Shown here in pieces: positions 1-50,306 of a DNA stretch of 50,306 bases. A program made the position numbers and the translations under genes. The DNA comes from a virus, in the IMG/VR virus record IMGVR_UViG_3300046727_000310, positions 1-50,306 of that record. One strand, written 5' to 3'. The first letter of the stretch is position 1; each line of letters begins with the position of its first letter. The notes under the pieces were generated by a model. The model made no database searches. It saw nothing but the letters and a program-made list of their open reading frames with translations, and was not told the origin of the DNA.

Positions 1-125
1 CACGCGCCCAAGTCAAGCAGCTGTACGAACAGCACCGTAAAGGTGCGTATGTCGGTCGCGAAGCCGAGTGGGCTCGGCTGGAGGCCGATATGTTCGCAGC
101 CCAGCGCGAGGGGCGCTACCGATAA
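1..125 (+). CDS. C-terminal end of a truncated virion gene
   Basis: An open frame enters from the left edge (first full codon at base 3) and stops with TAA at 123-125, giving the last 40 residues of a protein. The tail is charged and helical, with alternating Lys/Arg and Glu, and ends in GRYR. It lies 59 bases before the coat gene. In tailed phages that place is often taken by a scaffold or head-assembly protein, but this fragment has no motif that proves it. The rest of the gene is outside the window. Confidence 0.6.
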   Translation, partial: RAQVKQLYEQHRKGAYVGREAEWARLEADMFAAQREGRYR

Positions 126-184
126 ACCGGGGGCCGCCCGTATCCTATAAGGACCGGTAGCTCCCAAGCGATGGAGCTACCCTC

Positions 185-586
185 ATGCCTATCCCGAGTG
201 CGGGTTTTCCTGGCGCAACGTCAGGCTCAGTCCCGCCCCTGACCCCCGTAGGGTCTACCGGAAACCTACTCCAATCGACCGGATTTATTCCCGAGATCTG
301 GAGTGCTAAACTCGTTGAGAAATTTTATGCGTCGACCGTTTTGTCGGCCATATCAAACACAGACTACGAAGGCGAAATCGCCAACCAAGGCGACAGGGTC
401 AAGATTCGCACAAAGCCTACGATCACGATCCGCAAGTATCAGGCCGACGGTTTGCTCGGTCTTGATCGACCAACTGGAGGCTCAGTCGAACTCTACATCG
501 GCAACGGCTTTTACTTCTCTCTGATCCTCGACGACGTGATGGAGGTGCAGAGCGATCTGAATGTCCTGTCTATATGGAGCGACGAT
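185..586 (+). CDS. Major capsid (coat) protein, exon 1
   Basis: Codes residues 1-134 of a coat protein that becomes 335 residues long when exons 185-586, 1668-2202 and 2513-2583 are joined (1008 bases, in frame to the TAG at 2581-2583). The N-terminal region (IPEIWSAKLVEKFYASTVL, then a GD-rich strand region and LDDVMEVQSDLN) is typical of HK97-fold coat proteins of podovirus-like phages. Unspliced, the frame runs into the intron and stops at 611-613. The exon ends in GACGAT, which pairs with the intron guide GTCGTC at 598-603 and places the required U-G pair at the splice site. Joining restores IWSDDAAQQLKIAVDTEVL, as expected for the family. The order of coat gene then adaptor fits a head gene cluster. 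Confidence 0.85.
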
Positions 587-1667
587 AAAGACGTTGTGTC
601 GTCGGTAAACTAGGTCTAAAAAACTGGGAACCTTGTAAAAGGCAACCAGAGGGAAGGGATAGTAAGTTGATCCTGAGTGACAAATACGCTGCTGGTTTTC
701 TTGATGGAGATGGTTCGCTCTTCGTTGGGCTGACCACTAACCCAGTTCCTGTAAAACGGCTTGAACTCGGTTTCCATCAGAAGGAATCCAATAGCGGAGT
801 CATCGATCTCCTTACTCAGCGGTTTTCAGGTGGAACACGGGACAACCGTTCCGGGCGCCGTCGCGGGACCATTACGCATGGTTCTCGCTTGCGGTTTACC
901 GGACAGAAAGCGGTTGATCTGCTGTGCCGGCTGAAGCCGTATCTTGTGGCCAAGCGTGTTCGTGCCAATCGTATCCTGCGTGAACTTGGGTTCACCGAAC
1001 GGGTTGGAACGGACAGCATTCCTGTTTATCCGTCTCGCAACTGGCTGGCGGGATATTTCGATGCTGATGGTTGTGTTTATGCTCATGCAAATCGGCATGG
1101 TGGGACAGCAACCGTCAAGTTATCGATTGATTCCGATGGTTTAGAAAAGGATGGGCTCGTCCTGGTGCAAAAGGCATTTGGCGGAGCCATTCGACAGCGA
1201 GGTGCGACAGGTAATTGCTGGCGATGGGAACTTCGAGCGGACGCAGCAATGGTTCGCAAGTTCTTTGATCCGATCGCGAAGCATCTGACTGTTAAACGGG
1301 AACAAGCGTACTTCATTCTTGGCTGTGCGAAGATGGGACATTTTCGCGATGGCGAGGTGATCGAGGATACGCTCAAGGCCATGAAGACCCACCCGCACAG
1401 ACTAAATGACCTAGCGGCTACTGTGGATGTGTCTGCTGAACTTGTGTTGGTGCGCGACGTGCCTGATCCGCAATCTCGCTATAGGCACGCGGAAGGCGTT
1501 CTCTGTCAGTGCGGCGGTAAGCCTTACGCTAAAGGCTTATGCAAGAATTGCTGGCAGCTTGAGCGCTATCATAGGCTCAAGCGGCCTACGCGCGGATACA
1601 GGCGTAAGCAGATAATAGCTCCAGTGGTTGAAGCGATAGTCGGAACGAACGCGTAAACGTTCGTTGG
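587..1667 (+). mobile_element. Group I intron 1 in the coat gene, with endonuclease ORF
   Basis: 1081-base intron. P1: exon GACGAT (581-586) pairs with GTCGTC (598-603), with a U-G wobble at the 5' splice site. P7: GACTA (1400-1404) pairs with TAGTC (1637-1641), in R-like (cagactaaatg) and S-like (aagcgatagtc) contexts. A terminal hairpin of 8 bp (1644-1651 with 1658-1665) sits just before the 3' end, and the last base is G (1667), as group I splicing requires. Both splice sites keep the coat frame. Most of the length is the LAGLIDADG ORF, whose 3' part overlaps P7 and the last hairpin. Class and full fold were not computed. Confidence 0.85.
667..1656 (+). CDS. LAGLIDADG homing endonuclease inside intron 1
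   Basis: 329 residues from a TTG start at 667, with GGGAAGGGA about 10 bases upstream. Two LAGLIDADG motifs are visible: AAGFLDGDGSLFVG near residue 9 and LAGYFDADGCVYA near residue 125. This is the single-chain two-repeat form, which cuts DNA as a monomer. The C-terminus carries a zinc-finger-like CxC(x10)CxxC segment (CQCGGKPYAKGLCKNC), probably an extra DNA-binding module. The likely target is the intronless coat gene at the exon 1-exon 2 junction. The last codons also encode the catalytic core of the intron, so protein and RNA share sequence. It is in a different frame from the exons and is not an intein. Confidence 0.88.
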   Translation: MILSDKYAAGFLDGDGSLFVGLTTNPVPVKRLELGFHQKESNSGVIDLLTQRFSGGTRDNRSGRRRGTITHGSRLRFTGQKAVDLLCRLKPYLVAKRVRANRILRELGFTERVGTDSIPVYPSRNWLAGYFDADGCVYAHANRHGGTATVKLSIDSDGLEKDGLVLVQKAFGGAIRQRGATGNCWRWELRADAAMVRKFFDPIAKHLTVKREQAYFILGCAKMGHFRDGEVIEDTLKAMKTHPHRLNDLAATVDVSAELVLVRDVPDPQSRYRHAEGVLCQCGGKPYAKGLCKNCWQLERYHRLKRPTRGYRRKQIIAPVVEAIVGTNA

Positions 1668-2202
1668 GCAGCTCAGCAGCTCAAAATCGCGGTCGACACG
1701 GAAGTGCTCGACGGCATCGTCGGGCAATGCGCGGCGACCAACCGCGGCGCGACGGCCGGGAAGTACGCCAATCTCAACCTCGGGATCAAGGGCACGCCGA
1801 TCACGGTGGTTGGGCAGGGTGCGACGGCCGGTCAATCCAATCTGATCGATCTGCTTCTGCGCATGGGGGAGTGCCTCGACGAGCAGAACATCCCGGAGAT
1901 TGGCCGCTGGGTGGTGATGCCGGCGTGGGCCGGGCGGCAGATCAAGCAGTCGGAACTGCGCCAGGCCTATCTGTCGGGCGATCCGGTCTCCATGCTGCGC
2001 AATGGCCGGCTCGGAATGATTGATCGATTCACGTTGTATATCTCGAACCTGCTGCCGACCAACACGAGCGATTCAACCAACTTCGCAGCGGGCGAGTTTC
2101 CGATCTTCGCTGGGCATGCGCACGGGATTACGTTCGCAAGCCAGATTTCAAAATTGGAAACGTTGAGGAGTGAGCTGACCTTCGGCCAGATCCTCAGAGG
2201 GT
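1668..2202 (+). CDS. Major capsid (coat) protein, exon 2
   Basis: Codes residues 135-312 of the spliced coat protein plus the first base of the next codon. It begins AAQQLKIAVDTEVLDGIVG and runs to LTFGQILRG. The region is glycine-rich with mixed alpha/beta composition, consistent with the P and A domains of an HK97-like fold. The exon ends in GAGGGT (2197-2202), which pairs with GCTCTC (2211-2216) in the next intron. Unspliced, the frame continues to a stop at 2271-2273. An internal GTG (1704) could be mistaken for a start, but the homologous sequence continues upstream of it to 1668. Confidence 0.85.
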
Positions 2203-2512
2203 TAAAATTAGCTCTCGTTAAACTCCGTGAATTTGTCTGGGAACCCCTGAGAGCCGAAGTGACCACAGCATAACTGGTAACGGTAGATGCGACGGTTTGA
2301 AAACACTTCGGATTGGGCAATCAGCAGCCAAGCTCCCTGGGAACAGGGAGAAGGTCCAACGACTAGGTCGAGTAATCCAGACCGGATGAAAGGCCCACGA
2401 GCGCGGAGCCTGTGCAAGCAGGAAGATATAGTCTGGTCTGCAGCGAAAGTTGCAGGTGGTCGGATAAAGAGCCGACCGATCAATCAGGGTGTACTGGTTG
2501 TGAAACACAACG
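2203..2512 (+). ncRNA. Group I intron 2 in the coat gene, ORF-less
   Basis: 310 bases without an endonuclease. P1: exon GAGGGT (2197-2202) with GCTCTC (2211-2216), loop TAAAATTA, U-G at the splice site. Core elements are close to classic: Q-like GGCAATCAGCAGCCAAGC (2316-2333), R-like GGTCCAACGACTAGGTC around 2353-2369, S-like GGAAGATATAGTC (2421-2433). P7 is GACTA (2361-2365) with TAGTC (2429-2433). The last base is G2512. Splicing gives RGL-QVYGYQVID across the junction, as expected of the coat family. It resembles the IA-type introns of T4-like phages. With no ORF of its own it may depend on another endonuclease for mobility, or be fixed. Confidence 0.9.
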
Positions 2513-2583
2513 TGCAGGTGTACGGCTATCAAGTGATCGACGGCACGGCCTTGTGCCAAGCTCAGGTCATCTCTGGCGGATAG
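2513..2583 (+). CDS. Major capsid (coat) protein, exon 3
   Basis: Codes the last 23 residues: the second and third bases of a Leu codon, then QVYGYQVIDGTALCQAQVIS-GG and TAG at 2581-2583. An unspliced frame reads upstream from 2287 through intron sequence, which has no protein character. The exon is too short to be found as a separate gene. Its identity rests on frame continuity with exon 2 and the intron 2 splice signals. Confidence 0.82.
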
Positions 2584-2642
2584 TCTGGTATAATCAAGCT
2601 GTTAGCGAAGCAATCTTGACAGCTTGAACATTAGGTAACATC

Positions 2643-2685
2643 TTCTGGCCTTCCAGTGCTGTTGCACACAAACGGGAGGCCAGAA
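2643..2685 (+). promoter_or_regulatory. Hairpin covering the ribosome site of the GIY-YIG gene
   Basis: A 12-bp stem pairs 2643-2654 with 2674-2685 (one G-U pair). A second small hairpin, GTGC-TGTT-GCAC (2656-2667), sits in its loop. The 3' arm contains the Shine-Dalgarno sequence GGGAGG (2674-2679), and the ATG follows at 2687. In T4-like phages, ribosome sites of homing endonuclease genes are often held in hairpins so that translation is limited to one transcript type. This one is placed to do the same. Promoter-like TATAAT (2589-2594) and TTGACA (2616-2621) occur just upstream but are not correctly spaced as one promoter. Confidence 0.7.
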
Positions 2686-2686
2686 T

Positions 2687-3523
2687 ATGACGTGTGGAAT
2701 TTACTTCCTCAAAAGCCAGAGCGGCAAAATGTATGTTGGTTCCTCGATACGAGCCGAGAAGCGCTGTATCCAGCATTTGAGTGATTTGCGTAGCAATCGG
2801 CACCCTTCGCGTCGGCTGTCAAAGGCATTTGTGAAATATCGTGGTGAAGGCTTTGAATTCGGCCTCCTTGAAGAATGTCTTCCAGAGCAGCTTGAGGAAC
2901 GGGAGCAGTTTTGGATCGACAAGTTGAAGCCACGGTATAATTCGCGCTTGCGGGCGGATTCCAATAGGGGCTTGAGGATGACGGAGGCAGAGCGTGCGGC
3001 CCATTCCGGTCATTTAAAACGTATGATTGCGAACAACCCGGATTTTCGCGAGCATCTTATCGAGCAAAATGAGTTGAACTGGGCGAACCCTGAGAAGAAG
3101 GCTGCTCGTGTTGCTGCCATGATAGCTGCTTGGACGCCCGAGAAGCGAGCTGGAGTTTCGCTAAAACAGAAAGGTATCGATAACGGCGAAGCTGCTCGCA
3201 TTGCTCGCTGGAGCAGACCGGGTGCTGGTGAGCGACAAAGTGAACTTACGAATCAAATATGGGATCGCCGCGGTCGTAAGAACACACCGGAAGCGATTAA
3301 AGCTAAGACAACTGAATTAGGCTGGGAGTGCAGGGAGATCGGACCACCAAGTAAGCCTGGTGCCGTTGATGGTCGGGTTACCATCTATTGTTCTAAGCAT
3401 GATTATATTGGGAAACCTACTGTTCAGAGGCTTATGTACCGGGGGCAAGGGTGCCGGTATTGTGGGTTCGAACGATCTTCTGTGAAGCAGGCTGGGCGCC
3501 CTAAAGGGAGCTACTCCCGATGA
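2687..3523 (+). CDS. GIY-YIG homing endonuclease, free-standing
   Basis: 278 residues. The N-terminal GIY-YIG nuclease domain shows CGIYFLKSQSGKMYVGSS (GIY at 4-6, YVG at 16-18), the Arg of the second helix (AEKRCIQHL) and the late Glu of REQFWIDKLKP. The middle is basic and repetitive. The C-terminus has HDYIGKPTVQRL and a CRYCGFE turn, probably DNA-binding. It lies between the coat and adaptor genes, its stop overlaps the next start (ATGA at 3520-3523), and its base composition is richer in A+T than its neighbours, so it looks like a mobile insertion. Its ribosome site is in a strong hairpin. Confidence 0.9.
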   Translation: MTCGIYFLKSQSGKMYVGSSIRAEKRCIQHLSDLRSNRHPSRRLSKAFVKYRGEGFEFGLLEECLPEQLEEREQFWIDKLKPRYNSRLRADSNRGLRMTEAERAAHSGHLKRMIANNPDFREHLIEQNELNWANPEKKAARVAAMIAAWTPEKRAGVSLKQKGIDNGEAARIARWSRPGAGERQSELTNQIWDRRGRKNTPEAIKAKTTELGWECREIGPPSKPGAVDGRVTIYCSKHDYIGKPTVQRLMYRGQGCRYCGFERSSVKQAGRPKGSYSR

Positions 3524-3972
3524 CCACGTCTCCGTCCTATTTCGGCAATTTCAGCGACCGCGATCAGCCGACGCTTGCCACTGTCGCTGATTACGTTGCC
3601 GACGCGCGCACGCTGTTGCAGGATGTCGTTCCGCCTTATCGGTATGACGACGCTTCCTTGCTGACGTCTCTAAATGTCACTCTGCTGGAAGCGCGGCGGC
3701 TGCGCACTGATCTGTTCATCTTTAACATGCGGACGCGCGGGCAGACGCAGGCGTTCACTGAGGTGGATGACACCTATGTCGAGATGGAGCCGCAGTTCCG
3801 GTTGGCGATCCTGCACGGGCTGTGCGCGCACGCGCTGGAACGCGATCAAGAGGACGTCCAGGACAGCCGGGCGACTTCGTATTTCGCGCTGTTCAGCGCC
3901 GGACTGGTCGGCCGTGCGCTGCCTGGCGTGGCCGGTGGTTCAGGGCCAGGCAGAGGACAACAAGGACAATGA
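3520..3972 (+). CDS. Putative head-tail adaptor protein
   Basis: 150 residues. The sequence TVADYVADARTLLQDVVPPYRYDDASLLTSLNVTLLEARRLRTDLF is largely helical and resembles small phage adaptor/connector proteins found just after coat genes. The C-terminus is Gly-rich and probably disordered. ATG overlaps the stop of the endonuclease gene, and its own TGA overlaps the next start (3969-3972), so it is translationally coupled. Function is inferred from position and general character. Confidence 0.65.
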   Translation: MTTSPSYFGNFSDRDQPTLATVADYVADARTLLQDVVPPYRYDDASLLTSLNVTLLEARRLRTDLFIFNMRTRGQTQAFTEVDDTYVEMEPQFRLAILHGLCAHALERDQEDVQDSRATSYFALFSAGLVGRALPGVAGGSGPGRGQQGQ

Positions 3973-4622
3973 GCAAATCCAACCTTGCGGGCTACTGGGT
4001 TAAAATTCTCGGACAGGCGGACACTGCGTTGATGGGGGCTTCGCAGGCTGCCATGCAGGCGCAGCTGTTCGATGTGCTGGATGAATTTTTCAATGACTCG
4101 AATTGCTGGCAGGAGAACATCGGCATAACGGTGATACCGGAGTTGCTGGACTATCCGCTGCATCCGTCGACTGGCCGGATATTGCGGCTGTACGGTGTAC
4201 TGGATCAGAACAACGTGCCGCAGTCGGCGGTCATGCCGGTGATTGGGACGGTGCATTTTCTTTATCCCTATACGAACACGCAGCCGATGACGGCCATCGT
4301 CGTCAAGAACGTGACCGATCCGCTGGAATGCGTGCCGCCGCATATTCCGGATTGGGTGCTGCCGGCGCACGGTCAGGCGATCCTCAGCGGCATTCTCGGC
4401 AACATGATGCTGCAGCCGGGGCAGAGCTATTCCAATCCTACGCTGGCGCAATTCCATCTGACCAGGTTCCGCGATAAGATCGCGCGTGCTCGGGTGGCGA
4501 TGATGCGGGCGAATACCGTCGGCTCGCAGGCGTGGGCTTATCCGCAGCAGTTCCGGGTGACGGGTCAGAAGCGCGGCATGAGCACGTACAACGTCAATCC
4601 CACGCCGACGCCGTTGAGATAG
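3969..4622 (+). CDS. Virion protein, probably neck/tail connector
   Basis: 217 residues from the ATG at 3969 (MSKSNLAGYWVKILG), coupled to the adaptor by ATGA. The same frame is open further upstream, but that part lies over the adaptor gene and is a shadow. The sequence is mixed alpha/beta with a long helical end (RFRDKIARARVAMMRANTVG). It sits among head-tail genes. I recognise no catalytic motif. A role in the neck or tail is inferred only from position. Confidence 0.65.
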   Translation: MSKSNLAGYWVKILGQADTALMGASQAAMQAQLFDVLDEFFNDSNCWQENIGITVIPELLDYPLHPSTGRILRLYGVLDQNNVPQSAVMPVIGTVHFLYPYTNTQPMTAIVVKNVTDPLECVPPHIPDWVLPAHGQAILSGILGNMMLQPGQSYSNPTLAQFHLTRFRDKIARARVAMMRANTVGSQAWAYPQQFRVTGQKRGMSTYNVNPTPTPLR

Positions 4623-4626
4623 CGCC

Positions 4627-5001
4627 ATGAACAAGCATAGCGTTACTTCGGCGTATGAGCCCATGGTCGTGGACAACAACGGCAGTTGGAGCGACGCCTA
4701 TCAGTTCGACGATCCGGATGATCTGACGTGGACGTTGAACGGCTGCAGTTTTGAGATGGACGTTCAACTGAACGCTTACGACAAGACGCCGTTGCTGTCG
4801 CTCACGACCGCCAACGGGCGCATAATCACCGACGACGTCGTGCAGCGGGTCATTCACTTCAACGTAACCGCTGCCGACATCCAGGCTAGTCTCGATCCTG
4901 GAAATTACGTCTACGATCTCGTGATGATTGATTCTTATGGGGTCCGTTGGCCGTTCATGCACGGAACCGTAAAAATCGTACAAGGAATTACGTACCCCTG
5001 A
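4627..5001 (+). CDS. Small beta-rich virion protein
   Basis: 124 residues, rich in Asp, Thr and hydrophobic strands (TWTLNGCSFEMDVQLNAY, NYVYDLVMIDSYG). The pattern is that of a single immunoglobulin-like or BppU-N-like beta-sandwich domain as seen in phage baseplate and fibre proteins. A smaller protein of similar style is encoded at 11768-12046, and the two bracket the collagen-fibre genes. Likely a structural or adhesion domain. Not assigned to a family. Confidence 0.6.
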   Translation: MNKHSVTSAYEPMVVDNNGSWSDAYQFDDPDDLTWTLNGCSFEMDVQLNAYDKTPLLSLTTANGRIITDDVVQRVIHFNVTAADIQASLDPGNYVYDLVMIDSYGVRWPFMHGTVKIVQGITYP

Positions 5002-5013
5002 CGAGGTGACACG

Positions 5014-6135
5014 GTGGCGGTTATAAAAAATGAACCGGCTATCGTGTCGACACGCCCCGTTGTGGTCGTGGGTGGGCATACGGGTCCGGCCGGCGGTCCG
5101 ACTGGCGGCACCGGTCCTACGGGTCCTACCGGAGCGGCGGCTACCGGGCCTACCGGACTTGGCGCGTTCACTGGACCGACGGGTCCGTTCGGGCCGACCG
5201 GGTTGGCAATCACGGGCCCAACTGGATCGATCGGCGTTACGGGCCCGGTGGGCATCGGGACGCTTGGGCCTACGGGCGCTACGGGCGCCAGCGGGCTCGG
5301 GCCGACGGGCTACACGGGTCCTGCGGGCATCCCTGGCGTGGCGTCCGCGACTGGTGCGTCGGGTGACACGGGGCCCACGGGGCGTGTGGGTCAGACCGGC
5401 CCGACCGGGACGCCGGGATCTGCAGTCAACACGGGCGCGACCGGGCCGTCAGGTGCGGCTGGTACGGCAGGCTCTGCTGGTTCATCAGGTCCGACAGGTT
5501 CGGTGGGAGCGCAAGGGCCAGTGGGCCCGGCGGGGCCGCAGGGTATTGCGGGAATAGCGGGATCGGCTGGATCGGTTGGTCCTACAGGCCCTACGGGAGC
5601 TGGCGGTGGTGGATCGGGCACTGGCGGTGCAGGCTCGACGGGACCGACTGGACCCACCGGAATAGGGTCGACTGGGCCGACTGGTGCATCAGGGTTGGCG
5701 GGTGGAATAGGATCGACGGGGCCGACGGGATCGACTGGTGTTGGGACTACGGGGCCAACGGGTGCGATCGGACCTACGGGCGGCGGGTCGGGTACGGGTG
5801 GCGCGGGTTCGACGGGTCCGACGGGCGCTGGAGCCACAGGATCGACCGGACCTACGGGTTCGACCGGCGCAGTGGGAAGCGCCGGTGGTGCCGGATCGGT
5901 GGGTGCGACGGGACCGACGGGCTCAACTGGTGCTGCTGGATCGGCCGGCGGTGCTGGAGTGGCTGGATCGACGGGGCCAACCGGAGCTGGAGCGACGGGT
6001 CCGACTGGATCGACCGGTTCGCCGGGAGCAGCGACAAACACTGGAGCGACCGGTCCTGCTGGTGCTGGCGGCACTGGACCGACAGGACCGACGGGACCGA
6101 TGGTGACGGTTATCTATGCCGGGAGTTTCTTCTAG
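5014..6135 (+). CDS. Collagen-like fibre protein 1
   Basis: 373 residues from a GTG start, with GAGGTG 4-9 bases before it. A short N-terminal segment ([14 protein letters not shown]) is followed by about 330 residues of Gly-X-Y repeats dominated by GPTG, then a nine-residue end ([10 protein letters not shown]). This is a collagen-type triple-helix stalk without a C-terminal globular domain. The N-terminal motif recurs in the genes at 9625 and 10358, suggesting a shared attachment point on the virion. The TAG stop overlaps the GTG start of the 1161-residue fibre gene by one base, so the two are probably translated together. Confidence 0.85.
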
Positions 6136-9100
6136 TGGCCTTCTATGACACGAGTTGGTACACGAATTTTGGTAACGGCTCGACGACCGGTTATTATGCC
6201 GTGACCGTGCGTCCGCAAAATACGGCTGTGGCCGCAGGAGTTATTCGTCGGCAGTTCACCGCACCGGCGGTTGGTTCAGAGCGTTGTTTCATTTGCATTG
6301 TTGCTGGAACGACGGCGAACACGACCGATGCTACTTGGGTATTAACCCGTGGCGCTCGGACAACTGACGGCACCGCGACATGGCAGGAATGTACTGGTGC
6401 TTCTGCAGTTAATGGTGATGTGACTAATACGCCGACGTGGGCGCAGGCCAAGGCGATCGGCACGCCGACGCTAGGCGCGATCATCAAGCGTAACAATGGT
6501 GCGAGTTATTGGATTGCCAGCACTGCAGGCACGTTGGGGGCAAGCGAGCCCTCGTGGCCGAACGATACTGCGGGGACGACCCAGGCTGACGGAACGACGA
6601 CGTGGACCTGTCTGGGCGTGATCGGCAATTTCACCGGCGGTCAGGCCCCGCACGCGCGGCTGGGCAATGCTGGCGCGACGACCTGGTTCGCGTTGGGCAA
6701 CACGATCTATGTCGGCGACAATCATGCGGAGTCGCAGACAACGGCGATTACGATAAATCCTACGGGATCAGCTGCTACTATCAGCAGGGTACTTTGCCAT
6801 AACCATTCCGGCAGTTATCCACCAGCATCCACCGATCTGACCACCGGAGCGACGATCTCGACGACCGCTGCGTCTGTGAACTTAACTTATAGCGGGATAG
6901 GGGGATTTTATTTTTACGGATTGTCTCTGAGAGCAGGGGTTGGTGTAAGCACGGCTGTGAACAGCATGCTTCTGACACCGAGCAGTGGTAGTTTCGTTAT
7001 TTTTGATAATTGTTCGTTTTGGCTTTCCAATTCAACGGCCAACAATGTCTCGCAGATGCAGATCGGCGCTTCCGGGGCCGCTGCCACTACGATGATTTTC
7101 AATAATTGCACGGTGCGTTTTGCGGTTGTCACACAATTCATTTCGACCGGGAACGGCGTATTCGTTTGGCAGAATACCGGGGCCATACTTGCTTCCGGTT
7201 CGTCAGTGCCCAACAACTTGTTCAGTTTTGCTGGCGCATCGGCAGGCACGGCTTGTCAGGTTATCCTGGAAGCTCTTGATCTAAGTCAATTAACAGGTGG
7301 TTTGTATTCAACAACTACCGCGTTAACGAGCTTATTAGTCAAGGATTGTGTGTTTAACGTGTCTATGACTTCAGCAACGCCAAGTCTTGCTGGCGCGGCT
7401 GTCCAGTATGTACGTTCTGATGATCTGGCTACTGCGTACCAATCCAATCGCTTCACTGTTGACGGCACCGAGACGACCGAGACCTCGATCGTCCGGGTCG
7501 GTGGATCAGTTGACCCGACCGGTCAGGCGCAGTCCCGCAAGATCGTCACCACTGCCAACTCGCAATGGCTGCGGCCATTCCGGGCCGAGCCCTATGCGAT
7601 CTGGAACTCGACCACGGGAGCGAACGTCACGGTGACGGTGTGCGGCACGGTGAACGCAGGCGCACTGCCAAACAACGACGACATCTGGCTGGAGGTCGAG
7701 TATCTCGGATCGTCGGCAAGTCCGTTGGGCACCATGATCACCACGACCAAGGCTAATCTTCTGGCGGCGAATGCGGCGGTGGCGTCGGATGGTTCGACGT
7801 GGAACAATACTTTATACAATACGTTCGACGGCGTTCCTTCTGCCGGGGTTGTCGTGTCAAACGGCAATTTGACGGTTACACACGGCACGAACAACACTGG
7901 CGTTGGAGTTAACAGCACGGCGTTTCTTGTTGCTGGAAAATGGTATTTCGAGGTGACATTGCAGGGCGTCGTCAACGGTGGAGATGCGTTGGGGATTATG
8001 CTGTCTACAGGTACATTTAACAACGTAGTTAGCGGGACCAACAGCACTGTCGTTCTTCTTGGCGGAACTTCGAATGTCTGGAGTAACAATGCCAATACAA
8101 GTATGAATCTTGGATCACCGAGTGTCGGTGATGTTTTCGGGGTAGCAATCGACCTTAATGCCAAGCTGGCCTGGTTCCGCAGGAATAATGGCAACTGGAA
8201 TGCCAGCGGAACTGCCAATCCAGCCACCGGAACTGGTGGTGCAACGATAGCCGGTGGAGCTTTTGCGCCTGTCGTGGCATTTATTTCAGGCGCTACCACC
8301 GACGCCATGACGGCTAATTTTGGTCAGTCTGCCTACTCGGGAACGCCACCTTCGGGGTTTGCCAACTGGAACGGCTGGTCGCCCTTCAAGCTGACCGTCA
8401 CGCTGTCCGCGCCGCAGCCCGGCATGGCGGGCTACCTGCACGCGCGCGTGCGCGCGGCCAAGCCGTCGAGCACATTCTACATCGACCCGCAGATCACCTT
8501 GACGCCTGCGGGCGGTGGATCGACCAATGTCGGTACTGCTTACACATCTTCCCGGTATGCCTATGAAGGCACCGAGACGACCGAGACGAGCATCACGCGC
8601 GTCGGCGGGGCGAGTGATCCTACGGGACAGGCGCAGTCGCGCAAGATCGTGACTACGGCGAACTCGCAATGGCTGCGCCCATTCAAGGCCGAACCTTATG
8701 CCATTTGGAACCCGACGACCGGTGCCAACGTCACGGTGACGGTATACGGCACCATCAACGCCGGCGCGCTGCCGAACAACGACGACATCTGGTTGGAGGT
8801 GGAGTATCTCGGATCGAGTTCGAGCCCATTGGGAACGCTGGTCACGACGACCAAGGCCAATGTGTTGGCGGCGAATGCGGCGGTAGCGTTGGATAGCTCG
8901 ACGTGGAACAATACACCTAACACGTTCGATCCTGTAACGGCCGTCAACACGACGTTGTCGAACGGAAATCTGACGGCGACGCACAATACCGCTACGGGTG
9001 CTTCTGGGGCGCGGGTTTCAGGTGGGACTGCAAGCGGCAAGTATTATTTCGAGATCACGCAGACTACGCTTGGACATGGTAACCTTGACGGCTGGGGATT

Positions 9101-9620
9101 GATGTCTCCGACCGGCGTTTTCACTGATCTTTCCACAGGGGTAAACGGAATTACAGTTACCAAGGCTGGGCAATGCAATATAAACAACATTGTTGTGCTC
9201 CCGTCCAATACTTTAGGTGCGGTTTTAGCCGGGGATGTAATTGGTTTTGCCCTCGACTTTGGAGCATTGCTGTGTTGGGTGCGTAGAAATAATGGCAATT
9301 GGAACGGCAGTGGGACGGCAAATCCGGCGACCGCTGTTGGTGGTTTAAGTTTCCCTTCCGGGTGGACCCTTACTCCAGGTGTGGCATTTTCAGGTTCCGG
9401 CTCGGCTATTGGAGACTCTGATACCATTAACCTCGGTGCCACCTCTTACGCCAACGCAGCGCCGTCCGGCTTTGGTAATTGGATCGCTTGGACTCCCTTC
9501 AAGCTGACCGCCACGCTGTCCGCGCCGCAGCCCGGCATGGCCGGCTACCTGCACGCGCGGGTGCGGGCCGCGAAGCCTTCCAGTACCTACTACATCGATC
9601 CACAGATCACACTGAGTTAG
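6135..9620 (+). CDS. Large tail fibre/spike with tandem SPRY-like modules
   Basis: 1161 residues from a GTG overlapping the previous stop. The N-terminal 430 residues are Thr/Asn/Gly-rich beta repeats of fibre type. Residues about 440-795 and 810-1160 are a tandem duplication. Each copy has a conserved front (GTETTETS to WNNT), a SPRY-like domain (WYFEV or KYYFEI, then GD-x-x-G-x-A-x-D, then W-x-RRNNGNWN) and a conserved end ([19 protein letters not shown]). SPRY domains bind proteins or ligands, so a receptor-binding role is likely. The SPRY centres differ far more than their flanks and are less G+C-rich, which points to cassette exchange. Confidence 0.75.
7459..9620 (+). repeat. Tandem duplication of about 1.05 kb inside the fibre gene
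   Basis: The stretch starting GACGGCACCGAGACGACCGA at about 7461 returns as GAAGGCACCGAGACGACCGA at about 8565. Both run to the same closing block (CAGCCCGGCATGGC...GGCTACCTGCACGCGCG) near 8415-8460 and 9525-9560. The front 350 bases and last 140 bases of each copy are close to identical at protein level. The intervening SPRY-coding parts (about 7840-8360 and 8930-9470) are strongly diverged. Confidence 0.8.
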
Positions 9621-9624
9621 CATC

Positions 9625-10356
9625 ATGAGCAATACCGTCAGCGTTCCCGCTCCCATAATGGCCAAGCCGGTTGTTGTAATCGGGGGTCATACCGGTCCAT
9701 CCGGTGGGCCGACTGGTCCTACTGGTGTTGCTGGTCCTGGAGTGACGGGCTCGACGGGTCCGCAGGGGCTCACGGGTCATACCGGACCGACCGGGAGCAC
9801 GGGTTCTCCTGGTGCCGGCGCGTTCACTGGCCCGACGGGCATGACTGGGCCGCCAGGGGTCGGATCGCCGTCGACTGTGGTTGGACCGACGGGTCCACAA
9901 GGCCCGGTTGGAGCGACTGGTTCCGGTGCTGGTGGATCGCCCAACAAGCTTTCGACCTTCTTCAATTCTCCGGTCGGAAATGTATCGACGACCGAAAAGG
10001 CGATGGGGTTCGGTTCCTCTTGCAATATCGTTCCGAATTCGTCGGGAGCGATATTTGTTTTGTTTACCGGCATGGTAGCGAACGCGACTGCGGCTGGGGA
10101 TGGTGTCACGATCACGGGTCGCTATGGAACCGGAACGGCTCCTGTAAATGGCGCGACTTCGGGGCTGGGCACGCAAATGGGAGCGCCGCAGAATTTTGTC
10201 GCTTCGACGACGGCAGGTCGGCAAGGATTTAGTGCGCATGCCATTCTGGGCGGTCTTACGCTCGGAACGGCGTGGTGGTTTGATCTTTCGATTGTTGCTG
10301 TGATTGCTGGTGGCGCGACCATCTATGATGTGAACTGCTCGATATTTGAGCTTTGA
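9625..10356 (+). CDS. Collagen-like fibre protein 2 with globular tip
   Basis: 243 residues. The N-terminal motif [19 protein letters not shown] matches fibre protein 1. About 85 residues of Gly-X-Y repeats follow. The C-terminal half, from [11 protein letters not shown], is a beta-rich domain ending in [10 protein letters not shown], a likely trimeric tip. It starts 4 bases after the large fibre gene. Probably an accessory fibre involved in adsorption. The tip domain is not recognised. Confidence 0.8.
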
Positions 10357-10357
10357 G

Positions 10358-11659
10358 ATGAACAACCCCGCCCCCGCAGCTCCGATCGCGACTCGCCCGG
10401 TTGTGGTGGTGTCGGGGCCTGCTGGCCCGTCCGGTCCTGCGGGTGGTCCTGGCCCGACCGGCCCTGCTGGCGGCCCTACGGGCTCCGCAGGAGCTACGGG
10501 GGCACAAGGCGCTCTCGGCGACGTAGGCCCGATCGGTCCGACGGGCGCTCCCGGTACGGCATCAGCGACCGGGGCTACGGGCCCGGCTGGTATCGGACAG
10601 ACCGGTCCGACGGGCGCTCCCGGTCAGGCGGCTCTTCAGGGTGCAACCGGACCGGCGGGAGCGCAGGGTCCAGTAGGATTCGTGGGAGCCAATGGGCCAC
10701 CTGGTCCCACCGGGGCGAGCTTTACTGGCCCCACTGGTGCGTCGGGACTGGCCGGGGCGCAGGGTGTGGTGGGGCCGGCAGGACCGCAAGGCATTGCGGG
10801 AATAGCGGGACCGCAGGGCATCGTGGGCTCGACGGGACCGACCGGACTGACGGGTGCGTTGGGATCGACAGGGGCCACCGGGCCGACGGGCCTCGGAGCG
10901 ACAGGACCGGCGGGATTTGCGTCGACAACCGGCGCCACGGGGCCCACGGGTCCTGGCGTCGGAGCCACCGGTCCCCGCGGGGTCGATGGCTACAACGGCG
11001 TCGATGGGCCGACCGGCTACACCGGACCAATCGGCAGGACAGGCCCGACGGGTTCTCTCGGTTTGACGGGTCCGACCGGCAACACCGGTCCATTCGGTGT
11101 CGGTCCTACGGGCATCGGCGTCACGGGCCCGATCGGCAACACCGGCCCTACTGGCTCACTCGGTCAGCCTGGCCCGACCGGAATGACCGGTCCTCCCGGT
11201 ATGACGGGATCGACTGGCATCACGGGCCCCACGGGCTCGCAGCCTGCCGTGAAAGATGCGTTTCGAGCCAAGATGGCGACGAACCAGACCGGTATCGCGG
11301 ACAGCACCAACACCAAGATGAAGTTCACCAGCAAGGTGTTCGACGTCAATAACAAGTATGACGCCACCAATTTCCGTTGGACGCCGGCTGCCGGTATCGT
11401 GCATCTCGGGGCCGGGCTGTATTTTTCAGCGGGAGTGCGGAACAACGTATTTCCGCAGGTCATGATATTCAAGAACGGCGCCTGCATCGTGCAAAATGGC
11501 GCGCAGTCAACGTCGAATTCGGCGTATACTCAGGTGGATACGATCGATCAAGCCAACGGTACCGACTACTACGAGTGCTACTGCTTCTCACCTTCCGCCA
11601 CCACGACGACGGTGGCTGCGGTTAATTTCGTCACGACGTTCTATGGAGCGTTGCTGTGA
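10358..11659 (+). CDS. Collagen-like fibre protein 3 with C1q-like tip
   Basis: 433 residues from the ATG at 10358. A TTG at 10346 is also in frame but lies inside the previous gene, whose stop is at 10354-10356. N-terminus [15 protein letters not shown], then about 285 residues of Gly-X-Y repeats, then a globular C-terminus with C1q/TNF character: [68 protein letters not shown]. Collagen stalk plus C1q head is the adiponectin-type layout and would form trimers. A receptor-binding or adhesion role is inferred. Confidence 0.8.
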
Positions 11660-11784
11660 GCGAGGATACGATCGTCGTGCCGAAGCAGGACAGGATAGTG
11701 CTGGTGTACGACGAAGAACGTGTGATCGATGTTCCAGGAGAGCGCAGGATCATGGAGGCATACGGCGATGATTTTGGGAAGTAG
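11656..11784 (+). CDS. Small acidic protein, 42 residues
   Basis: GTG start overlaps the stop of the C1q-type fibre gene (GTGA). The product is [20 protein letters not shown] followed by a charged helix ending DDFGK, stop TAG 11782-11784. The start-stop overlap on one side and the following gene starting inside it (11768) fit a packed operon. Proteins of this style occur between phage fibre genes. Function unknown. Confidence 0.55.
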
Positions 11785-12046
11785 GACACATACAGCAGGC
11801 GACGTCATTCGTTGGGTAGTCAATTATGACTATTGGTTGGCTAATTCCGCTACGATCGAACAGATCGACATAACATCGAATTCGGTTACCTGCACGGTCG
11901 GCAACATATCGATTTTGGGGCGTGAGATCGTGTTCTTCCTGTCCGGCGGCATCGTCAACGAGCAGGTGATGTTGTCGTTGGTGATGACGGACAATCTCGG
12001 CAATATCAAAAACGACACGCTTTCTTTCGTTGTGGTGGCACCATAG
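11768..12046 (+). CDS. Small beta-rich protein (Ig-like)
   Basis: 92 residues from ATG 11768, preceded by GGAGG at about 11755-11759. A frame extension to 11729 has no ribosome site. The sequence alternates hydrophobic strands and Asn/Thr turns (ITSNSVTCTVGNISILGREIVFFLSGG), resembling a single immunoglobulin-like domain and the protein at 4627. Probably a virion accessory protein. Function not known. Confidence 0.6.
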   Translation: MILGSRTHTAGDVIRWVVNYDYWLANSATIEQIDITSNSVTCTVGNISILGREIVFFLSGGIVNEQVMLSLVMTDNLGNIKNDTLSFVVVAP

Positions 12047-12055
12047 GAGGACAAC

Positions 12056-12262
12056 ATGGCTGTTATCGTGTTCAACCAGTACAATGCAGGCGGTGTTTTC
12101 AAGCAAATATCGGATGCTGATGCTCAGGGTCCGGGTACTACGTACAATCAGTATGCCAATGGCGGTGCGTGGGAGCAGCTGCGCGTCGTCTGCGGCTCTC
12201 CGACACTCGATCAACGTGCGGCTGGCGGGGTTCACGCCGCACTCGCTACTGGAGCTGCATAA
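12056..12262 (+). CDS. Small hypothetical protein, 68 residues
   Basis: MAVIVFNQYNAGGVFKQISD and onward, Gly/Ala/Asn-rich, with AGGAGG just upstream (12046-12051). It sits in the fibre-tail operon, its stop abuts the next ATG, and it has no recognisable motif. Probably a small structural protein. Confidence 0.6.
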   Translation: MAVIVFNQYNAGGVFKQISDADAQGPGTTYNQYANGGAWEQLRVVCGSPTLDQRAAGGVHAALATGAA

Positions 12263-12766
12263 ATGGCCCAGCAAAAAACCGACTCGATCATCAAGGCGGA
12301 AGAACGGGTCGCCAAAATTCGCGACGAATCCGCGCGCATCGCGCTTGAGCGCGCCGAAGCCGAAGCAAGGCAAAAGGCCCATCGCGCCTCGCAGGAGGTG
12401 GAGGCTCGCCGGATCGAGGAGGACGATCTCAAGCAGGCGAGCTCGAACGTGAACCTCGAGCCTGCAACGCGCGAGCAGTTGCTCGAGCGTATCCGGCAAA
12501 TGCGCGAGGAGAAGCCGGTCGAGATCACGCCGGTACCGCATCGCACGCCGCGGCAGCAGGCTGAATACGAGGCCGAGGTCGCGATGGGGCGAGCCATGGT
12601 GGCAAAGGCCGAGGCTGAAATCGAGCGCAACCGCGAAGTCCAGCGGAAAATCAAGCTAGAGCAAGAGGCGCGGGAAGGAACGATGACACCGGTCTACCAC
12701 CCAAATCCGACGCAGGAAGAAGCGTTCCCAGTCAGTGGCGCAACATTTGGCAAGCCACGAACATGA
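12263..12766 (+). CDS. Coiled-coil protein
   Basis: 167 residues. Residues 1-60 are an almost unbroken charged helix (EERVAKIRDESARIALERAEAEARQK), and a second helical stretch covers 95-145. The C-terminus (YHPNPTQEEAFPVSGA) is extended. It starts directly after the previous stop and overlaps the next start by ATGA (12763-12766). Likely a virion assembly or tail chaperone-type protein. No family recognised. Confidence 0.65.
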   Translation: MAQQKTDSIIKAEERVAKIRDESARIALERAEAEARQKAHRASQEVEARRIEEDDLKQASSNVNLEPATREQLLERIRQMREEKPVEITPVPHRTPRQQAEYEAEVAMGRAMVAKAEAEIERNREVQRKIKLEQEAREGTMTPVYHPNPTQEEAFPVSGATFGKPRT

Positions 12767-15027
12767 CAGCCCTGAAGTTAGACCGTTTTGGCGGGATGCT
12801 TCCCTCGTGGGATTCAAGATTACTTCCGGATGGTCAGTCGGACTACTCTCTTAACTGCTATTTATTTTCCGGCGCTTTGGTTGGCTGGAGGCAGCCCAAG
12901 CTGCTTCATACGCTAAAGAACAGTGCTGCAAAATACGCCTATCGAATTCCGAGCACGACTTCCAACAACGTCTCGATCACGGCTCCTGACTCATTCTGGA
13001 TGGAGTTCTTGGACCGGGACACCGACGTCATTCGAAGTCCAGTGGTGGACGACAGCTTTCATCGGTACTACTGGGCGAGCCCTTCGGAGCAACCAAAGTA
13101 CAACACCCATGATCGTATCCTGAATGGGGATCCTCCCTGGCTGCTGGGCGTGCCGGCATCGAGCTGCGCGCCGGGCGTGACTGTTTCCGGCGGCGGCGAC
13201 ACCAGCCAGGTCGGCAACGTGACTGTGTTACCTACTGCTGCAGGGAGCACCGACTATCGTCCGGGCAACGATATTTTCCTGACCCCGATCGTCCCCAGCG
13301 GAACTATGCTGGTTCAGTCCGTCAGCTTCATGCCTGCGTCGACCGACGGCGCATTGAATTTCCAAGCCGTGGTCTATTCCGATCTCAATGGCGTGCCTAA
13401 TCAGCTATTGGGTGCTGGCGATCAGATCACCGGTATTTCAGCCGGTGTTGCGGCGACAGGGTCTTTTACCAACGGCGTCTCTGTTATCAGCAATACGGTC
13501 TATTGGGTCGGTATAGCGCACGATAATCCGTTTTACCTGAACATTGCCGACGATCGCGTCACCAACGGCGCGGCGGCGAGCCACACCTATTCGAACGGGC
13601 CGCCAGATCCCGTGACTGCTACCGGCGGGTATCCGGTCTGGCAGATGTGGGGCGATCTGCTCGGTGCTTCGGTATTCACGGCACGGGCCTACGTCTACAC
13701 ATGGGTTACCGCATATGGAGAGGAAGGCCCGCCGTCGCTGCCGTCGGTGGTGAACGGCTGGTCGAATGCGACCTGGACCGTGAGTTTGTTTACGCCCGTG
13801 CCCAGCGACATGGGCGTGGACCGCAACATCACGACCACCAGGATATATCGCTCGATCAGCAATGTGTCCGGCCAGGGCACGTATTTTTTGGTTGCCGAGC
13901 TTCCGGTCACCCAGATGACCTTCGAGGATACGATCGACGACGCTACGGTGGCCCTCAACACGCAGCTGCAGTCGTTGTACTGGTTCCCGCCGCCAACAGA
14001 CCTGCAGGGGATCGTGCCGTTTCCAAACGGGGTTTCGGTCGGGTGGAACTCGAACGAGGTCTGGTTCAGCGAGCCGTACCGCCCGCACGCCTGGCCACCG
14101 AATTACGTGTTGACCACGGAATTCCCGATCGTCGGCATCGGGGTGTGCGGACAAGCAATCGTCGTCTGCACGCAGGATGCACCGTACGTGATATCCGGTG
14201 TCAATCCAGCGGCAATGTCGATGATCAAGATCAACCTGCCGGAACCTTGCTTGCACCGGGCATCGATTGTCAGCACGGCCACTACCGTTCTGTACGTGTC
14301 TCAGAATGGTCTGATCCAGGTCGACCAGTCGGGAGCGGCCAACAACGTCACCGAAGGGTGGGTAACCCGTGAGCGCTGGCAGGCGTTGATCCCGTCGAAA
14401 TATGTCCGGGCTGTCAAGCATGCGACGAGCTATTTTGCGTTTGGATCGGTGTCGGGCAGCGACAACTCGGTTGCGCGGCAGGGATTCACGGTCGAGCTGT
14501 CGACCCAGGACCAGACAGGTTTCACAGTGTGGCCGGTCCCAGGTGGTCACAGGATAGGGTTTGGTACACTCAGCAGTCCGAACGGTTTTGATGTCGATAA
14601 TTTATTGCTCGATCCGTGGACTGGTGTAGCGCTGTTGGTACAAAATGGCGGGGTATACTACTGGGATTTTACTGATACCGCGCCTACGATCGTGCCTTAT
14701 AAGTGGCGTTCGAAAACGTACCAACAGCTAAGCGCGAAGAGTTTTTCCGCGATGAAGGCTTGGTTTACCGTGCCGCCTGGTACTGCGCCGCAAGTTGATC
14801 GTAACATAGACGAACCGCAACCGATGTTAGGCCCGCAGCAGTATGGGGTTATTAGAATTTTTGCTGACGATCAGCTCTATACAACGCGTGAGTTGCGGAG
14901 AAGTGGAGAACTTCTTCGTATCTACTCTGGCAAAAAAGCTGAAGCGTGGGTCATCGAAGTGGAGGCACGGGTCGCTATCAGCAACATACAGTTCGCGACT
15001 TCCGCAAAGGAACTCGGGTTGATCTAG
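12763..15027 (+). CDS. Large tail/virion protein
   Basis: 754 residues. The start (TALKLDRFGGMLPSWDSRLLPDGQSDYSLNCYLFSGALVGW) matches a common type of podovirus virion protein with a beta-propeller-like body. The middle has a fibronectin-like part (YVYTWVTAYGEEGPPSLPS), and the C-terminal third is repetitive beta (QAIVVCTQDAPYVISGVNP). A tubular-tail or tail-hub role is likely from size and place. The last 50 bases overlap an antisense HNH gene. A short 3' sequence change by that insertion is possible, since the reading frame ends inside the HNH gene. Confidence 0.7.
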   Translation: MTALKLDRFGGMLPSWDSRLLPDGQSDYSLNCYLFSGALVGWRQPKLLHTLKNSAAKYAYRIPSTTSNNVSITAPDSFWMEFLDRDTDVIRSPVVDDSFHRYYWASPSEQPKYNTHDRILNGDPPWLLGVPASSCAPGVTVSGGGDTSQVGNVTVLPTAAGSTDYRPGNDIFLTPIVPSGTMLVQSVSFMPASTDGALNFQAVVYSDLNGVPNQLLGAGDQITGISAGVAATGSFTNGVSVISNTVYWVGIAHDNPFYLNIADDRVTNGAAASHTYSNGPPDPVTATGGYPVWQMWGDLLGASVFTARAYVYTWVTAYGEEGPPSLPSVVNGWSNATWTVSLFTPVPSDMGVDRNITTTRIYRSISNVSGQGTYFLVAELPVTQMTFEDTIDDATVALNTQLQSLYWFPPPTDLQGIVPFPNGVSVGWNSNEVWFSEPYRPHAWPPNYVLTTEFPIVGIGVCGQAIVVCTQDAPYVISGVNPAAMSMIKINLPEPCLHRASIVSTATTVLYVSQNGLIQVDQSGAANNVTEGWVTRERWQALIPSKYVRAVKHATSYFAFGSVSGSDNSVARQGFTVELSTQDQTGFTVWPVPGGHRIGFGTLSSPNGFDVDNLLLDPWTGVALLVQNGGVYYWDFTDTAPTIVPYKWRSKTYQQLSAKSFSAMKAWFTVPPGTAPQVDRNIDEPQPMLGPQQYGVIRIFADDQLYTTRELRRSGELLRIYSGKKAEAWVIEVEARVAISNIQFATSAKELGLI

Positions 15028-15502
15028 GACGCCTATTCGCAGCTTGCTCCTTAGGGGTGGACCACTTGATGTTCCCCGGTTCATAGTTGCCGTCATTATC
15101 GACGCGGTCAAGAGAGTGTCCAGGCGGACGATCTCCGATTTCAGCAACGACATCGGCAATGAATTTAACGGCATCGAGCCATTGTGGGGCTTTGATTCCA
15201 CGGCCGCCATAGTTTTTATATCTTTTATTGCTCGGGTTGTAGCATCGTTGAATCATAGTTTTCCAGATGCCATAGAGCGGGTGCCACTTTCCGTCTCTAG
15301 CGTAGCCGTGGCGATAAAATCTTGATCTGCAACCGCAAGAGCGGACGTGATCGCGCAGAAGATCATGGGGAGTGACGAGCTTTACGTTGCCGCAATCGCA
15401 TTGGCAAAGCCACAATATGTTCCCGTCAGATCGTTCGGCCGTTGGCCGGATTGCAACCAGATGACTGAAACGCTGGCCTGTGATATTAATCGCTGTGGGC
15501 AT
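14978..15502 (-). CDS. HNH homing endonuclease, antisense
   Basis: 174 residues. The N-terminal part has a zinc-binding CxC(x14)CGC element (CQCDCGN ... SCGCRSR). The HNH region reads YGIWKTMIQRCYNPSNKRYKNYGG, GHSLDRVDNDGNYEPGNIKW and STPKEQAANRR, so His and Asn residues are present in an HNH layout like that of free-standing phage endonucleases. It lies between two forward structural genes on the opposite strand, with its 3' end inside the end of the 754-residue gene. This position and orientation suggest recent insertion. Confidence 0.85.
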   Translation of the reverse strand: MPTAINITGQRFSHLVAIRPTAERSDGNILWLCQCDCGNVKLVTPHDLLRDHVRSCGCRSRFYRHGYARDGKWHPLYGIWKTMIQRCYNPSNKRYKNYGGRGIKAPQWLDAVKFIADVVAEIGDRPPGHSLDRVDNDGNYEPGNIKWSTPKEQAANRRPRSTRVPLRKSRTVCC

Positions 15503-15535
15503 CGATCCGCTCCATCGGTTCGTGTGTCAAGTGGC

Positions 15536-15560
15536 GAGGTGGCGCTATCAACGCCATCTC
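15536..15560. promoter_or_regulatory. 9-bp hairpin between the HNH gene and the next virion gene
   Basis: GAGGTGGCG (15536-15544) pairs with CGCCATCTC (15552-15560) around the loop CTATCAA. It lies between the start of the antisense HNH gene and the forward gene at 15598. No T-run follows on either strand, so it is not a clear intrinsic terminator. It could be a processing site or an operator. Confidence 0.4.
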
Positions 15561-15597
15561 GCTGCGCACTATAGCATAAAGCTACGGAGATAAAACC

Positions 15598-15966
15598 ATG
15601 CCTGCAGCCAGAATCATACCTCGCGCACCCATGCGCGGCAATATACGGCCATTGGCCATGAACGGTGGTGTGGCGCCGGTCTGCCCGGTCAGCCGCAGCC
15701 AGTCGGTGGCCAACCAGCCCCCGATCCCGCCGTCGGTCATTCCGCTGGCGAACGACCTGCCGTCGGTAATTCGCGCTGTAAACATGATCATTACCATGTT
15801 CAATACGGATACGTCGATCCCGAACTGGCAGGAGATCAGTCGAACCGTCACTCCGGTGCGGATATTCAATCCCAATGATCGGAGCCAGTGGGTTGACGTT
15901 GAGCGGATCGCGCAACTGACGTTTCAGGATCAGACGACCAACGGCTTGTGGCAGTGGAATTACTGA
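15598..15966 (+). CDS. Small virion protein, Pro-rich start
   Basis: 122 residues. The start is extended and Pro/Arg-rich (MPAARIIPRAPMRGNIRPLA). The remainder (DLPSVIRAVNMIITMFNT, then ARTVTPVRIFNPNDRSQWV) is compatible with a small alpha/beta domain. Ribosome site CGGAGATA at about 15583-15590. The stop overlaps the next ATG by one base. It resembles small tail proteins of podovirus operons. Exact role unknown. Confidence 0.65.
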   Translation: MPAARIIPRAPMRGNIRPLAMNGGVAPVCPVSRSQSVANQPPIPPSVIPLANDLPSVIRAVNMIITMFNTDTSIPNWQEISRTVTPVRIFNPNDRSQWVDVERIAQLTFQDQTTNGLWQWNY

Positions 15967-16874
15967 TGCCCGGACCCAAGCCATACATGTACGCGGAAGG
16001 CGGCGGCAAGCTGCCGCGCTACAGGGAAGATTTCTTCCAGCGCATCGTCGGGGTGCATTGGCGCGAGCCATTGCCATCGGTTAGCGTAAATATAGAGGTT
16101 ATTGTTGTGTTCATGGAGACTTCTGGTTGGGACCCTCAACCTGCTTATAAACTCACGCCGGTTGCTAAGCGCGCTCAACTTTTGGACACATGGTTTACAC
16201 CTACTTGGAGCAAAGACCCCGCTCCTCTCAAGAATACGGCGTTCCTGGTCAATGGTAATGGCGGTGTGTTTTTGACGTCGGTAGCGCCTAAGCTCCCAGC
16301 TGACCCGAATACCGGCGCCCCGCAGGACATAAATGGTACGTGGTTGAATGTGTTGGTATTTGCTTTCGAGCACAACAACAATGTCGTAAATAGTTTATCT
16401 AGTGTGACAATTGCCACAAAATTGATAGCTCCAGCGCTCTATATCGCAAATCCGTTGAACGCGGATTTGCCTTCCGAAGTAGCGCCTTCGGGGCTGCTTT
16501 GGGGTGCTGAAACTGGTGCCATGGCTGCCGGTGTAACTATGCAGTGGAAAATGCGTTACGGCATCCATAGACCTATTACAGCTGCGTCTCTGCTTCCTAA
16601 TAGTATGGTGCAATGTTATCCTATTAGCAGTTCGCATGCTGGATATAGCGGAGATGAAAAAATTACTTTTGAGGGCTATTTTCTTATTGCATATCGATTG
16701 GACGACGCTGGTGTAGGGCATGTTTTCTCCGAGTCTCCGAAGGTTACAGAAATTGGCACACAAAATCTGCCACCTGAGTGGTCATCTGTTATTGCCCGGC
16801 CGCCGCGCGGTGAACCTTTTACAGGCATTCCGTTTAGCGATCCGCCGCCTTTGATCTTGCAGGATGTAACGTAA
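15966..16874 (+). CDS. Virion protein, probably tail/fibre accessory
   Basis: 302 residues from the ATG at 15966 (TGATG overlap with the previous stop). MPGPKPYMYAEGGGKLPRYREDFFQ is followed by long beta-type segments. The middle part (16080-16760) is clearly richer in A+T and uses codons such as TTA and AGT more than neighbours, so it may have been acquired or diversified separately. No catalytic motif. Located just before the internal virion proteins. Confidence 0.6.
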   Translation: MPGPKPYMYAEGGGKLPRYREDFFQRIVGVHWREPLPSVSVNIEVIVVFMETSGWDPQPAYKLTPVAKRAQLLDTWFTPTWSKDPAPLKNTAFLVNGNGGVFLTSVAPKLPADPNTGAPQDINGTWLNVLVFAFEHNNNVVNSLSSVTIATKLIAPALYIANPLNADLPSEVAPSGLLWGAETGAMAAGVTMQWKMRYGIHRPITAASLLPNSMVQCYPISSSHAGYSGDEKITFEGYFLIAYRLDDAGVGHVFSESPKVTEIGTQNLPPEWSSVIARPPRGEPFTGIPFSDPPPLILQDVT

Positions 16875-16988
16875 AGTGGGCTCGCCGCCGTTAAGCAAAC
16901 GGCCTGTACGTGAAGGCGTTTTCAGGAGATGATCACACCCTTGTCTGCTATGCTGGGGTGAATTTGCGTCTCTTAGGAGGTAGTTGTC

Positions 16989-17954
16989 ATGGCTGGGCAA
17001 AATTTATTTGCACCCACGAGCGGCACGTATACAACGTCAGGCTCGTCACAGCAAAGCACGCAGCAATCGACCAGCCAGCAGCAGTCGCAGACCTATATCC
17101 CCGACTATTCCGAAACGCCGATCCTGGAGAGCATCGCTAAATATGCTCAGGGCATGGCTCCGCAGGTCTACCAGTGGGGCATGCAGCAATACGCCAACAA
17201 CCAGGGCAACATCGACAGCCTGATGCGCAATGCGCTGACCTATGCCTCGCCGCAGCGGATCGCGGCCGACATGGGGATGGCAGAGTCGGGCGCGGCGCAA
17301 GGGGCGGAGAAGGGCCGCCAGAGTGCGCTCAGTGATCTGCAAAGCTACGGCATCGACCCATCGGCTGGGCGCTACGCCGGGCTCGACCAGGCAGCTCGTG
17401 TACAGGCGGGGGCCAGCGCGGCCGGTGCCGGCAACCAGCAGCGCATGGCCGACGTCGCGACCGGCAACGCGATGCAGAACCAGGCGATCTCGTCCAGCCT
17501 GCAGAACGTCCAGACCGGCTATGGTGCCGCTAATGCGGCCAACCAGTTCGCCGGTACTGGCATGAGCTTAAAGTACTCGCCGCTGGGCACCACGTCCTCT
17601 GGCACCTCAGAGTCGAGCGGGTCGAGCAGTGGCGGAAGTCATAGCACGAGCAGCCCAGTCTCACCCCAAACAACAATATGGCAGCAAGGTCCCGTACATG
17701 GATTGATGGCTGCAGGGGGTCCCGTCGAAAATGACGCCACATCCGGTGGTTTCGTCTCGCATGATCTCAGTCCGTCCGACGGCGCACAGACTGATGACGT
17801 GCCAGCGCAATTGAATGCAGGCGAGTTCGTTGTGCCAAAAGATGTGACAGCCTGGCTCGGGCAACAACACTTCTATAAATTGATGGCACAAGCACGAAAA
17901 GCTCGCGCGATGGCCGGTAATGACGGCGCAAAAGTCGGCTATGGAGCAAACTGA
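16989..17954 (+). CDS. Internal virion protein, Gln/Ser-rich
   Basis: 321 residues with a strong ribosome site (TTAGGAGG, about 16974-16981). Residues 10-35 are Ser/Gln repeats. The centre is Ala/Gln-rich helix (MADVATGNAMQNQAISSSLQ) typical of ejected internal virion proteins. The C-terminus has MAAGGPVENDA and then DDVPAQLNAGEFVVPKDVTAW, a motif seen in internal virion proteins of podoviruses. It probably enters the cell with the next two products. The 114 bases before it (16875-16988) hold no gene. Confidence 0.7.
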   Translation: MAGQNLFAPTSGTYTTSGSSQQSTQQSTSQQQSQTYIPDYSETPILESIAKYAQGMAPQVYQWGMQQYANNQGNIDSLMRNALTYASPQRIAADMGMAESGAAQGAEKGRQSALSDLQSYGIDPSAGRYAGLDQAARVQAGASAAGAGNQQRMADVATGNAMQNQAISSSLQNVQTGYGAANAANQFAGTGMSLKYSPLGTTSSGTSESSGSSSGGSHSTSSPVSPQTTIWQQGPVHGLMAAGGPVENDATSGGFVSHDLSPSDGAQTDDVPAQLNAGEFVVPKDVTAWLGQQHFYKLMAQARKARAMAGNDGAKVGYGAN

Positions 17955-20900
17955 TGGCCAGGACCAAGCACAAGCCGCGCGTCGGCTATCAGGGTGGCGG
18001 CGCTATCCCACCTCCTATCCCGGTTGCTGATCCAGGCGCAGGTGCTGGACCTACGACCGGCACGGTAGGAGGCGCAACGCCTCCGCCTATCCCCATTGCC
18101 GATCCTGGCTCTGCCGGTTCCAGCGGCGGCGGCAACTACAACACTTCAGGCCTGATGTTCGCGGCTCCGAGACCTGCGATGCCTCAAGCGCATCGCCGTA
18201 TGCGCCGTCCAATGCGGCGTGTTGGTTACCAGGACGGCGGCGCTGTGGCTTATGATGAGTCAGTACCGCAACCGATAATGCGACCGAAACCGAGGCCAAA
18301 AGCGCCCGACGATACCGTCTATCCTACGACCGGTCCCGACTGGAGCGACACAAGTGTCGACCCTTATCAGGCTGCCATGGCGGTCGGCTACGCGGGCGGT
18401 GGAACTGTCGGCGCTCAAGACGGCTCAGTGCAACCCGGTGCCGACATAAACAAGCGTGCCGCCCTACTAGCGGGGTTGCGCAAGCGTTACGACGCCATGA
18501 TCGCTATGGCGCAGGGTGCGCTGGCGCACCGAGACGAGAACGCAGCCGTCCGTTTTGCCCAGCGGGCGCACGATATGGTGCCGGACGGCAAGAGCCTGAT
18601 CCTGCATGTGCAGCCCGATGGCAACGTCCTGGCGATCGTCCACGATCCGCGTGGCGGCGAGCAGAGCCGACACGTCATGACGCCGGATCAGTTCCACCAT
18701 TATTTAATCGGTCCCGCGACCAGCTTCGACCATGTGATCGACAACGGCGTGGGGCACAATCTTGGCATCGCTTCCGGGCGGCCGACGCCGCGCGTGCCGG
18801 AGCATCCCGCCGATCCAATCCACAAGGTGCGCCAGGTGCTGCAGCATACCCGCAAGATGTTTGGCGTCGACAGGATCGGCCAGGCGCCGCCGCGCATAGG
18901 GTATGCGGCGGGTGGTGAGGTTTACACCGACGAACAAGGACGAACGTCTCCTGCGGATGTACGGGATACTTTGTTCGACGAACAAGGAAATTTAATATTT
19001 GCAGGAGATGCTCGGCAATATGCAGCGGGTGGCCCGGTACGCGGTTACGATGATGGCGGTGAGGTCGACGATACGTTGCCGCCGGATCCGCCATGGACCA
19101 GCCAGGATGAACGGGACAACCCGCCGCCGCCCGATGTTCCGGCTGACAACTCAATCGACGATTACATGCTCAACGCGCAACGTGGTGCGGCATCGGCGCC
19201 AGCGCAGCAACCGGTGCAAGAGCCGGTGTCGGGCGAAACTGACATAGGCACGTTGCTGTCGAGATCTGGCTCCAAGCTCTATAGTGGGATGGATGAGCGT
19301 ATTCGGGCCGAGCAGGCGGCCAAAGCTGCCGTGCTGCCGAGAGCTTGGGGTTCCGTCAAGCAGGCGCTTGCCGACTACATCAACGGTGCCAACGCGGCAC
19401 CGCCTGCGCAGGTAGAACAGGCCCTCAACGAGGCAGCCAATAGAGACCCCGCTGGCGATACGCCGAAGCATGTGCAGGATGCGATTGTCAACGAAGCTCC
19501 TGCTGGCCCGACACCGATCGATCCGACCGGTTATATGCCTGAGAAGCCGCCAGCTGGCAGCGGGACTTCCGGCATCGCTGCGACTAACCCGCAGAAAGCC
19601 GCCGACGCACTTTCGGAGCCGCCAAATTGGATGGAGCATGCAGGATACGCTCCGGTTCAAACCGGGTATGGCGGCCCGCAACAACGGCAGGCGAATGATC
19701 CTAATTCGCCGGAAGCTTATGCTGCGCGACATTATGGCAACGATCCGGCGAGGCGCGATGCATTTTTGGCATATGGATTTTGGAGTCGGACCCAGCCTGA
19801 ATACGATAAGCTTGTAGCAAACGAGGCTGCGCACAAGCTGACGCCAGAGAGTGCCGCTCGACTAGATGAATTGACCAAACAGCGCGACGAGGCAGTAGCG
19901 CATTATTCACACAGGTGGGGGACTTTCGATGGTAATACACTAAAGAACGCCCTCACAGCGCCTGGACAACCAATTGCACCGCCAAAATACCTAACTGATA
20001 CGCCAAAACTAAACGTTAACTTTGGCGGTAGAATTGATCCTAGTTACGTTGCTGGCCAGCGTGTCTACGGTCCGTATGATCCTGATCGGCCTGGTACCCC
20101 CACTACCGGCGCTAACGGGCAGCAAGGACAGCAGGGTCAGGGTCGAACAGGGTATGGGGCACCGCTTCCCCGACAACCCAGCAAGGAAGACCTACGGCCT
20201 GTTGGCAGAAACATCAACGGCGTGCCGGTCAATCGCAACGGCGAGATCATCAAGCCGGATGGGACGCTCGAATTCACGCCTCCTAATCAGAGTCAAAGGA
20301 CCGTCATCGATCCGCGCACGGGCGAGCGCCTGGAGATGACCGGCGGCACCGGCATCCCTACGCGACCTCGCGAGGGCACGCCAGGCGGTACCGGCGTGCG
20401 CGGCAGCCTCAACCGGCCGTTCGGGTTTTCGGCCAAAGACCAAGCCTACCAGAACCTGTCGGCCTCCGGTGCGCTCGACATCGTGCCGTCGGATAAATAC
20501 GGCCGATCGCCAGAGCAGCAGGCAGCCGAGGGCTCGCGGCCGTGGACGCAGGACATGTCGCGGCCGATCGGGCGGCCGATGCCGCGCGGCGCGCCGCCGA
20601 TGTACGTCACCGAGCGCCCGGCGCCCTATTACGACCCGAATACCGGACAGGTCGTGACGCCGCCCCAGCAGGTCATGCCAGGCAGCGGGGCGCCAGTCGG
20701 GGTCGCGCCGGGATCGCCGGAAGCCGGAAGGCCTCCGGCTTGGCAGCCGCCGCCCAACATCCCCGGCGCTGTCGGTCAGCAGCCGCCCGCCGACGACCAA
20801 TCCCCCGCCGCCCGCGCAGCGCGGGCATTCCCGATGGCGTCCCAGACGAGACAACGTGTGCAATACCAGGGCACGCTCGAGCGCCAGGCGCAGGAGGACC

Positions 20901-21478
20901 AACTCAAACGCGAGTCGTATGCCACTCGGGACACGCCGGAAAGCAGGATGGCGCGTGCGAAGCTAGCGGACGATGGAAAAACTTTCCGCAGCTTGGCGAA
21001 GGACCAGCAGACTCAATACCACACCGACATGCAGGGGGTCATAGCGGACAACAATAGGTTCGAGCGTGCGTATGAAGCGGTGCAGCGTAATGTTGGTGGC
21101 GCAGCCGCTGAATTATTGAAGGATTACCGCGCAAAAACCATGAACGATCCCAACTACAAGCCCAATGATGACGAACTTGGCGCCATGGTTCATGCTCACG
21201 ATCTGATATTCGGTAGTCAAGGTGCGGCACCGCCTGCGCAAGTACCCAAGCCGGTAGCGCCGTTACCGCAGGGCGGGGTAGCTCCGGCAACTCCGGCACA
21301 GCAGTCGCCGCAGTCGGTGCTACGGGTGCCGCAACCGGCACAAAACCTGGTGCCCGCGCCGCAGCTACGGCAGCCTGCTCCCGCAGCAATTCAAGCTTTG
21401 AAGGCTGACCCCCGACGTCGGGCGGAATTCGATAATTACTACGGTCCGGGGGCGTCTGCACGCTATCTAGGCCAGTAG
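17954..21478 (+). CDS. Large internal virion (ejection) protein 1
   Basis: 1174 residues, starting one base inside the previous stop. Low-complexity Pro/Gly/Ala/Gln-rich chain with recurring GY-x-x-GG-x-V motifs (VGYQGGGAI, VGYQDGGAV, VGYAGGGTV, IGYAAGGEV, YAAGGPVRGYDDGG). One compact helical region lies around residues 170-320 (RAALLAGLRKRYDAMIAMAQ ... MTPDQFHHYL). The C-terminus has a helical block with a coiled look (QRNVGGAAAELLKDYRAK). Such proteins are packed in the head and cross the envelope with the DNA. Identity is from composition and context, not from a specific domain. Confidence 0.65.
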   Translation: MARTKHKPRVGYQGGGAIPPPIPVADPGAGAGPTTGTVGGATPPPIPIADPGSAGSSGGGNYNTSGLMFAAPRPAMPQAHRRMRRPMRRVGYQDGGAVAYDESVPQPIMRPKPRPKAPDDTVYPTTGPDWSDTSVDPYQAAMAVGYAGGGTVGAQDGSVQPGADINKRAALLAGLRKRYDAMIAMAQGALAHRDENAAVRFAQRAHDMVPDGKSLILHVQPDGNVLAIVHDPRGGEQSRHVMTPDQFHHYLIGPATSFDHVIDNGVGHNLGIASGRPTPRVPEHPADPIHKVRQVLQHTRKMFGVDRIGQAPPRIGYAAGGEVYTDEQGRTSPADVRDTLFDEQGNLIFAGDARQYAAGGPVRGYDDGGEVDDTLPPDPPWTSQDERDNPPPPDVPADNSIDDYMLNAQRGAASAPAQQPVQEPVSGETDIGTLLSRSGSKLYSGMDERIRAEQAAKAAVLPRAWGSVKQALADYINGANAAPPAQVEQALNEAANRDPAGDTPKHVQDAIVNEAPAGPTPIDPTGYMPEKPPAGSGTSGIAATNPQKAADALSEPPNWMEHAGYAPVQTGYGGPQQRQANDPNSPEAYAARHYGNDPARRDAFLAYGFWSRTQPEYDKLVANEAAHKLTPESAARLDELTKQRDEAVAHYSHRWGTFDGNTLKNALTAPGQPIAPPKYLTDTPKLNVNFGGRIDPSYVAGQRVYGPYDPDRPGTPTTGANGQQGQQGQGRTGYGAPLPRQPSKEDLRPVGRNINGVPVNRNGEIIKPDGTLEFTPPNQSQRTVIDPRTGERLEMTGGTGIPTRPREGTPGGTGVRGSLNRPFGFSAKDQAYQNLSASGALDIVPSDKYGRSPEQQAAEGSRPWTQDMSRPIGRPMPRGAPPMYVTERPAPYYDPNTGQVVTPPQQVMPGSGAPVGVAPGSPEAGRPPAWQPPPNIPGAVGQQPPADDQSPAARAARAFPMASQTRQRVQYQGTLERQAQEDQLKRESYATRDTPESRMARAKLADDGKTFRSLAKDQQTQYHTDMQGVIADNNRFERAYEAVQRNVGGAAAELLKDYRAKTMNDPNYKPNDDELGAMVHAHDLIFGSQGAAPPAQVPKPVAPLPQGGVAPATPAQQSPQSVLRVPQPAQNLVPAPQLRQPAPAAIQALKADPRRRAEFDNYYGPGASARYLGQ

Positions 21479-21479
21479 C

Positions 21480-24400
21480 ATGGGCGACGCTTACGACGGT
21501 CCTGACTATAACGATAATGCTACGTCGGTACCGTCCGATGGCGATAACTATTTTTCTCAGTTCGAAAACGCTCCTGCCGCGGCCGCTCCTGCGTCCAACG
21601 ACAACTATTTTGCTCAGTTCGAACAACCACCACAGCAGAAACCCCCGGATAATTATTTTGCTCAATTTGAGCAGCAGACAGGGCAACCCGAGCTGCCGCA
21701 AGCCGAGAGCCCGTTCTGGTCCGGCGTGCGCAAGTTCGCGCACGGTATCGGCCCCACGCTCGCGGGCGCGGCGGCGGGCGCTGCCACTATGGGCGGCTAT
21801 GGCGCGGCCGCGGGGACCCTGGGCCTTCCGGGTCTCGGCACCCTTGGCGGTACTTTGATCGGTGGAGCTGCTGGTCTTGTGACCGGCGGCGTCAGCGGAT
21901 ACCTGGCAAGCGAGGCACAAGAAGCAGCCGCTAAGGCGCTGAATTTCGACGATAGTTTGCAGCAAGCAGCCAATGAGGAGGCCAACCCCGGATCGACGCT
22001 GATCGGTGGCGCGCTGACGGCTGCGGTTCCATTCGGCATGGGGCGCGGCGTCGTGACCCTTGGACAGCGGGCGTTCTCCGGCGCCCTCATGGGCGGCGTC
22101 GAAACGGGAAGCGAACTGGCCGAAGGGAAGCCTTTCGATCCGGCGGCGATCGCGCTGAACGTGGGAATGGGCGCGGCCTTCACGCAGCCGCGCAAATTCC
22201 TCACCCCCTTCGAATCCGCGGGAGCACGGTTGGGCACCAGGCTGACCGAGCAGTTCCATGGCAAGGCTGGACCGGACGCTGCCGGTGGCGTCGCCCAGGA
22301 ACAGCCATCGCCTAAAGCCGGAACCACGGTCGAGCCTGGCGCTGCCCCGGCCACGCCAGAGGCGGTGGCTCCGGGCGGCGACAGGGGCGGTCCGGAGGAC
22401 TACGGCAAGGAGGCGCCGGCAGGCGAACCAGCCCCGACCGGGATTTATCGAGACGAGCAAGGAAAATTGCAAGGCAAGCTACGGCTCTACCGGGGGGAAA
22501 CTCCTGGCGCTGGCGCTGCCATGCCTGGAAGCCCCATGGGCGGCGGCTGGTATACGACCGATCTAGCGAAAGCCCAAAAATACGGTGACGTAAATTACAT
22601 CGATATTACCCCTGCTGATCTTAATAAATTTGCTCAAGGGCATGGCGGTACTGACGAATATGTTCTTCCAGACAAGCAATGGCAGGATCACTTCCGATCG
22701 CAGTCCAAACCACTCGAACAACCAGCTGCGGCCGCCGTCCAGCAGGGGGGGGGCACCGAGGGACTAGTCCCCGACCCAGCGCTGGACGCAGCGATCCGCG
22801 CCAAGATGGCGCCCGGGGGTGAAGCTGCAGCCCCGCCGCCGGAACAAGAGCCGGCAGCTCCGGCAACTCCCGCAGCCCCATCGGTTGCCGCCGAGCAGCG
22901 GCCGGGCGATGTGCTGCGCGGTCCGGAGCCTGGTGCGCCGCCACCCGAAGGGCCCATCAGCGACGCAGGTGGTGGCGGTGCAGGCGGCAAGCCACCCCCG
23001 CCTGGAGGGCCTGGAGGGCCGCCTCCGGGGTCCATAACGCCGCTTCCTCCAACCCAGCCGCAGCGCTTCCAGGCACTGCGCAAGCTGATACGGTCCTACA
23101 AGGAGACGTTCCAGCCCGAGACGATCAGCCCGAGGGCGTTCGAGGCCGATCCGCTGTTCGCCAAACGTGCTGTATCAACGCAGGGGGAAGATGACCGGAT
23201 CATCAATGATGGCCTGAAGCGCGAGGCTCTGTGGAATAAAACACCGGAAGCTGATCGGGTTGGCTTCCTGTCCGATATCGAGAACAAGCGGCAGCCGCAG
23301 AACCCCGTGTTTCGGACGCTGGCGCAAACCTACTCCAAGATGCTCGATGCTGCTTACACGCTGGAGAAGCAATACGGCTCCAAGGCCGGCTATATCGAGG
23401 ACTATTTTCCCCATCTTTGGGAGAGACCTAATACGGGGCAGGCCCCGATCGCCGACTACATGCGGCAAACCATCGGCCCGACCGGGTTCCAGAAAGCCCG
23501 CACAATCGATCTGATCGAGCACGGCCTGGCCGCCGGCTACAAGCTCAAGTCTACCAATCCGGAACTACTAGTTCGTGCGCGGCTCATGGCGGGCGCCGAC
23601 ATGCGCAATACCATGGAGCTGCTCGATAGCTTGAAGAAAACCGGGATGGCTGACCGGACTGAAGGCGCTGATCCGCAGGCAATGAAAGCGTTGTCGCGCA
23701 TGGGCTGGCAGATCATCAACGCTCCGGACCGCAAGCAATGGGCGATTGCACCCGATGTCCTTCCGTTGTGGAACAACACCGTTGCGGCGAGGGGGCTATG
23801 GGCCGATCAGGGTCTTGCAGGCGATGCATTCAGGGGCTGGATGGGGTTCAAGGCCGCTTGGGTACCAGTAAAGCTTGCGCTCAGCCTCTTTCACCCCTTG
23901 CACGTCGCCCACATCAATTTCTCCAGTAGCGTCGCGCGGGCGACCGACCAAGCGCTAACTGGCGATCTCGCTGGTGCACTCAAGAGCTTCGGCCAGGCCG
24001 TTTCGCTTCGACAACCCATCGGCGAGATGGGACGGGCCCAGTGGCTTTTGGGCGATGGCGCCCGGACGCCGGAGGGCAGGATCGCCGTCCGGGATATGGA
24101 AGACGGCGGCTTCGCGCCGATGCTGTCGAAAGAGTTGAGCACTGATGCCGGACGGAAACTTACCCAGGCATGGCAAGACATGAGCCCGCTCAAGGTCGGC
24201 TATGAGGGCCTTCGTTTTGCAATCCATCAGATCCAGAAGCCTCTTTTTGAGCAGTGGATTCCACACCTCAAAACTGCGGCCTACCTCAACGACGTGGCGG
24301 CGTTCGCGGAACGGCGGCCTGATCTCTATAACGATCCGGCGAAGCGTGGAATCGCGCTGCGGGCGATCGCTAAGAGCGTCGACAACCGGTTCGGCGAGAT

Positions 24401-25496
24401 GTTCTACGGCGGCCTATTTTGGAACCGCTATGTCAAGGATGCCAGCATCGGCTCCTTCCTGTCGCTGGGCTGGAACCTAGGCTTTGCCCGCGAGTTCGGG
24501 GGGGCCGCCGTTGAGGCCGCCACCCGCCCGCTGGGCCGGATAGTTCCAGGCATGGCCCCGAATGCGGCCCGGCAGATCGCCCGTGATGCAACCAATAAGA
24601 TCAAGTTTGCCAGCATCTACATGGGCACCGCCGCACTCATCGGCGGGGTGATGACCAAGATGCTGTCCGGCGAGGATCCAAAGGACTTGTCCGACTGCAT
24701 TTTCCCGCGGGTCGGCGGGGTCAATCCTGATGGCTCACCGCGGCGCCTCTCGACCATGTTCTACCTGCGCGAAATTCCGATGCTGCAGAAGCACATTGAG
24801 GAACAAGGCGGCGGCATCGGCGGTACGCTTGGAGGTGCAGGCGCCATGCTATGGAACAAGACGCTGTTCCAGCCGCTGAAGGAACTCTGGGAGAACCGGG
24901 ACTATTTCGGCCGTGAAATCTGGGACACCAATGCGCCGGGCTACCAGCAGATCGAGCAGGCGATGAAGCACATCGCGACCGGGCAGCTATCGCCCATGTC
25001 GGTGTCTGGCGCTCAGCGCGCCCAGGAAACCGGTGGCCAGCCGATCGAGACACCCTTGGCCTATCTTGGCTTCGGTCCGGCGCCGGCTTACGCCAACCGG
25101 TCGGCAATTCAGAACCGGATCGGTTATCTCTACCAGCGCTTCGTCGCTCCGGAAACACGGCCGTATCAGGACGAGGATGTCACCCAGGCCCAGCAGGCGG
25201 CGCGCAGCCAGATATTGCTGGCCAAGCAGCACGGTAATTCGGATGAGCTGAACGCCGCCTACGCGGCAGCGCAAAAGGCGGGCATTACGGGCAAGAGCAT
25301 GGTGGCAACCGGGAAGCTGGCTGGCGATCAATTTATGTTCTCGAAATTGCCGCAACAGGAACAAACCGCCGTACTGGATGAAGCCTCACCAGCCGAGCGA
25401 GTGCGCTATCTCCCCCATGCGCTGAAAGCGACTAAGGTCGCTTGGAATGCGGCGCATCAGCCGCAGGCAGCTGCAGCACTCCAGCCTCCGCCCTAG
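21480..25496 (+). CDS. Large internal virion (ejection) protein 2, possible ART-like domain
   Basis: 1338 residues. Three copies of DNYF-[SA]-QFE at residues 22-29, 41-48 and 57-64. A glycine-rich zipper at about 88-145 (GPTLAGAAAGAATMGGYGAA), likely membrane-inserting. A segment at about 330-410 (LRLYRGETPG, GGGWYTTDLAKAQKYG, DITPADLNKF, DEYVLPDKQW) with the R, [ST]-T and Tyr pattern of ADP-ribosyltransferase-like folds. A Pro/Gly linker, then about 800 helical residues like those of large polyvalent or ejection proteins, with further hydrophobic stretches (ASIYMGTAALIGGVMTKML). It probably forms part of the DNA-delivery conduit. The ART assignment is tentative. Confidence 0.65.
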   Translation: MGDAYDGPDYNDNATSVPSDGDNYFSQFENAPAAAAPASNDNYFAQFEQPPQQKPPDNYFAQFEQQTGQPELPQAESPFWSGVRKFAHGIGPTLAGAAAGAATMGGYGAAAGTLGLPGLGTLGGTLIGGAAGLVTGGVSGYLASEAQEAAAKALNFDDSLQQAANEEANPGSTLIGGALTAAVPFGMGRGVVTLGQRAFSGALMGGVETGSELAEGKPFDPAAIALNVGMGAAFTQPRKFLTPFESAGARLGTRLTEQFHGKAGPDAAGGVAQEQPSPKAGTTVEPGAAPATPEAVAPGGDRGGPEDYGKEAPAGEPAPTGIYRDEQGKLQGKLRLYRGETPGAGAAMPGSPMGGGWYTTDLAKAQKYGDVNYIDITPADLNKFAQGHGGTDEYVLPDKQWQDHFRSQSKPLEQPAAAAVQQGGGTEGLVPDPALDAAIRAKMAPGGEAAAPPPEQEPAAPATPAAPSVAAEQRPGDVLRGPEPGAPPPEGPISDAGGGGAGGKPPPPGGPGGPPPGSITPLPPTQPQRFQALRKLIRSYKETFQPETISPRAFEADPLFAKRAVSTQGEDDRIINDGLKREALWNKTPEADRVGFLSDIENKRQPQNPVFRTLAQTYSKMLDAAYTLEKQYGSKAGYIEDYFPHLWERPNTGQAPIADYMRQTIGPTGFQKARTIDLIEHGLAAGYKLKSTNPELLVRARLMAGADMRNTMELLDSLKKTGMADRTEGADPQAMKALSRMGWQIINAPDRKQWAIAPDVLPLWNNTVAARGLWADQGLAGDAFRGWMGFKAAWVPVKLALSLFHPLHVAHINFSSSVARATDQALTGDLAGALKSFGQAVSLRQPIGEMGRAQWLLGDGARTPEGRIAVRDMEDGGFAPMLSKELSTDAGRKLTQAWQDMSPLKVGYEGLRFAIHQIQKPLFEQWIPHLKTAAYLNDVAAFAERRPDLYNDPAKRGIALRAIAKSVDNRFGEMFYGGLFWNRYVKDASIGSFLSLGWNLGFAREFGGAAVEAATRPLGRIVPGMAPNAARQIARDATNKIKFASIYMGTAALIGGVMTKMLSGEDPKDLSDCIFPRVGGVNPDGSPRRLSTMFYLREIPMLQKHIEEQGGGIGGTLGGAGAMLWNKTLFQPLKELWENRDYFGREIWDTNAPGYQQIEQAMKHIATGQLSPMSVSGAQRAQETGGQPIETPLAYLGFGPAPAYANRSAIQNRIGYLYQRFVAPETRPYQDEDVTQAQQAARSQILLAKQHGNSDELNAAYAAAQKAGITGKSMVATGKLAGDQFMFSKLPQQEQTAVLDEASPAERVRYLPHALKATKVAWNAAHQPQAAAALQPPP

Positions 25497-25999
25497 CTTA
25501 GGGGAAGCCGGTCATGGTCCAAATAACGGCGTTCAGCGTTTTTACGAACCATCACCGCTTGCTCCAAGTCAATATAATCGCCAAGAAGAATAGTGCGTCC
25601 ATCAACCGTAATACGAGCATGCCACCTCCCGTCCGGCCGTTGCGATACACCTCGGCAACCGCTGCGATTGTCTTTTCGCAGCCTGTCATTCAAATTTTGT
25701 TTGTTCTTCGCATCGGGGACCGCAAACAGGTTTGCCCAGCTATTATTCGACGGATTACTGTCGCGGTGCTCGATCTGCAGATAACGCGGCGGCCAAGCAC
25801 CGGTCATGAAAAACCACGCCAACCGATGCGCTGGATAGAGTTTATTGGCATAGCCAATCTGGATGTACCCACCCCTTCTCGACGTTCCAGCAATATCGCC
25901 AGGATATCTGCTGCGGCTCCCTCTACCGACACGAATTCTCCAATAGAACTGACCGGTGATTTGATCATAATGCAGGGCGCGCTTAAGCGGGTCGGACAT
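25493..25999 (-). CDS. HNH endonuclease with AP2-like C-terminus, antisense
   Basis: 168 residues from the ATG at 25999, with AGGAGAG 5 bases upstream. Longer in-frame starts are not supported. N-terminal half: HNH of the NUMOD/AP2 type (GYIQIGYANKLYPAHRLAWF, LQIEHRDSNPSNNSWANLF). C-terminal half: AP2-like DNA-binding fold (SGCRGVSQRPDGRWHARI, ILLGDYIDLEQAVMVR). It is opposite to the virion operon, its 3' end touches the stop of the 1338-residue gene, and it resembles the other HNH insertions in this window. Confidence 0.85.
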   Translation of the reverse strand: MSDPLKRALHYDQITGQFYWRIRVGRGSRSRYPGDIAGTSRRGGYIQIGYANKLYPAHRLAWFFMTGAWPPRYLQIEHRDSNPSNNSWANLFAVPDAKNKQNLNDRLRKDNRSGCRGVSQRPDGRWHARITVDGRTILLGDYIDLEQAVMVRKNAERRYLDHDRLPLS

Positions 26000-26081
26000 C
26001 GGTGCTCTCCTGTCCGTCGATTGTATCAGTATGCCCAACCCGAGCAACGTGATCGCTGGAAAGCGAAAAAGGAGAGCAGTC

Positions 26082-26237
26082 GTGCCGCTTGACAAGTCCG
26101 GATCGAAAGCGTCGATCGGCAAGAACATCAAAACCGAGTTGGCCGCAAACAAGCCGCGCAAGCAAGCAATCGCGATCGCACTCGATACAGCTCGGCGTGC
26201 CGGTGCCAAGCTTCCGCCCAAACCGAAGAAAGGATGA
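26082..26237 (+). CDS. Small basic DNA-binding-like protein
   Basis: 51 residues from a GTG at 26082 with AAGGAGAG 8 bases before it. An ATG at 26031 is also in frame but lacks a ribosome site and adds sequence not expected. The product (MPLDKSGSKASIGKNIKTEL, then KPRKQAIAIALDTARRAG) matches a family of about 50-70-residue Lys/Ala-rich proteins common in phages. Function is not known; DNA binding or head packaging is possible. Confidence 0.7.
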   Translation: MPLDKSGSKASIGKNIKTELAANKPRKQAIAIALDTARRAGAKLPPKPKKG

Positions 26238-26551
26238 TGACCATGGCCATGGACCCAGCAGCCCGCAAGGCAATGTTCGCGAATATCGCTAGCAACAAGC
26301 TCCCCGGCACCGGACCGGCGCTTCCGCGGCCGCCTCGAGCGCCTCGGCTGAGCAAGGGCACCGGGCCGATGCCCGCCAGCTATGCCGCGGGGGGGCCGGT
26401 GATCCAAACGCAGGCGAGCCGATTCATGAAAACTGCAGACCAATTCCGCGAGAACATCGAGCGCCAAAGCTATGCTAAGTCTGGCAAAACGGGCGAGATG
26501 TCGAACACCACCAAGGATAAGTCATTGCCCGCGATTAAACCGCGCGCCTGA
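26234..26551 (+). CDS. Small virion-type protein with AAGGPV motif
   Basis: 105 residues. Several ATG codons lie in frame (26234, 26237, 26243), and the AAAGG at about 26228 fits 26237-26243 best. Contains SYAAGGPVIQTQASRFM, the same AAGGPV motif as the internal virion proteins at 16989 and 17954, followed by a charged helix. Probably another minor internal virion protein. Overlaps the previous stop. Confidence 0.6.
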   Translation: MMTMAMDPAARKAMFANIASNKLPGTGPALPRPPRAPRLSKGTGPMPASYAAGGPVIQTQASRFMKTADQFRENIERQSYAKSGKTGEMSNTTKDKSLPAIKPRA

Positions 26552-26569
26552 TTTACCCAGGAGTTCCGA

Positions 26570-26734
26570 GTGCCGACGGGCGATGAATGGTTCCTGTCCC
26601 GAATCACATAGCTCGGGAAAGCCAAGGACGGTCAAACTCTCTCGTTGGTTGACATCAGACCGATCTGCGGAGTGTGGCACTCAGAAGCTTCTTGCGGGAC
26701 CATTCATTGCGCACACACCCAAAGCCGAGCATAA
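26570..26734 (+). pseudogene. Small ORF broken by an in-frame TAG
   Basis: AGGAG lies 6 bases before a GTG at 26570. The frame reads MPTGDEWFLSRIT, TAG at 26609-26611, then LGKAKDGQTLSLVDIRPICG and on to a TAA at 26732-26734. One base change (CAG to TAG) would explain the stop, since Gln fits the context. TAG is used as a normal stop elsewhere (for example 2581-2583), so code change is unlikely. It may be a decayed gene, a sequencing error, or rare read-through. Confidence 0.35.
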
Positions 26735-26741
26735 ATGGCCC

Positions 26742-26936
26742 ATGACCAGATCGCATAAAAAGACCCCGATCGCCGGCTTCACCACCGAGCGCAGCGAAAA
26801 GGCTTTCAAGCAGGTGGAAAACCGGCGACAGCGTGCCGCTGTGCGTGCAGGGCAGGAATTCATTCCCGAGTCATACGGACCCAAGGATGGACGGCAATGG
26901 CTCGGCAAGGACTATCCAAAAGCCTTGCGCAAATAA
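26742..26936 (+). CDS. Small basic protein, 64 residues
   Basis: From ATG 26742: MTRSHKKTPIAGFTTERSEK, then KQVENRRQRAAVRAGQEF, ending GKDYPKALRK. The N-terminal extension of the open frame (to 26472) has no protein character. Basic and helical, like small phage proteins of unknown function. Last forward gene of the virion operon. Confidence 0.6.
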   Translation: MTRSHKKTPIAGFTTERSEKAFKQVENRRQRAAVRAGQEFIPESYGPKDGRQWLGKDYPKALRK

Positions 26937-26961
26937 ATCGTCGCGGCGTTTCACGTGAAAC

Positions 26962-27210
26962 TCAACAATCCTCTCCTTGCGCCATGTGGCGGCTTATTGC
27001 CTTCTGGTCGTGATATTCCAAATTCTGTGGTTCAACCCATCGGATCAGCCGAACTTCGACCTCGACAACACCGCACCCGCCAGCAAGGCAGGTCTTGGCC
27101 TTGCGGAGGGAATCTTCGCTCGGGAAAAGAGCTGTTCCGTCCGCGTCGGCCTCGAGTTGGTGCTGCCAATCGATGCCGTCCATGAAGCATCGAACCGTTC
27201 CGTCCGCCAT
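26962..27210 (-). CDS. Small hypothetical protein near the integrase
   Basis: 82 residues: MADGTVRCFMDGIDWQHQLE, then DGTALFPSEDSLR, CGVVEVEVRLIRWVEPQNL. A small protein of this pattern (DG.xWQH.LE...CG.VEVEVR..RWV) is common in Bradyrhizobium-type genomes. It is antisense to a weaker open frame. It could be the last gene of the leftward operon after the integrase, although 177 bases separate them. Function unknown. Confidence 0.7.
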   Translation of the reverse strand: MADGTVRCFMDGIDWQHQLEADADGTALFPSEDSLRKAKTCLAGGCGVVEVEVRLIRWVEPQNLEYHDQKAISRHMAQGEDC

Positions 27211-27387
27211 CTTCCGCCTCCTGCGGCTCTAGGCGCCGCGTTGCCTGTTCAATCGCTACTGACATTCAATGATTCCAATGGCCCCGCGCTTTTGGGCGCT
27301 GAGCGGAAACACCCCTTAACCAATTGAAATCGCTAGATCCTGGTAGTGTATGCTAGTCATCGATGTTCGCGTTGCGTTTACGGTGAT
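27211..27387. other. Gap downstream of the integrase: no gene seen
   Basis: 177 bases between the integrase stop and the small antisense gene. Contains short GC-rich inverted repeats (for example GCGC-TTTTGG-GCGC near 27287-27300) and a repeat TTTACGG at about 27376-27394. Phage attachment sites often sit next to the integrase, so attP could lie here, but without the chromosomal site I cannot identify a core. No tRNA-like sequence was recognised. Confidence 0.3.
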
Positions 27388-28617
27388 TTACGGCGCATCC
27401 GTTCCCGCCTTGTTCCGGCTTGCGGCACGGCCCTTCATGACCCTGGCAATCGCCTTGGTGTCGTCCCGCGAGTAGGCTTGGGTCTGGCTGACGTTGCTGT
27501 GGGTCGCGGTGCGGCGAACGTCATCCATGGCGGCAACGTCCGTCCCTTCCGTGATCGCGCCGGCCCGGCTGTCCATGTTCCAAACGTGGTTTGGAACTCC
27601 GGCCGCAGTCGCGACCTTGCGCCACTTCTCGCGGAAGTTCTTGGCTTGCCACGCCACTCCGGTCGCCTCGCAAATGATCAGCGGGCCCTTCTCGGGGAAC
27701 TTGCCGGCTAGATCCAGTTCCGCCATGACCATCGGGGCCAAGCGCAGATCGACCTCGACCGGCTTCTGCCGTTTGCTGGTCATGTGGCGCAGGATCAAAT
27801 TGGCGTCGATCTCTTCGCCCCGGAGACCCCGAAGCCACTTCCATTGACCGTCATGGACATCCGACAGTTCCGGCTCGCCCATCGGGACCCATTCCCCGAT
27901 CACATCCTTTTGCCGCAGGGTGCACTCGAACTGGAACGCCTGGGCGAGCGCGATCGAGTGGCGGCCGAGCTCGTGGGCCTTGGCGATGATGGCGAGTGCC
28001 TGGGTCGCCGTGATGTATTCCTTCCGGGGCTTGCCCATCTTGAAGCGCAGCAGCCCGGCATCCTCGCGCAACCGCCGACATTCGGGATCTCCTCGCTTTC
28101 CGACCAAGGTGGAGCCGAACGCGAAGAGTGTGCGGAGCTGCCCGACCTTGCCATGGGCCGACGGGGTCCGGCCGTCCGAGGTCCACGCCCGCCACCAATC
28201 CTTGATCATGCGGGCGTCGATGTCCGAAAGCAGCGTGTCGCCGTAATCCCTGGCGATCAGCTTGCACCGGCTGTCGTCGTTCATCCGGCTCGCGTAGCGA
28301 AGCTCCTGATACGAGGAATCCTTGTCGGTCTGGTAGAGCCGGATCAGGCTGCCCAGCGTGCCGTCGAAGGCGTCTGCGATCACCGGGATGCCGCCGCGGC
28401 CCCAGACCAGCATTTCGGTCTGGAGGCGGGTGCATTGGTCGGAGATCAGGGCGCAGTCCGTCTCGGAGGGCCATTCCCCGACCCAGACGCGGGCGCGCTG
28501 GGGCAGGAAGCCCCGCTTGATCAGATCGGTGCGGGCGTGCCATTCGGCCACCCACCCGGATTTGCGGGGCGCCCAAACGAGGCCGGGAGCGTCTGCGACT
28601 TTCGGTCTATCGCTCAT
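27388..28617 (-). CDS. int: Tyrosine-type site-specific integrase
   Basis: 409 residues from the ATG at 28617 (MSDRPKVADAPG), overlapping the upstream gene by 11 bases. The longer frame to 28731 lies over that gene. Catalytic pattern of the C-terminal domain: first Arg in CTLRQKDVIGEW, then a Lys in the beta hairpin (HMTSKRQKP), second Arg in NMDSRAGAIT (the usual His before it is replaced), HSNVSQTQAY with the His/Trp site and the nucleophilic Tyr. The N-terminal domain is a SAM-like core-binding domain. Its place at the end of the leftward operon suggests a temperate phage. Confidence 0.88.
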   Translation of the reverse strand: MSDRPKVADAPGLVWAPRKSGWVAEWHARTDLIKRGFLPQRARVWVGEWPSETDCALISDQCTRLQTEMLVWGRGGIPVIADAFDGTLGSLIRLYQTDKDSSYQELRYASRMNDDSRCKLIARDYGDTLLSDIDARMIKDWWRAWTSDGRTPSAHGKVGQLRTLFAFGSTLVGKRGDPECRRLREDAGLLRFKMGKPRKEYITATQALAIIAKAHELGRHSIALAQAFQFECTLRQKDVIGEWVPMGEPELSDVHDGQWKWLRGLRGEEIDANLILRHMTSKRQKPVEVDLRLAPMVMAELDLAGKFPEKGPLIICEATGVAWQAKNFREKWRKVATAAGVPNHVWNMDSRAGAITEGTDVAAMDDVRRTATHSNVSQTQAYSRDDTKAIARVMKGRAASRNKAGTDAP

Positions 28618-28933
28618 CGGAAGCTCCGGTATCGGCGAGAAGCCGTTCGACGGTGGCGAGGCGGGTCTCGATCTGATCCTGTCTGGTTTGCACGCGGTCG
28701 ATGTCGTCGTGCATGGCCGCGACCTCTCCACCCGTGATGTTGACGCGCGCCATGTCGTTGATGGCGGCCTTCACCATTCGCAGGTCGCGACGCAAGTCGT
28801 GGGTTGACTCAGCTATCAGCGGAATACCGCTGACTTTTATCTCGATTATCTTAAGTTGCTCGCGGACGGGCGCGAACTCGGCCTGCAACCCGTCTATGGC
28901 CCGCAGGATGGTGCGAAAATCGTCATCGCTCAT
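28607..28933 (-). CDS. Coiled-coil protein upstream of integrase
   Basis: 108 residues, nearly all helical heptads (TILRAIDGLQAEFAPVREQL, HDDIDRVQTRQDQIETRLA). Stop lies 11 bases inside the integrase start. Likely an oligomeric accessory protein. Similar short coiled-coil proteins are encoded at 45614 and 46832. No specific function known. Confidence 0.65.
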   Translation of the reverse strand: MSDDDFRTILRAIDGLQAEFAPVREQLKIIEIKVSGIPLIAESTHDLRRDLRMVKAAINDMARVNITGGEVAAMHDDIDRVQTRQDQIETRLATVERLLADTGASDER

Positions 28934-28960
28934 GGGATGCCTCGATGTCCTTTGGCGTGA

Positions 28961-29170
28961 TCAGTCATGGGAAAGCTTCCGATAATAGGGGGTCACCGAG
29001 AACCCAGCGCCGCGAAGAATGGCCGGACCGGGGCGACGCCTACCGAGCAGAAAGTCAGAGAGGTAGGCGGCCGATATCCCGGCCTTTTCAGCCCACTCCT
29101 TTTGGGAGCTATGGCCGATCTGCTTCTTTACGACCGCAACAATTTCTTCATCGGTTATATAAATTGCCAT
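28961..29170 (-). CDS. Small helix-turn-helix protein
   Basis: 69 residues. SSQKEWAEKAGISAAYLSDFL has the Cro/XRE helix-turn-helix pattern at about residues 21-41, followed by a short basic end. It could regulate integrase expression or act as an excisionase-like factor. Located just upstream of the integrase pair. Confidence 0.7.
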   Translation of the reverse strand: MAIYITDEEIVAVVKKQIGHSSQKEWAEKAGISAAYLSDFLLGRRRPGPAILRGAGFSVTPYYRKLSHD

Positions 29171-29202
29171 GCTGCCGAATGTAATCAGCGCATACGCTTA
29201 CG

Positions 29203-29439
29203 TCAAGCCGATTTGCGCTCGTGGGGGATAAGTCCGCTCGTCTTGTCGAACCAAGCCACGCACGCCGGCCAATATCGCCGGTCCCCAAATAGCTTTTGCT
29301 TCTGGGGAAAACCGCTGGCCCGGTTCGCGTCGAGCGCCCGGATGGCCTCCCGCGCAATCTTCTCAGGCACGCCCATGCGCCGGATCAGCTCCGCGTCCGT
29401 GACGTACAGGGTATCGCGCTCGCCGGTCTCGTCCGTCAT
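29203..29439 (-). CDS. Small DNA-binding protein, excisionase-like
   Basis: 78 residues. YVTDAELIRRMGVPEKIAR reads as a short winged-helix/AlpA-type domain, and FGDRRYWPACVAWFDK is the usual second half of this type. Proteins like this are frequent in rhizobial prophages beside integrase. Excision or transcription control is likely. Confidence 0.65.
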   Translation of the reverse strand: MTDETGERDTLYVTDAELIRRMGVPEKIAREAIRALDANRASGFPQKQKLFGDRRYWPACVAWFDKTSGLIPHERKSA

Positions 29440-29448
29440 CCGGTTAGC

Positions 29449-29616
29449 TCATTCCGTAAGTGCGCCCCGCTCTCGCTCGATCTCTTCCCGGACGACCTGG
29501 AACATGGTTTCGTAATGTCCATGTTTCCCTATCTGCATCAATTCGTTGTAGCGAGCCTGAATGCGGGCATTGCGCTCATTCATCTCCCGCCACCGCGCTA
29601 GTTCGTCCATCTTCAT
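29449..29616 (-). CDS. Small helical protein, 55 residues
   Basis: ATG at 29616 reading MKMDELARWREMNERNARIQ and ending ERERGALTE, TGA at 29449-29451. An ATG two codons later (29610) is an alternative start. It has a clean charged-helix composition and fits the spacing of the operon, 9 bases before the next gene. Function unknown. Confidence 0.6.
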   Translation of the reverse strand: MKMDELARWREMNERNARIQARYNELMQIGKHGHYETMFQVVREEIERERGALTE

Positions 29617-29662
29617 CCCCTCTGGTGCGCATTATTCCCGAATGCGCCGTGCTCCGGTGCGC

Positions 29663-30088
29663 TCACCTGCTGTCTGCGCCCCTGCGGCCGTCGTATGGTG
29701 AAGTGGAGTTGAGCTTGCGAATCTCCTTGCCGTAGTTCATGTCGGCCATGATCCGGTCAGCATTTGCGAAGTCGTCCAGGATAGCGTCGGTCGACTCCAA
29801 CTCCCGAGCGGGCTTGGTCGGCTCCTCGCCGCTCTCCTCGATGATGCGGTAGCCCTCCAGGATCTTCTCGGTGGCGGCCTTGTCGTTGGCGGTCTTGGTG
29901 TTGATGCGCCGCACCTCGTCGTTGGTCTGGGCCAGAATGATATCGGCCACCGACTTGGCGCGGTCGAGGTTGGCCTGCGCCCTGGTCACATGCTTTTCTG
30001 CCGCAGCTACGATGGCCTGCGCCAGATCCTGCCCGCGCTTGAGGATGTCGTCGCTCTCCATCACGCCGTTTACGTGCTCGCTATTCAT
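29663..30088 (-). CDS. Helical protein of unknown function
   Basis: 141 residues from the ATG at 30088 with GGAGAAG about 6 bases upstream. An ATG at 30106 is possible. Long amphipathic helix (GQDLAQAIVAAAEKHVTRAQ, then RAKSVADIILAQTNDEVRR). Overlaps the previous stop by 8 bases. No motif recognised. Confidence 0.6.
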   Translation of the reverse strand: MNSEHVNGVMESDDILKRGQDLAQAIVAAAEKHVTRAQANLDRAKSVADIILAQTNDEVRRINTKTANDKAATEKILEGYRIIEESGEEPTKPARELESTDAILDDFANADRIMADMNYGKEIRKLNSTSPYDGRRGADSR

Positions 30089-30299
30089 ATGCTTCTTCTC
30101 CGTCATAGTTCCACGTTTTGAGTTTCTCCTCCAAGCGCCGCTGCCTTAGCGCGTCGGCGATCTCGATCTGCATCTGGCCGGCCCCGAATGCTTGGGCCAG
30201 CATCGCGGCGAGGTCCATGACGTCCAGCTCGTCCCGCAGGCGCTGGATGCGCCGATCCTCCACGGTCGCAGCGATCTCGTCGGGGTTGGGTGGCACCAT
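30081..30299 (-). CDS. Small helical protein, 72 residues
   Basis: MVPPNPDEIAATVEDRRIQR, then DELDVMDLAAMLAQAFGAGQ, with a C-terminal basic-aromatic end. It follows the 40-residue basic gene with one base between stop and start. Likely part of the early operon. Function unknown. Confidence 0.55.
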   Translation of the reverse strand: MVPPNPDEIAATVEDRRIQRLRDELDVMDLAAMLAQAFGAGQMQIEIADALRQRRLEEKLKTWNYDGEEAYE

Positions 30300-30300
30300 C

Positions 30301-30423
30301 TCATTTGCCTCGTTTAGAGCCTCGGACGCGGATGCGTCTGGTGCTGCCGTTCTTGTTACGGATGACCCGCCAATGGGCGACCACCGTGTGGCGGCGTTTC
30401 TTGCTGGGCCGGTGTCTCGTCAT
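30301..30423 (-). CDS. Very basic small protein, 40 residues
   Basis: ATG at 30423: MTRHRPSKKRRHTVVAHWRV, then RNKNGSTRRIRVRGSKRGK, TGA at 30301-30303, one base before the next ATG. The composition (about 40% Arg/Lys) suggests nucleic-acid binding. The compact arrangement with neighbours supports a real gene. Confidence 0.6.
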   Translation of the reverse strand: MTRHRPSKKRRHTVVAHWRVIRNKNGSTRRIRVRGSKRGK

Positions 30424-30517
30424 GGTGGCCCGCCGGGCGGGATGCCGATGGATGGCGGTATCATCCCGGCGGTCCTGTACACTGACGGAGCGGGAAGCAA
30501 CGTCAGCCTACGCGCTA

Positions 30518-31282
30518 TTACGCAAGACGATTACTCTGACGCTTACGCACAAGCCCGGCGAGGCCGACGAGGCCGATGCCGAACAGGAAGGCCGAGGCCG
30601 GCAGCGGGGTCTGCGCCACCGCCGGTGCCGCCTCGATGAAGAACGAGTCGGGCCCGTCGTTTAGTCCAGTCATGATCGCCACGAAGCCAATCGTGTCGCC
30701 CAGGTGGACATCGTTGAGGTTGAGCAGGCTCCCGGTGATGCTGTAGTCCGGGATGCCAGTGCCGTTGTGAACCGACGGCACGTTGCCGGGCAAACCGCCA
30801 GTGAAGGAGGCCAACACGGTGTGGGTGGTGTAGTCGAGGAAGTAGAAGGCGTTGAGCGTCTGCGCCGTGTTGCTGTCGTTGACGTCGACGCCGATGCTAA
30901 AGCCGAGGCTGGTGTCACCGACACCAAGCAGATAGGCTAGAAAAGCACTTCCGATGCCGACTTGGTAGCCGTCACCGACGGTGTTGTTGGTCAGCGTATT
31001 CCTGGCTCCATTGCCTTGGTCGGAGAAGGCGGTGGCCGCCGTCAGATTGCCGCCGTTCTGGTAGTCGTTGTAGCCGAAATTGGCCGGCTGCTGCGGCTGG
31101 TTGGCACCGCAGATGACGCACGGGGCGTTCTGCGGCTGATTCCCGGCGGGCACTACGTTGCCGAGGCTTAGGCTGCCGGAGTTGGTGGTGTCCCAGGTCT
31201 GGCCACCTAGTGTGACGGTGCTGGCCGCAGCCGGCACCGCAAGCGCCGCCAGGATGGCGGACGTAGCTAGTAGTCGCTTCAT
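30518..31282 (-). CDS. Secreted protein with VPLPA-CTERM-like sorting tail
   Basis: 254 residues from the ATG at 31282 with AGGAAA upstream. Signal peptide MKRLLATSAILAALAVPAAA at residues 1-20. The mature part is beta-rich with a CVICG motif and many Asn/Gly. The C-terminus reads TPLPASAFLFGIG followed by a hydrophobic segment and an RKRQ basic end. This three-part tail (PLPA motif, transmembrane helix, basic cluster) is that of VPLPA/PEP-CTERM proteins, which are cut and anchored by exosortase-like enzymes of the host. A secreted surface protein in a phage early operon suggests a gene that changes the host cell rather than a replication gene. Confidence 0.75.
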   Translation of the reverse strand: MKRLLATSAILAALAVPAAASTVTLGGQTWDTTNSGSLSLGNVVPAGNQPQNAPCVICGANQPQQPANFGYNDYQNGGNLTAATAFSDQGNGARNTLTNNTVGDGYQVGIGSAFLAYLLGVGDTSLGFSIGVDVNDSNTAQTLNAFYFLDYTTHTVLASFTGGLPGNVPSVHNGTGIPDYSITGSLLNLNDVHLGDTIGFVAIMTGLNDGPDSFFIEAAPAVAQTPLPASAFLFGIGLVGLAGLVRKRQSNRLA

Positions 31283-31335
31283 TTGCTTTCCTCGTTGAAA
31301 AAGTGGTTTGATTCCCAGCCTAGTTGGTTGTTTGT

Positions 31336-31650
31336 TCATCGCCCTCCTTTGTGCCCATCCACCGCGTCCTGATGGCGCGCAGCCACGTAATCGATGTAGC
31401 CGCCGCCAGCAACCCATTCGCCGCACAGGCACCATTTGCCGTACCTGATGCAGCGGATGTCCAATCCGTAGAAATCGCGGAGCTGAAACAAGGTGTTCTT
31501 GTTCTTGCCGAGAAGGACCATGGGTATGACAACTCCTGGCGCGGACTGGAACAGGTCCCATATCTTGCGCAGATGGGTGCCCTCACGCGGAATGCGGTTC
31601 GTATGCCCCATGCCGTTGCCCTTCATCCGCGCCGCCGAGATCGTCCTCAT
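31336..31650 (-). CDS. Small protein, 104 residues
   Basis: From ATG 31650, overlapping the previous stop (ATGA). MRTISAARMKGNGMGHTNRI then HLRKIWDLFQSAPGVVIPMV, with CIRYGKWCLCGEW at the C-terminal half. The three Cys in CIRYGKWCLC could bind metal. Seems to be a genuine gene by composition and coupling. Role unknown. Confidence 0.6.
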   Translation of the reverse strand: MRTISAARMKGNGMGHTNRIPREGTHLRKIWDLFQSAPGVVIPMVLLGKNKNTLFQLRDFYGLDIRCIRYGKWCLCGEWVAGGGYIDYVAARHQDAVDGHKGGR

Positions 31651-31991
31651 CGATTACATCTCCAGGACTTCCATCCGTTCTCGCGCGTGTACCAAGTGCG
31701 TCCGCGCGGGCCGCAGACCGGATCGGCGTGTGGCTTGGGCGGCGGCGCCTCAGCAACTGCGGCCAGCGGTTCGATCAGTTCGGCGACCGGAGGCGGCGGG
31801 GGCACCGGCTTCGGCGGAGGCGGCGGCGGCTTCGGCACCGAAAGCCGATCGGACTTCACCAGCGGCTGCTCGACGAGCAACGACACCGGCGCCGGCTTGG
31901 CGGCGGATGGCTTTGCCGCATATCCGCGCAGCGACACCGTCACCAACAACACCGCGATGGCGGCGACGGTCACGGCATAGATCGCCCTCAT
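31647..31991 (-). CDS. Membrane-anchored Pro-rich protein
   Basis: 114 residues from ATG 31991. An N-terminal membrane segment (AVTVAAIAVLLVTVSLRGYA) is followed by a Pro/Lys-rich stretch (VPKPPPPPPKPVPPPPP) like the spacer of TonB, and a C-terminal CGPRGRTWYTRENGWKSWRC. The proline rod would reach across the periplasm. Could be an envelope-spanning accessory protein. A spanin role is not supported by any further motif. Overlaps both neighbours by ATGA. Confidence 0.6.
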   Translation of the reverse strand: MRAIYAVTVAAIAVLLVTVSLRGYAAKPSAAKPAPVSLLVEQPLVKSDRLSVPKPPPPPPKPVPPPPPVAELIEPLAAVAEAPPPKPHADPVCGPRGRTWYTRENGWKSWRCNR

Positions 31992-32317
31992 AGCGGCAGC
32001 TCCGTGTGGGCGGCGTATTCCGCGGCTATCTCGTCCATCATGGCAATCTCGCGATTGGCCTGCTCCTGCGTCATGCGCCCCTTGGCGATGCTGTTGGGGT
32101 AGACCCTTCGCCGCCAAGCCGCCTCGCGCAGCGCGCACTTGGCCTTTTCCTCGTCGGTGAAACGCGGTTCATCGTCAGCATCAGGTTTTCTCTGCGGCAT
32201 GGGCTCACCCTGTAGCTCTGGCTCGGTCGTCTTCCATTTGTCGTAGTTCGTCATGCGTAGATCGAGTTGGTTCGTATCCATTCCGGCTTTGGCAAATGCG
32301 TCCTTGAACGCAGTCAT
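31988..32317 (-). CDS. Small helical protein, 109 residues
   Basis: MTAFKDAFAKAGMDTNQLDL, then a charged middle (RKPDADDEPRFTDEEKAKC) and a helical end (TQEQANREIAMMDEIAAEYA). Its ATG overlaps the stop of the annealing-type protein (32314-32317). Probably part of the recombination/early operon. Function unknown. Confidence 0.6.
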   Translation of the reverse strand: MTAFKDAFAKAGMDTNQLDLRMTNYDKWKTTEPELQGEPMPQRKPDADDEPRFTDEEKAKCALREAAWRRRVYPNSIAKGRMTQEQANREIAMMDEIAAEYAAHTELPL

Positions 32318-33402
32318 TTCGATTCCTCCGGGAACGTCGGCATTGGCGCGCCGTCGAAACCGGCTTCCCAGGCGCTTGCCTCGCGCGAATGCTCCGGGTC
32401 GCGGTATTCGGGCGGCATGCCTTTGCGCGGGCGGGCGAGCTCGCGCCAGGCCACGCCGCGCTTATAGGCAACCTCGACAACGCCACCGCGGGCGGTCGGC
32501 GCAGGGCGAGGTGGATTGGGTGTGGCCTCGCCCTGCGCCTCGCCGGCCGCCTCCGGTCCTGACTCCATGGGCGGCGGCGTAGCGCTTGCTGTCGATGCAG
32601 CCGGCGGCGCTTGCTCGATCGGCGGGAAGGTTTCTTCGACAGACGCCATGCCGTCCGCAACGCTTTTCATCATCGCAATCACCTGGGCGATGTCCGGCGC
32701 GAGCCAATCCTTGGCGGCACGGCCGATGACGCGCTCGACGCGGTTCAGCTCGACCGGGATGCGCGCGAGGCCGTCGACGACGCGTTGGCGGTAGCCGGCC
32801 AAGTCTTTGCCAATCTTATCGACCAGCGAATTGCGCGCGTGCTCGAAAGCATAGTCAGCGTAAATCTGCAGGCTGTTGACGATGCAGTTGCGGATCGCCT
32901 TCGATTGCCCGATTTGGTAGGTCTGATCGAGACTGCGATCGGCGTCCTTGGTCTTGATCGAAGTCTGCGACTTGCGCTGCCGGTAGGCGCGCTCCATCGA
33001 AAAGCCGGTCTCGATGTCGGTGAAGCGGGCGTAGAACGTCCAACTGTCGCCGTTGTCGATCTCGCGGACTTCGTTGACGTTGTTGCCGAAGATGCGCGCC
33101 ACGTCATTAGCGAGCTTGATGCTCGGCCCTTCGATGTAATCAGTGCGGCCGTCCTTCGACTTGACCGGGAAGCGGTAAAACCAGTCCGTGCCGGCTGCCG
33201 CGGCGAGCGCGGAGAGCTTCTGCAATATTTTCGCGTCGTCACGGTAGACCGCGACGTGTTGCGCGCCGATGACGCGATCGGCAAGCCCGGTGGTCGGCCG
33301 CACCAGGCTGTGGCCGGACGGGATGGGCTGCTGGAGTTGGCCGCCGGCATTGGCGAATTGCGCAAGCGCGCCGCGGCGGTCTTCGATGTCGGGGTTGGTC
33401 AT
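32314..33402 (-). CDS. Putative single-strand annealing protein partner of YqaJ
   Basis: 362 residues. The first 240 residues form a conserved-looking domain: DWFYRFPVKSKDGRTDYIEG, IEGPSIKLANDVARIFGNN, FTDIETGFSMERAYRQR, KSQTSIKTKDADRSLDQTY, QIGQSKAIRNCIVNSLQIYA. The rest is a Pro/Ala-rich tail. It directly follows a YqaJ-type exonuclease gene, and in phages such exonucleases are paired with an annealing protein (RecT, Beta or Erf type). I do not recognise a RecT or Erf signature, so this is inferred from position and may be a separate family. Start coupled by ATGA, AGGAGA upstream. Confidence 0.55.
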   Translation of the reverse strand: MTNPDIEDRRGALAQFANAGGQLQQPIPSGHSLVRPTTGLADRVIGAQHVAVYRDDAKILQKLSALAAAAGTDWFYRFPVKSKDGRTDYIEGPSIKLANDVARIFGNNVNEVREIDNGDSWTFYARFTDIETGFSMERAYRQRKSQTSIKTKDADRSLDQTYQIGQSKAIRNCIVNSLQIYADYAFEHARNSLVDKIGKDLAGYRQRVVDGLARIPVELNRVERVIGRAAKDWLAPDIAQVIAMMKSVADGMASVEETFPPIEQAPPAASTASATPPPMESGPEAAGEAQGEATPNPPRPAPTARGGVVEVAYKRGVAWRELARPRKGMPPEYRDPEHSREASAWEAGFDGAPMPTFPEESK

Positions 33403-33536
33403 CTAACAAATCTCCTTTGGGTTAAGAGTGCGCGCCCGACCCAAACACTGGCGAAACAGGCCGGGCGCGCAGGCGGTCGCATTGCAGCGGACCCGAGATA
33501 CTCATCGGTAACGTTGCGACCGCTTTCGGAATTCAC
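33399..33536 (-). CDS. Possible small linker gene between exonuclease and annealing genes
   Basis: A 45-residue frame starts at GTG 33536 inside the stop of the exonuclease gene (GTGA) and ends at TGA overlapping the next ATG (ATGA). The product begins MNSESGRNVTDEYLGSAAMR and has no motif. Double coupling is the only support. It could also be untranslated spacer that happens to be open. Confidence 0.3.
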   Translation of the reverse strand: MNSESGRNVTDEYLGSAAMRPPARPACFASVWVGRALLTQRRFVR

Positions 33537-34489
33537 GAGCGCGCCTCCTTGAGGATGCGAAAAACGCGATAGCTGGAGGGCTCGACAACGTACCCTTTGC
33601 GCTGTTGTTGCTTCCACGACAGCCGGCGACCGTCAGCGAGGCGGCCAAACGTCGCCTCGCCGAGTTTGCCGGTCAGTTCGGTCTTGAGGGCCTTCTCGGT
33701 CTTTTCGAGCCGGCCGAGCGCTGCCTGGGTTTCGATCAGTTCGTCGACCGCGACGAACGCGCGGTTGTCGGTCGTCAGATCGATCTCGCTGCCGTCGTCC
33801 TGCGGAAAGAGTTGCTTGATCAGCGCCTCGTCGCGCTGCGGCTCGAAGTCGGGCATGATTCCGGGATCGAGATGGTCGCGCCAGAAGGCGGCAACGTCAT
33901 AGCGGATGCGATCCTCGAGGATTGGGTCAGGCTCGATGTCGAATAAGCGAAACGACCAGTCGTATTCGCCGTTTACCAGCACCGCGAGCACGGCCCACGG
34001 GCAGCGATCCGCGTTGAGCATGCGCTCGCATACGGTCTGTAGCCGGAAATGCGCCGGCGGCGACGCTGGCCCGTCGAATGGTCCGTCGGGATCTTCGAGC
34101 CATTTCTGCCGATAGACCGAGCGCGACACGACCTTGGCCTGGACGAGGCCGAAGCCTTCCCGATCGGGCGCGGTCGCGAAGCCGTCCGGTGTGCAGGCGA
34201 TCCGCGCGTCGCGATCGACCACATGGATGCGGGCGCGCTGCACGTCCCATTCGGGCCGCTCGTCGGCGAGCGCCTGGAACACCGCCGATTCTCCCCAACG
34301 GCCGCGGCGCAGCACGCCGCTATCAACCATCGGCGGGCGCAGGCCCTTCTTTTCCGCGTAGAGCTCGGCCAGCGAGCCGTAAGCCGCGACGCCGCAGACG
34401 GTGGCGACTTCGCTGGCACCGATGTACTGGCGGCGGGCCTCGAGCCAGTCGTAGTCGGCGGTGATCTCGACGCGCTCGATCGGTTTCAT
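33533..34489 (-). CDS. YqaJ-family phage recombination exonuclease
   Basis: 318 residues from ATG 34489, with GGGGAG 5 bases upstream. YIGASEVATVCG opens the nuclease domain, followed by GRWGESAVFQAL (Glu), DARIACTPDGFA (Asp) and GLVQAKVVSRSVY, the PD-(D/E)XK core. The usual ExK is QAK here, as seen in some phage members. The C-terminus has FGRLADGRRLSWKQQ. It would degrade one strand of double-stranded ends for annealing-based recombination. It is the first gene after an operator-controlled leftward promoter. Confidence 0.85.
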   Translation of the reverse strand: MKPIERVEITADYDWLEARRQYIGASEVATVCGVAAYGSLAELYAEKKGLRPPMVDSGVLRRGRWGESAVFQALADERPEWDVQRARIHVVDRDARIACTPDGFATAPDREGFGLVQAKVVSRSVYRQKWLEDPDGPFDGPASPPAHFRLQTVCERMLNADRCPWAVLAVLVNGEYDWSFRLFDIEPDPILEDRIRYDVAAFWRDHLDPGIMPDFEPQRDEALIKQLFPQDDGSEIDLTTDNRAFVAVDELIETQAALGRLEKTEKALKTELTGKLGEATFGRLADGRRLSWKQQQRKGYVVEPSSYRVFRILKEARS

Positions 34490-34514
34490 CAGGCTCCCCG
34501 TGTGGTAGGGGAGC

Positions 34515-34565
34515 ACATTACCAAATCGGTAATTGCCGTCAACTGTTATCTTACCAATGCGGTAA
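34515..34565 (-). promoter_or_regulatory. Leftward promoter with two repressor operators
   Basis: On the minus strand TTGACG (34542-34537) and TAATGT (34520-34515) are spaced by 16 bases. The operator TTACCAAATCGGTAA (34518-34532) lies between them and overlaps the -10. A second operator TTACCAATGCGGTAA is at 34551-34565, next to the end of the repressor gene. Both are TTACC-N5-GGTAA dyads. The arrangement matches the rightward promoter at 34922-34950. It drives the YqaJ to integrase operon, and repressor binding would block RNA polymerase. Confidence 0.8.
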
Positions 34566-34568
34566 ATA

Positions 34569-34862
34569 CTATTTTTCGGTCGATGTCTCTTCCTCAAGAA
34601 TTAATCGAATCAAGCGCATAGCCTTGGTGGCCGGATGCATCCATAGGCATCCTGGCCATATTCCTAACGCCTTAGCGACCTGGGCTTGTTTCAATGGATT
34701 GAGGCGGGTCGGTGATTCCTGCCATCGCCACACAGTTGTGTATGAAACCCCGAGCCGCCTAGCCAATTCATTACCGTCGACTTTTAGTTCTTCCATCCAC
34801 TCGGCCAGAAATAGCGGGCCCGTAGAGCGAGCTGCCGATTGGGTTTTTCGTTTCTTTGCCAT
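34569..34862 (-). CDS. HTH transcriptional repressor (CI-like)
   Basis: 97 residues from ATG 34862. KVDGNELARRLGVSYTTVWRW forms an XRE-type helix-turn-helix (about residues 32-52). The remainder is a short helical part (LKQAQVAKALGIWPGCLWMH). It is flanked on each side by the four operators and is transcribed away from the Cro-like gene. GGGAGG lies 13 bases upstream, a rather long spacing. Most likely the lysogeny repressor or an early regulator. It lacks a protease-type C-terminal domain. Confidence 0.75.
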   Translation of the reverse strand: MAKKRKTQSAARSTGPLFLAEWMEELKVDGNELARRLGVSYTTVWRWQESPTRLNPLKQAQVAKALGIWPGCLWMHPATKAMRLIRLILEEETSTEK

Positions 34863-34898
34863 GCCGGCAATTATGCCTCCCACGACCATTGCCGGCTT

Positions 34899-34950
34899 TC
34901 ACCAACTCGGTAAGAAAACGCTTGACGGCCAATTACCGACTCGGTAATTT
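34899..34950 (+). promoter_or_regulatory. Rightward promoter with operators
   Basis: TTGACG (34922-34927), 17-base spacer, TAATTT (34945-34950). The operator TTACCGACTCGGTAA (34933-34947), a perfect dyad, fills the spacer. A weaker copy TCACCAACTCGGTAA is at 34899-34913, towards the repressor gene. The whole block TTGACGGCcAATTACCGA is shared with the leftward promoter near 34530. Binding would shut off the Cro-like gene and the rightward operon. Confidence 0.8.
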
Positions 34951-34957
34951 TGTGCCA

Positions 34958-35194
34958 ATGAAACAAGTACATCCCCTTCGGGCTTACCGGGAACGGCAAG
35001 ACCCTCCGCTGAATCGCCGTCAGCTTGCGGACTTGTTGGGCGTATCGACTGCATCCGTATCCAGATGGGAAGCAGGCGAGCGGAAGCCGGACGAGGAAGT
35101 GCTTCTGCGGATTGTGAAAAAGACAGGCATTCCGGCGAGCGTGCTTCGACCGGATTTGGCTGAATTGTTGCGCATCCCTGCATCGCTCAACTGA
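34958..35194 (+). CDS. Cro-like HTH regulator
   Basis: 78 residues from ATG 34958. The frame to 34856 runs over the operator region. LNRRQLADLLGVSTASVSRWEAGERKPDEE is a standard XRE helix-turn-helix. Divergent from the repressor gene and directly after the operator-bearing promoter, which is the layout of a lambda-like cI/cro switch. Confidence 0.8.
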   Translation: MKQVHPLRAYRERQDPPLNRRQLADLLGVSTASVSRWEAGERKPDEEVLLRIVKKTGIPASVLRPDLAELLRIPASLN

Positions 35195-35289
35195 GCCGAC
35201 AAACTCTTTAACGAGAGGCACTGATTTTCCATGCGCAGAGCATTGCAGCGCGACGTTGGGAGTTTTCCCAATTTCCTTGGGAGGCCTAA

Positions 35290-35655
35290 TTGACCGACGT
35301 TTCCGCATCTCTGCGCGAGTTATCGGAGCCATGGGCGCGTGGCGACAAGATCAAGGCGGCGATCGCCAGAGCGGCCCGTGCCGCCGGCCTTTCGTACTGG
35401 CGCGCATTCGACATTTGGTACGGCAAGGCCCGCCGGATCGAGCCAGCCGAAGCCGCCCGCATCGCAGCCGCGCTCCAGCGCAAATCCGATGAGCACGCCC
35501 GCAATGAACTTCATGAACTCCGCACGCGGCTCCTCCGGCTCGAGTCCCTACTCATTCAGACGGACCCGGACTTTCATCGCCCGACTATTGATCAAACTCG
35601 GGAAGCGCTGCGCGACATGGGCCGTAGTGATCGCGCCCTGGCTCGGAAACGATGA
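35290..35655 (+). CDS. Small regulatory or replication-region protein
   Basis: 121 residues from a TTG start with GGGAGG 6 bases upstream. N-terminal half: AAIARAARAAGLSYWRAFDIWYGKARRIEPAEAARIAAAL, which looks like a small HTH domain. The second half is a coiled helix (ARNELHELRTRLLRLESLL). A 20-codon frame (35231-35293) ends over the TTG, so it may be coupled. Function unknown. Confidence 0.6.
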   Translation: MTDVSASLRELSEPWARGDKIKAAIARAARAAGLSYWRAFDIWYGKARRIEPAEAARIAAALQRKSDEHARNELHELRTRLLRLESLLIQTDPDFHRPTIDQTREALRDMGRSDRALARKR

Positions 35656-35683
35656 AGACCTGCATCGACGATGAGAGCGCGAC

Positions 35684-35989
35684 ATGGATTGCCCGACGTG
35701 CCCGCGCTGCCACCAACCGATCCGCCGTGAGCGGTTCGGCGTCTATCTGCCTGAGCTCAAGGGCCGCATCGTCGACGCGATCGCGGCGGCCGGCGACATC
35801 GGGATCGGCGTCGACGACCTGATCGCGACCGTCTGGGGCACGGGCGGCAGCAACCGCAACACCGTCAAGTCGCACATCCAGCAACTCAACGAGCTGCTCG
35901 CTGGCAGCGGCGTGCGGATAAGCCGCGAGGGCTGCCGGTACCAGCCGGGGCATTACGTCATCACGCGCAGCAAGAGGGCAGCGGCATGA
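35684..35989 (+). CDS. Winged-helix protein with zinc-ribbon start
   Basis: 101 residues. CPTCPRCHQP gives three Cys (CxxCxxC) for a possible zinc knuckle. The rest reads as a response-regulator-type winged helix (GRIVDAIAAAGDIGIGVDDL, NTVKSHIQQLNELLAGSGVR, GYRYQPGHY-like end). Likely DNA binding in early gene control. ATGA overlap with the methyltransferase. Confidence 0.7.
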   Translation: MDCPTCPRCHQPIRRERFGVYLPELKGRIVDAIAAAGDIGIGVDDLIATVWGTGGSNRNTVKSHIQQLNELLAGSGVRISREGCRYQPGHYVITRSKRAAA

Positions 35990-36915
35990 GAAAACAAGCA
36001 AAGCTGCTCGCGAATTTCCTTGGCGCGACCAAGGAACTCACGAGCGAATACGCCGAACTGGCTGGCATTACGCCGAAAGAATTAGAACAAATAGGAAATG
36101 CTGTAACGAAAATCAAAAGCGCCGACGAACGTAAAGCACTTGCGAAGATGCTGGCCGCGAAAGGCCTAACCACTCGCCAGATTGCAGACCTGACGGGCTG
36201 GTCGCATGAGACGATTGCCGCTGATCTACGCCCTCGTCAGAAATCTGACGAAAACCGTCAGAAGTCTGACAGCACGAGCGCCGGCTCTCCCACCGCTCGT
36301 GCCCGCAATGATGAGCGAGCGGCAGAAGTCGCGGCGGAGGTCGAGGGCGAGGGAGTGACACCGGAACCGCAGGAAAAATACCGCATCATCTATGCCGATC
36401 CGCCCTGGTCTTATGGCGACACGACTCTGGTGCCGCATCGGATGGGGTTGCCGGCTGGCGATGCGCGCGAGCACTACCCGACAATGGAGCTTTCCGCAAT
36501 CTGCGCGTTGCCCGTCAACCATTGGGTAGAAGACAATGCGGTGCTTTTCCTCTGGGCGACGTCGCCGATGCTGCAGGAAGCACTCCAGGTCGTGAATGCC
36601 TGGGGCTTCGAATACAAGGCGTCATTCGTGTGGGACAAGATCAAGCACAACATGGGGCACTACAATTCGGTGCGCCACGAGGTGCTTTTGGTCTGCACGC
36701 GCGGCTCCTGCCAGCCAGACAAGCAACAGCTCTTCGACAGCGTGCAGAGCATCGAGCGCAGCGACAAGCATAGCCAGAAGCCAGTCGAATTCTACGACAT
36801 CATCGAGACGCTCTACACGCATGGCCGAAAGCTCGAAATGTTTACGCGCCGCAAACGTGACGGATGGGACGTCTACGGTCATGTGGCCGAATTGAACGAC
36901 GAGGCCGCGGAATGA
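35986..36915 (+). CDS. MT-A70-type DNA adenine methyltransferase with HTH start
   Basis: 309 residues. N-terminal helix-turn-helix (GLTTRQIADLTGWSHETIAAD), a low-complexity linker holding two copies of RQKSD, then the MT-A70 fold: IIYADPPWSYGD with catalytic DPPW at about 138-141, FLWATSPMLQEAL, KASFVWDKIKHNMGH, EVLLVCTRGSC, KPVEFYDIIETLYTHGRKLEMF. It uses S-adenosylmethionine to methylate adenine. In phages this often protects DNA from host restriction. Coupled by ATGA to both neighbours, including a DUF3883-like partner. Confidence 0.85.
   Translation: MRKQAKLLANFLGATKELTSEYAELAGITPKELEQIGNAVTKIKSADERKALAKMLAAKGLTTRQIADLTGWSHETIAADLRPRQKSDENRQKSDSTSAGSPTARARNDERAAEVAAEVEGEGVTPEPQEKYRIIYADPPWSYGDTTLVPHRMGLPAGDAREHYPTMELSAICALPVNHWVEDNAVLFLWATSPMLQEALQVVNAWGFEYKASFVWDKIKHNMGHYNSVRHEVLLVCTRGSCQPDKQQLFDSVQSIERSDKHSQKPVEFYDIIETLYTHGRKLEMFTRRKRDGWDVYGHVAELNDEAAE
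36236..36270. repeat. Two tandem dyads GTCAGA-NN-TCTGAC in the methyltransferase gene
   Basis: GTCAGAAATCTGAC at 36236-36249 and GTCAGAAGTCTGAC at 36257-36270, spaced 21 bases. They encode the peptide repeat RQKSDENRQKSD, so they may simply be coding repeats. The exact palindromic arms at two helical turns leave room for a protein-binding role. Confidence 0.4.
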
Positions 36916-37688
36916 AGCTCGCGACTCTTAGTAAGCGTGGCACGGATATTGTTGCTGCGGGCTTGAAGCTCTCGCGGCGGTTCACTCGTGCCGATCTTGC
37001 CGAGGAATATGGAAGGGCTCGGCTCGCTCGCGATGGCCAATTGCCGCAACATTGGAAGCAGGGCATCAGCAACGAGTTGCAGCGGCTCGGCAGCGGCTTC
37101 TCGCGATTTCACCAGGAGGGGCGGCGGGTTGATCTAATAACGCGCGTCGGATCTGGTAAGTATTGTTTCCGTGATGAAGTCAGGCCGAAGCTAATCCAAG
37201 CCGCAAACGAACGCGCAAATCTATTCACATGTCAGAACGTGCTCGTTCTACCGATCGAGGCCGATGATGTTGCCGGCGAGCCGACGAGCCATTCGATCGG
37301 CGTCTACGCGCACCAGAAGATCATGGCACTGATGCAAAGCAGAGATTACGAAACGAAGGACACATCAACTGGTCGTTCATACGATTTCACCTTCTGTGGC
37401 CGCAACCGTTTTCATTCGCCACAAATCATGGAATGCAAAGGAACACGTCTAGCCGATGGGGATTTTTCTGTGACGCCAAACGAGGTGACCGTGATGGCTC
37501 TCAACCCAACAAATTATTGGTTGGGTGTTGTTTATTCCATCGATATTACGAATGGGATTGCATCCGGGGGAACAGCATTCATCACATCACCACTAGTCCT
37601 TGCCAAATGGCAGTTCACGAAAACCTTCCGATTACGGCGCATGCCCGATGCGCGGGAACAAGAGATTGGACAAGGGCGATTGCTATGA
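36912..37688 (+). CDS. DUF3883-like protein, possible nuclease partner
   Basis: 258 residues from ATG 36912. The N-terminal part is helical (SRRFTRADLAEEYGRARLA). The C-terminal part resembles the DUF3883 fold: SHSIGVYAHQKIMALMQSR, RSYDFTFCGRNRFHSPQI, MECKGTRLADGDFSVTPNEV, YWLGVVYSIDI. The Asp of YDFTF and the ExK of MECKGT would form a PD-(D/E)XK-type site. It directly follows an adenine methyltransferase, so a small restriction-modification-like unit is possible. Function not shown. Confidence 0.55.
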   Translation: MKLATLSKRGTDIVAAGLKLSRRFTRADLAEEYGRARLARDGQLPQHWKQGISNELQRLGSGFSRFHQEGRRVDLITRVGSGKYCFRDEVRPKLIQAANERANLFTCQNVLVLPIEADDVAGEPTSHSIGVYAHQKIMALMQSRDYETKDTSTGRSYDFTFCGRNRFHSPQIMECKGTRLADGDFSVTPNEVTVMALNPTNYWLGVVYSIDITNGIASGGTAFITSPLVLAKWQFTKTFRLRRMPDAREQEIGQGRLL

Positions 37689-37698
37689 GCGACGACAA

Positions 37699-37821
37699 AT
37701 GGCAACCATAAAAAAGGGAATCCTGGTTCCTGCCCCGCAATGGTGGAAGCACCTGCGCAAGTGGAAGCGCGTGTTCTGGAAGCGTCATCGCAAGGCCGAG
37801 CGGAACGAGGCGCGCTCATGA
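37699..37821 (+). CDS. Very basic small protein, 40 residues
   Basis: MATIKKGILVPAPQWWKHLR, then KWKRVFWKRHRKAERNEARS. Stop overlaps the VRR-NUC start (ATGA, 37818-37821). Trp/Lys/Arg-rich, so membrane- or nucleic-acid-binding is possible. Support is coupling and composition. Confidence 0.5.
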   Translation: MATIKKGILVPAPQWWKHLRKWKRVFWKRHRKAERNEARS

Positions 37822-38342
37822 CCAAGCTCGGCAAGCGGCTGATCAAGGCCGCAGATGAAGCTCTCGTCATCGCACGCGGCGAAGCCAGCGCGCGGCAACT
37901 CAATCTGTTCCGTGGCAAGCGTCAGCGCGGCGAGCGGGTCGACGTCTCGCCGTCTGAATTCCAACTGCAATGCGAGGTGGCGGATCTGCTGCGGCGCTGC
38001 GCCAAACCGACGTGGCTGTGGACCCACCTTCCTTTCGGCGAGGCGCGGCCGGCGGAATTCCGCAACGGGGTGCGGGTGAGTTACGCGGGCGAGCGGCTGA
38101 AGCGGATGGGCGTGCGGCCGGGGTGGCCGGATTTCATTTTCCTGGCGCCGAAGGACGCTGATCATCCGGTCCACTTCCTCGAGCTCAAGCGCAAGCGCGG
38201 GCGCATGTCGGAGCATCAGGCCGGCTTCGCGCTGTGGTGCATGCTCAACGGCATTCCGCACGCCGTCGTGGACAACGTCGCGGCTGCCGTCGCGGTGCTC
38301 GAGCGGTGGGACGTGTGGCGCCTCAAGCCGGAGGTGCAATGA
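37818..38342 (+). CDS. VRR-NUC domain nuclease
   Basis: 174 residues from ATG 37818. ESEFQLQCEV-type start (PSEFQLQCEVADLLRR), WTHLPFGEARPAEF, RMGVRPGWPDFIFLAPKDAD, HFLELKRKRGRMSEHQAGF. The Asp in WPDF, ELK and the Gln after it make the VRR-NUC core of the PD-(D/E)XK nucleases, often seen in phage replication modules as a structure-selective nuclease. The open frame to 37740 overlaps the previous gene and is not used. Confidence 0.85.
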   Translation: MTKLGKRLIKAADEALVIARGEASARQLNLFRGKRQRGERVDVSPSEFQLQCEVADLLRRCAKPTWLWTHLPFGEARPAEFRNGVRVSYAGERLKRMGVRPGWPDFIFLAPKDADHPVHFLELKRKRGRMSEHQAGFALWCMLNGIPHAVVDNVAAAVAVLERWDVWRLKPEVQ

Positions 38343-38578
38343 TGTTTAAGCCACCAGAACCGATCGAAGACGGCAACGGCGCCAAGGAAGCGTTGCAGCG
38401 ATATTTTGCCTCGCATTTTGACACGGCCGAAGACACCGATGACGCCGTGACGCACCTGTTGGCATGGCTGTGGGACCAGGGGTTTGTTGTTGTTCCATTG
38501 TCCGATGAGCGAGCTTTGGAAACGTTGAAAAAGCTGTTTCGCGCCGGGAGGGACTTAATTCCCGGGGCAAAAAGATGA
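38339..38578 (+). CDS. Small helical protein, 79 residues
   Basis: MMFKPPEPIEDGNGAKEALQ, then RYFASHFDTAEDTDDAVTHL and AWLWDQGFVVVPLSDERAL. ATGA-coupled to the nuclease. Acidic front and a hydrophobic helix. No family recognised. Confidence 0.55.
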   Translation: MMFKPPEPIEDGNGAKEALQRYFASHFDTAEDTDDAVTHLLAWLWDQGFVVVPLSDERALETLKKLFRAGRDLIPGAKR

Positions 38579-38588
38579 GGCGCAACCA

Positions 38589-38882
38589 GTGTCGAAGAAA
38601 CCCAGTCTCGAGAAGCCGGCCCGGAAGGATGTGGGGACAAGTCCCTCGGCGAGCGCGGTCAATGAGGCGGTCCACGTCGCCTTCAATCAAAAGGGCACCC
38701 CCGACGCGATCGACATCATCGCGGACCAGAGCGGCGAGGAACTGCGGTCGCTTGGGGATAAGCTGCGCCTGCAGCGCGGCATCCTGGCCGAGCGGCGGGC
38801 GCAGGTGCAGCACGTCGTCAACGCGCTCGATGCGCAGATCGAGGTTCTGGATCGCGCGGTTGCCCTGATCGAGGCCAACTGA
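38589..38882 (+). CDS. Small coiled-coil protein, 97 residues
   Basis: GTG start at 38589. Charged front, then one long helix (SLGDKLRLQRGILAERRAQV, VNALDAQIEVLDRAVALIE). Located between two small genes of the replication module. Function unknown. Confidence 0.55.
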   Translation: MSKKPSLEKPARKDVGTSPSASAVNEAVHVAFNQKGTPDAIDIIADQSGEELRSLGDKLRLQRGILAERRAQVQHVVNALDAQIEVLDRAVALIEAN

Positions 38883-38900
38883 CCGTGGGCTGGAGACGCT

Positions 38901-39113
38901 ATGTCGGGCCGGCAAAAAGTGGCACCGATCCTGGTCCTGCGCGCGCGGGCGGAAGCGCGCGCCCTGCTCTACGGCTGCAATGAATTCGACTACGGCGCGG
39001 CGACCGATCCGCTGCTGCAATACGCGTTCAAGGCCGGGCTCATCGACCTGCTGGGCATCTCGGCCTGCGAGGCCATCATCTGCAATCCGTTCGCTAGGTA
39101 TTTCCCCGTATGA
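38901..39113 (+). CDS. Small protein before the RepA-like ATPase
   Basis: 70 residues: MSGRQKVAPILVLRARAEAR, then ALLYGCNEFDYGAATDPLLQ. The stop overlaps the ATPase start by ATGA (39110-39113), so they are translated together. No motif. Confidence 0.55.
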   Translation: MSGRQKVAPILVLRARAEARALLYGCNEFDYGAATDPLLQYAFKAGLIDLLGISACEAIICNPFARYFPV

Positions 39114-40633
39114 CCATCGAGGACCGCTTCCGGGAAGGCTTGGCGAACTGGCGGGCGGTGCTGGCCAGCCTGGGCGAGGGCGACATCGAGGCCTGCGCCA
39201 AGGCGTTCGACGAGGCCGCCAAGGATGCCGCCGGCTACGTCGCGGGCGGGCTCCCCATGGCCACCGCAATCGATGCCCTCTACGAGATGGCGCAGGCCCA
39301 CGGGCTGGTCGCTGCGTTGGGCGAGGACGGGCTGCAGACCCGGATCGCGGCCGCCTTCGCCGAGGTCCCGCGGCCGCCCGGGATGCCACCCAACGGACCC
39401 GCCGCGGGGAGCAATGGCCCGGCCGGCCCCGCCCACAAGCCCAACGGGCCGGTGGCGACCGATCTGCCGGTGGTGTTCCCGTTTCCGATCGACGGCACGA
39501 AGCTGCCGCGGCGGCCGTGGCTGGTGCCGGGCCTGCTGCTGCGGCGCCAGGTCACCCTGATGGTGGCGCCGCCGGGCAGCGGCAAGAGCCTGCTGACGCT
39601 GCAACTGGCGATGCTGTGCGTGTCCGGAATGACCAGCTGGGCGGGCTGGCGGCCGCGCGGCCGCTACCGGGTGCTGATCATCAATGTCGAGGAGGACGCG
39701 GAGGAAATGAGCCGGCGGCTGTGCGCCGCGGCGGAGGTGATGGGGTTGGACCAGGTGGATTTGCAGGGCCGTGTGGTGCTGGCGAAGGCGGCGTCGATCG
39801 TGGTCGCCATCGCCGACAGCCGCACCAAGACCGTCACCGCGACACCGATGCTGGAGCGGGTCGTGCGCGCGCTGATGACCCTGCAGATCGACATCGTGGT
39901 GGTCGACCCGTTTGCGGAGACGTTCGCCGGCGACGAGAACTCCAATTCCGAATTGAAGTGGGCGGCAGTGCTGTGGCGGGAGGTGGCGCGGCGCACCAAC
40001 GCGGCCGTGATGCTGGTCCACCACACCAAGAAATACGCGCAGAACATGGCCGGCGATCCCGACGCCAGCCGCGGCGGCGGTTCCCTGGCCGGGGTGGCGC
40101 GCATCGTCGCCACGCTGTTCCCGATGACACGCGAGGAGGCGACCGCCTTCGAGATCGATCCCGACACCCACAATCACTACCTGCGCTTCGACGACGCCAA
40201 GGCCAATCTCAGCCTGATGAGCGCGGCCGCCCGCTGGTTCCAGAAACAGTCCCGCACCCTCAACAATGCCGGCGATGGCGAGCCGGCCGACGAGGTCGGC
40301 GTGCTGGTGCCATTCCTGCCCCCCAACATCTTCGACGCCATGACCACCGACGTGGCCAAGGCCATCCTCGACGAGCTCGAGGCCGGCGGCAAAGACGACG
40401 ATGGCGGGTCGACCGGCGAGCCCTTCACGCTGCGCAAGACCAAGCGTTGGGCGGTCCCGGTGCTGCAGCAATACCTGCAATGCTCCGAACAGGATGGCCG
40501 CAAGATCCTCGACAAATGGATCAAGAACGGCGTGCTGGAGGAGGCGGATACCTACGTCAAGTCAGCAAAAAAGCGGCGCGTCGGCCTACACGTCAAGGCG
40601 AGGCCGGGCGACCTGATCGAGGTGGGCGTATGA
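39110..40633 (+). CDS. RepA-like RecA-fold helicase/ATPase
   Basis: 507 residues. N-terminal helical region, Pro/Gly linker, then RecA-type core: TLMVAPPGSGKSLLTLQLAM (Walker A near residues 152-160), YRVLIINVEEDAEEMSRR, DIVVVDPFAETF (Walker B near 262-270), AVMLVHHTKKYAQNM (sensor His). The C-terminal part is winged-helix-like (EQDGRKILDKWIKNGVL). This is the RepA/AAA_25 hexameric helicase type used as replicative helicase or loader by phages. Repeats typical of an origin lie directly downstream. Confidence 0.85.
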   Translation: MTIEDRFREGLANWRAVLASLGEGDIEACAKAFDEAAKDAAGYVAGGLPMATAIDALYEMAQAHGLVAALGEDGLQTRIAAAFAEVPRPPGMPPNGPAAGSNGPAGPAHKPNGPVATDLPVVFPFPIDGTKLPRRPWLVPGLLLRRQVTLMVAPPGSGKSLLTLQLAMLCVSGMTSWAGWRPRGRYRVLIINVEEDAEEMSRRLCAAAEVMGLDQVDLQGRVVLAKAASIVVAIADSRTKTVTATPMLERVVRALMTLQIDIVVVDPFAETFAGDENSNSELKWAAVLWREVARRTNAAVMLVHHTKKYAQNMAGDPDASRGGGSLAGVARIVATLFPMTREEATAFEIDPDTHNHYLRFDDAKANLSLMSAAARWFQKQSRTLNNAGDGEPADEVGVLVPFLPPNIFDAMTTDVAKAILDELEAGGKDDDGGSTGEPFTLRKTKRWAVPVLQQYLQCSEQDGRKILDKWIKNGVLEEADTYVKSAKKRRVGLHVKARPGDLIEVGV

Positions 40634-40767
40634 CAACCCCGGAGCATAATGGAGCGCAATTAATTATGCTCCATTACGCTCCATTACGCTCCGCTCTCCA
40701 TTTTTTATGCACGAAATGTTCGACAGGATCCCACCCGAGGTCACCGGATTGCAACCGATCGAGGTGA
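40630..40767 (+). CDS. Possible small ORF over the iterons
   Basis: ATG 40630 is coupled to the ATPase stop (ATGA). The product of 45 residues starts MTTPEHNGAQLIMLHYAPLR and its middle is set by the iteron repeats. The protein has no recognisable feature. The reading frame may be open by chance. Confidence 0.25.
   Translation: MTTPEHNGAQLIMLHYAPLRSALHFLCTKCSTGSHPRSPDCNRSR
40641..40692. repeat. Iteron-like decamer array (candidate origin or initiator site)
   Basis: Five decamers of the type GGAGCRTAAT: two direct (40641-40650 GGAGCATAAT, 40651-40660 GGAGCGCAAT) and three inverted (40663-40672 ATTATGCTCC, 40673-40682 and 40683-40692 ATTACGCTCC), phased at 10 bp. The first and third form an inverted repeat. 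Such phased repeats next to a replication ATPase are typical of iterons bound by an initiator. Confidence 0.6.
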
Positions 40768-40835
40768 AAATGCATTCTTCAGTTGTGGGCAAAAACACCG
40801 CCGTAGTTTTGATTTTGAAATCGGCGGTCAAATAG
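40707..40835 (+). CDS. Possible small ORF, 42 residues
   Basis: ATG 40707: MHEMFDRIPPEVTGLQPIEV, then KMHSSVVGKNTAVVLILKSAV-K and TAG at 40833-40835. The composition looks protein-like and better than the overlapping frame, but there is no ribosome site. Uncertain. Confidence 0.35.
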   Translation: MHEMFDRIPPEVTGLQPIEVKMHSSVVGKNTAVVLILKSAVK

Positions 40836-41315
40836 CGGGTGGGGCCAAATTCGGCGGCGAAACACCCGCGCTTTTTTTCCTCGTATTCCCCTACGGGAAA
40901 ATCGGCGAAAAGGCGGCGCCGCATTTTTCCGCCGCCGTTTCACTAAGGCGAAAAAAGTGCGGCGGGCCGTGCCAGGGGGAATACGAGGAAAATAACCGCG
41001 CAAGCGCCCCAACCAATCCAGTTGTATTTTGTGCAGTGCAGCATAAGGGTTTTCGGGGGCCAGATATGAAAAGGGCACTGAGATAGACGATCGAGGGGGG
41101 TGGCCTGGCCAGCGTCCCCCCGGGGCGGCGGGGGGTGTACCGGGGCGGCGGCGATCGGGATCGAGCTGGAAGGAAAGCGCAGCTCTCCGCAACAAAATTG
41201 CGCGTGGGGGTGCGAGGATGTTCGTTGGCGCGAGCTGTGCTACCATAGGCGCAGCCGAGCGGCGTTGAAGGCGCCGCCCGGCCACTTGGCAAAGCAACCT
41301 GGATTGGAGGTCACC
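40835..41315. other. Gene-free structured region, candidate origin
   Basis: About 480 bases with no convincing gene. A perfect 17-bp inverted repeat (40875-40891 TTTTCCTCGTATTCCCC with 40976-40992) encloses a GC hairpin (GGCGGCG 40912-40918 with CGCCGCC 40930-40936). A further pair GCGGGTG/CACCCGC is at 40835-40841 and 40863-40869. After 41000 the sequence is GC-rich with G-runs (41093-41140), and a ribosome site GGAGG appears at 41307-41311 for the next gene. The structures, together with the iterons, suggest an origin or a bidirectional termination region. Confidence 0.5.
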
Positions 41316-41645
41316 ATGCCCATCGATGATATTGGACCGAATTCGTTATCAGAAGCCTTCATCGTCCGGCATTCGGACGGCTCGACGGAAGGCCGGCATC
41401 CGGACGACCTGGCGCTTGAAGTCCTAGGGCAAGCGCATCAAAAACGCTCGATCATGGCAGTTATCCGGGCGAAATGCCTAGACTGCTGCTGCTACCAGCA
41501 ATCCGAGGTCCGGCGCTGCACGGCTGTCCACTGCCCGTTATGGCCGTATAGGATGGGGACAAATCCATTTCACGGCGCCCGGGGCAAGGAAGTAGCCCCC
41601 GGAGCATTCATCCGAAAAACTCCTGTTAAAGACGGGGGAGATTGA
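41316..41645 (+). CDS. Small Cys-rich protein
   Basis: 109 residues from ATG 41316. The frame extends upstream to 41100 without ribosome site. SIMAVIRAKCLDCCCYQQSE, VRRCTAVHCPLWPYRMGTNP: six Cys suit a small zinc-binding domain. Proteins with the motif KCLDCC...CPLWPYRMG.NPF are widespread in alphaproteobacterial phages. DNA binding or regulation is plausible. Confidence 0.7.
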   Translation: MPIDDIGPNSLSEAFIVRHSDGSTEGRHPDDLALEVLGQAHQKRSIMAVIRAKCLDCCCYQQSEVRRCTAVHCPLWPYRMGTNPFHGARGKEVAPGAFIRKTPVKDGGD

Positions 41646-41974
41646 ACCTCGCCGCAGTCGTAGACGGTCCGGAACCATACTCCAAACCTCGATCCCAGCG
41701 CACCCCACTACCACAACGTAATGATATCAGCGGCTTAGGTGCTCGCGGCCCTCACGCGTGCAGTGCGCACCGCGCGGATTGTCCTTCGCCAAGGCGGAAC
41801 GGACTTTTGCTCATATTAAGCAAATCCCTCCTCCGTAGCCCACCCGGAACCACGGACTTTTCCCGGCCCGCCGGCGCGATGGCACAAATCGAGAGCGGCC
41901 CTACGCAACAATCTTTCTTGTTCGTGTGCGGAAATGTGCGGATCTTTCCGGTTAATCTGGGATATAATCTGATC
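41646..41974. other. Gap before HNH gene: no gene seen
   Basis: 329 bases. A weak open frame continues into the HNH gene from 41642 but has no protein character. A TATAAT-like box is at about 41962-41967, shortly before the HNH start, with no good -35. Otherwise nothing recognised. Confidence 0.4.
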
Positions 41975-42378
41975 ATGACATGGAATGGGAAGATGCTTCC
42001 TTTGCCGCCGGCTTCCTTGCTGCGAATTCTATTCGACTATGACAAGGAAACCGGCTTGCTCACCTGGAGAATCCGCGGGCCTCGCATTCGGCCTGGCATG
42101 GAAGCTGGGTGGCGTAGCAAGCGTTGGGGCTATCGCAGCGTTACAATTGAATATGAGGAATATCGCGTACATCGCATCATCTGGAAAATGGTAACCGGGC
42201 GCGACCCTGATCCTGAACTAGATCACATCAACCGGATTCGTGATGACAATCGATGGAGTAACCTACGAGAGTGTAATCATTCACAGAACTGTGTGAATAA
42301 ATCCGCTCATGGCTACATTGGGCAGCCCCGCGCGAGTGGCAAATTCGCAGCGCGTCCAAAATGACGAAATGTGCGGAT
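41931..42378 (+). repeat. 13-bp direct repeats flanking the HNH gene
   Basis: GAAATGTGCGGAT occurs at 41931-41943 and 42366-42378, both followed within 12 bases by TCTTTmCGGTT. They bracket the HNH gene and may mark the boundaries of its insertion. No larger mobile unit is visible. Confidence 0.5.
41975..42364 (+). CDS. HNH endonuclease, probably C-terminally truncated
   Basis: 129 residues from ATG 41975. The HNH domain reads YRVHRIIWKMVTGRDPDPEL, LDHINRIRDDNRWSNLRECN, HSQNCVNKSAHGYIG. Members of this type continue with an AP2-like DNA-binding domain (GYIGV..R.SGKF.ARI), as in the gene at 25493. Here the frame ends right there (RASGKFAARPK), so the second domain is missing or out of frame. 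It may be inactive. Confidence 0.75.
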   Translation: MTWNGKMLPLPPASLLRILFDYDKETGLLTWRIRGPRIRPGMEAGWRSKRWGYRSVTIEYEEYRVHRIIWKMVTGRDPDPELDHINRIRDDNRWSNLRECNHSQNCVNKSAHGYIGQPRASGKFAARPK

Positions 42379-42435
42379 ATGTGCCAATCTTTACGGTTGT
42401 GCATTTGTGTTTGTTTGATAGATTGTTGATTGCAA

Positions 42436-42472
42436 GCCCGAATGGCTCGGGCGCAAAGCGAGGATCAGGACA
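42436..42472 (+). promoter_or_regulatory. UGGC-loop hairpin leader, copy 1
   Basis: Hairpin GCCCGA (42436-42441), loop ATGGC, TCGGGC (42447-42452), then AGCGAGGA (42457-42464) and ATG at 42473. It is the first of a series of leaders with the same order of hairpin with UGGC in the loop, A-rich spacer, AGCGAGGA and start. The TGATTGCA before it (about 42428-42435) resembles the start of the elements at 43107 and 43735. Confidence 0.7.
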
Positions 42473-42643
42473 ATGCGCTTTAGGATAGCTTTTTGTTACC
42501 ACGGCCGGGACTACCATGAAGGTTACATGCTGGCACCGCGAGGATGCTCATCGAGCTTTGATGCCGAGCAATGGTTTCTCGTCAACTACTGCAGCAAGGG
42601 TTTGCTCTACACTCTCGCATGCGCTTGCGAGGTGCAATCATGA
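42473..42643 (+). CDS. Small Cys/Tyr-rich protein, 56 residues
   Basis: ATG at 42473 after the leader. MRFRIAFCYHGRDYHEGYML is followed by APRGCSSSFDAEQWFLVNYC, with Cys at several places. Stop TGA 42641-42643 overlaps the next ATG (42640). First gene of the ribozyme-containing operon. Function unknown. Confidence 0.6.
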   Translation: MRFRIAFCYHGRDYHEGYMLAPRGCSSSFDAEQWFLVNYCSKGLLYTLACACEVQS

Positions 42644-42828
42644 TCAGCAAGGCCCGCACCATTCAATGTTCTGACAATGGCGATGATTTCACGGTTGATG
42701 TCCTCTTCGAGGATGACAGCTTGGAAGCGGACAGCCATTTCTCTGGCAAAGGCCGCAGGGTCAAAGCGGAGCGTCGCGCAGAGGTGCTCGCCAAGCTTCA
42801 CGGCTGCGACTGGGTCACCAACTACTGA
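42640..42828 (+). CDS. Small protein, 62 residues
   Basis: MISKARTIQCSDNGDDFTVD then VLFEDDSLEADSHFSGKGRR and VKAERRAEVLAKLHGCDWV. ATGA-coupled to the previous gene. Followed three bases after its stop by a hammerhead ribozyme (42832). Acidic middle and basic helix. Unknown function. Confidence 0.6.
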   Translation: MISKARTIQCSDNGDDFTVDVLFEDDSLEADSHFSGKGRRVKAERRAEVLAKLHGCDWVTNY

Positions 42829-42831
42829 ACA

Positions 42832-42883
42832 GGTCGAAACGGCCCCAGGGCCGTCTGGCGGTTAGGCCGTCACTGACGAGACC
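42832..42883 (+). ncRNA. Type II hammerhead ribozyme D
   Basis: GGTC (42832-42835), GAAA (42836-42839), stem III CGGCC/GGCCG around CCAG, T-C at 42854-42855, stem I TGGCGG (42856-42861)/CCGTCA (42867-42872), CTGACGA (42873-42879), GACC (42880-42883). Stem II is the open one, formed by GGTC and GACC. The conserved core CUGANGA, GAAA, A-U closing pair and C17 are all present. Predicted cleavage is between 42855 and 42856. It lies directly after the stop of the gene at 42640. Confidence 0.9.
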
Positions 42884-42897
42884 AGACGAACGAACCA

Positions 42898-42941
42898 GGG
42901 CGCTTTGGCGAGTGTCCGACAACATAGCGAGGACGAAGACT
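42898..42941 (+). promoter_or_regulatory. UGGC-loop hairpin leader, copy 2
   Basis: GGGCGCT (42898-42904), loop TTGGCG, AGTGTCC (42911-42917), spacer gacaacat, AGCGAGGACGAAGACT (42926-42941), ATG at 42942. The AGCGAGGACGA contains the Shine-Dalgarno GAGG. Confidence 0.75.
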
Positions 42942-43106
42942 ATGATTAATCAAGAAGACAAATTTGATGATGCTTGCGACGATGCAACACATGCTGTCAT
43001 AGCGGCATTTGAATGGCTGCCGCTATTGCCAAAAGACGAAAAATTATCGGCTCTTATGTATCGAATAAACGACGCCATTACCGCAATTATGGCGGATTTC
43101 AAATAA
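42942..43106 (+). CDS. Small acidic protein, 54 residues
   Basis: From ATG 42942, MINQEDKFDDACDDATHAVI, then AAFEWLPLLPKDEKLSALMY. The open frame back to 42912 runs through the leader and is not used. Preceded by the stereotyped leader and followed at once by structured RNA element 1. Unknown function. Confidence 0.6.
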   Translation: MINQEDKFDDACDDATHAVIAAFEWLPLLPKDEKLSALMYRINDAITAIMADFK

Positions 43107-43163
43107 CGGATTGATTGCAGCGCATGCCGCTCCATGGGGGCGGCATGGTCGGCGATCATGCCG
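43107..43163 (+). ncRNA. Unassigned structured RNA element, copy 1
   Basis: Starts right after the stop codon. Outer pairs CGG (43107-43109) with CCG (43161-43163). P1 TGATTGC (43112-43118) with GCGATCA (43152-43158), one T-G pair. Left joint AGCGC. P2 ATGCCGC (43124-43130) with GCGGCAT (43140-43146), loop TCCATGGGG. Right joint GGTCG. Copy 2 at 43735 shows the same helices with different paired bases, so the fold is supported by compensating changes. It sits in the slot that holds hammerheads after other genes. It lacks CUGANGA and GAAA, and no known ribozyme class is recognised. Confidence 0.65.
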
Positions 43164-43206
43164 GGACATCTTGGCGGATGTCCAACAACATAAGCGAGGA
43201 CGAACG
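43164..43206 (+). promoter_or_regulatory. UGGC-loop hairpin leader, copy 3
   Basis: GGACATC (43164-43170), loop TTGGCG, GATGTCC (43177-43183), spacer aacaacata, AGCGAGGACGAACG (43193-43206), ATG 43207. A perfect 7-bp stem. Confidence 0.75.
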
Positions 43207-43734
43207 ATGACTACCTTAACGAAGCTCGACATTACTGCATTGCGCAAGTGCGACGACATTTGCGTGCATCTGAACAGCAAGAGCCCGGACGGCCTGGTGC
43301 GCGCGATCAAGCGCAAGGGTTATGGCAACCCCGATCCGTTTGCGACGGACATAGAGCACAATGTCACGGCTAAGGTGGAGATTGATACCTCGCGCGGGCG
43401 CGAAGCGATGAAAGCCGGCGACGTGCAATGCTTTGCGATGATCGGTGTCTATCACTCGCAGCATACTAGCGCGTCGTGCATCCTCAAGACATTGCGCGCC
43501 GATGACGAGATCACATTCCGATTTTATCCGGACGCCCACACGAACGGATATGTCGCGATGGGCGGGTTACATGCCGATGCGCTCTACTTGGACGTTCGGC
43601 GCGAGGGCAAGGTCATTGCGCGCTGGGAACTGGATATATCGATCACGCCGGCCAATTCCGCTCGCATGTGTCGCGGGGTTCCAAATGCTGAGAGCTATGC
43701 GCGCGATGCCAGCGAAGCACGGCAGGTAGCGTAA
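43207..43734 (+). CDS. Hypothetical protein, 175 residues
   Basis: From ATG 43207, MTTLTKLDITALRKCDDICV. Upstream codons of the open frame lie in the leader RNA. Mixed beta/alpha: VTAKVEIDTSRGREAMKAGD, YHSQHTSASCILKTLRADD, TNGYVAMGGLHADALYLDV. This looks like a compact cytoplasmic domain. No family recognised. It follows element 1 and precedes element 2. Confidence 0.65.
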   Translation: MTTLTKLDITALRKCDDICVHLNSKSPDGLVRAIKRKGYGNPDPFATDIEHNVTAKVEIDTSRGREAMKAGDVQCFAMIGVYHSQHTSASCILKTLRADDEITFRFYPDAHTNGYVAMGGLHADALYLDVRREGKVIARWELDISITPANSARMCRGVPNAESYARDASEARQVA

Positions 43735-43792
43735 GGCGTGATTGCAGTTGATGGGCGCTCCATTGCGGGCGCCTATCGGCGGCAATCAAGCC
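43735..43792 (+). ncRNA. Unassigned structured RNA element, copy 2
   Basis: Starts right after the stop codon. Outer pairs GGC (43735-43737) with GCC (43790-43792). P1 TGATTGC (43739-43745) with GCAATCA (43782-43788). Left joint AGTTG. P2 ATGGGCGC (43751-43758) with GCGCCTAT (43769-43776), loop TCCATTGCGG. Right joint CGGCG. Compared with copy 1 the outer triplet and P2 change on both strands while pairing is kept. TGATTGCAG, the CGC-TCCAT loop start and the trailing GCCGG are the conserved bases. Class unknown. Confidence 0.65.
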
Positions 43793-43794
43793 GG

Positions 43795-43835
43795 CCCTCT
43801 TTGGCGAGAGGGAAACACAGCGAGGACGAAGAACC
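43795..43835 (+). promoter_or_regulatory. UGGC-loop hairpin leader, copy 4
   Basis: CCCTCT (43795-43800), loop TTGGCG, AGAGGG (43807-43812), spacer aaacac, AGCGAGGACGAAGAACC, ATG 43836. Confidence 0.75.
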
Positions 43836-44297
43836 ATGTCTGCTTTCGTAGTCTCCCACGACCATATCGACGCGCTGCTTTCGTTTGCTAAGGACAAGCG
43901 GATGAAAGACCAGCTCGGCTATTTTATCCAGCCTAGCAAGGCTGGATTGTTTGATTGGACCGACATCGGCCGCGTTCTACTAGCGGAGAACGAGCGCTCG
44001 GTCTGCCATCGTTACCCGGATTGTGGGCCTGGCAACATGCCGGGCAAGATCGGTGAGGACGCGAGCGCCTATGCGTTCCGGTATTTCGAGCCGTTCGTCC
44101 ACATGCAGCACACGAAGCGCTGCGTTTGGGTAATCAAGAATTGCGATTGCTTCGACTATCAGGCTTGCGAGACCGACGATTATAGGCAGACGGTCGCGCA
44201 CCGGATAATTGCGGCAATCCGCGCGGCGGCAATCCGCGGCTTGCCCGATTACGAGACCGCGCCCTGGGGGATAGATCGCGGTCGATCGGCGGCATAA
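43836..44297 (+). CDS. Hypothetical protein, 153 residues
   Basis: MSAFVVSHDHIDALLSFAKD, then KAGLFDWTDIGRVLLAENER, YAFRYFEPFVHMQHTKRCVW, CFDYQACETDDYRQTVAHR, ending PDYETAPWGIDRG. The pattern HDHIDALLSFA and the C-terminal DYETAPWGI occur in a widespread phage/plasmid family of unknown function. Good composition. Its TAA abuts hammerhead B. Confidence 0.7.
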   Translation: MSAFVVSHDHIDALLSFAKDKRMKDQLGYFIQPSKAGLFDWTDIGRVLLAENERSVCHRYPDCGPGNMPGKIGEDASAYAFRYFEPFVHMQHTKRCVWVIKNCDCFDYQACETDDYRQTVAHRIIAAIRAAAIRGLPDYETAPWGIDRGRSAA

Positions 44298-44357
44298 GGA
44301 CGAAACCGGGCACTTTGTTGTGCCCGGTCGCGCCGTGATGCGGCGCCTGACGAGTCC
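44298..44357 (+). ncRNA. Type II hammerhead ribozyme B
   Basis: GGAC (44298-44301), GAAA (44302-44305), stem III CCGGGCAC (44306-44313)/GTGCCCGG (44320-44327), T-C (44328-44329), stem I GCGCCG (44330-44335)/CGGCGC (44341-44346) around TGATG, CTGACGA (44347-44353), GTCC (44354-44357). Both hairpins are perfect and the core is complete. Cleavage predicted between 44329 and 44330. It begins at the base after the TAA of the previous gene. Confidence 0.95.
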
Positions 44358-44389
44358 AGATGACCCAGCTCAATGCGAGGACGAGGACA

Positions 44390-44617
44390 ATGCCTAGCAA
44401 ATCTGAATTGAAGCACATAGACCGCGCGCACGACAAAGTAACCAAGCTCGATCGAATCATTGCGCTGGCGCAGCAAGACGCGGACCGCACCGGCAAGACG
44501 CTACTGATATTCAATCTCAACCCCTACTCGCCGCTGTACGTCATCCGCAATTTTACGGTTGCCGGCGCCAACAGCCGCGAGCTTGTGCGCGTGGTGACGC
44601 CGGGAGGTGTGTCATGA
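44390..44617 (+). CDS. Small helical protein, 75 residues
   Basis: From ATG 44390, MPSKSELKHIDRAHDKVTKL then DRIIALAQQDADRTGKTLLI and FNLNPYSPLYVIRNFTVAG. It is preceded by a shorter leader (CTC-AATGC-GAG then GACGAGGACA). Stop overlaps the next start (44614-44617). Confidence 0.65.
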   Translation: MPSKSELKHIDRAHDKVTKLDRIIALAQQDADRTGKTLLIFNLNPYSPLYVIRNFTVAGANSRELVRVVTPGGVS

Positions 44618-44817
44618 TGGTAAAGATTTACGATTACGACAACAACGACAACGAAACATTGCGCGGTCAATGTGATTTGCGCGACTGCTTCCCAGACGCT
44701 GCAGAGCATCGTGACCCTGAATACTTCCATGCTCTTTCTGAGTTGACCAAGGCCGGCCGCTATTGGGTTGGCGGTGGCGCCGGGCCGCTTGTGCTGTTGA
44801 TGGCGGTGCGATCATGA
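44614..44817 (+). CDS. Small acidic protein, 67 residues
   Basis: MMVKIYDYDNNDNETLRGQC, then DLRDCFPDAAEHRDPEYFHA and LSELTKAGRYWVGGGAGPLV. Coupled by ATGA at both ends. Unknown function. Confidence 0.65.
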   Translation: MMVKIYDYDNNDNETLRGQCDLRDCFPDAAEHRDPEYFHALSELTKAGRYWVGGGAGPLVLLMAVRS

Positions 44818-44999
44818 AAACAGATCAAGGCCCACCGACGCAGGCCGAGGTTGAGGCCATCTCGCGCGAGCTGACCGAGGCGCACCCGGGACGCTCTTCC
44901 ACCACCGCCGACCTATGCCACCGCGCCGCTGTCATGATCGCGCGGCTCGAGCGGGCCTGGCTGGAGGCTCGCGACCACAAGGACGAAACGGGGAACTGA
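44814..44999 (+). CDS. Small helical protein, 61 residues
   Basis: MKTDQGPPTQAEVEAISREL, then TEAHPGRSSTTADLCHRAAV and MIARLERAWLEARDHKDETG-N. Its last codons (from 44981) are also the 5' part of hammerhead C, so the ribozyme and the gene share bases. Unknown function. Confidence 0.65.
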   Translation: MKTDQGPPTQAEVEAISRELTEAHPGRSSTTADLCHRAAVMIARLERAWLEARDHKDETGN

Positions 45000-45037
45000 T
45001 CTCCCCGTCCTGCCGTGACGCGGCAGCTGATGAGTCC
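44981..45037 (+). ncRNA. Type II hammerhead ribozyme C, overlapping the gene end
   Basis: GGAC (44981-44984), GAAA (44985-44988), stem III CGGGGA (44989-44994)/TCCCCG (45002-45007), T-C (45008-45009), stem I CTGCCG (45010-45015)/CGGCAG (45021-45026) around TGACG, CTGATGA (45027-45033), GTCC (45034-45037). Cleavage predicted between 45009 and 45010, ten bases after the TGA at 44997-44999. The first 19 bases are coding. Confidence 0.95.
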
Positions 45038-45050
45038 AGTAGACCCAACC

Positions 45051-45086
45051 GCCGCATGGCGCGGCACATAGCAAGGACCAACGAAC
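45051..45086 (+). promoter_or_regulatory. UGGC-loop hairpin leader, copy 6
   Basis: GCCGC (45051-45055), loop ATGGC, GCGGC (45061-45065), spacer acat, AGCAAGGACCAACGAAC, ATG 45087. One base differs from AGCGAGGA. Confidence 0.7.
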
Positions 45087-45401
45087 ATGATGAAACGATT
45101 ATTGCTTGCAAGCACGCTGCTGTTGCCTGTTGCGGCGCATGCGACCCCGCTGGACCAGGCGAACACGCTCGCCTTTATAAAGGAGGCAATGGCAACTTGT
45201 CTGGCGGGAATGAACAACAACAACGCTTATTGCAGTTGTTACGTCCTCGCCGCCGCCAACCGGAGCACGATGGAGGACGGCACATACTTCATCGCAAACG
45301 GAAAACTTCCGGCCGATTACGTCGAGCGCGTTGCCAAGCCATCAATAGCGGATTGCCTGAAGCCACCCGTATCCGACAAAAATTGGTGGCAAGTCTGGTA
45401 A
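45087..45401 (+). CDS. Secreted small Cys-containing protein
   Basis: 104 residues. Signal peptide MMKRLLLASTLLLPVAAHAT (residues 1-20). The mature part has Cys in ATCLAG, AYCSCYVL and IADCLK, and Trp at the end (NWWQVW). Four Cys in the periplasm suggest disulfides. It could act on the envelope. Unknown function. Good ribosome leader upstream. Confidence 0.7.
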   Translation: MMKRLLLASTLLLPVAAHATPLDQANTLAFIKEAMATCLAGMNNNNAYCSCYVLAAANRSTMEDGTYFIANGKLPADYVERVAKPSIADCLKPPVSDKNWWQVW

Positions 45402-45411
45402 ACGGCGGGGC

Positions 45412-45514
45412 GGGCCGGCGGGATTGGCGTCCCGGCCGGCCCTATCCTTCCGCGGGCTAGGCTGCCGCGAGGACCGAAGCAGCCGGCCCGGCGGACGGAA
45501 TGATTAAACATTAA
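45412..45514 (+). other. Leader without a gene (vestigial)
   Basis: A strong hairpin with the same TTGGCG loop (45412-45423 with 45430-45442, one bulge), then GCGAGGACCGAAG at 45467-45479, as in the other leaders, and an ATG at 45500 that opens only four codons (M-I-K-H, TAA at 45512-45514). It looks like the leader of a lost gene. A 14-bp palindrome, GCGCCATATGGCGC, follows at 45532-45545. Confidence 0.5.
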
Positions 45515-45568
45515 CAGAGGCCGCCGCTCTTGCGCCATATGGCGCTGTGCGCAATATTACCGGAACCG

Positions 45569-45613
45569 GGGCGGCCTTGGCGGGCGCCCGCAACAAGCGA
45601 GGACGATAAAACA
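45569..45613 (+). promoter_or_regulatory. UGGC-loop hairpin leader, copy 7
   Basis: GGGCG-G-CC (45569-45576) pairs with GG-CGCCC (45583-45589) around TTGGCG with one bulged G, spacer gcaaca, AGCGAGGACGATAAAACA, ATG 45614. Confidence 0.7.
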
Positions 45614-45850
45614 ATGACTGATGATGTCCTGGACTTCTTGCGCGAACGATTTGCGCGTGTGGATAGGCGATTCGACGACATTGAAAAACGGATGGACAGC
45701 ATCGAACACAATGTGCGCGAGCTTTCCTATGGACAGACGGTGCTGACCGAGATGGTGTTGCGGCTCGCCCGCGACATGGTGCAGATGAAGGACATGCTGG
45801 GCCGCCTGGACAACCGGCTCGCGCGCTTGGAGACGGCGACGGCGCCTTGA
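45614..45850 (+). CDS. Coiled-coil protein, 78 residues
   Basis: From ATG 45614, MTDDVLDFLRERFARVDRRF, then DDIEKRMDSIEHNVRELSYG and VQMKDMLGRLDNRLARLETA. Regular heptads over the entire length, as in the protein at 28607. Stop directly before hammerhead A. Confidence 0.7.
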   Translation: MTDDVLDFLRERFARVDRRFDDIEKRMDSIEHNVRELSYGQTVLTEMVLRLARDMVQMKDMLGRLDNRLARLETATAP

Positions 45851-45851
45851 A

Positions 45852-45914
45852 GGACGAAACCGGCGGCTACTAGGCCTTGCCGGTCGCACCGTGAATGCGG
45901 TGCCTGACGAGTCC
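45852..45914 (+). ncRNA. Type II hammerhead ribozyme A
   Basis: GGAC (45852-45855), GAAA (45856-45859), stem III CCGGC (45860-45864)/GCCGG (45879-45883), T-C (45884-45885), stem I GCACCG (45886-45891)/CGGTGC (45898-45903) around TGAATG, CTGACGA (45904-45910), GTCC (45911-45914). Cleavage predicted between 45885 and 45886. Stem II may extend (GAA upstream with TTC after a two-base bulge AG). Confidence 0.95.
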
Positions 45915-45932
45915 AGTTCCGACTCTAACGAA

Positions 45933-45969
45933 CGCCGCATTGGCGCGGCGCACAAGCGAGGACGAAACC
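45933..45969 (+). promoter_or_regulatory. UGGC-loop hairpin leader, copy 8
   Basis: CGCCGC (45933-45938), loop ATTGGC, GCGGCG (45945-45950), spacer caca, AGCGAGGACGAAACC, ATG 45970. The last part, GGACGAAACC, is identical to the 5' start of hammerheads A and B. Confidence 0.75.
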
Positions 45970-46089
45970 ATGAGAACTATCCTTACCGTGCTGTCGATTG
46001 TTGCTGGTCTTGCTGCGGCTACGGCGCCGGCGCACGCCGATTGCCGCTGGGAATGGAACGGCAATGGCTGGCAGCAAATCTGCCGCTGA
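45970..46089 (+). CDS. Secreted peptide, 39 residues
   Basis: Signal peptide MRTILTVLSIVAGLAAATAP-AHA, then a very short mature part (DCRWEWNGNGWQQICR) with two Cys. ATG 45970 follows the leader. Small secreted peptides of this type occur in rhizobia and phages. Function unknown. Confidence 0.65.
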   Translation: MRTILTVLSIVAGLAAATAPAHADCRWEWNGNGWQQICR

Positions 46090-46093
46090 TTGA

Positions 46094-46136
46094 CGTTTCG
46101 CCTCCGCGCATCCTCCGGGGTGCGCGGCACGAAACG
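46094..46136 (+). ncRNA. Two-part hairpin after the secreted peptide gene
   Basis: CGTTTCG (46094-46100) pairs with CGAAACG (46130-46136). Inside, CCGCGCA (46104-46110) pairs with TGCGCGG (46121-46127), loop TCCTCCGGGG. It occupies the same slot as the ribozymes and elements 1 and 2, and its loop resembles theirs (TCC...GG). A diverged third element or a terminator-like structure. No T-run follows. Confidence 0.5.
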
Positions 46137-46155
46137 CCAAGGAGCACTAACTCGA

Positions 46156-46356
46156 ATGACCGTCATGATGGCAAAGCTCTACGCTGCATTGCGGGCCGGC
46201 AACGTGCCGGACGAGATAGCGCGCGCCGCTGCCGAAGAGGCCGCCGGCTATGAAAACCGGGCCGGCAAGATCGAAACTGATCTGACGGTCTTGAAATGGA
46301 TGGTCGGCACCAACATGGCGATGACAAGCGCAATCCTGTTCAAGATGTTTGCTTGA
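46156..46356 (+). CDS. Small membrane-anchored helical protein
   Basis: 66 residues from ATG 46156 (AAGGAG about 12 bases upstream). Helical MTVMMAKLYAALRAGNVPDE, IARAAAEEAAGYENRAGKIE, TDLTVLKWMVGTNMAMTSAI and hydrophobic end LFKMFA. This is the pattern of short coiled-coil proteins with a C-terminal membrane anchor in alphaproteobacteria. Confidence 0.65.
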   Translation: MTVMMAKLYAALRAGNVPDEIARAAAEEAAGYENRAGKIETDLTVLKWMVGTNMAMTSAILFKMFA

Positions 46357-46374
46357 AAGTGCCCAGAGGACCAA

Positions 46375-46605
46375 ATGCCAGACATCGATCCAATTGACGC
46401 GCGCGAGCAGACCGTTCGCATCGACAAGATGCTGACGGAGATCCATCGCAACTTTGCCGAATCGGATCGCCGACACCAGGAAATGCGCCATGCGCCGTGG
46501 CAAGTTCGGGACTATGTCCCCGCATTTGCCGGCATGACCGCAGGCGCCGCGCTGTTGGCGGCCGGCGTCGCGCTCGGCGCCACAATCGTAAAACTGTTTG
46601 GGTGA
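46375..46605 (+). CDS. Small membrane protein, 76 residues
   Basis: Helical front MPDIDPIDAREQTVRIDKML, then a membrane segment near the end (MTAGAALLAAGVALGATIVKLFG). Small holin-like proteins have one such segment, but no lysis context is visible here. Starts 18 bases after the previous stop. Confidence 0.6.
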   Translation: MPDIDPIDAREQTVRIDKMLTEIHRNFAESDRRHQEMRHAPWQVRDYVPAFAGMTAGAALLAAGVALGATIVKLFG

Positions 46606-46610
46606 CCGAA

Positions 46611-46835
46611 ATGAAATACGAGGACGACCTCTCGGAAGTTGAACTCTTTGAATTAGAGCTCTCGCAAGCGTATGCGGCAGAAGAGCATGAACGCAACCGC
46701 ACCAATCTGTATGCAGTTCTCACCGTGCTTCTGCTGCTCTTGTCGCCGCTCTTGCTGTGGGCATGGCCCGTTATTGCACCGATTGCATTTGTCGGCTGCA
46801 TGATCGCGTCATCGCGAAGAACCTCGATCAAATGA
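46611..46835 (+). CDS. Small membrane protein with two hydrophobic stretches
   Basis: 74 residues from ATG 46611. Acidic front (MKYEDDLSEVELFELELSQA), then NLYAVLTVLLLLLSPLLLWA and WPVIAPIAFVGCMIASS. It could be a holin, but this is not established. Overlaps the next start by ATGA. Confidence 0.6.
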   Translation: MKYEDDLSEVELFELELSQAYAAEEHERNRTNLYAVLTVLLLLLSPLLLWAWPVIAPIAFVGCMIASSRRTSIK

Positions 46836-47194
46836 CCGCCGAAATCGAGCGGCTGCGCGCCGAACGCGATGACCTGATGAAGGCCAACGCGCTGTTGCAC
46901 GCGCTGATCGGCAACCGCGAGGCCGAGATCGAACGGCTTAAGACTGACAAAGACGTGCTCCACTACTCGCAGGAGCGCAATGCCGCTTACGAGCGTGATA
47001 TTGCTGCGCTGGAGGCCGAGATCGAACGGCTGCGGATCGACTTGGCCACCTATAGCAAAGAAACAGAGGCGACCGAAAACCGCATTATCGATGCGGAGTT
47101 CAAAGCACAAGAGTTGAAGGCCGAGATCAGGCAGCTGTGGGCGGTGATCAAGGGCTTCGTAAAATACACCCTTGAGCAGAAATCCCCACCCTAG
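46832..47194 (+). CDS. Coiled-coil protein, 120 residues
   Basis: From ATG 46832, MTAEIERLRAERDDLMKANA, then EAEIERLKTDKDVLHYSQER and AALEAEIERLRIDLATYSKE, all heptad repeats, with a hydrophobic C-terminal helix. A scaffold or spanin-like role is conceivable, not shown. It is the last rightward gene and meets the leftward terminase operon at 47197. Confidence 0.65.
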   Translation: MTAEIERLRAERDDLMKANALLHALIGNREAEIERLKTDKDVLHYSQERNAAYERDIAALEAEIERLRIDLATYSKETEATENRIIDAEFKAQELKAEIRQLWAVIKGFVKYTLEQKSPP

Positions 47195-47196
47195 AC

Positions 47197-47967
47197 TTAC
47201 TTCTCCCGGCGCAGGAATGCCGGTATGTCCGGCAGCTCGAACGGAGCGACAGCCGCCTTGGAGGGCTTCGCGGCTGGCTCGGGTGGCAGTTGCGGCCTCG
47301 GCTTCTCGGCTGGCGCCATGGCCACCGGGGTGACCTGGGTGACCGGGATGTTGAGCGGATTGGGATTGCGAACCGGGCTCCCCCGCTTGTGCTGCGGTAT
47401 GACTACCGGCGCCTCGGGGTTAAGTTCGTTATGCCGGCCGACCCAATTGCGGATCGTCTGCTTCGGTATCCCGAATTGATCCGCAAGCTCGGCCGGATGC
47501 TTCCCGGAGCGGACCAATTCCACGACTTGCCGCTTGAATGCCGGCCAGCCGATCTTCGGCCGCCGCACCTGCCGCACCCCCAGCTCGGCCCGTCTTTTCT
47601 CGTCGGCGGTCGGCGGCTTCTTGTGCCGGGCATCGCGGCAGAAGCCATGCACCTGCTCGCGGTAGCCGCCCGCCGTTATGCCGTGGATGCGGTGCGACGA
47701 CCACCCGAGCTCGATCATGATCTTGGTCAGCCGCTGGTAGTGCTCGTTCTTGCGCTTGCCCATCGGCACCTTGAGGATGTCGAGCAACGACTGCGCCGTG
47801 ACCCGCTCGATCCCGTCATGATCGACCACCCCCTTGGCCCGCTCGAGGATCGGCACCCAGACGTCGGCGTTGCGGTTCTCCAGCCGCACCTTCTCGGAAT
47901 CAAGCCGCTCCAGCCACGACAACGGAAAGTTCGGGACTAGGTCGTCGCCTTGCTGTGCATCGCTCAT
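47197..47967 (-). CDS. HTH protein, possible small-terminase or VapE-type
   Basis: 256 residues. The N-terminal half is helical (LDILKVPMGKRKNEHYQRLT, KIMIELGWSSHRIHGITAGG), with similarity to the C-terminal part of VapE-type primases. The middle shows a homeodomain-like HTH (FKRQVVELVRSGKHPAELADQFGIPKQTIRN). The C-terminus is Pro-rich. Small terminases often carry such HTHs, and a terminase large subunit is three genes upstream, but the order is unusual. Function uncertain. Confidence 0.55.
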   Translation of the reverse strand: MSDAQQGDDLVPNFPLSWLERLDSEKVRLENRNADVWVPILERAKGVVDHDGIERVTAQSLLDILKVPMGKRKNEHYQRLTKIMIELGWSSHRIHGITAGGYREQVHGFCRDARHKKPPTADEKRRAELGVRQVRRPKIGWPAFKRQVVELVRSGKHPAELADQFGIPKQTIRNWVGRHNELNPEAPVVIPQHKRGSPVRNPNPLNIPVTQVTPVAMAPAEKPRPQLPPEPAAKPSKAAVAPFELPDIPAFLRREK

Positions 47968-47970
47968 TAG

Positions 47971-48240
47971 TCACAACCTGAATAGTTGATGCCATTTGTC
48001 GCGGTGCTCATCCCCCGGCGCGGGCTCGACGCGTTCGTTCGAGCCCGCTGTGCCCCACGTCGCTAGATAACGGTCCAGCTCGGACGGCGGGATAACCAAA
48101 ACATTGTTGTAGGGAACCGCGCGGATTTCGCCGTTTCTGACCGCGTTGCGGATCCCGCTCGACGTCTGATCTACCTCGCGGGCGAACTGAGAGATCGTGT
48201 AGCCGGGCCGCCGGGGGGGCCGACGTTTGCGCGGTCGCAT
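47971..48240 (-). CDS. Small HTH protein
   Basis: 89 residues. A very basic start (MRPRKRRPPRRPGYTISQFA) is followed by a MerR/excisionase-type HTH (FAREVDQTSSGIRNAVRNGE and IRAVPYNNVLVIPPSELDRY). It lies between the terminase and the HTH gene at 47197. DNA binding is likely. Could be a small terminase subunit or a regulator. Confidence 0.65.
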   Translation of the reverse strand: MRPRKRRPPRRPGYTISQFAREVDQTSSGIRNAVRNGEIRAVPYNNVLVIPPSELDRYLATWGTAGSNERVEPAPGDEHRDKWHQLFRL

Positions 48241-48270
48241 TGCCGCCTCCTCGCTCAGTTAGCCGTTGAC

Positions 48271-49728
48271 TCAGGTCCACCCAGCCGCCGATACCTGCCG
48301 CTCAACGGGCCGCTTGCGTGGCACCAGTCGGCGGGCATATTCTTGCACAAGGTTCCTATTCTGGGCCACCAAACACACATATTGCAAGCAATCGACCACG
48401 TGCGAGTAGCCCTCGGCGTCGAACTTCTCCGGGATTGCCCGCAAGCTCCCTTCCCGGTGGCGCTTGAAACGATAGCCGCCGCTCATGGCGCGGACCAGCA
48501 TAGGGCAGCCGCGCCCGTTGATCACCAGCGATGGGCCGCCATTGGTTTGCCGCCCAAGCATAGTCTCCACAGCGCGCAACCGAGCGTCAATGTCGTTGGT
48601 GGGAGCCGGAAAAGCCGGCAAACCCATGCGCTTCAAGGCATCAAAGCTGGTTTCTTCCGCGATGGTTCCCTTGGCCACACCCGCCGGATCGCCAACAATC
48701 ATCACCTTCGCGCCGGCAAACTTGTTGCTGAACAGTCGTGGCCGTATTCTTTCCTCGACCTGCTTTTCCAGGCCGATATTGATTGCCGGAATTTCCTCGT
48801 GAACCAGCAGCCGCCCCTGATGATCGACCTGGCAGACCAGGCTCCAAGGATTGCGTCCGAAGTCTATCCCTACAAGGAGGCTGTAACCTGGTATGCAAAA
48901 AGTATCGTCCACCACGTGGAAAGAAGTCCGGAACGTCGCCTTGAACACCGCCTCCCCGCTGGGGTCATCGGCATATTCGGCATAGACGTAGCGCCGAACC
49001 CAAGGGTGGTCGGAGCCGTAAAGCTCGAGGAACCGCTCGTAATACCTGCGCCCCTGCGCCAGCCGGTCGGGATGGTTGATCGGTAGCTTCGACGTCTCCT
49101 CGGTCTGCAGCAAATGATTTAGATTTTCCGCGTTGGGCGCCATCCCGGACGGTTGGCGGAAAATCTGAAAGTCCGCCGGCGGATCAACCATCAACTTGTG
49201 CCAATCTGTCAGAAGCTGCGGCATGTTGGTGTCAGCAATTATTCCATAGAAGGTCGGTGAACCTCGGTTGCCGGAAGGATAGCGCCCGATGCGTCCGGAG
49301 ATTGGGGCAATCACATTAACATCGCACTCAATTGCTTCGCTGATCCAACACATCGTGAGCTGCATGCTGAGCAGTCGCGCCTGGTCTGCCGCATCTTCCA
49401 GCGGGATCAAAATCCACTCGCTCTTTACGTCGCCGAAGTCCAGGTAGAACGTGTTCTCGCTCACCTTAAATTCCCCAAGCCCCGCCAACCAGGTCACGCA
49501 ATCCTTGAGTACAGTATCTTTGAGCTGTCGAAGCGTCTGTCTCACTATAGCGACGCGAGAATACCGACACCCGTCCGGGGCCTTGGCTTGCGCCATGCAT
49601 CGGCGCAGCAGTTCTATGACGCAAGCGGTCGTCTTTCCACTGCCCACAGGGCCGGCGGCGATACGGCCGAAAGCGTTGGACTTCATGAACCGGGAGAGCG
49701 TCGGCGGCGCCATGTAGGTCAGGCTCAT
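48271..49728 (-). CDS. terL: Terminase large subunit
   Basis: 485 residues from ATG 49728 (the open frame reaches 49773 but overlaps the previous gene). Walker A GPVGSGKT at residues 26-33. A coupling/Walker B region around LTMCWISEAIE. The RNase H-like nuclease starts VGIDFGRNPWSL and continues VMIVGDPAGVAKGTI, both with acidic residues. The C-terminus is basic. This enzyme cuts and pumps DNA into the head. It overlaps the upstream gene by ATGA and is transcribed to the left. Confidence 0.88.
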   Translation of the reverse strand: MSLTYMAPPTLSRFMKSNAFGRIAAGPVGSGKTTACVIELLRRCMAQAKAPDGCRYSRVAIVRQTLRQLKDTVLKDCVTWLAGLGEFKVSENTFYLDFGDVKSEWILIPLEDAADQARLLSMQLTMCWISEAIECDVNVIAPISGRIGRYPSGNRGSPTFYGIIADTNMPQLLTDWHKLMVDPPADFQIFRQPSGMAPNAENLNHLLQTEETSKLPINHPDRLAQGRRYYERFLELYGSDHPWVRRYVYAEYADDPSGEAVFKATFRTSFHVVDDTFCIPGYSLLVGIDFGRNPWSLVCQVDHQGRLLVHEEIPAINIGLEKQVEERIRPRLFSNKFAGAKVMIVGDPAGVAKGTIAEETSFDALKRMGLPAFPAPTNDIDARLRAVETMLGRQTNGGPSLVINGRGCPMLVRAMSGGYRFKRHREGSLRAIPEKFDAEGYSHVVDCLQYVCLVAQNRNLVQEYARRLVPRKRPVERQVSAAGWT

Positions 49729-49928
49729 TGCATCGTTCCGTGAAACTGGAAACCTGCTGGCACGAAGAAACACGTTGCCTGGTCCAGTACCCAGCCTTCC
49801 GGTACTGCGCGGCCTTCGCCGACGACCTCATATAGCGGAATGCCGCCGATGGCTTTGATGGCCTCTACCCGGCGCATTTCATACGCCAGAATTTCAGCAA
49901 TCGCTTCGACAGTCAGGTCCAAGCTCAT
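49725..49928 (-). CDS. Small protein, 67 residues
   Basis: MSLDLTVEAIAEILAYEMRR, then GIPLYEVVGEGRAVPEGWVL. ATGA overlap with terL, and starts 4 bases inside the next upstream gene stop. Unknown. Likely packaging- or head-related by position. Confidence 0.6.
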   Translation of the reverse strand: MSLDLTVEAIAEILAYEMRRVEAIKAIGGIPLYEVVGEGRAVPEGWVLDQATCFFVPAGFQFHGTMQ

Positions 49929-50152
49929 TCCTTGCCGATGCCGGGGAACTTGGCCTTCACCTTGGCCCGCACCCTGGCCTTCTGCGCGCTCGAGCCGTGC
50001 TTACTGACCATCGCCAAGGCTAGCCTGGCGTGATTTTTGTCGGGCACCGGATAGCTGCCGCTGCCCTTACCCTGCGGGCCTTCGCCCTTGCCAGGTAGCG
50101 CGAACGAGCTCGAGGGCAGTTTCTTCCGATCGCCTGCGGTCAACTTGGCCAT
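49925..50152 (-). CDS. DUF6582-like small phage protein
   Basis: 75 residues: KLTAGDRKKLPSSSFALPGK, then GSYPVPDKNHARLALAMVSK and KARVRAKVKAKFPGIGKE. The pattern LTA.DRKKLP...FALP....YPI.D..HAR.AL..VS..G is common in phage head/tail operons. Role unknown. Coupled to the next gene. Confidence 0.7.
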   Translation of the reverse strand: MAKLTAGDRKKLPSSSFALPGKGEGPQGKGSGSYPVPDKNHARLALAMVSKHGSSAQKARVRAKVKAKFPGIGKE

Positions 50153-50306
50153 CTAGTCCTCCTCCTGCCTCGGGGTTTTCCGCGGCCGCCCGGGCCCGCG
50201 CTTCACCACCACCTCGGCGGCAGGCTCGGCGGCAATCAGGTCGATGTCCTTGGGGCCCATCCTCTCGATCGGCTTGTCGTACTTCTCGACCACCGGCTTG
50301 CCCTCG
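50153..50306 (-). CDS. C-terminal part of a protein with AT-hook-like end
   Basis: Frame enters from the right edge and ends at TAG (50155-50153). The last residues are KRGPGRPRKTPRQEED, containing GRP flanked by basic residues as in AT-hooks. The N-terminus is outside the window. Probably DNA-binding. Confidence 0.55.
   Translation of the reverse strand, partial: EGKPVVEKYDKPIERMGPKDIDLIAAEPAAEVVVKRGPGRPRKTPRQEED

Follow-up and report, generated by a model that had tools for sequence, protein, structure and literature searches.

Four elements with the complete anatomy of type II hammerhead ribozymes lie between small, co-oriented genes of a single soil phage (virus record IMGVR_UViG_3300046727_000310, whose 50,306 bases were all analyzed and are hereafter called the window), and we consider it probable that they cut a co-transcribed mRNA of these genes and belong to a socket-like RNA block. 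They are best read, from sequence, as separators of a polycistronic accessory-gene mRNA, predicted to be self-cleaving and also to mark module boundaries. Anatomy, covariation, and conservation back the claim of an earlier note on this DNA that type II hammerheads separate the genes of one phage, and its further suggestion, a self-cutting polycistronic mRNA, is the interpretation that these data best support.

Matches of its internal virion protein (~40% identity to the Rhizobium phages RHph_TM, weaker to Lessievirus-like Burkholderia phages) identify the phage as tailed and its host as probably an alphaproteobacterium. The hammerheads occur within the following gene run, defined from gene calls, family searches, and relatives:

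42473..46089, + strand: run of co-oriented small accessory genes (~39-175 aa)

Family searches with these small genes returned almost no known families, many of the genes are replaced by unrelated ones in relatives, and a collection of 50,697 phage records contained nothing that matched the 42.4-46.2 kb region. In the hammerhead region, signals resembling promoters or terminators are no commoner than in shuffles, a frequency that is compatible with a single transcript but does not demonstrate one. An HNH endonuclease gene (41642-42364) lies directly 5′ of the run. Elsewhere in the window, an endonuclease-rich stretch contains a group I intron (2138-2455; Rfam, 57.8 bits) near an HNH endonuclease gene (667-1656) and a homing endonuclease gene (2687-3523), and a gene with a NO VEIN C-terminal (NOV_C) domain (36864-37688) adjoins a DNA methyltransferase gene (35986-36915), a possible modification- or defense-related pair.

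Both strands of the window were scanned with a descriptor consisting of stem II, GAAA, a closed stem III with the A15.1-U16.1 pair, UH, a closed stem I, CUGANGA, and stem II again. The scan yielded four complete type II hammerheads, all on the + strand, and none elsewhere in the 50,306 bases; 60 Markov-shuffled windows yielded no motif:

42832..42883, + strand: type II hammerhead 1 (descriptor and covariance models; orthologues with compensatory changes in eight relatives)
44298..44357, + strand: type II hammerhead 2 (descriptor, 54-hammerhead model, relatives)
44981..45037, + strand: type II hammerhead 3 (descriptor, 54-hammerhead model, relatives)
45852..45914, + strand: type II hammerhead 4 (descriptor, 54-hammerhead model, relatives)

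These are the positions given in the earlier note, and the cut sites that it predicted agree to the base, with C17 at 42855, 44329, 45009, and 45885. All four copies contain CUGANGA, GAAA, the A15.1-U16.1 pair, a UH site, and three stems, with stems I and III closed and stem II open, as befits type II. Hammerhead 1 has a GGUC/GACC stem II, a stem III of 6 bp, and a stem I of 6 to 7 bp (predicted cut, 42855/42856); hammerheads 2, 3, and 4 have a 4-bp GGAC/GUCC stem II. The loop I close to TGANG that had been described in three copies appears as UGAUG (hammerhead 2), UGACG, and UGAAUG, the first copy having UUAGG, and the AG said to follow stem II directly is present in all four. Adjacency to stop codons also stands: three copies begin 0 to 3 nt past a stop, and the third overlaps a gene end. 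More specifically, the first base of hammerhead 2 (predicted cut, 44329/44330) is the next after the TAA of the 43836-44297 gene; hammerhead 4 (predicted cut, 45885/45886) lies one base past the TGA of the 45614-45850 gene; and the 44814-44999 ORF ends within hammerhead 3, its TGA lying in loop III, 5′ of the predicted cut at 45009/45010. All four predicted cuts fall 3′ of the upstream stop codon and 5′ of the next ribosome-binding site. Energy folding of extended contexts, with models that contain no tertiary contacts, gave the full hammerhead fold in one of the four.

Relatives were drawn from eleven contigs that carry the 43836-44297 gene and from further contigs with the gene for a P63C-domain protein. 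Nine distinct phages (the window, L162, L163, L165, L166, L208, L210, L211, and L213) possess a total of 25 hammerheads, whose position and strand are fixed, with retention in the same slot across the nine. All 250 of the pairs tested (the first five of stem I and of stem III in each copy) form, compared with 118 of 250 after a shift of one position, and the 25 copies comprise 14 versions of stem I and 18 of stem III, related by compensatory changes. The core is intact in 23 copies; the others, with stems intact, are A14G in L165 (2778-2846, GAGA for GAAA) and U4C in L163 (4624-4685), so some copies are possibly weak or dead, although U4C, despite lower activity in vitro, was sufficient for a viroid in vivo (PMC3088659). 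These two core mutants, together with near-identical copies that precede unrelated genes, could be taken to mean that the hammerheads are decaying or selfish leftovers of gene cassettes, devoid of phage function, but the strong compensatory conservation and the retention of slot, position, and strand in nine phages make this very improbable.

Beyond the nine phages, no hammerhead was found in the DNA examined from more distant contigs that have the P63C-domain protein in common (L216-L242), across the whole records of contigs with the internal virion protein in common (L150-L157, possibly fragments), or, with covariance model R1, in the nearest virion-protein relatives scanned, Rhizobium phage RHph_TM3_14A, Burkholderia phage BcepIL02, and Ochrobactrum phage POI1126. 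With respect to the P63C-domain protein itself, positions 47290-47940 of the window match the 464-aa protein of L166 from roughly residue 215 onward, its C-terminal part, and in several relatives the match is confined to the same C-terminal half; the N-terminal half thus appears to have been exchanged.

Surrounding genes turn over while the RNA block stays constant. In slot 1, the block, taken to run from the A that precedes stem II as far as the ribosome-binding site, is 84 to 93% identical between phages, and identity falls to near the shuffled level in the 150 nt upstream (10 of 10 pairs) and in the 150 nt downstream (9 of 10 pairs, the exception being L163/L165, which have the downstream gene in common); across the nine phages, the genes next to this slot belong to five families on the upstream side and to six on the downstream side. 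Change at the other slots is mostly one-sided. In other, unrelated phages, 39 near-identical hammerhead pairs (a small set, with repeated comparisons within the group of L026, L030, L053, L090, L097, and L119) had both flanks homologous in 2 cases, one flank in 18, and neither in 13.

Homology that begins and stops at the block, with both flanking genes changed, and near-identical hammerhead-leader copies before different genes within one phage (L028) are also what one would see if the blocks were preserved chiefly as homology seams at which phages recombine with one another, with self-cleavage incidental or secondary. Orthologous blocks, however, differ in stem sequence, which would harm a pure seam, and pairs kept by compensation in every instance, along with 23 of 25 cores intact, require selection on RNA rather than on DNA identity, rendering this explanation unlikely. 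Gene turnover on both sides of an RNA block that is maintained by compensatory change points to a job independent of any particular gene.

A second conserved RNA, composed of a UGGC-loop hairpin and an GCGAGGAC ribosome-binding site, lies 3′ of most hammerheads in the group. The layout of this leader is constant (UGGC-loop hairpin, typically AACAUAGCGAGGACGAA, and start codon), and its hairpin arms vary between leaders with compensation. The window contains six leaders, versus 0.075 expected per shuffled window:

42898..42941, + strand: leader hairpin (UGGC loop) and GCGAGGACGAA ribosome-binding segment of the next gene, 3′ of hammerhead 1 (conserved in relatives)
43164..43206, + strand: leader hairpin and GCGAGGACGAA, without upstream hammerhead (leader pattern scan)
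43795..43835, + strand: leader hairpin and GCGAGGACGAA, without upstream hammerhead (leader pattern scan)
45051..45086, + strand: leader hairpin (AUGGC loop) and GCAAGGAC, 3′ of hammerhead 3 (leader pattern scan)
45572..45613, + strand: leader hairpin and GCGAGGACGA, without upstream hammerhead (leader pattern scan)
45933..45969, + strand: leader hairpin and GCGAGGACGAA, 3′ of hammerhead 4 (leader pattern scan)

Leaders precede genes with and without a hammerhead, and because several genes have the leader alone, processing is not gene by gene. Outside the group (L192, L194, L197, and L198), the exact pattern falls in stretches that do not form the leader, and we rejected it as a widespread motif. 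A long noncoding stretch (45402-45570), conserved in L162 and L163, has a GC-rich tail and a further inverted repeat, around ATTGGCG (45419-45434), and is possibly a further structured RNA.

The ribosome-binding segment GCGAGGACGAA resembles the 5′ strand of the hammerhead, and AGGACGAA occurs 8 times in the window versus 1.5 expected, as might follow from a regulatory switch in which cleavage releases GUCC to pair with the GGAC of the downstream ribosome-binding site. Such a switch is largely refuted and retains next to no probability: in all nine phages, stem II of slot 1 is GGUC/GACC, a sequence unable to pair with the GGAC that the leader of this slot nonetheless retains; GGAC is likewise present in leaders that have no hammerhead; and the ribosome-binding sites of the other hammerhead phages listed are mostly different.

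A search of the window with the Rfam Hammerhead_II model (RF02276), which the earlier note had proposed as a check, reported copy 1 only, just short of the cutoff (35.4 bits versus a gathering threshold of 37; E = 1.4e-3); hammerheads 2, 3, and 4 had no match to this model even at E ≤ 5. RF02276 describes a 2-bp stem II and a conserved 3′ tail. A model constructed from 54 phage hammerheads matched all four copies (E = 4e-15 to 6e-18) and had no further match in the window, but these four are themselves members of the model, and independent support therefore comes from conservation in relatives identified by gene homology. Applied at its cutoffs to ten hammerhead-rich loci, Rfam reported none of the hammerhead copies there. 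Six phage contigs (L002, L007, L012, L024, L044, and L075) each have at least four type II hammerheads within ~12 kb, again with none reported by Rfam at its cutoffs, and four other hammerhead loci were absent from the 50,697-record phage collection or matched it only in short pieces. Type II hammerheads of a large phage class lie below the Rfam cutoffs; as such, their number is underestimated.

To test this form, viral contigs (at least 120 stretches) and bacterial genomes (28 stretches) were scanned, blind to pairing, for the bare core with GGAC/GUCC. Both stems form in 166 of 181 distinct core-pattern matches among those listed, compared with 15 of 3,620 (0.4%) when gaps are shuffled. In an alignment of 54 sequences, 99.9% of cells pair, and the covariation score is 0.81, versus 0.15 for shuffled and at most 0.13 for slid alignments; these sequences were preselected for pairing, which makes the orthologue test the cleaner one. 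Covariation thus supports the stems in the 54 sequences and in the orthologues alike.

Among the 210 hammerheads listed for this class, 140 begin between −3 and +6 nt from a stop codon on their own strand (13 for the opposite strand), most have the stop codon abutting or overlapping stem II (the gap distribution peaking at −1, 0, and +2 nt), and 187 have a ribosome-binding site and start codon on their 3′ side, at a median of 24 nt versus 46 nt in the control. The abutting stops, and an overlap between hammerhead 3 and its gene seen in L166 as well as in the window, would accord with a translation-coupled switch, whereby ribosomes terminating on the upstream gene mask GAAA and the 5′ stem II strand, so that the RNA is cut only once translation of that gene has ceased or become sparse. 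Compact phage genomes, however, put any intergenic element near a stop, so this proximity is partly forced, and we judge it quite unlikely that such a switch is the principal explanation.

The pseudoknot between loop I and the 3′ tail is common in, but not required for, type II hammerheads. We rejected it as a feature of this class: 17 of the 210 listed copies can form at least four Watson-Crick pairs, no excess over the 18.5 expected from permuted tails, in a collection whose pattern fixed stem II at 4 bp and may have favored the pseudoknot-free form. Loop I starts with U in 193 of the 210 listed copies, and the base adjoining stem II is A (A−1 in 195, A+1 in 143), which suggests a non-Watson-Crick contact like that of types I and III.

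Returning to the proposal of a self-cutting mRNA, we infer that the hammerheads would cleave one co-transcribed accessory-gene mRNA, in the cell, into shorter units. The upstream message would then end in stem III with a 2′,3′-cyclic phosphate, and the downstream message would start with a 5′-OH on stem I, beyond which the UGGC-loop leader usually lies. Hairpin ends with a cyclic phosphate or a 5′-OH are expected to slow RNase E entry and 3′ exonucleases. The likely benefit would be that each gene or short block obtains its own mRNA with defined, structured, and possibly protected ends, so that its expression would depend little on upstream sequence; this per-gene independence would, in turn, make the hammerhead-leader block a standard socket for gene exchange. 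The common sequence of the block may double as a recombination seam, and neither this nor ribosome-coupled cleavage would conflict with the main mechanism, to which each could be an addition. We suggest more tentatively, as a real possibility though somewhat short of an even chance, that these blocks are natural expression sockets, in which a predicted self-cleaving insulator, coupled with a standard translation leader, lets phages swap their accessory genes at set positions, each new gene being expressed at once and independently of its neighbors. If so, the same socket principle, with other leaders, may underlie many phage hammerheads absent from Rfam.

The array arrangement itself is already known, and the novelty implied for it in the earlier note was overstated: clustered hammerheads that flank prophage genes and cleave in vitro were published by Perreault et al. 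in 2011, including a triple array of Agrobacterium tumefaciens that cleaves in E. coli and clusters in Azorhizobium caulinodans and Clostridium scindens prophages (PMC3088659). The same study found 4 of 18 consensus hammerheads to be inactive in vitro and described the loop I-tail pseudoknot in most type II hammerheads (PMC3088659). Hammerheads located near each other and flanking small nonconserved ORFs have also been noted elsewhere, where their role in bacteria and phages was called an open question (PMC6155905). Like the 2011 clusters, for which transcript processing was proposed, the window has several nearby hammerheads between small, inconstant genes, with at least two on the same strand flanking genes of a phage region. 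Unlike them, it represents a different phage group with four copies and repeated UGGC-loop leaders, and relatives were compared directly, revealing a constant RNA block amid changing genes.

With RF02276, the four copies share an identical catalytic core and a layout in which stem II is open and the other two stems are closed; copies 2 to 4 depart from it in their 4-bp GGAC/GUCC stem II and in belonging to a class without a detectable loop I-tail pseudoknot. The contact suggested by the loop I U and the stem II A would resemble that of type I/III hammerheads (sTRSV), from which they differ in the open helix. As far as the literature searched shows (a search outside most subscription papers and all preprints), what is new is the pseudoknot-free class below the Rfam cutoffs, the paired leader, and the pattern of constant block and changing genes. 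A further parallel may be the RiboJ-type insulators, which are engineered and derived from sTRSV: here, too, a hammerhead separates what lies upstream from a ribosome-binding site led by a hairpin, an arrangement that in RiboJ standardizes the mRNA 5′ end, but the phage block is natural and its insulation a prediction.
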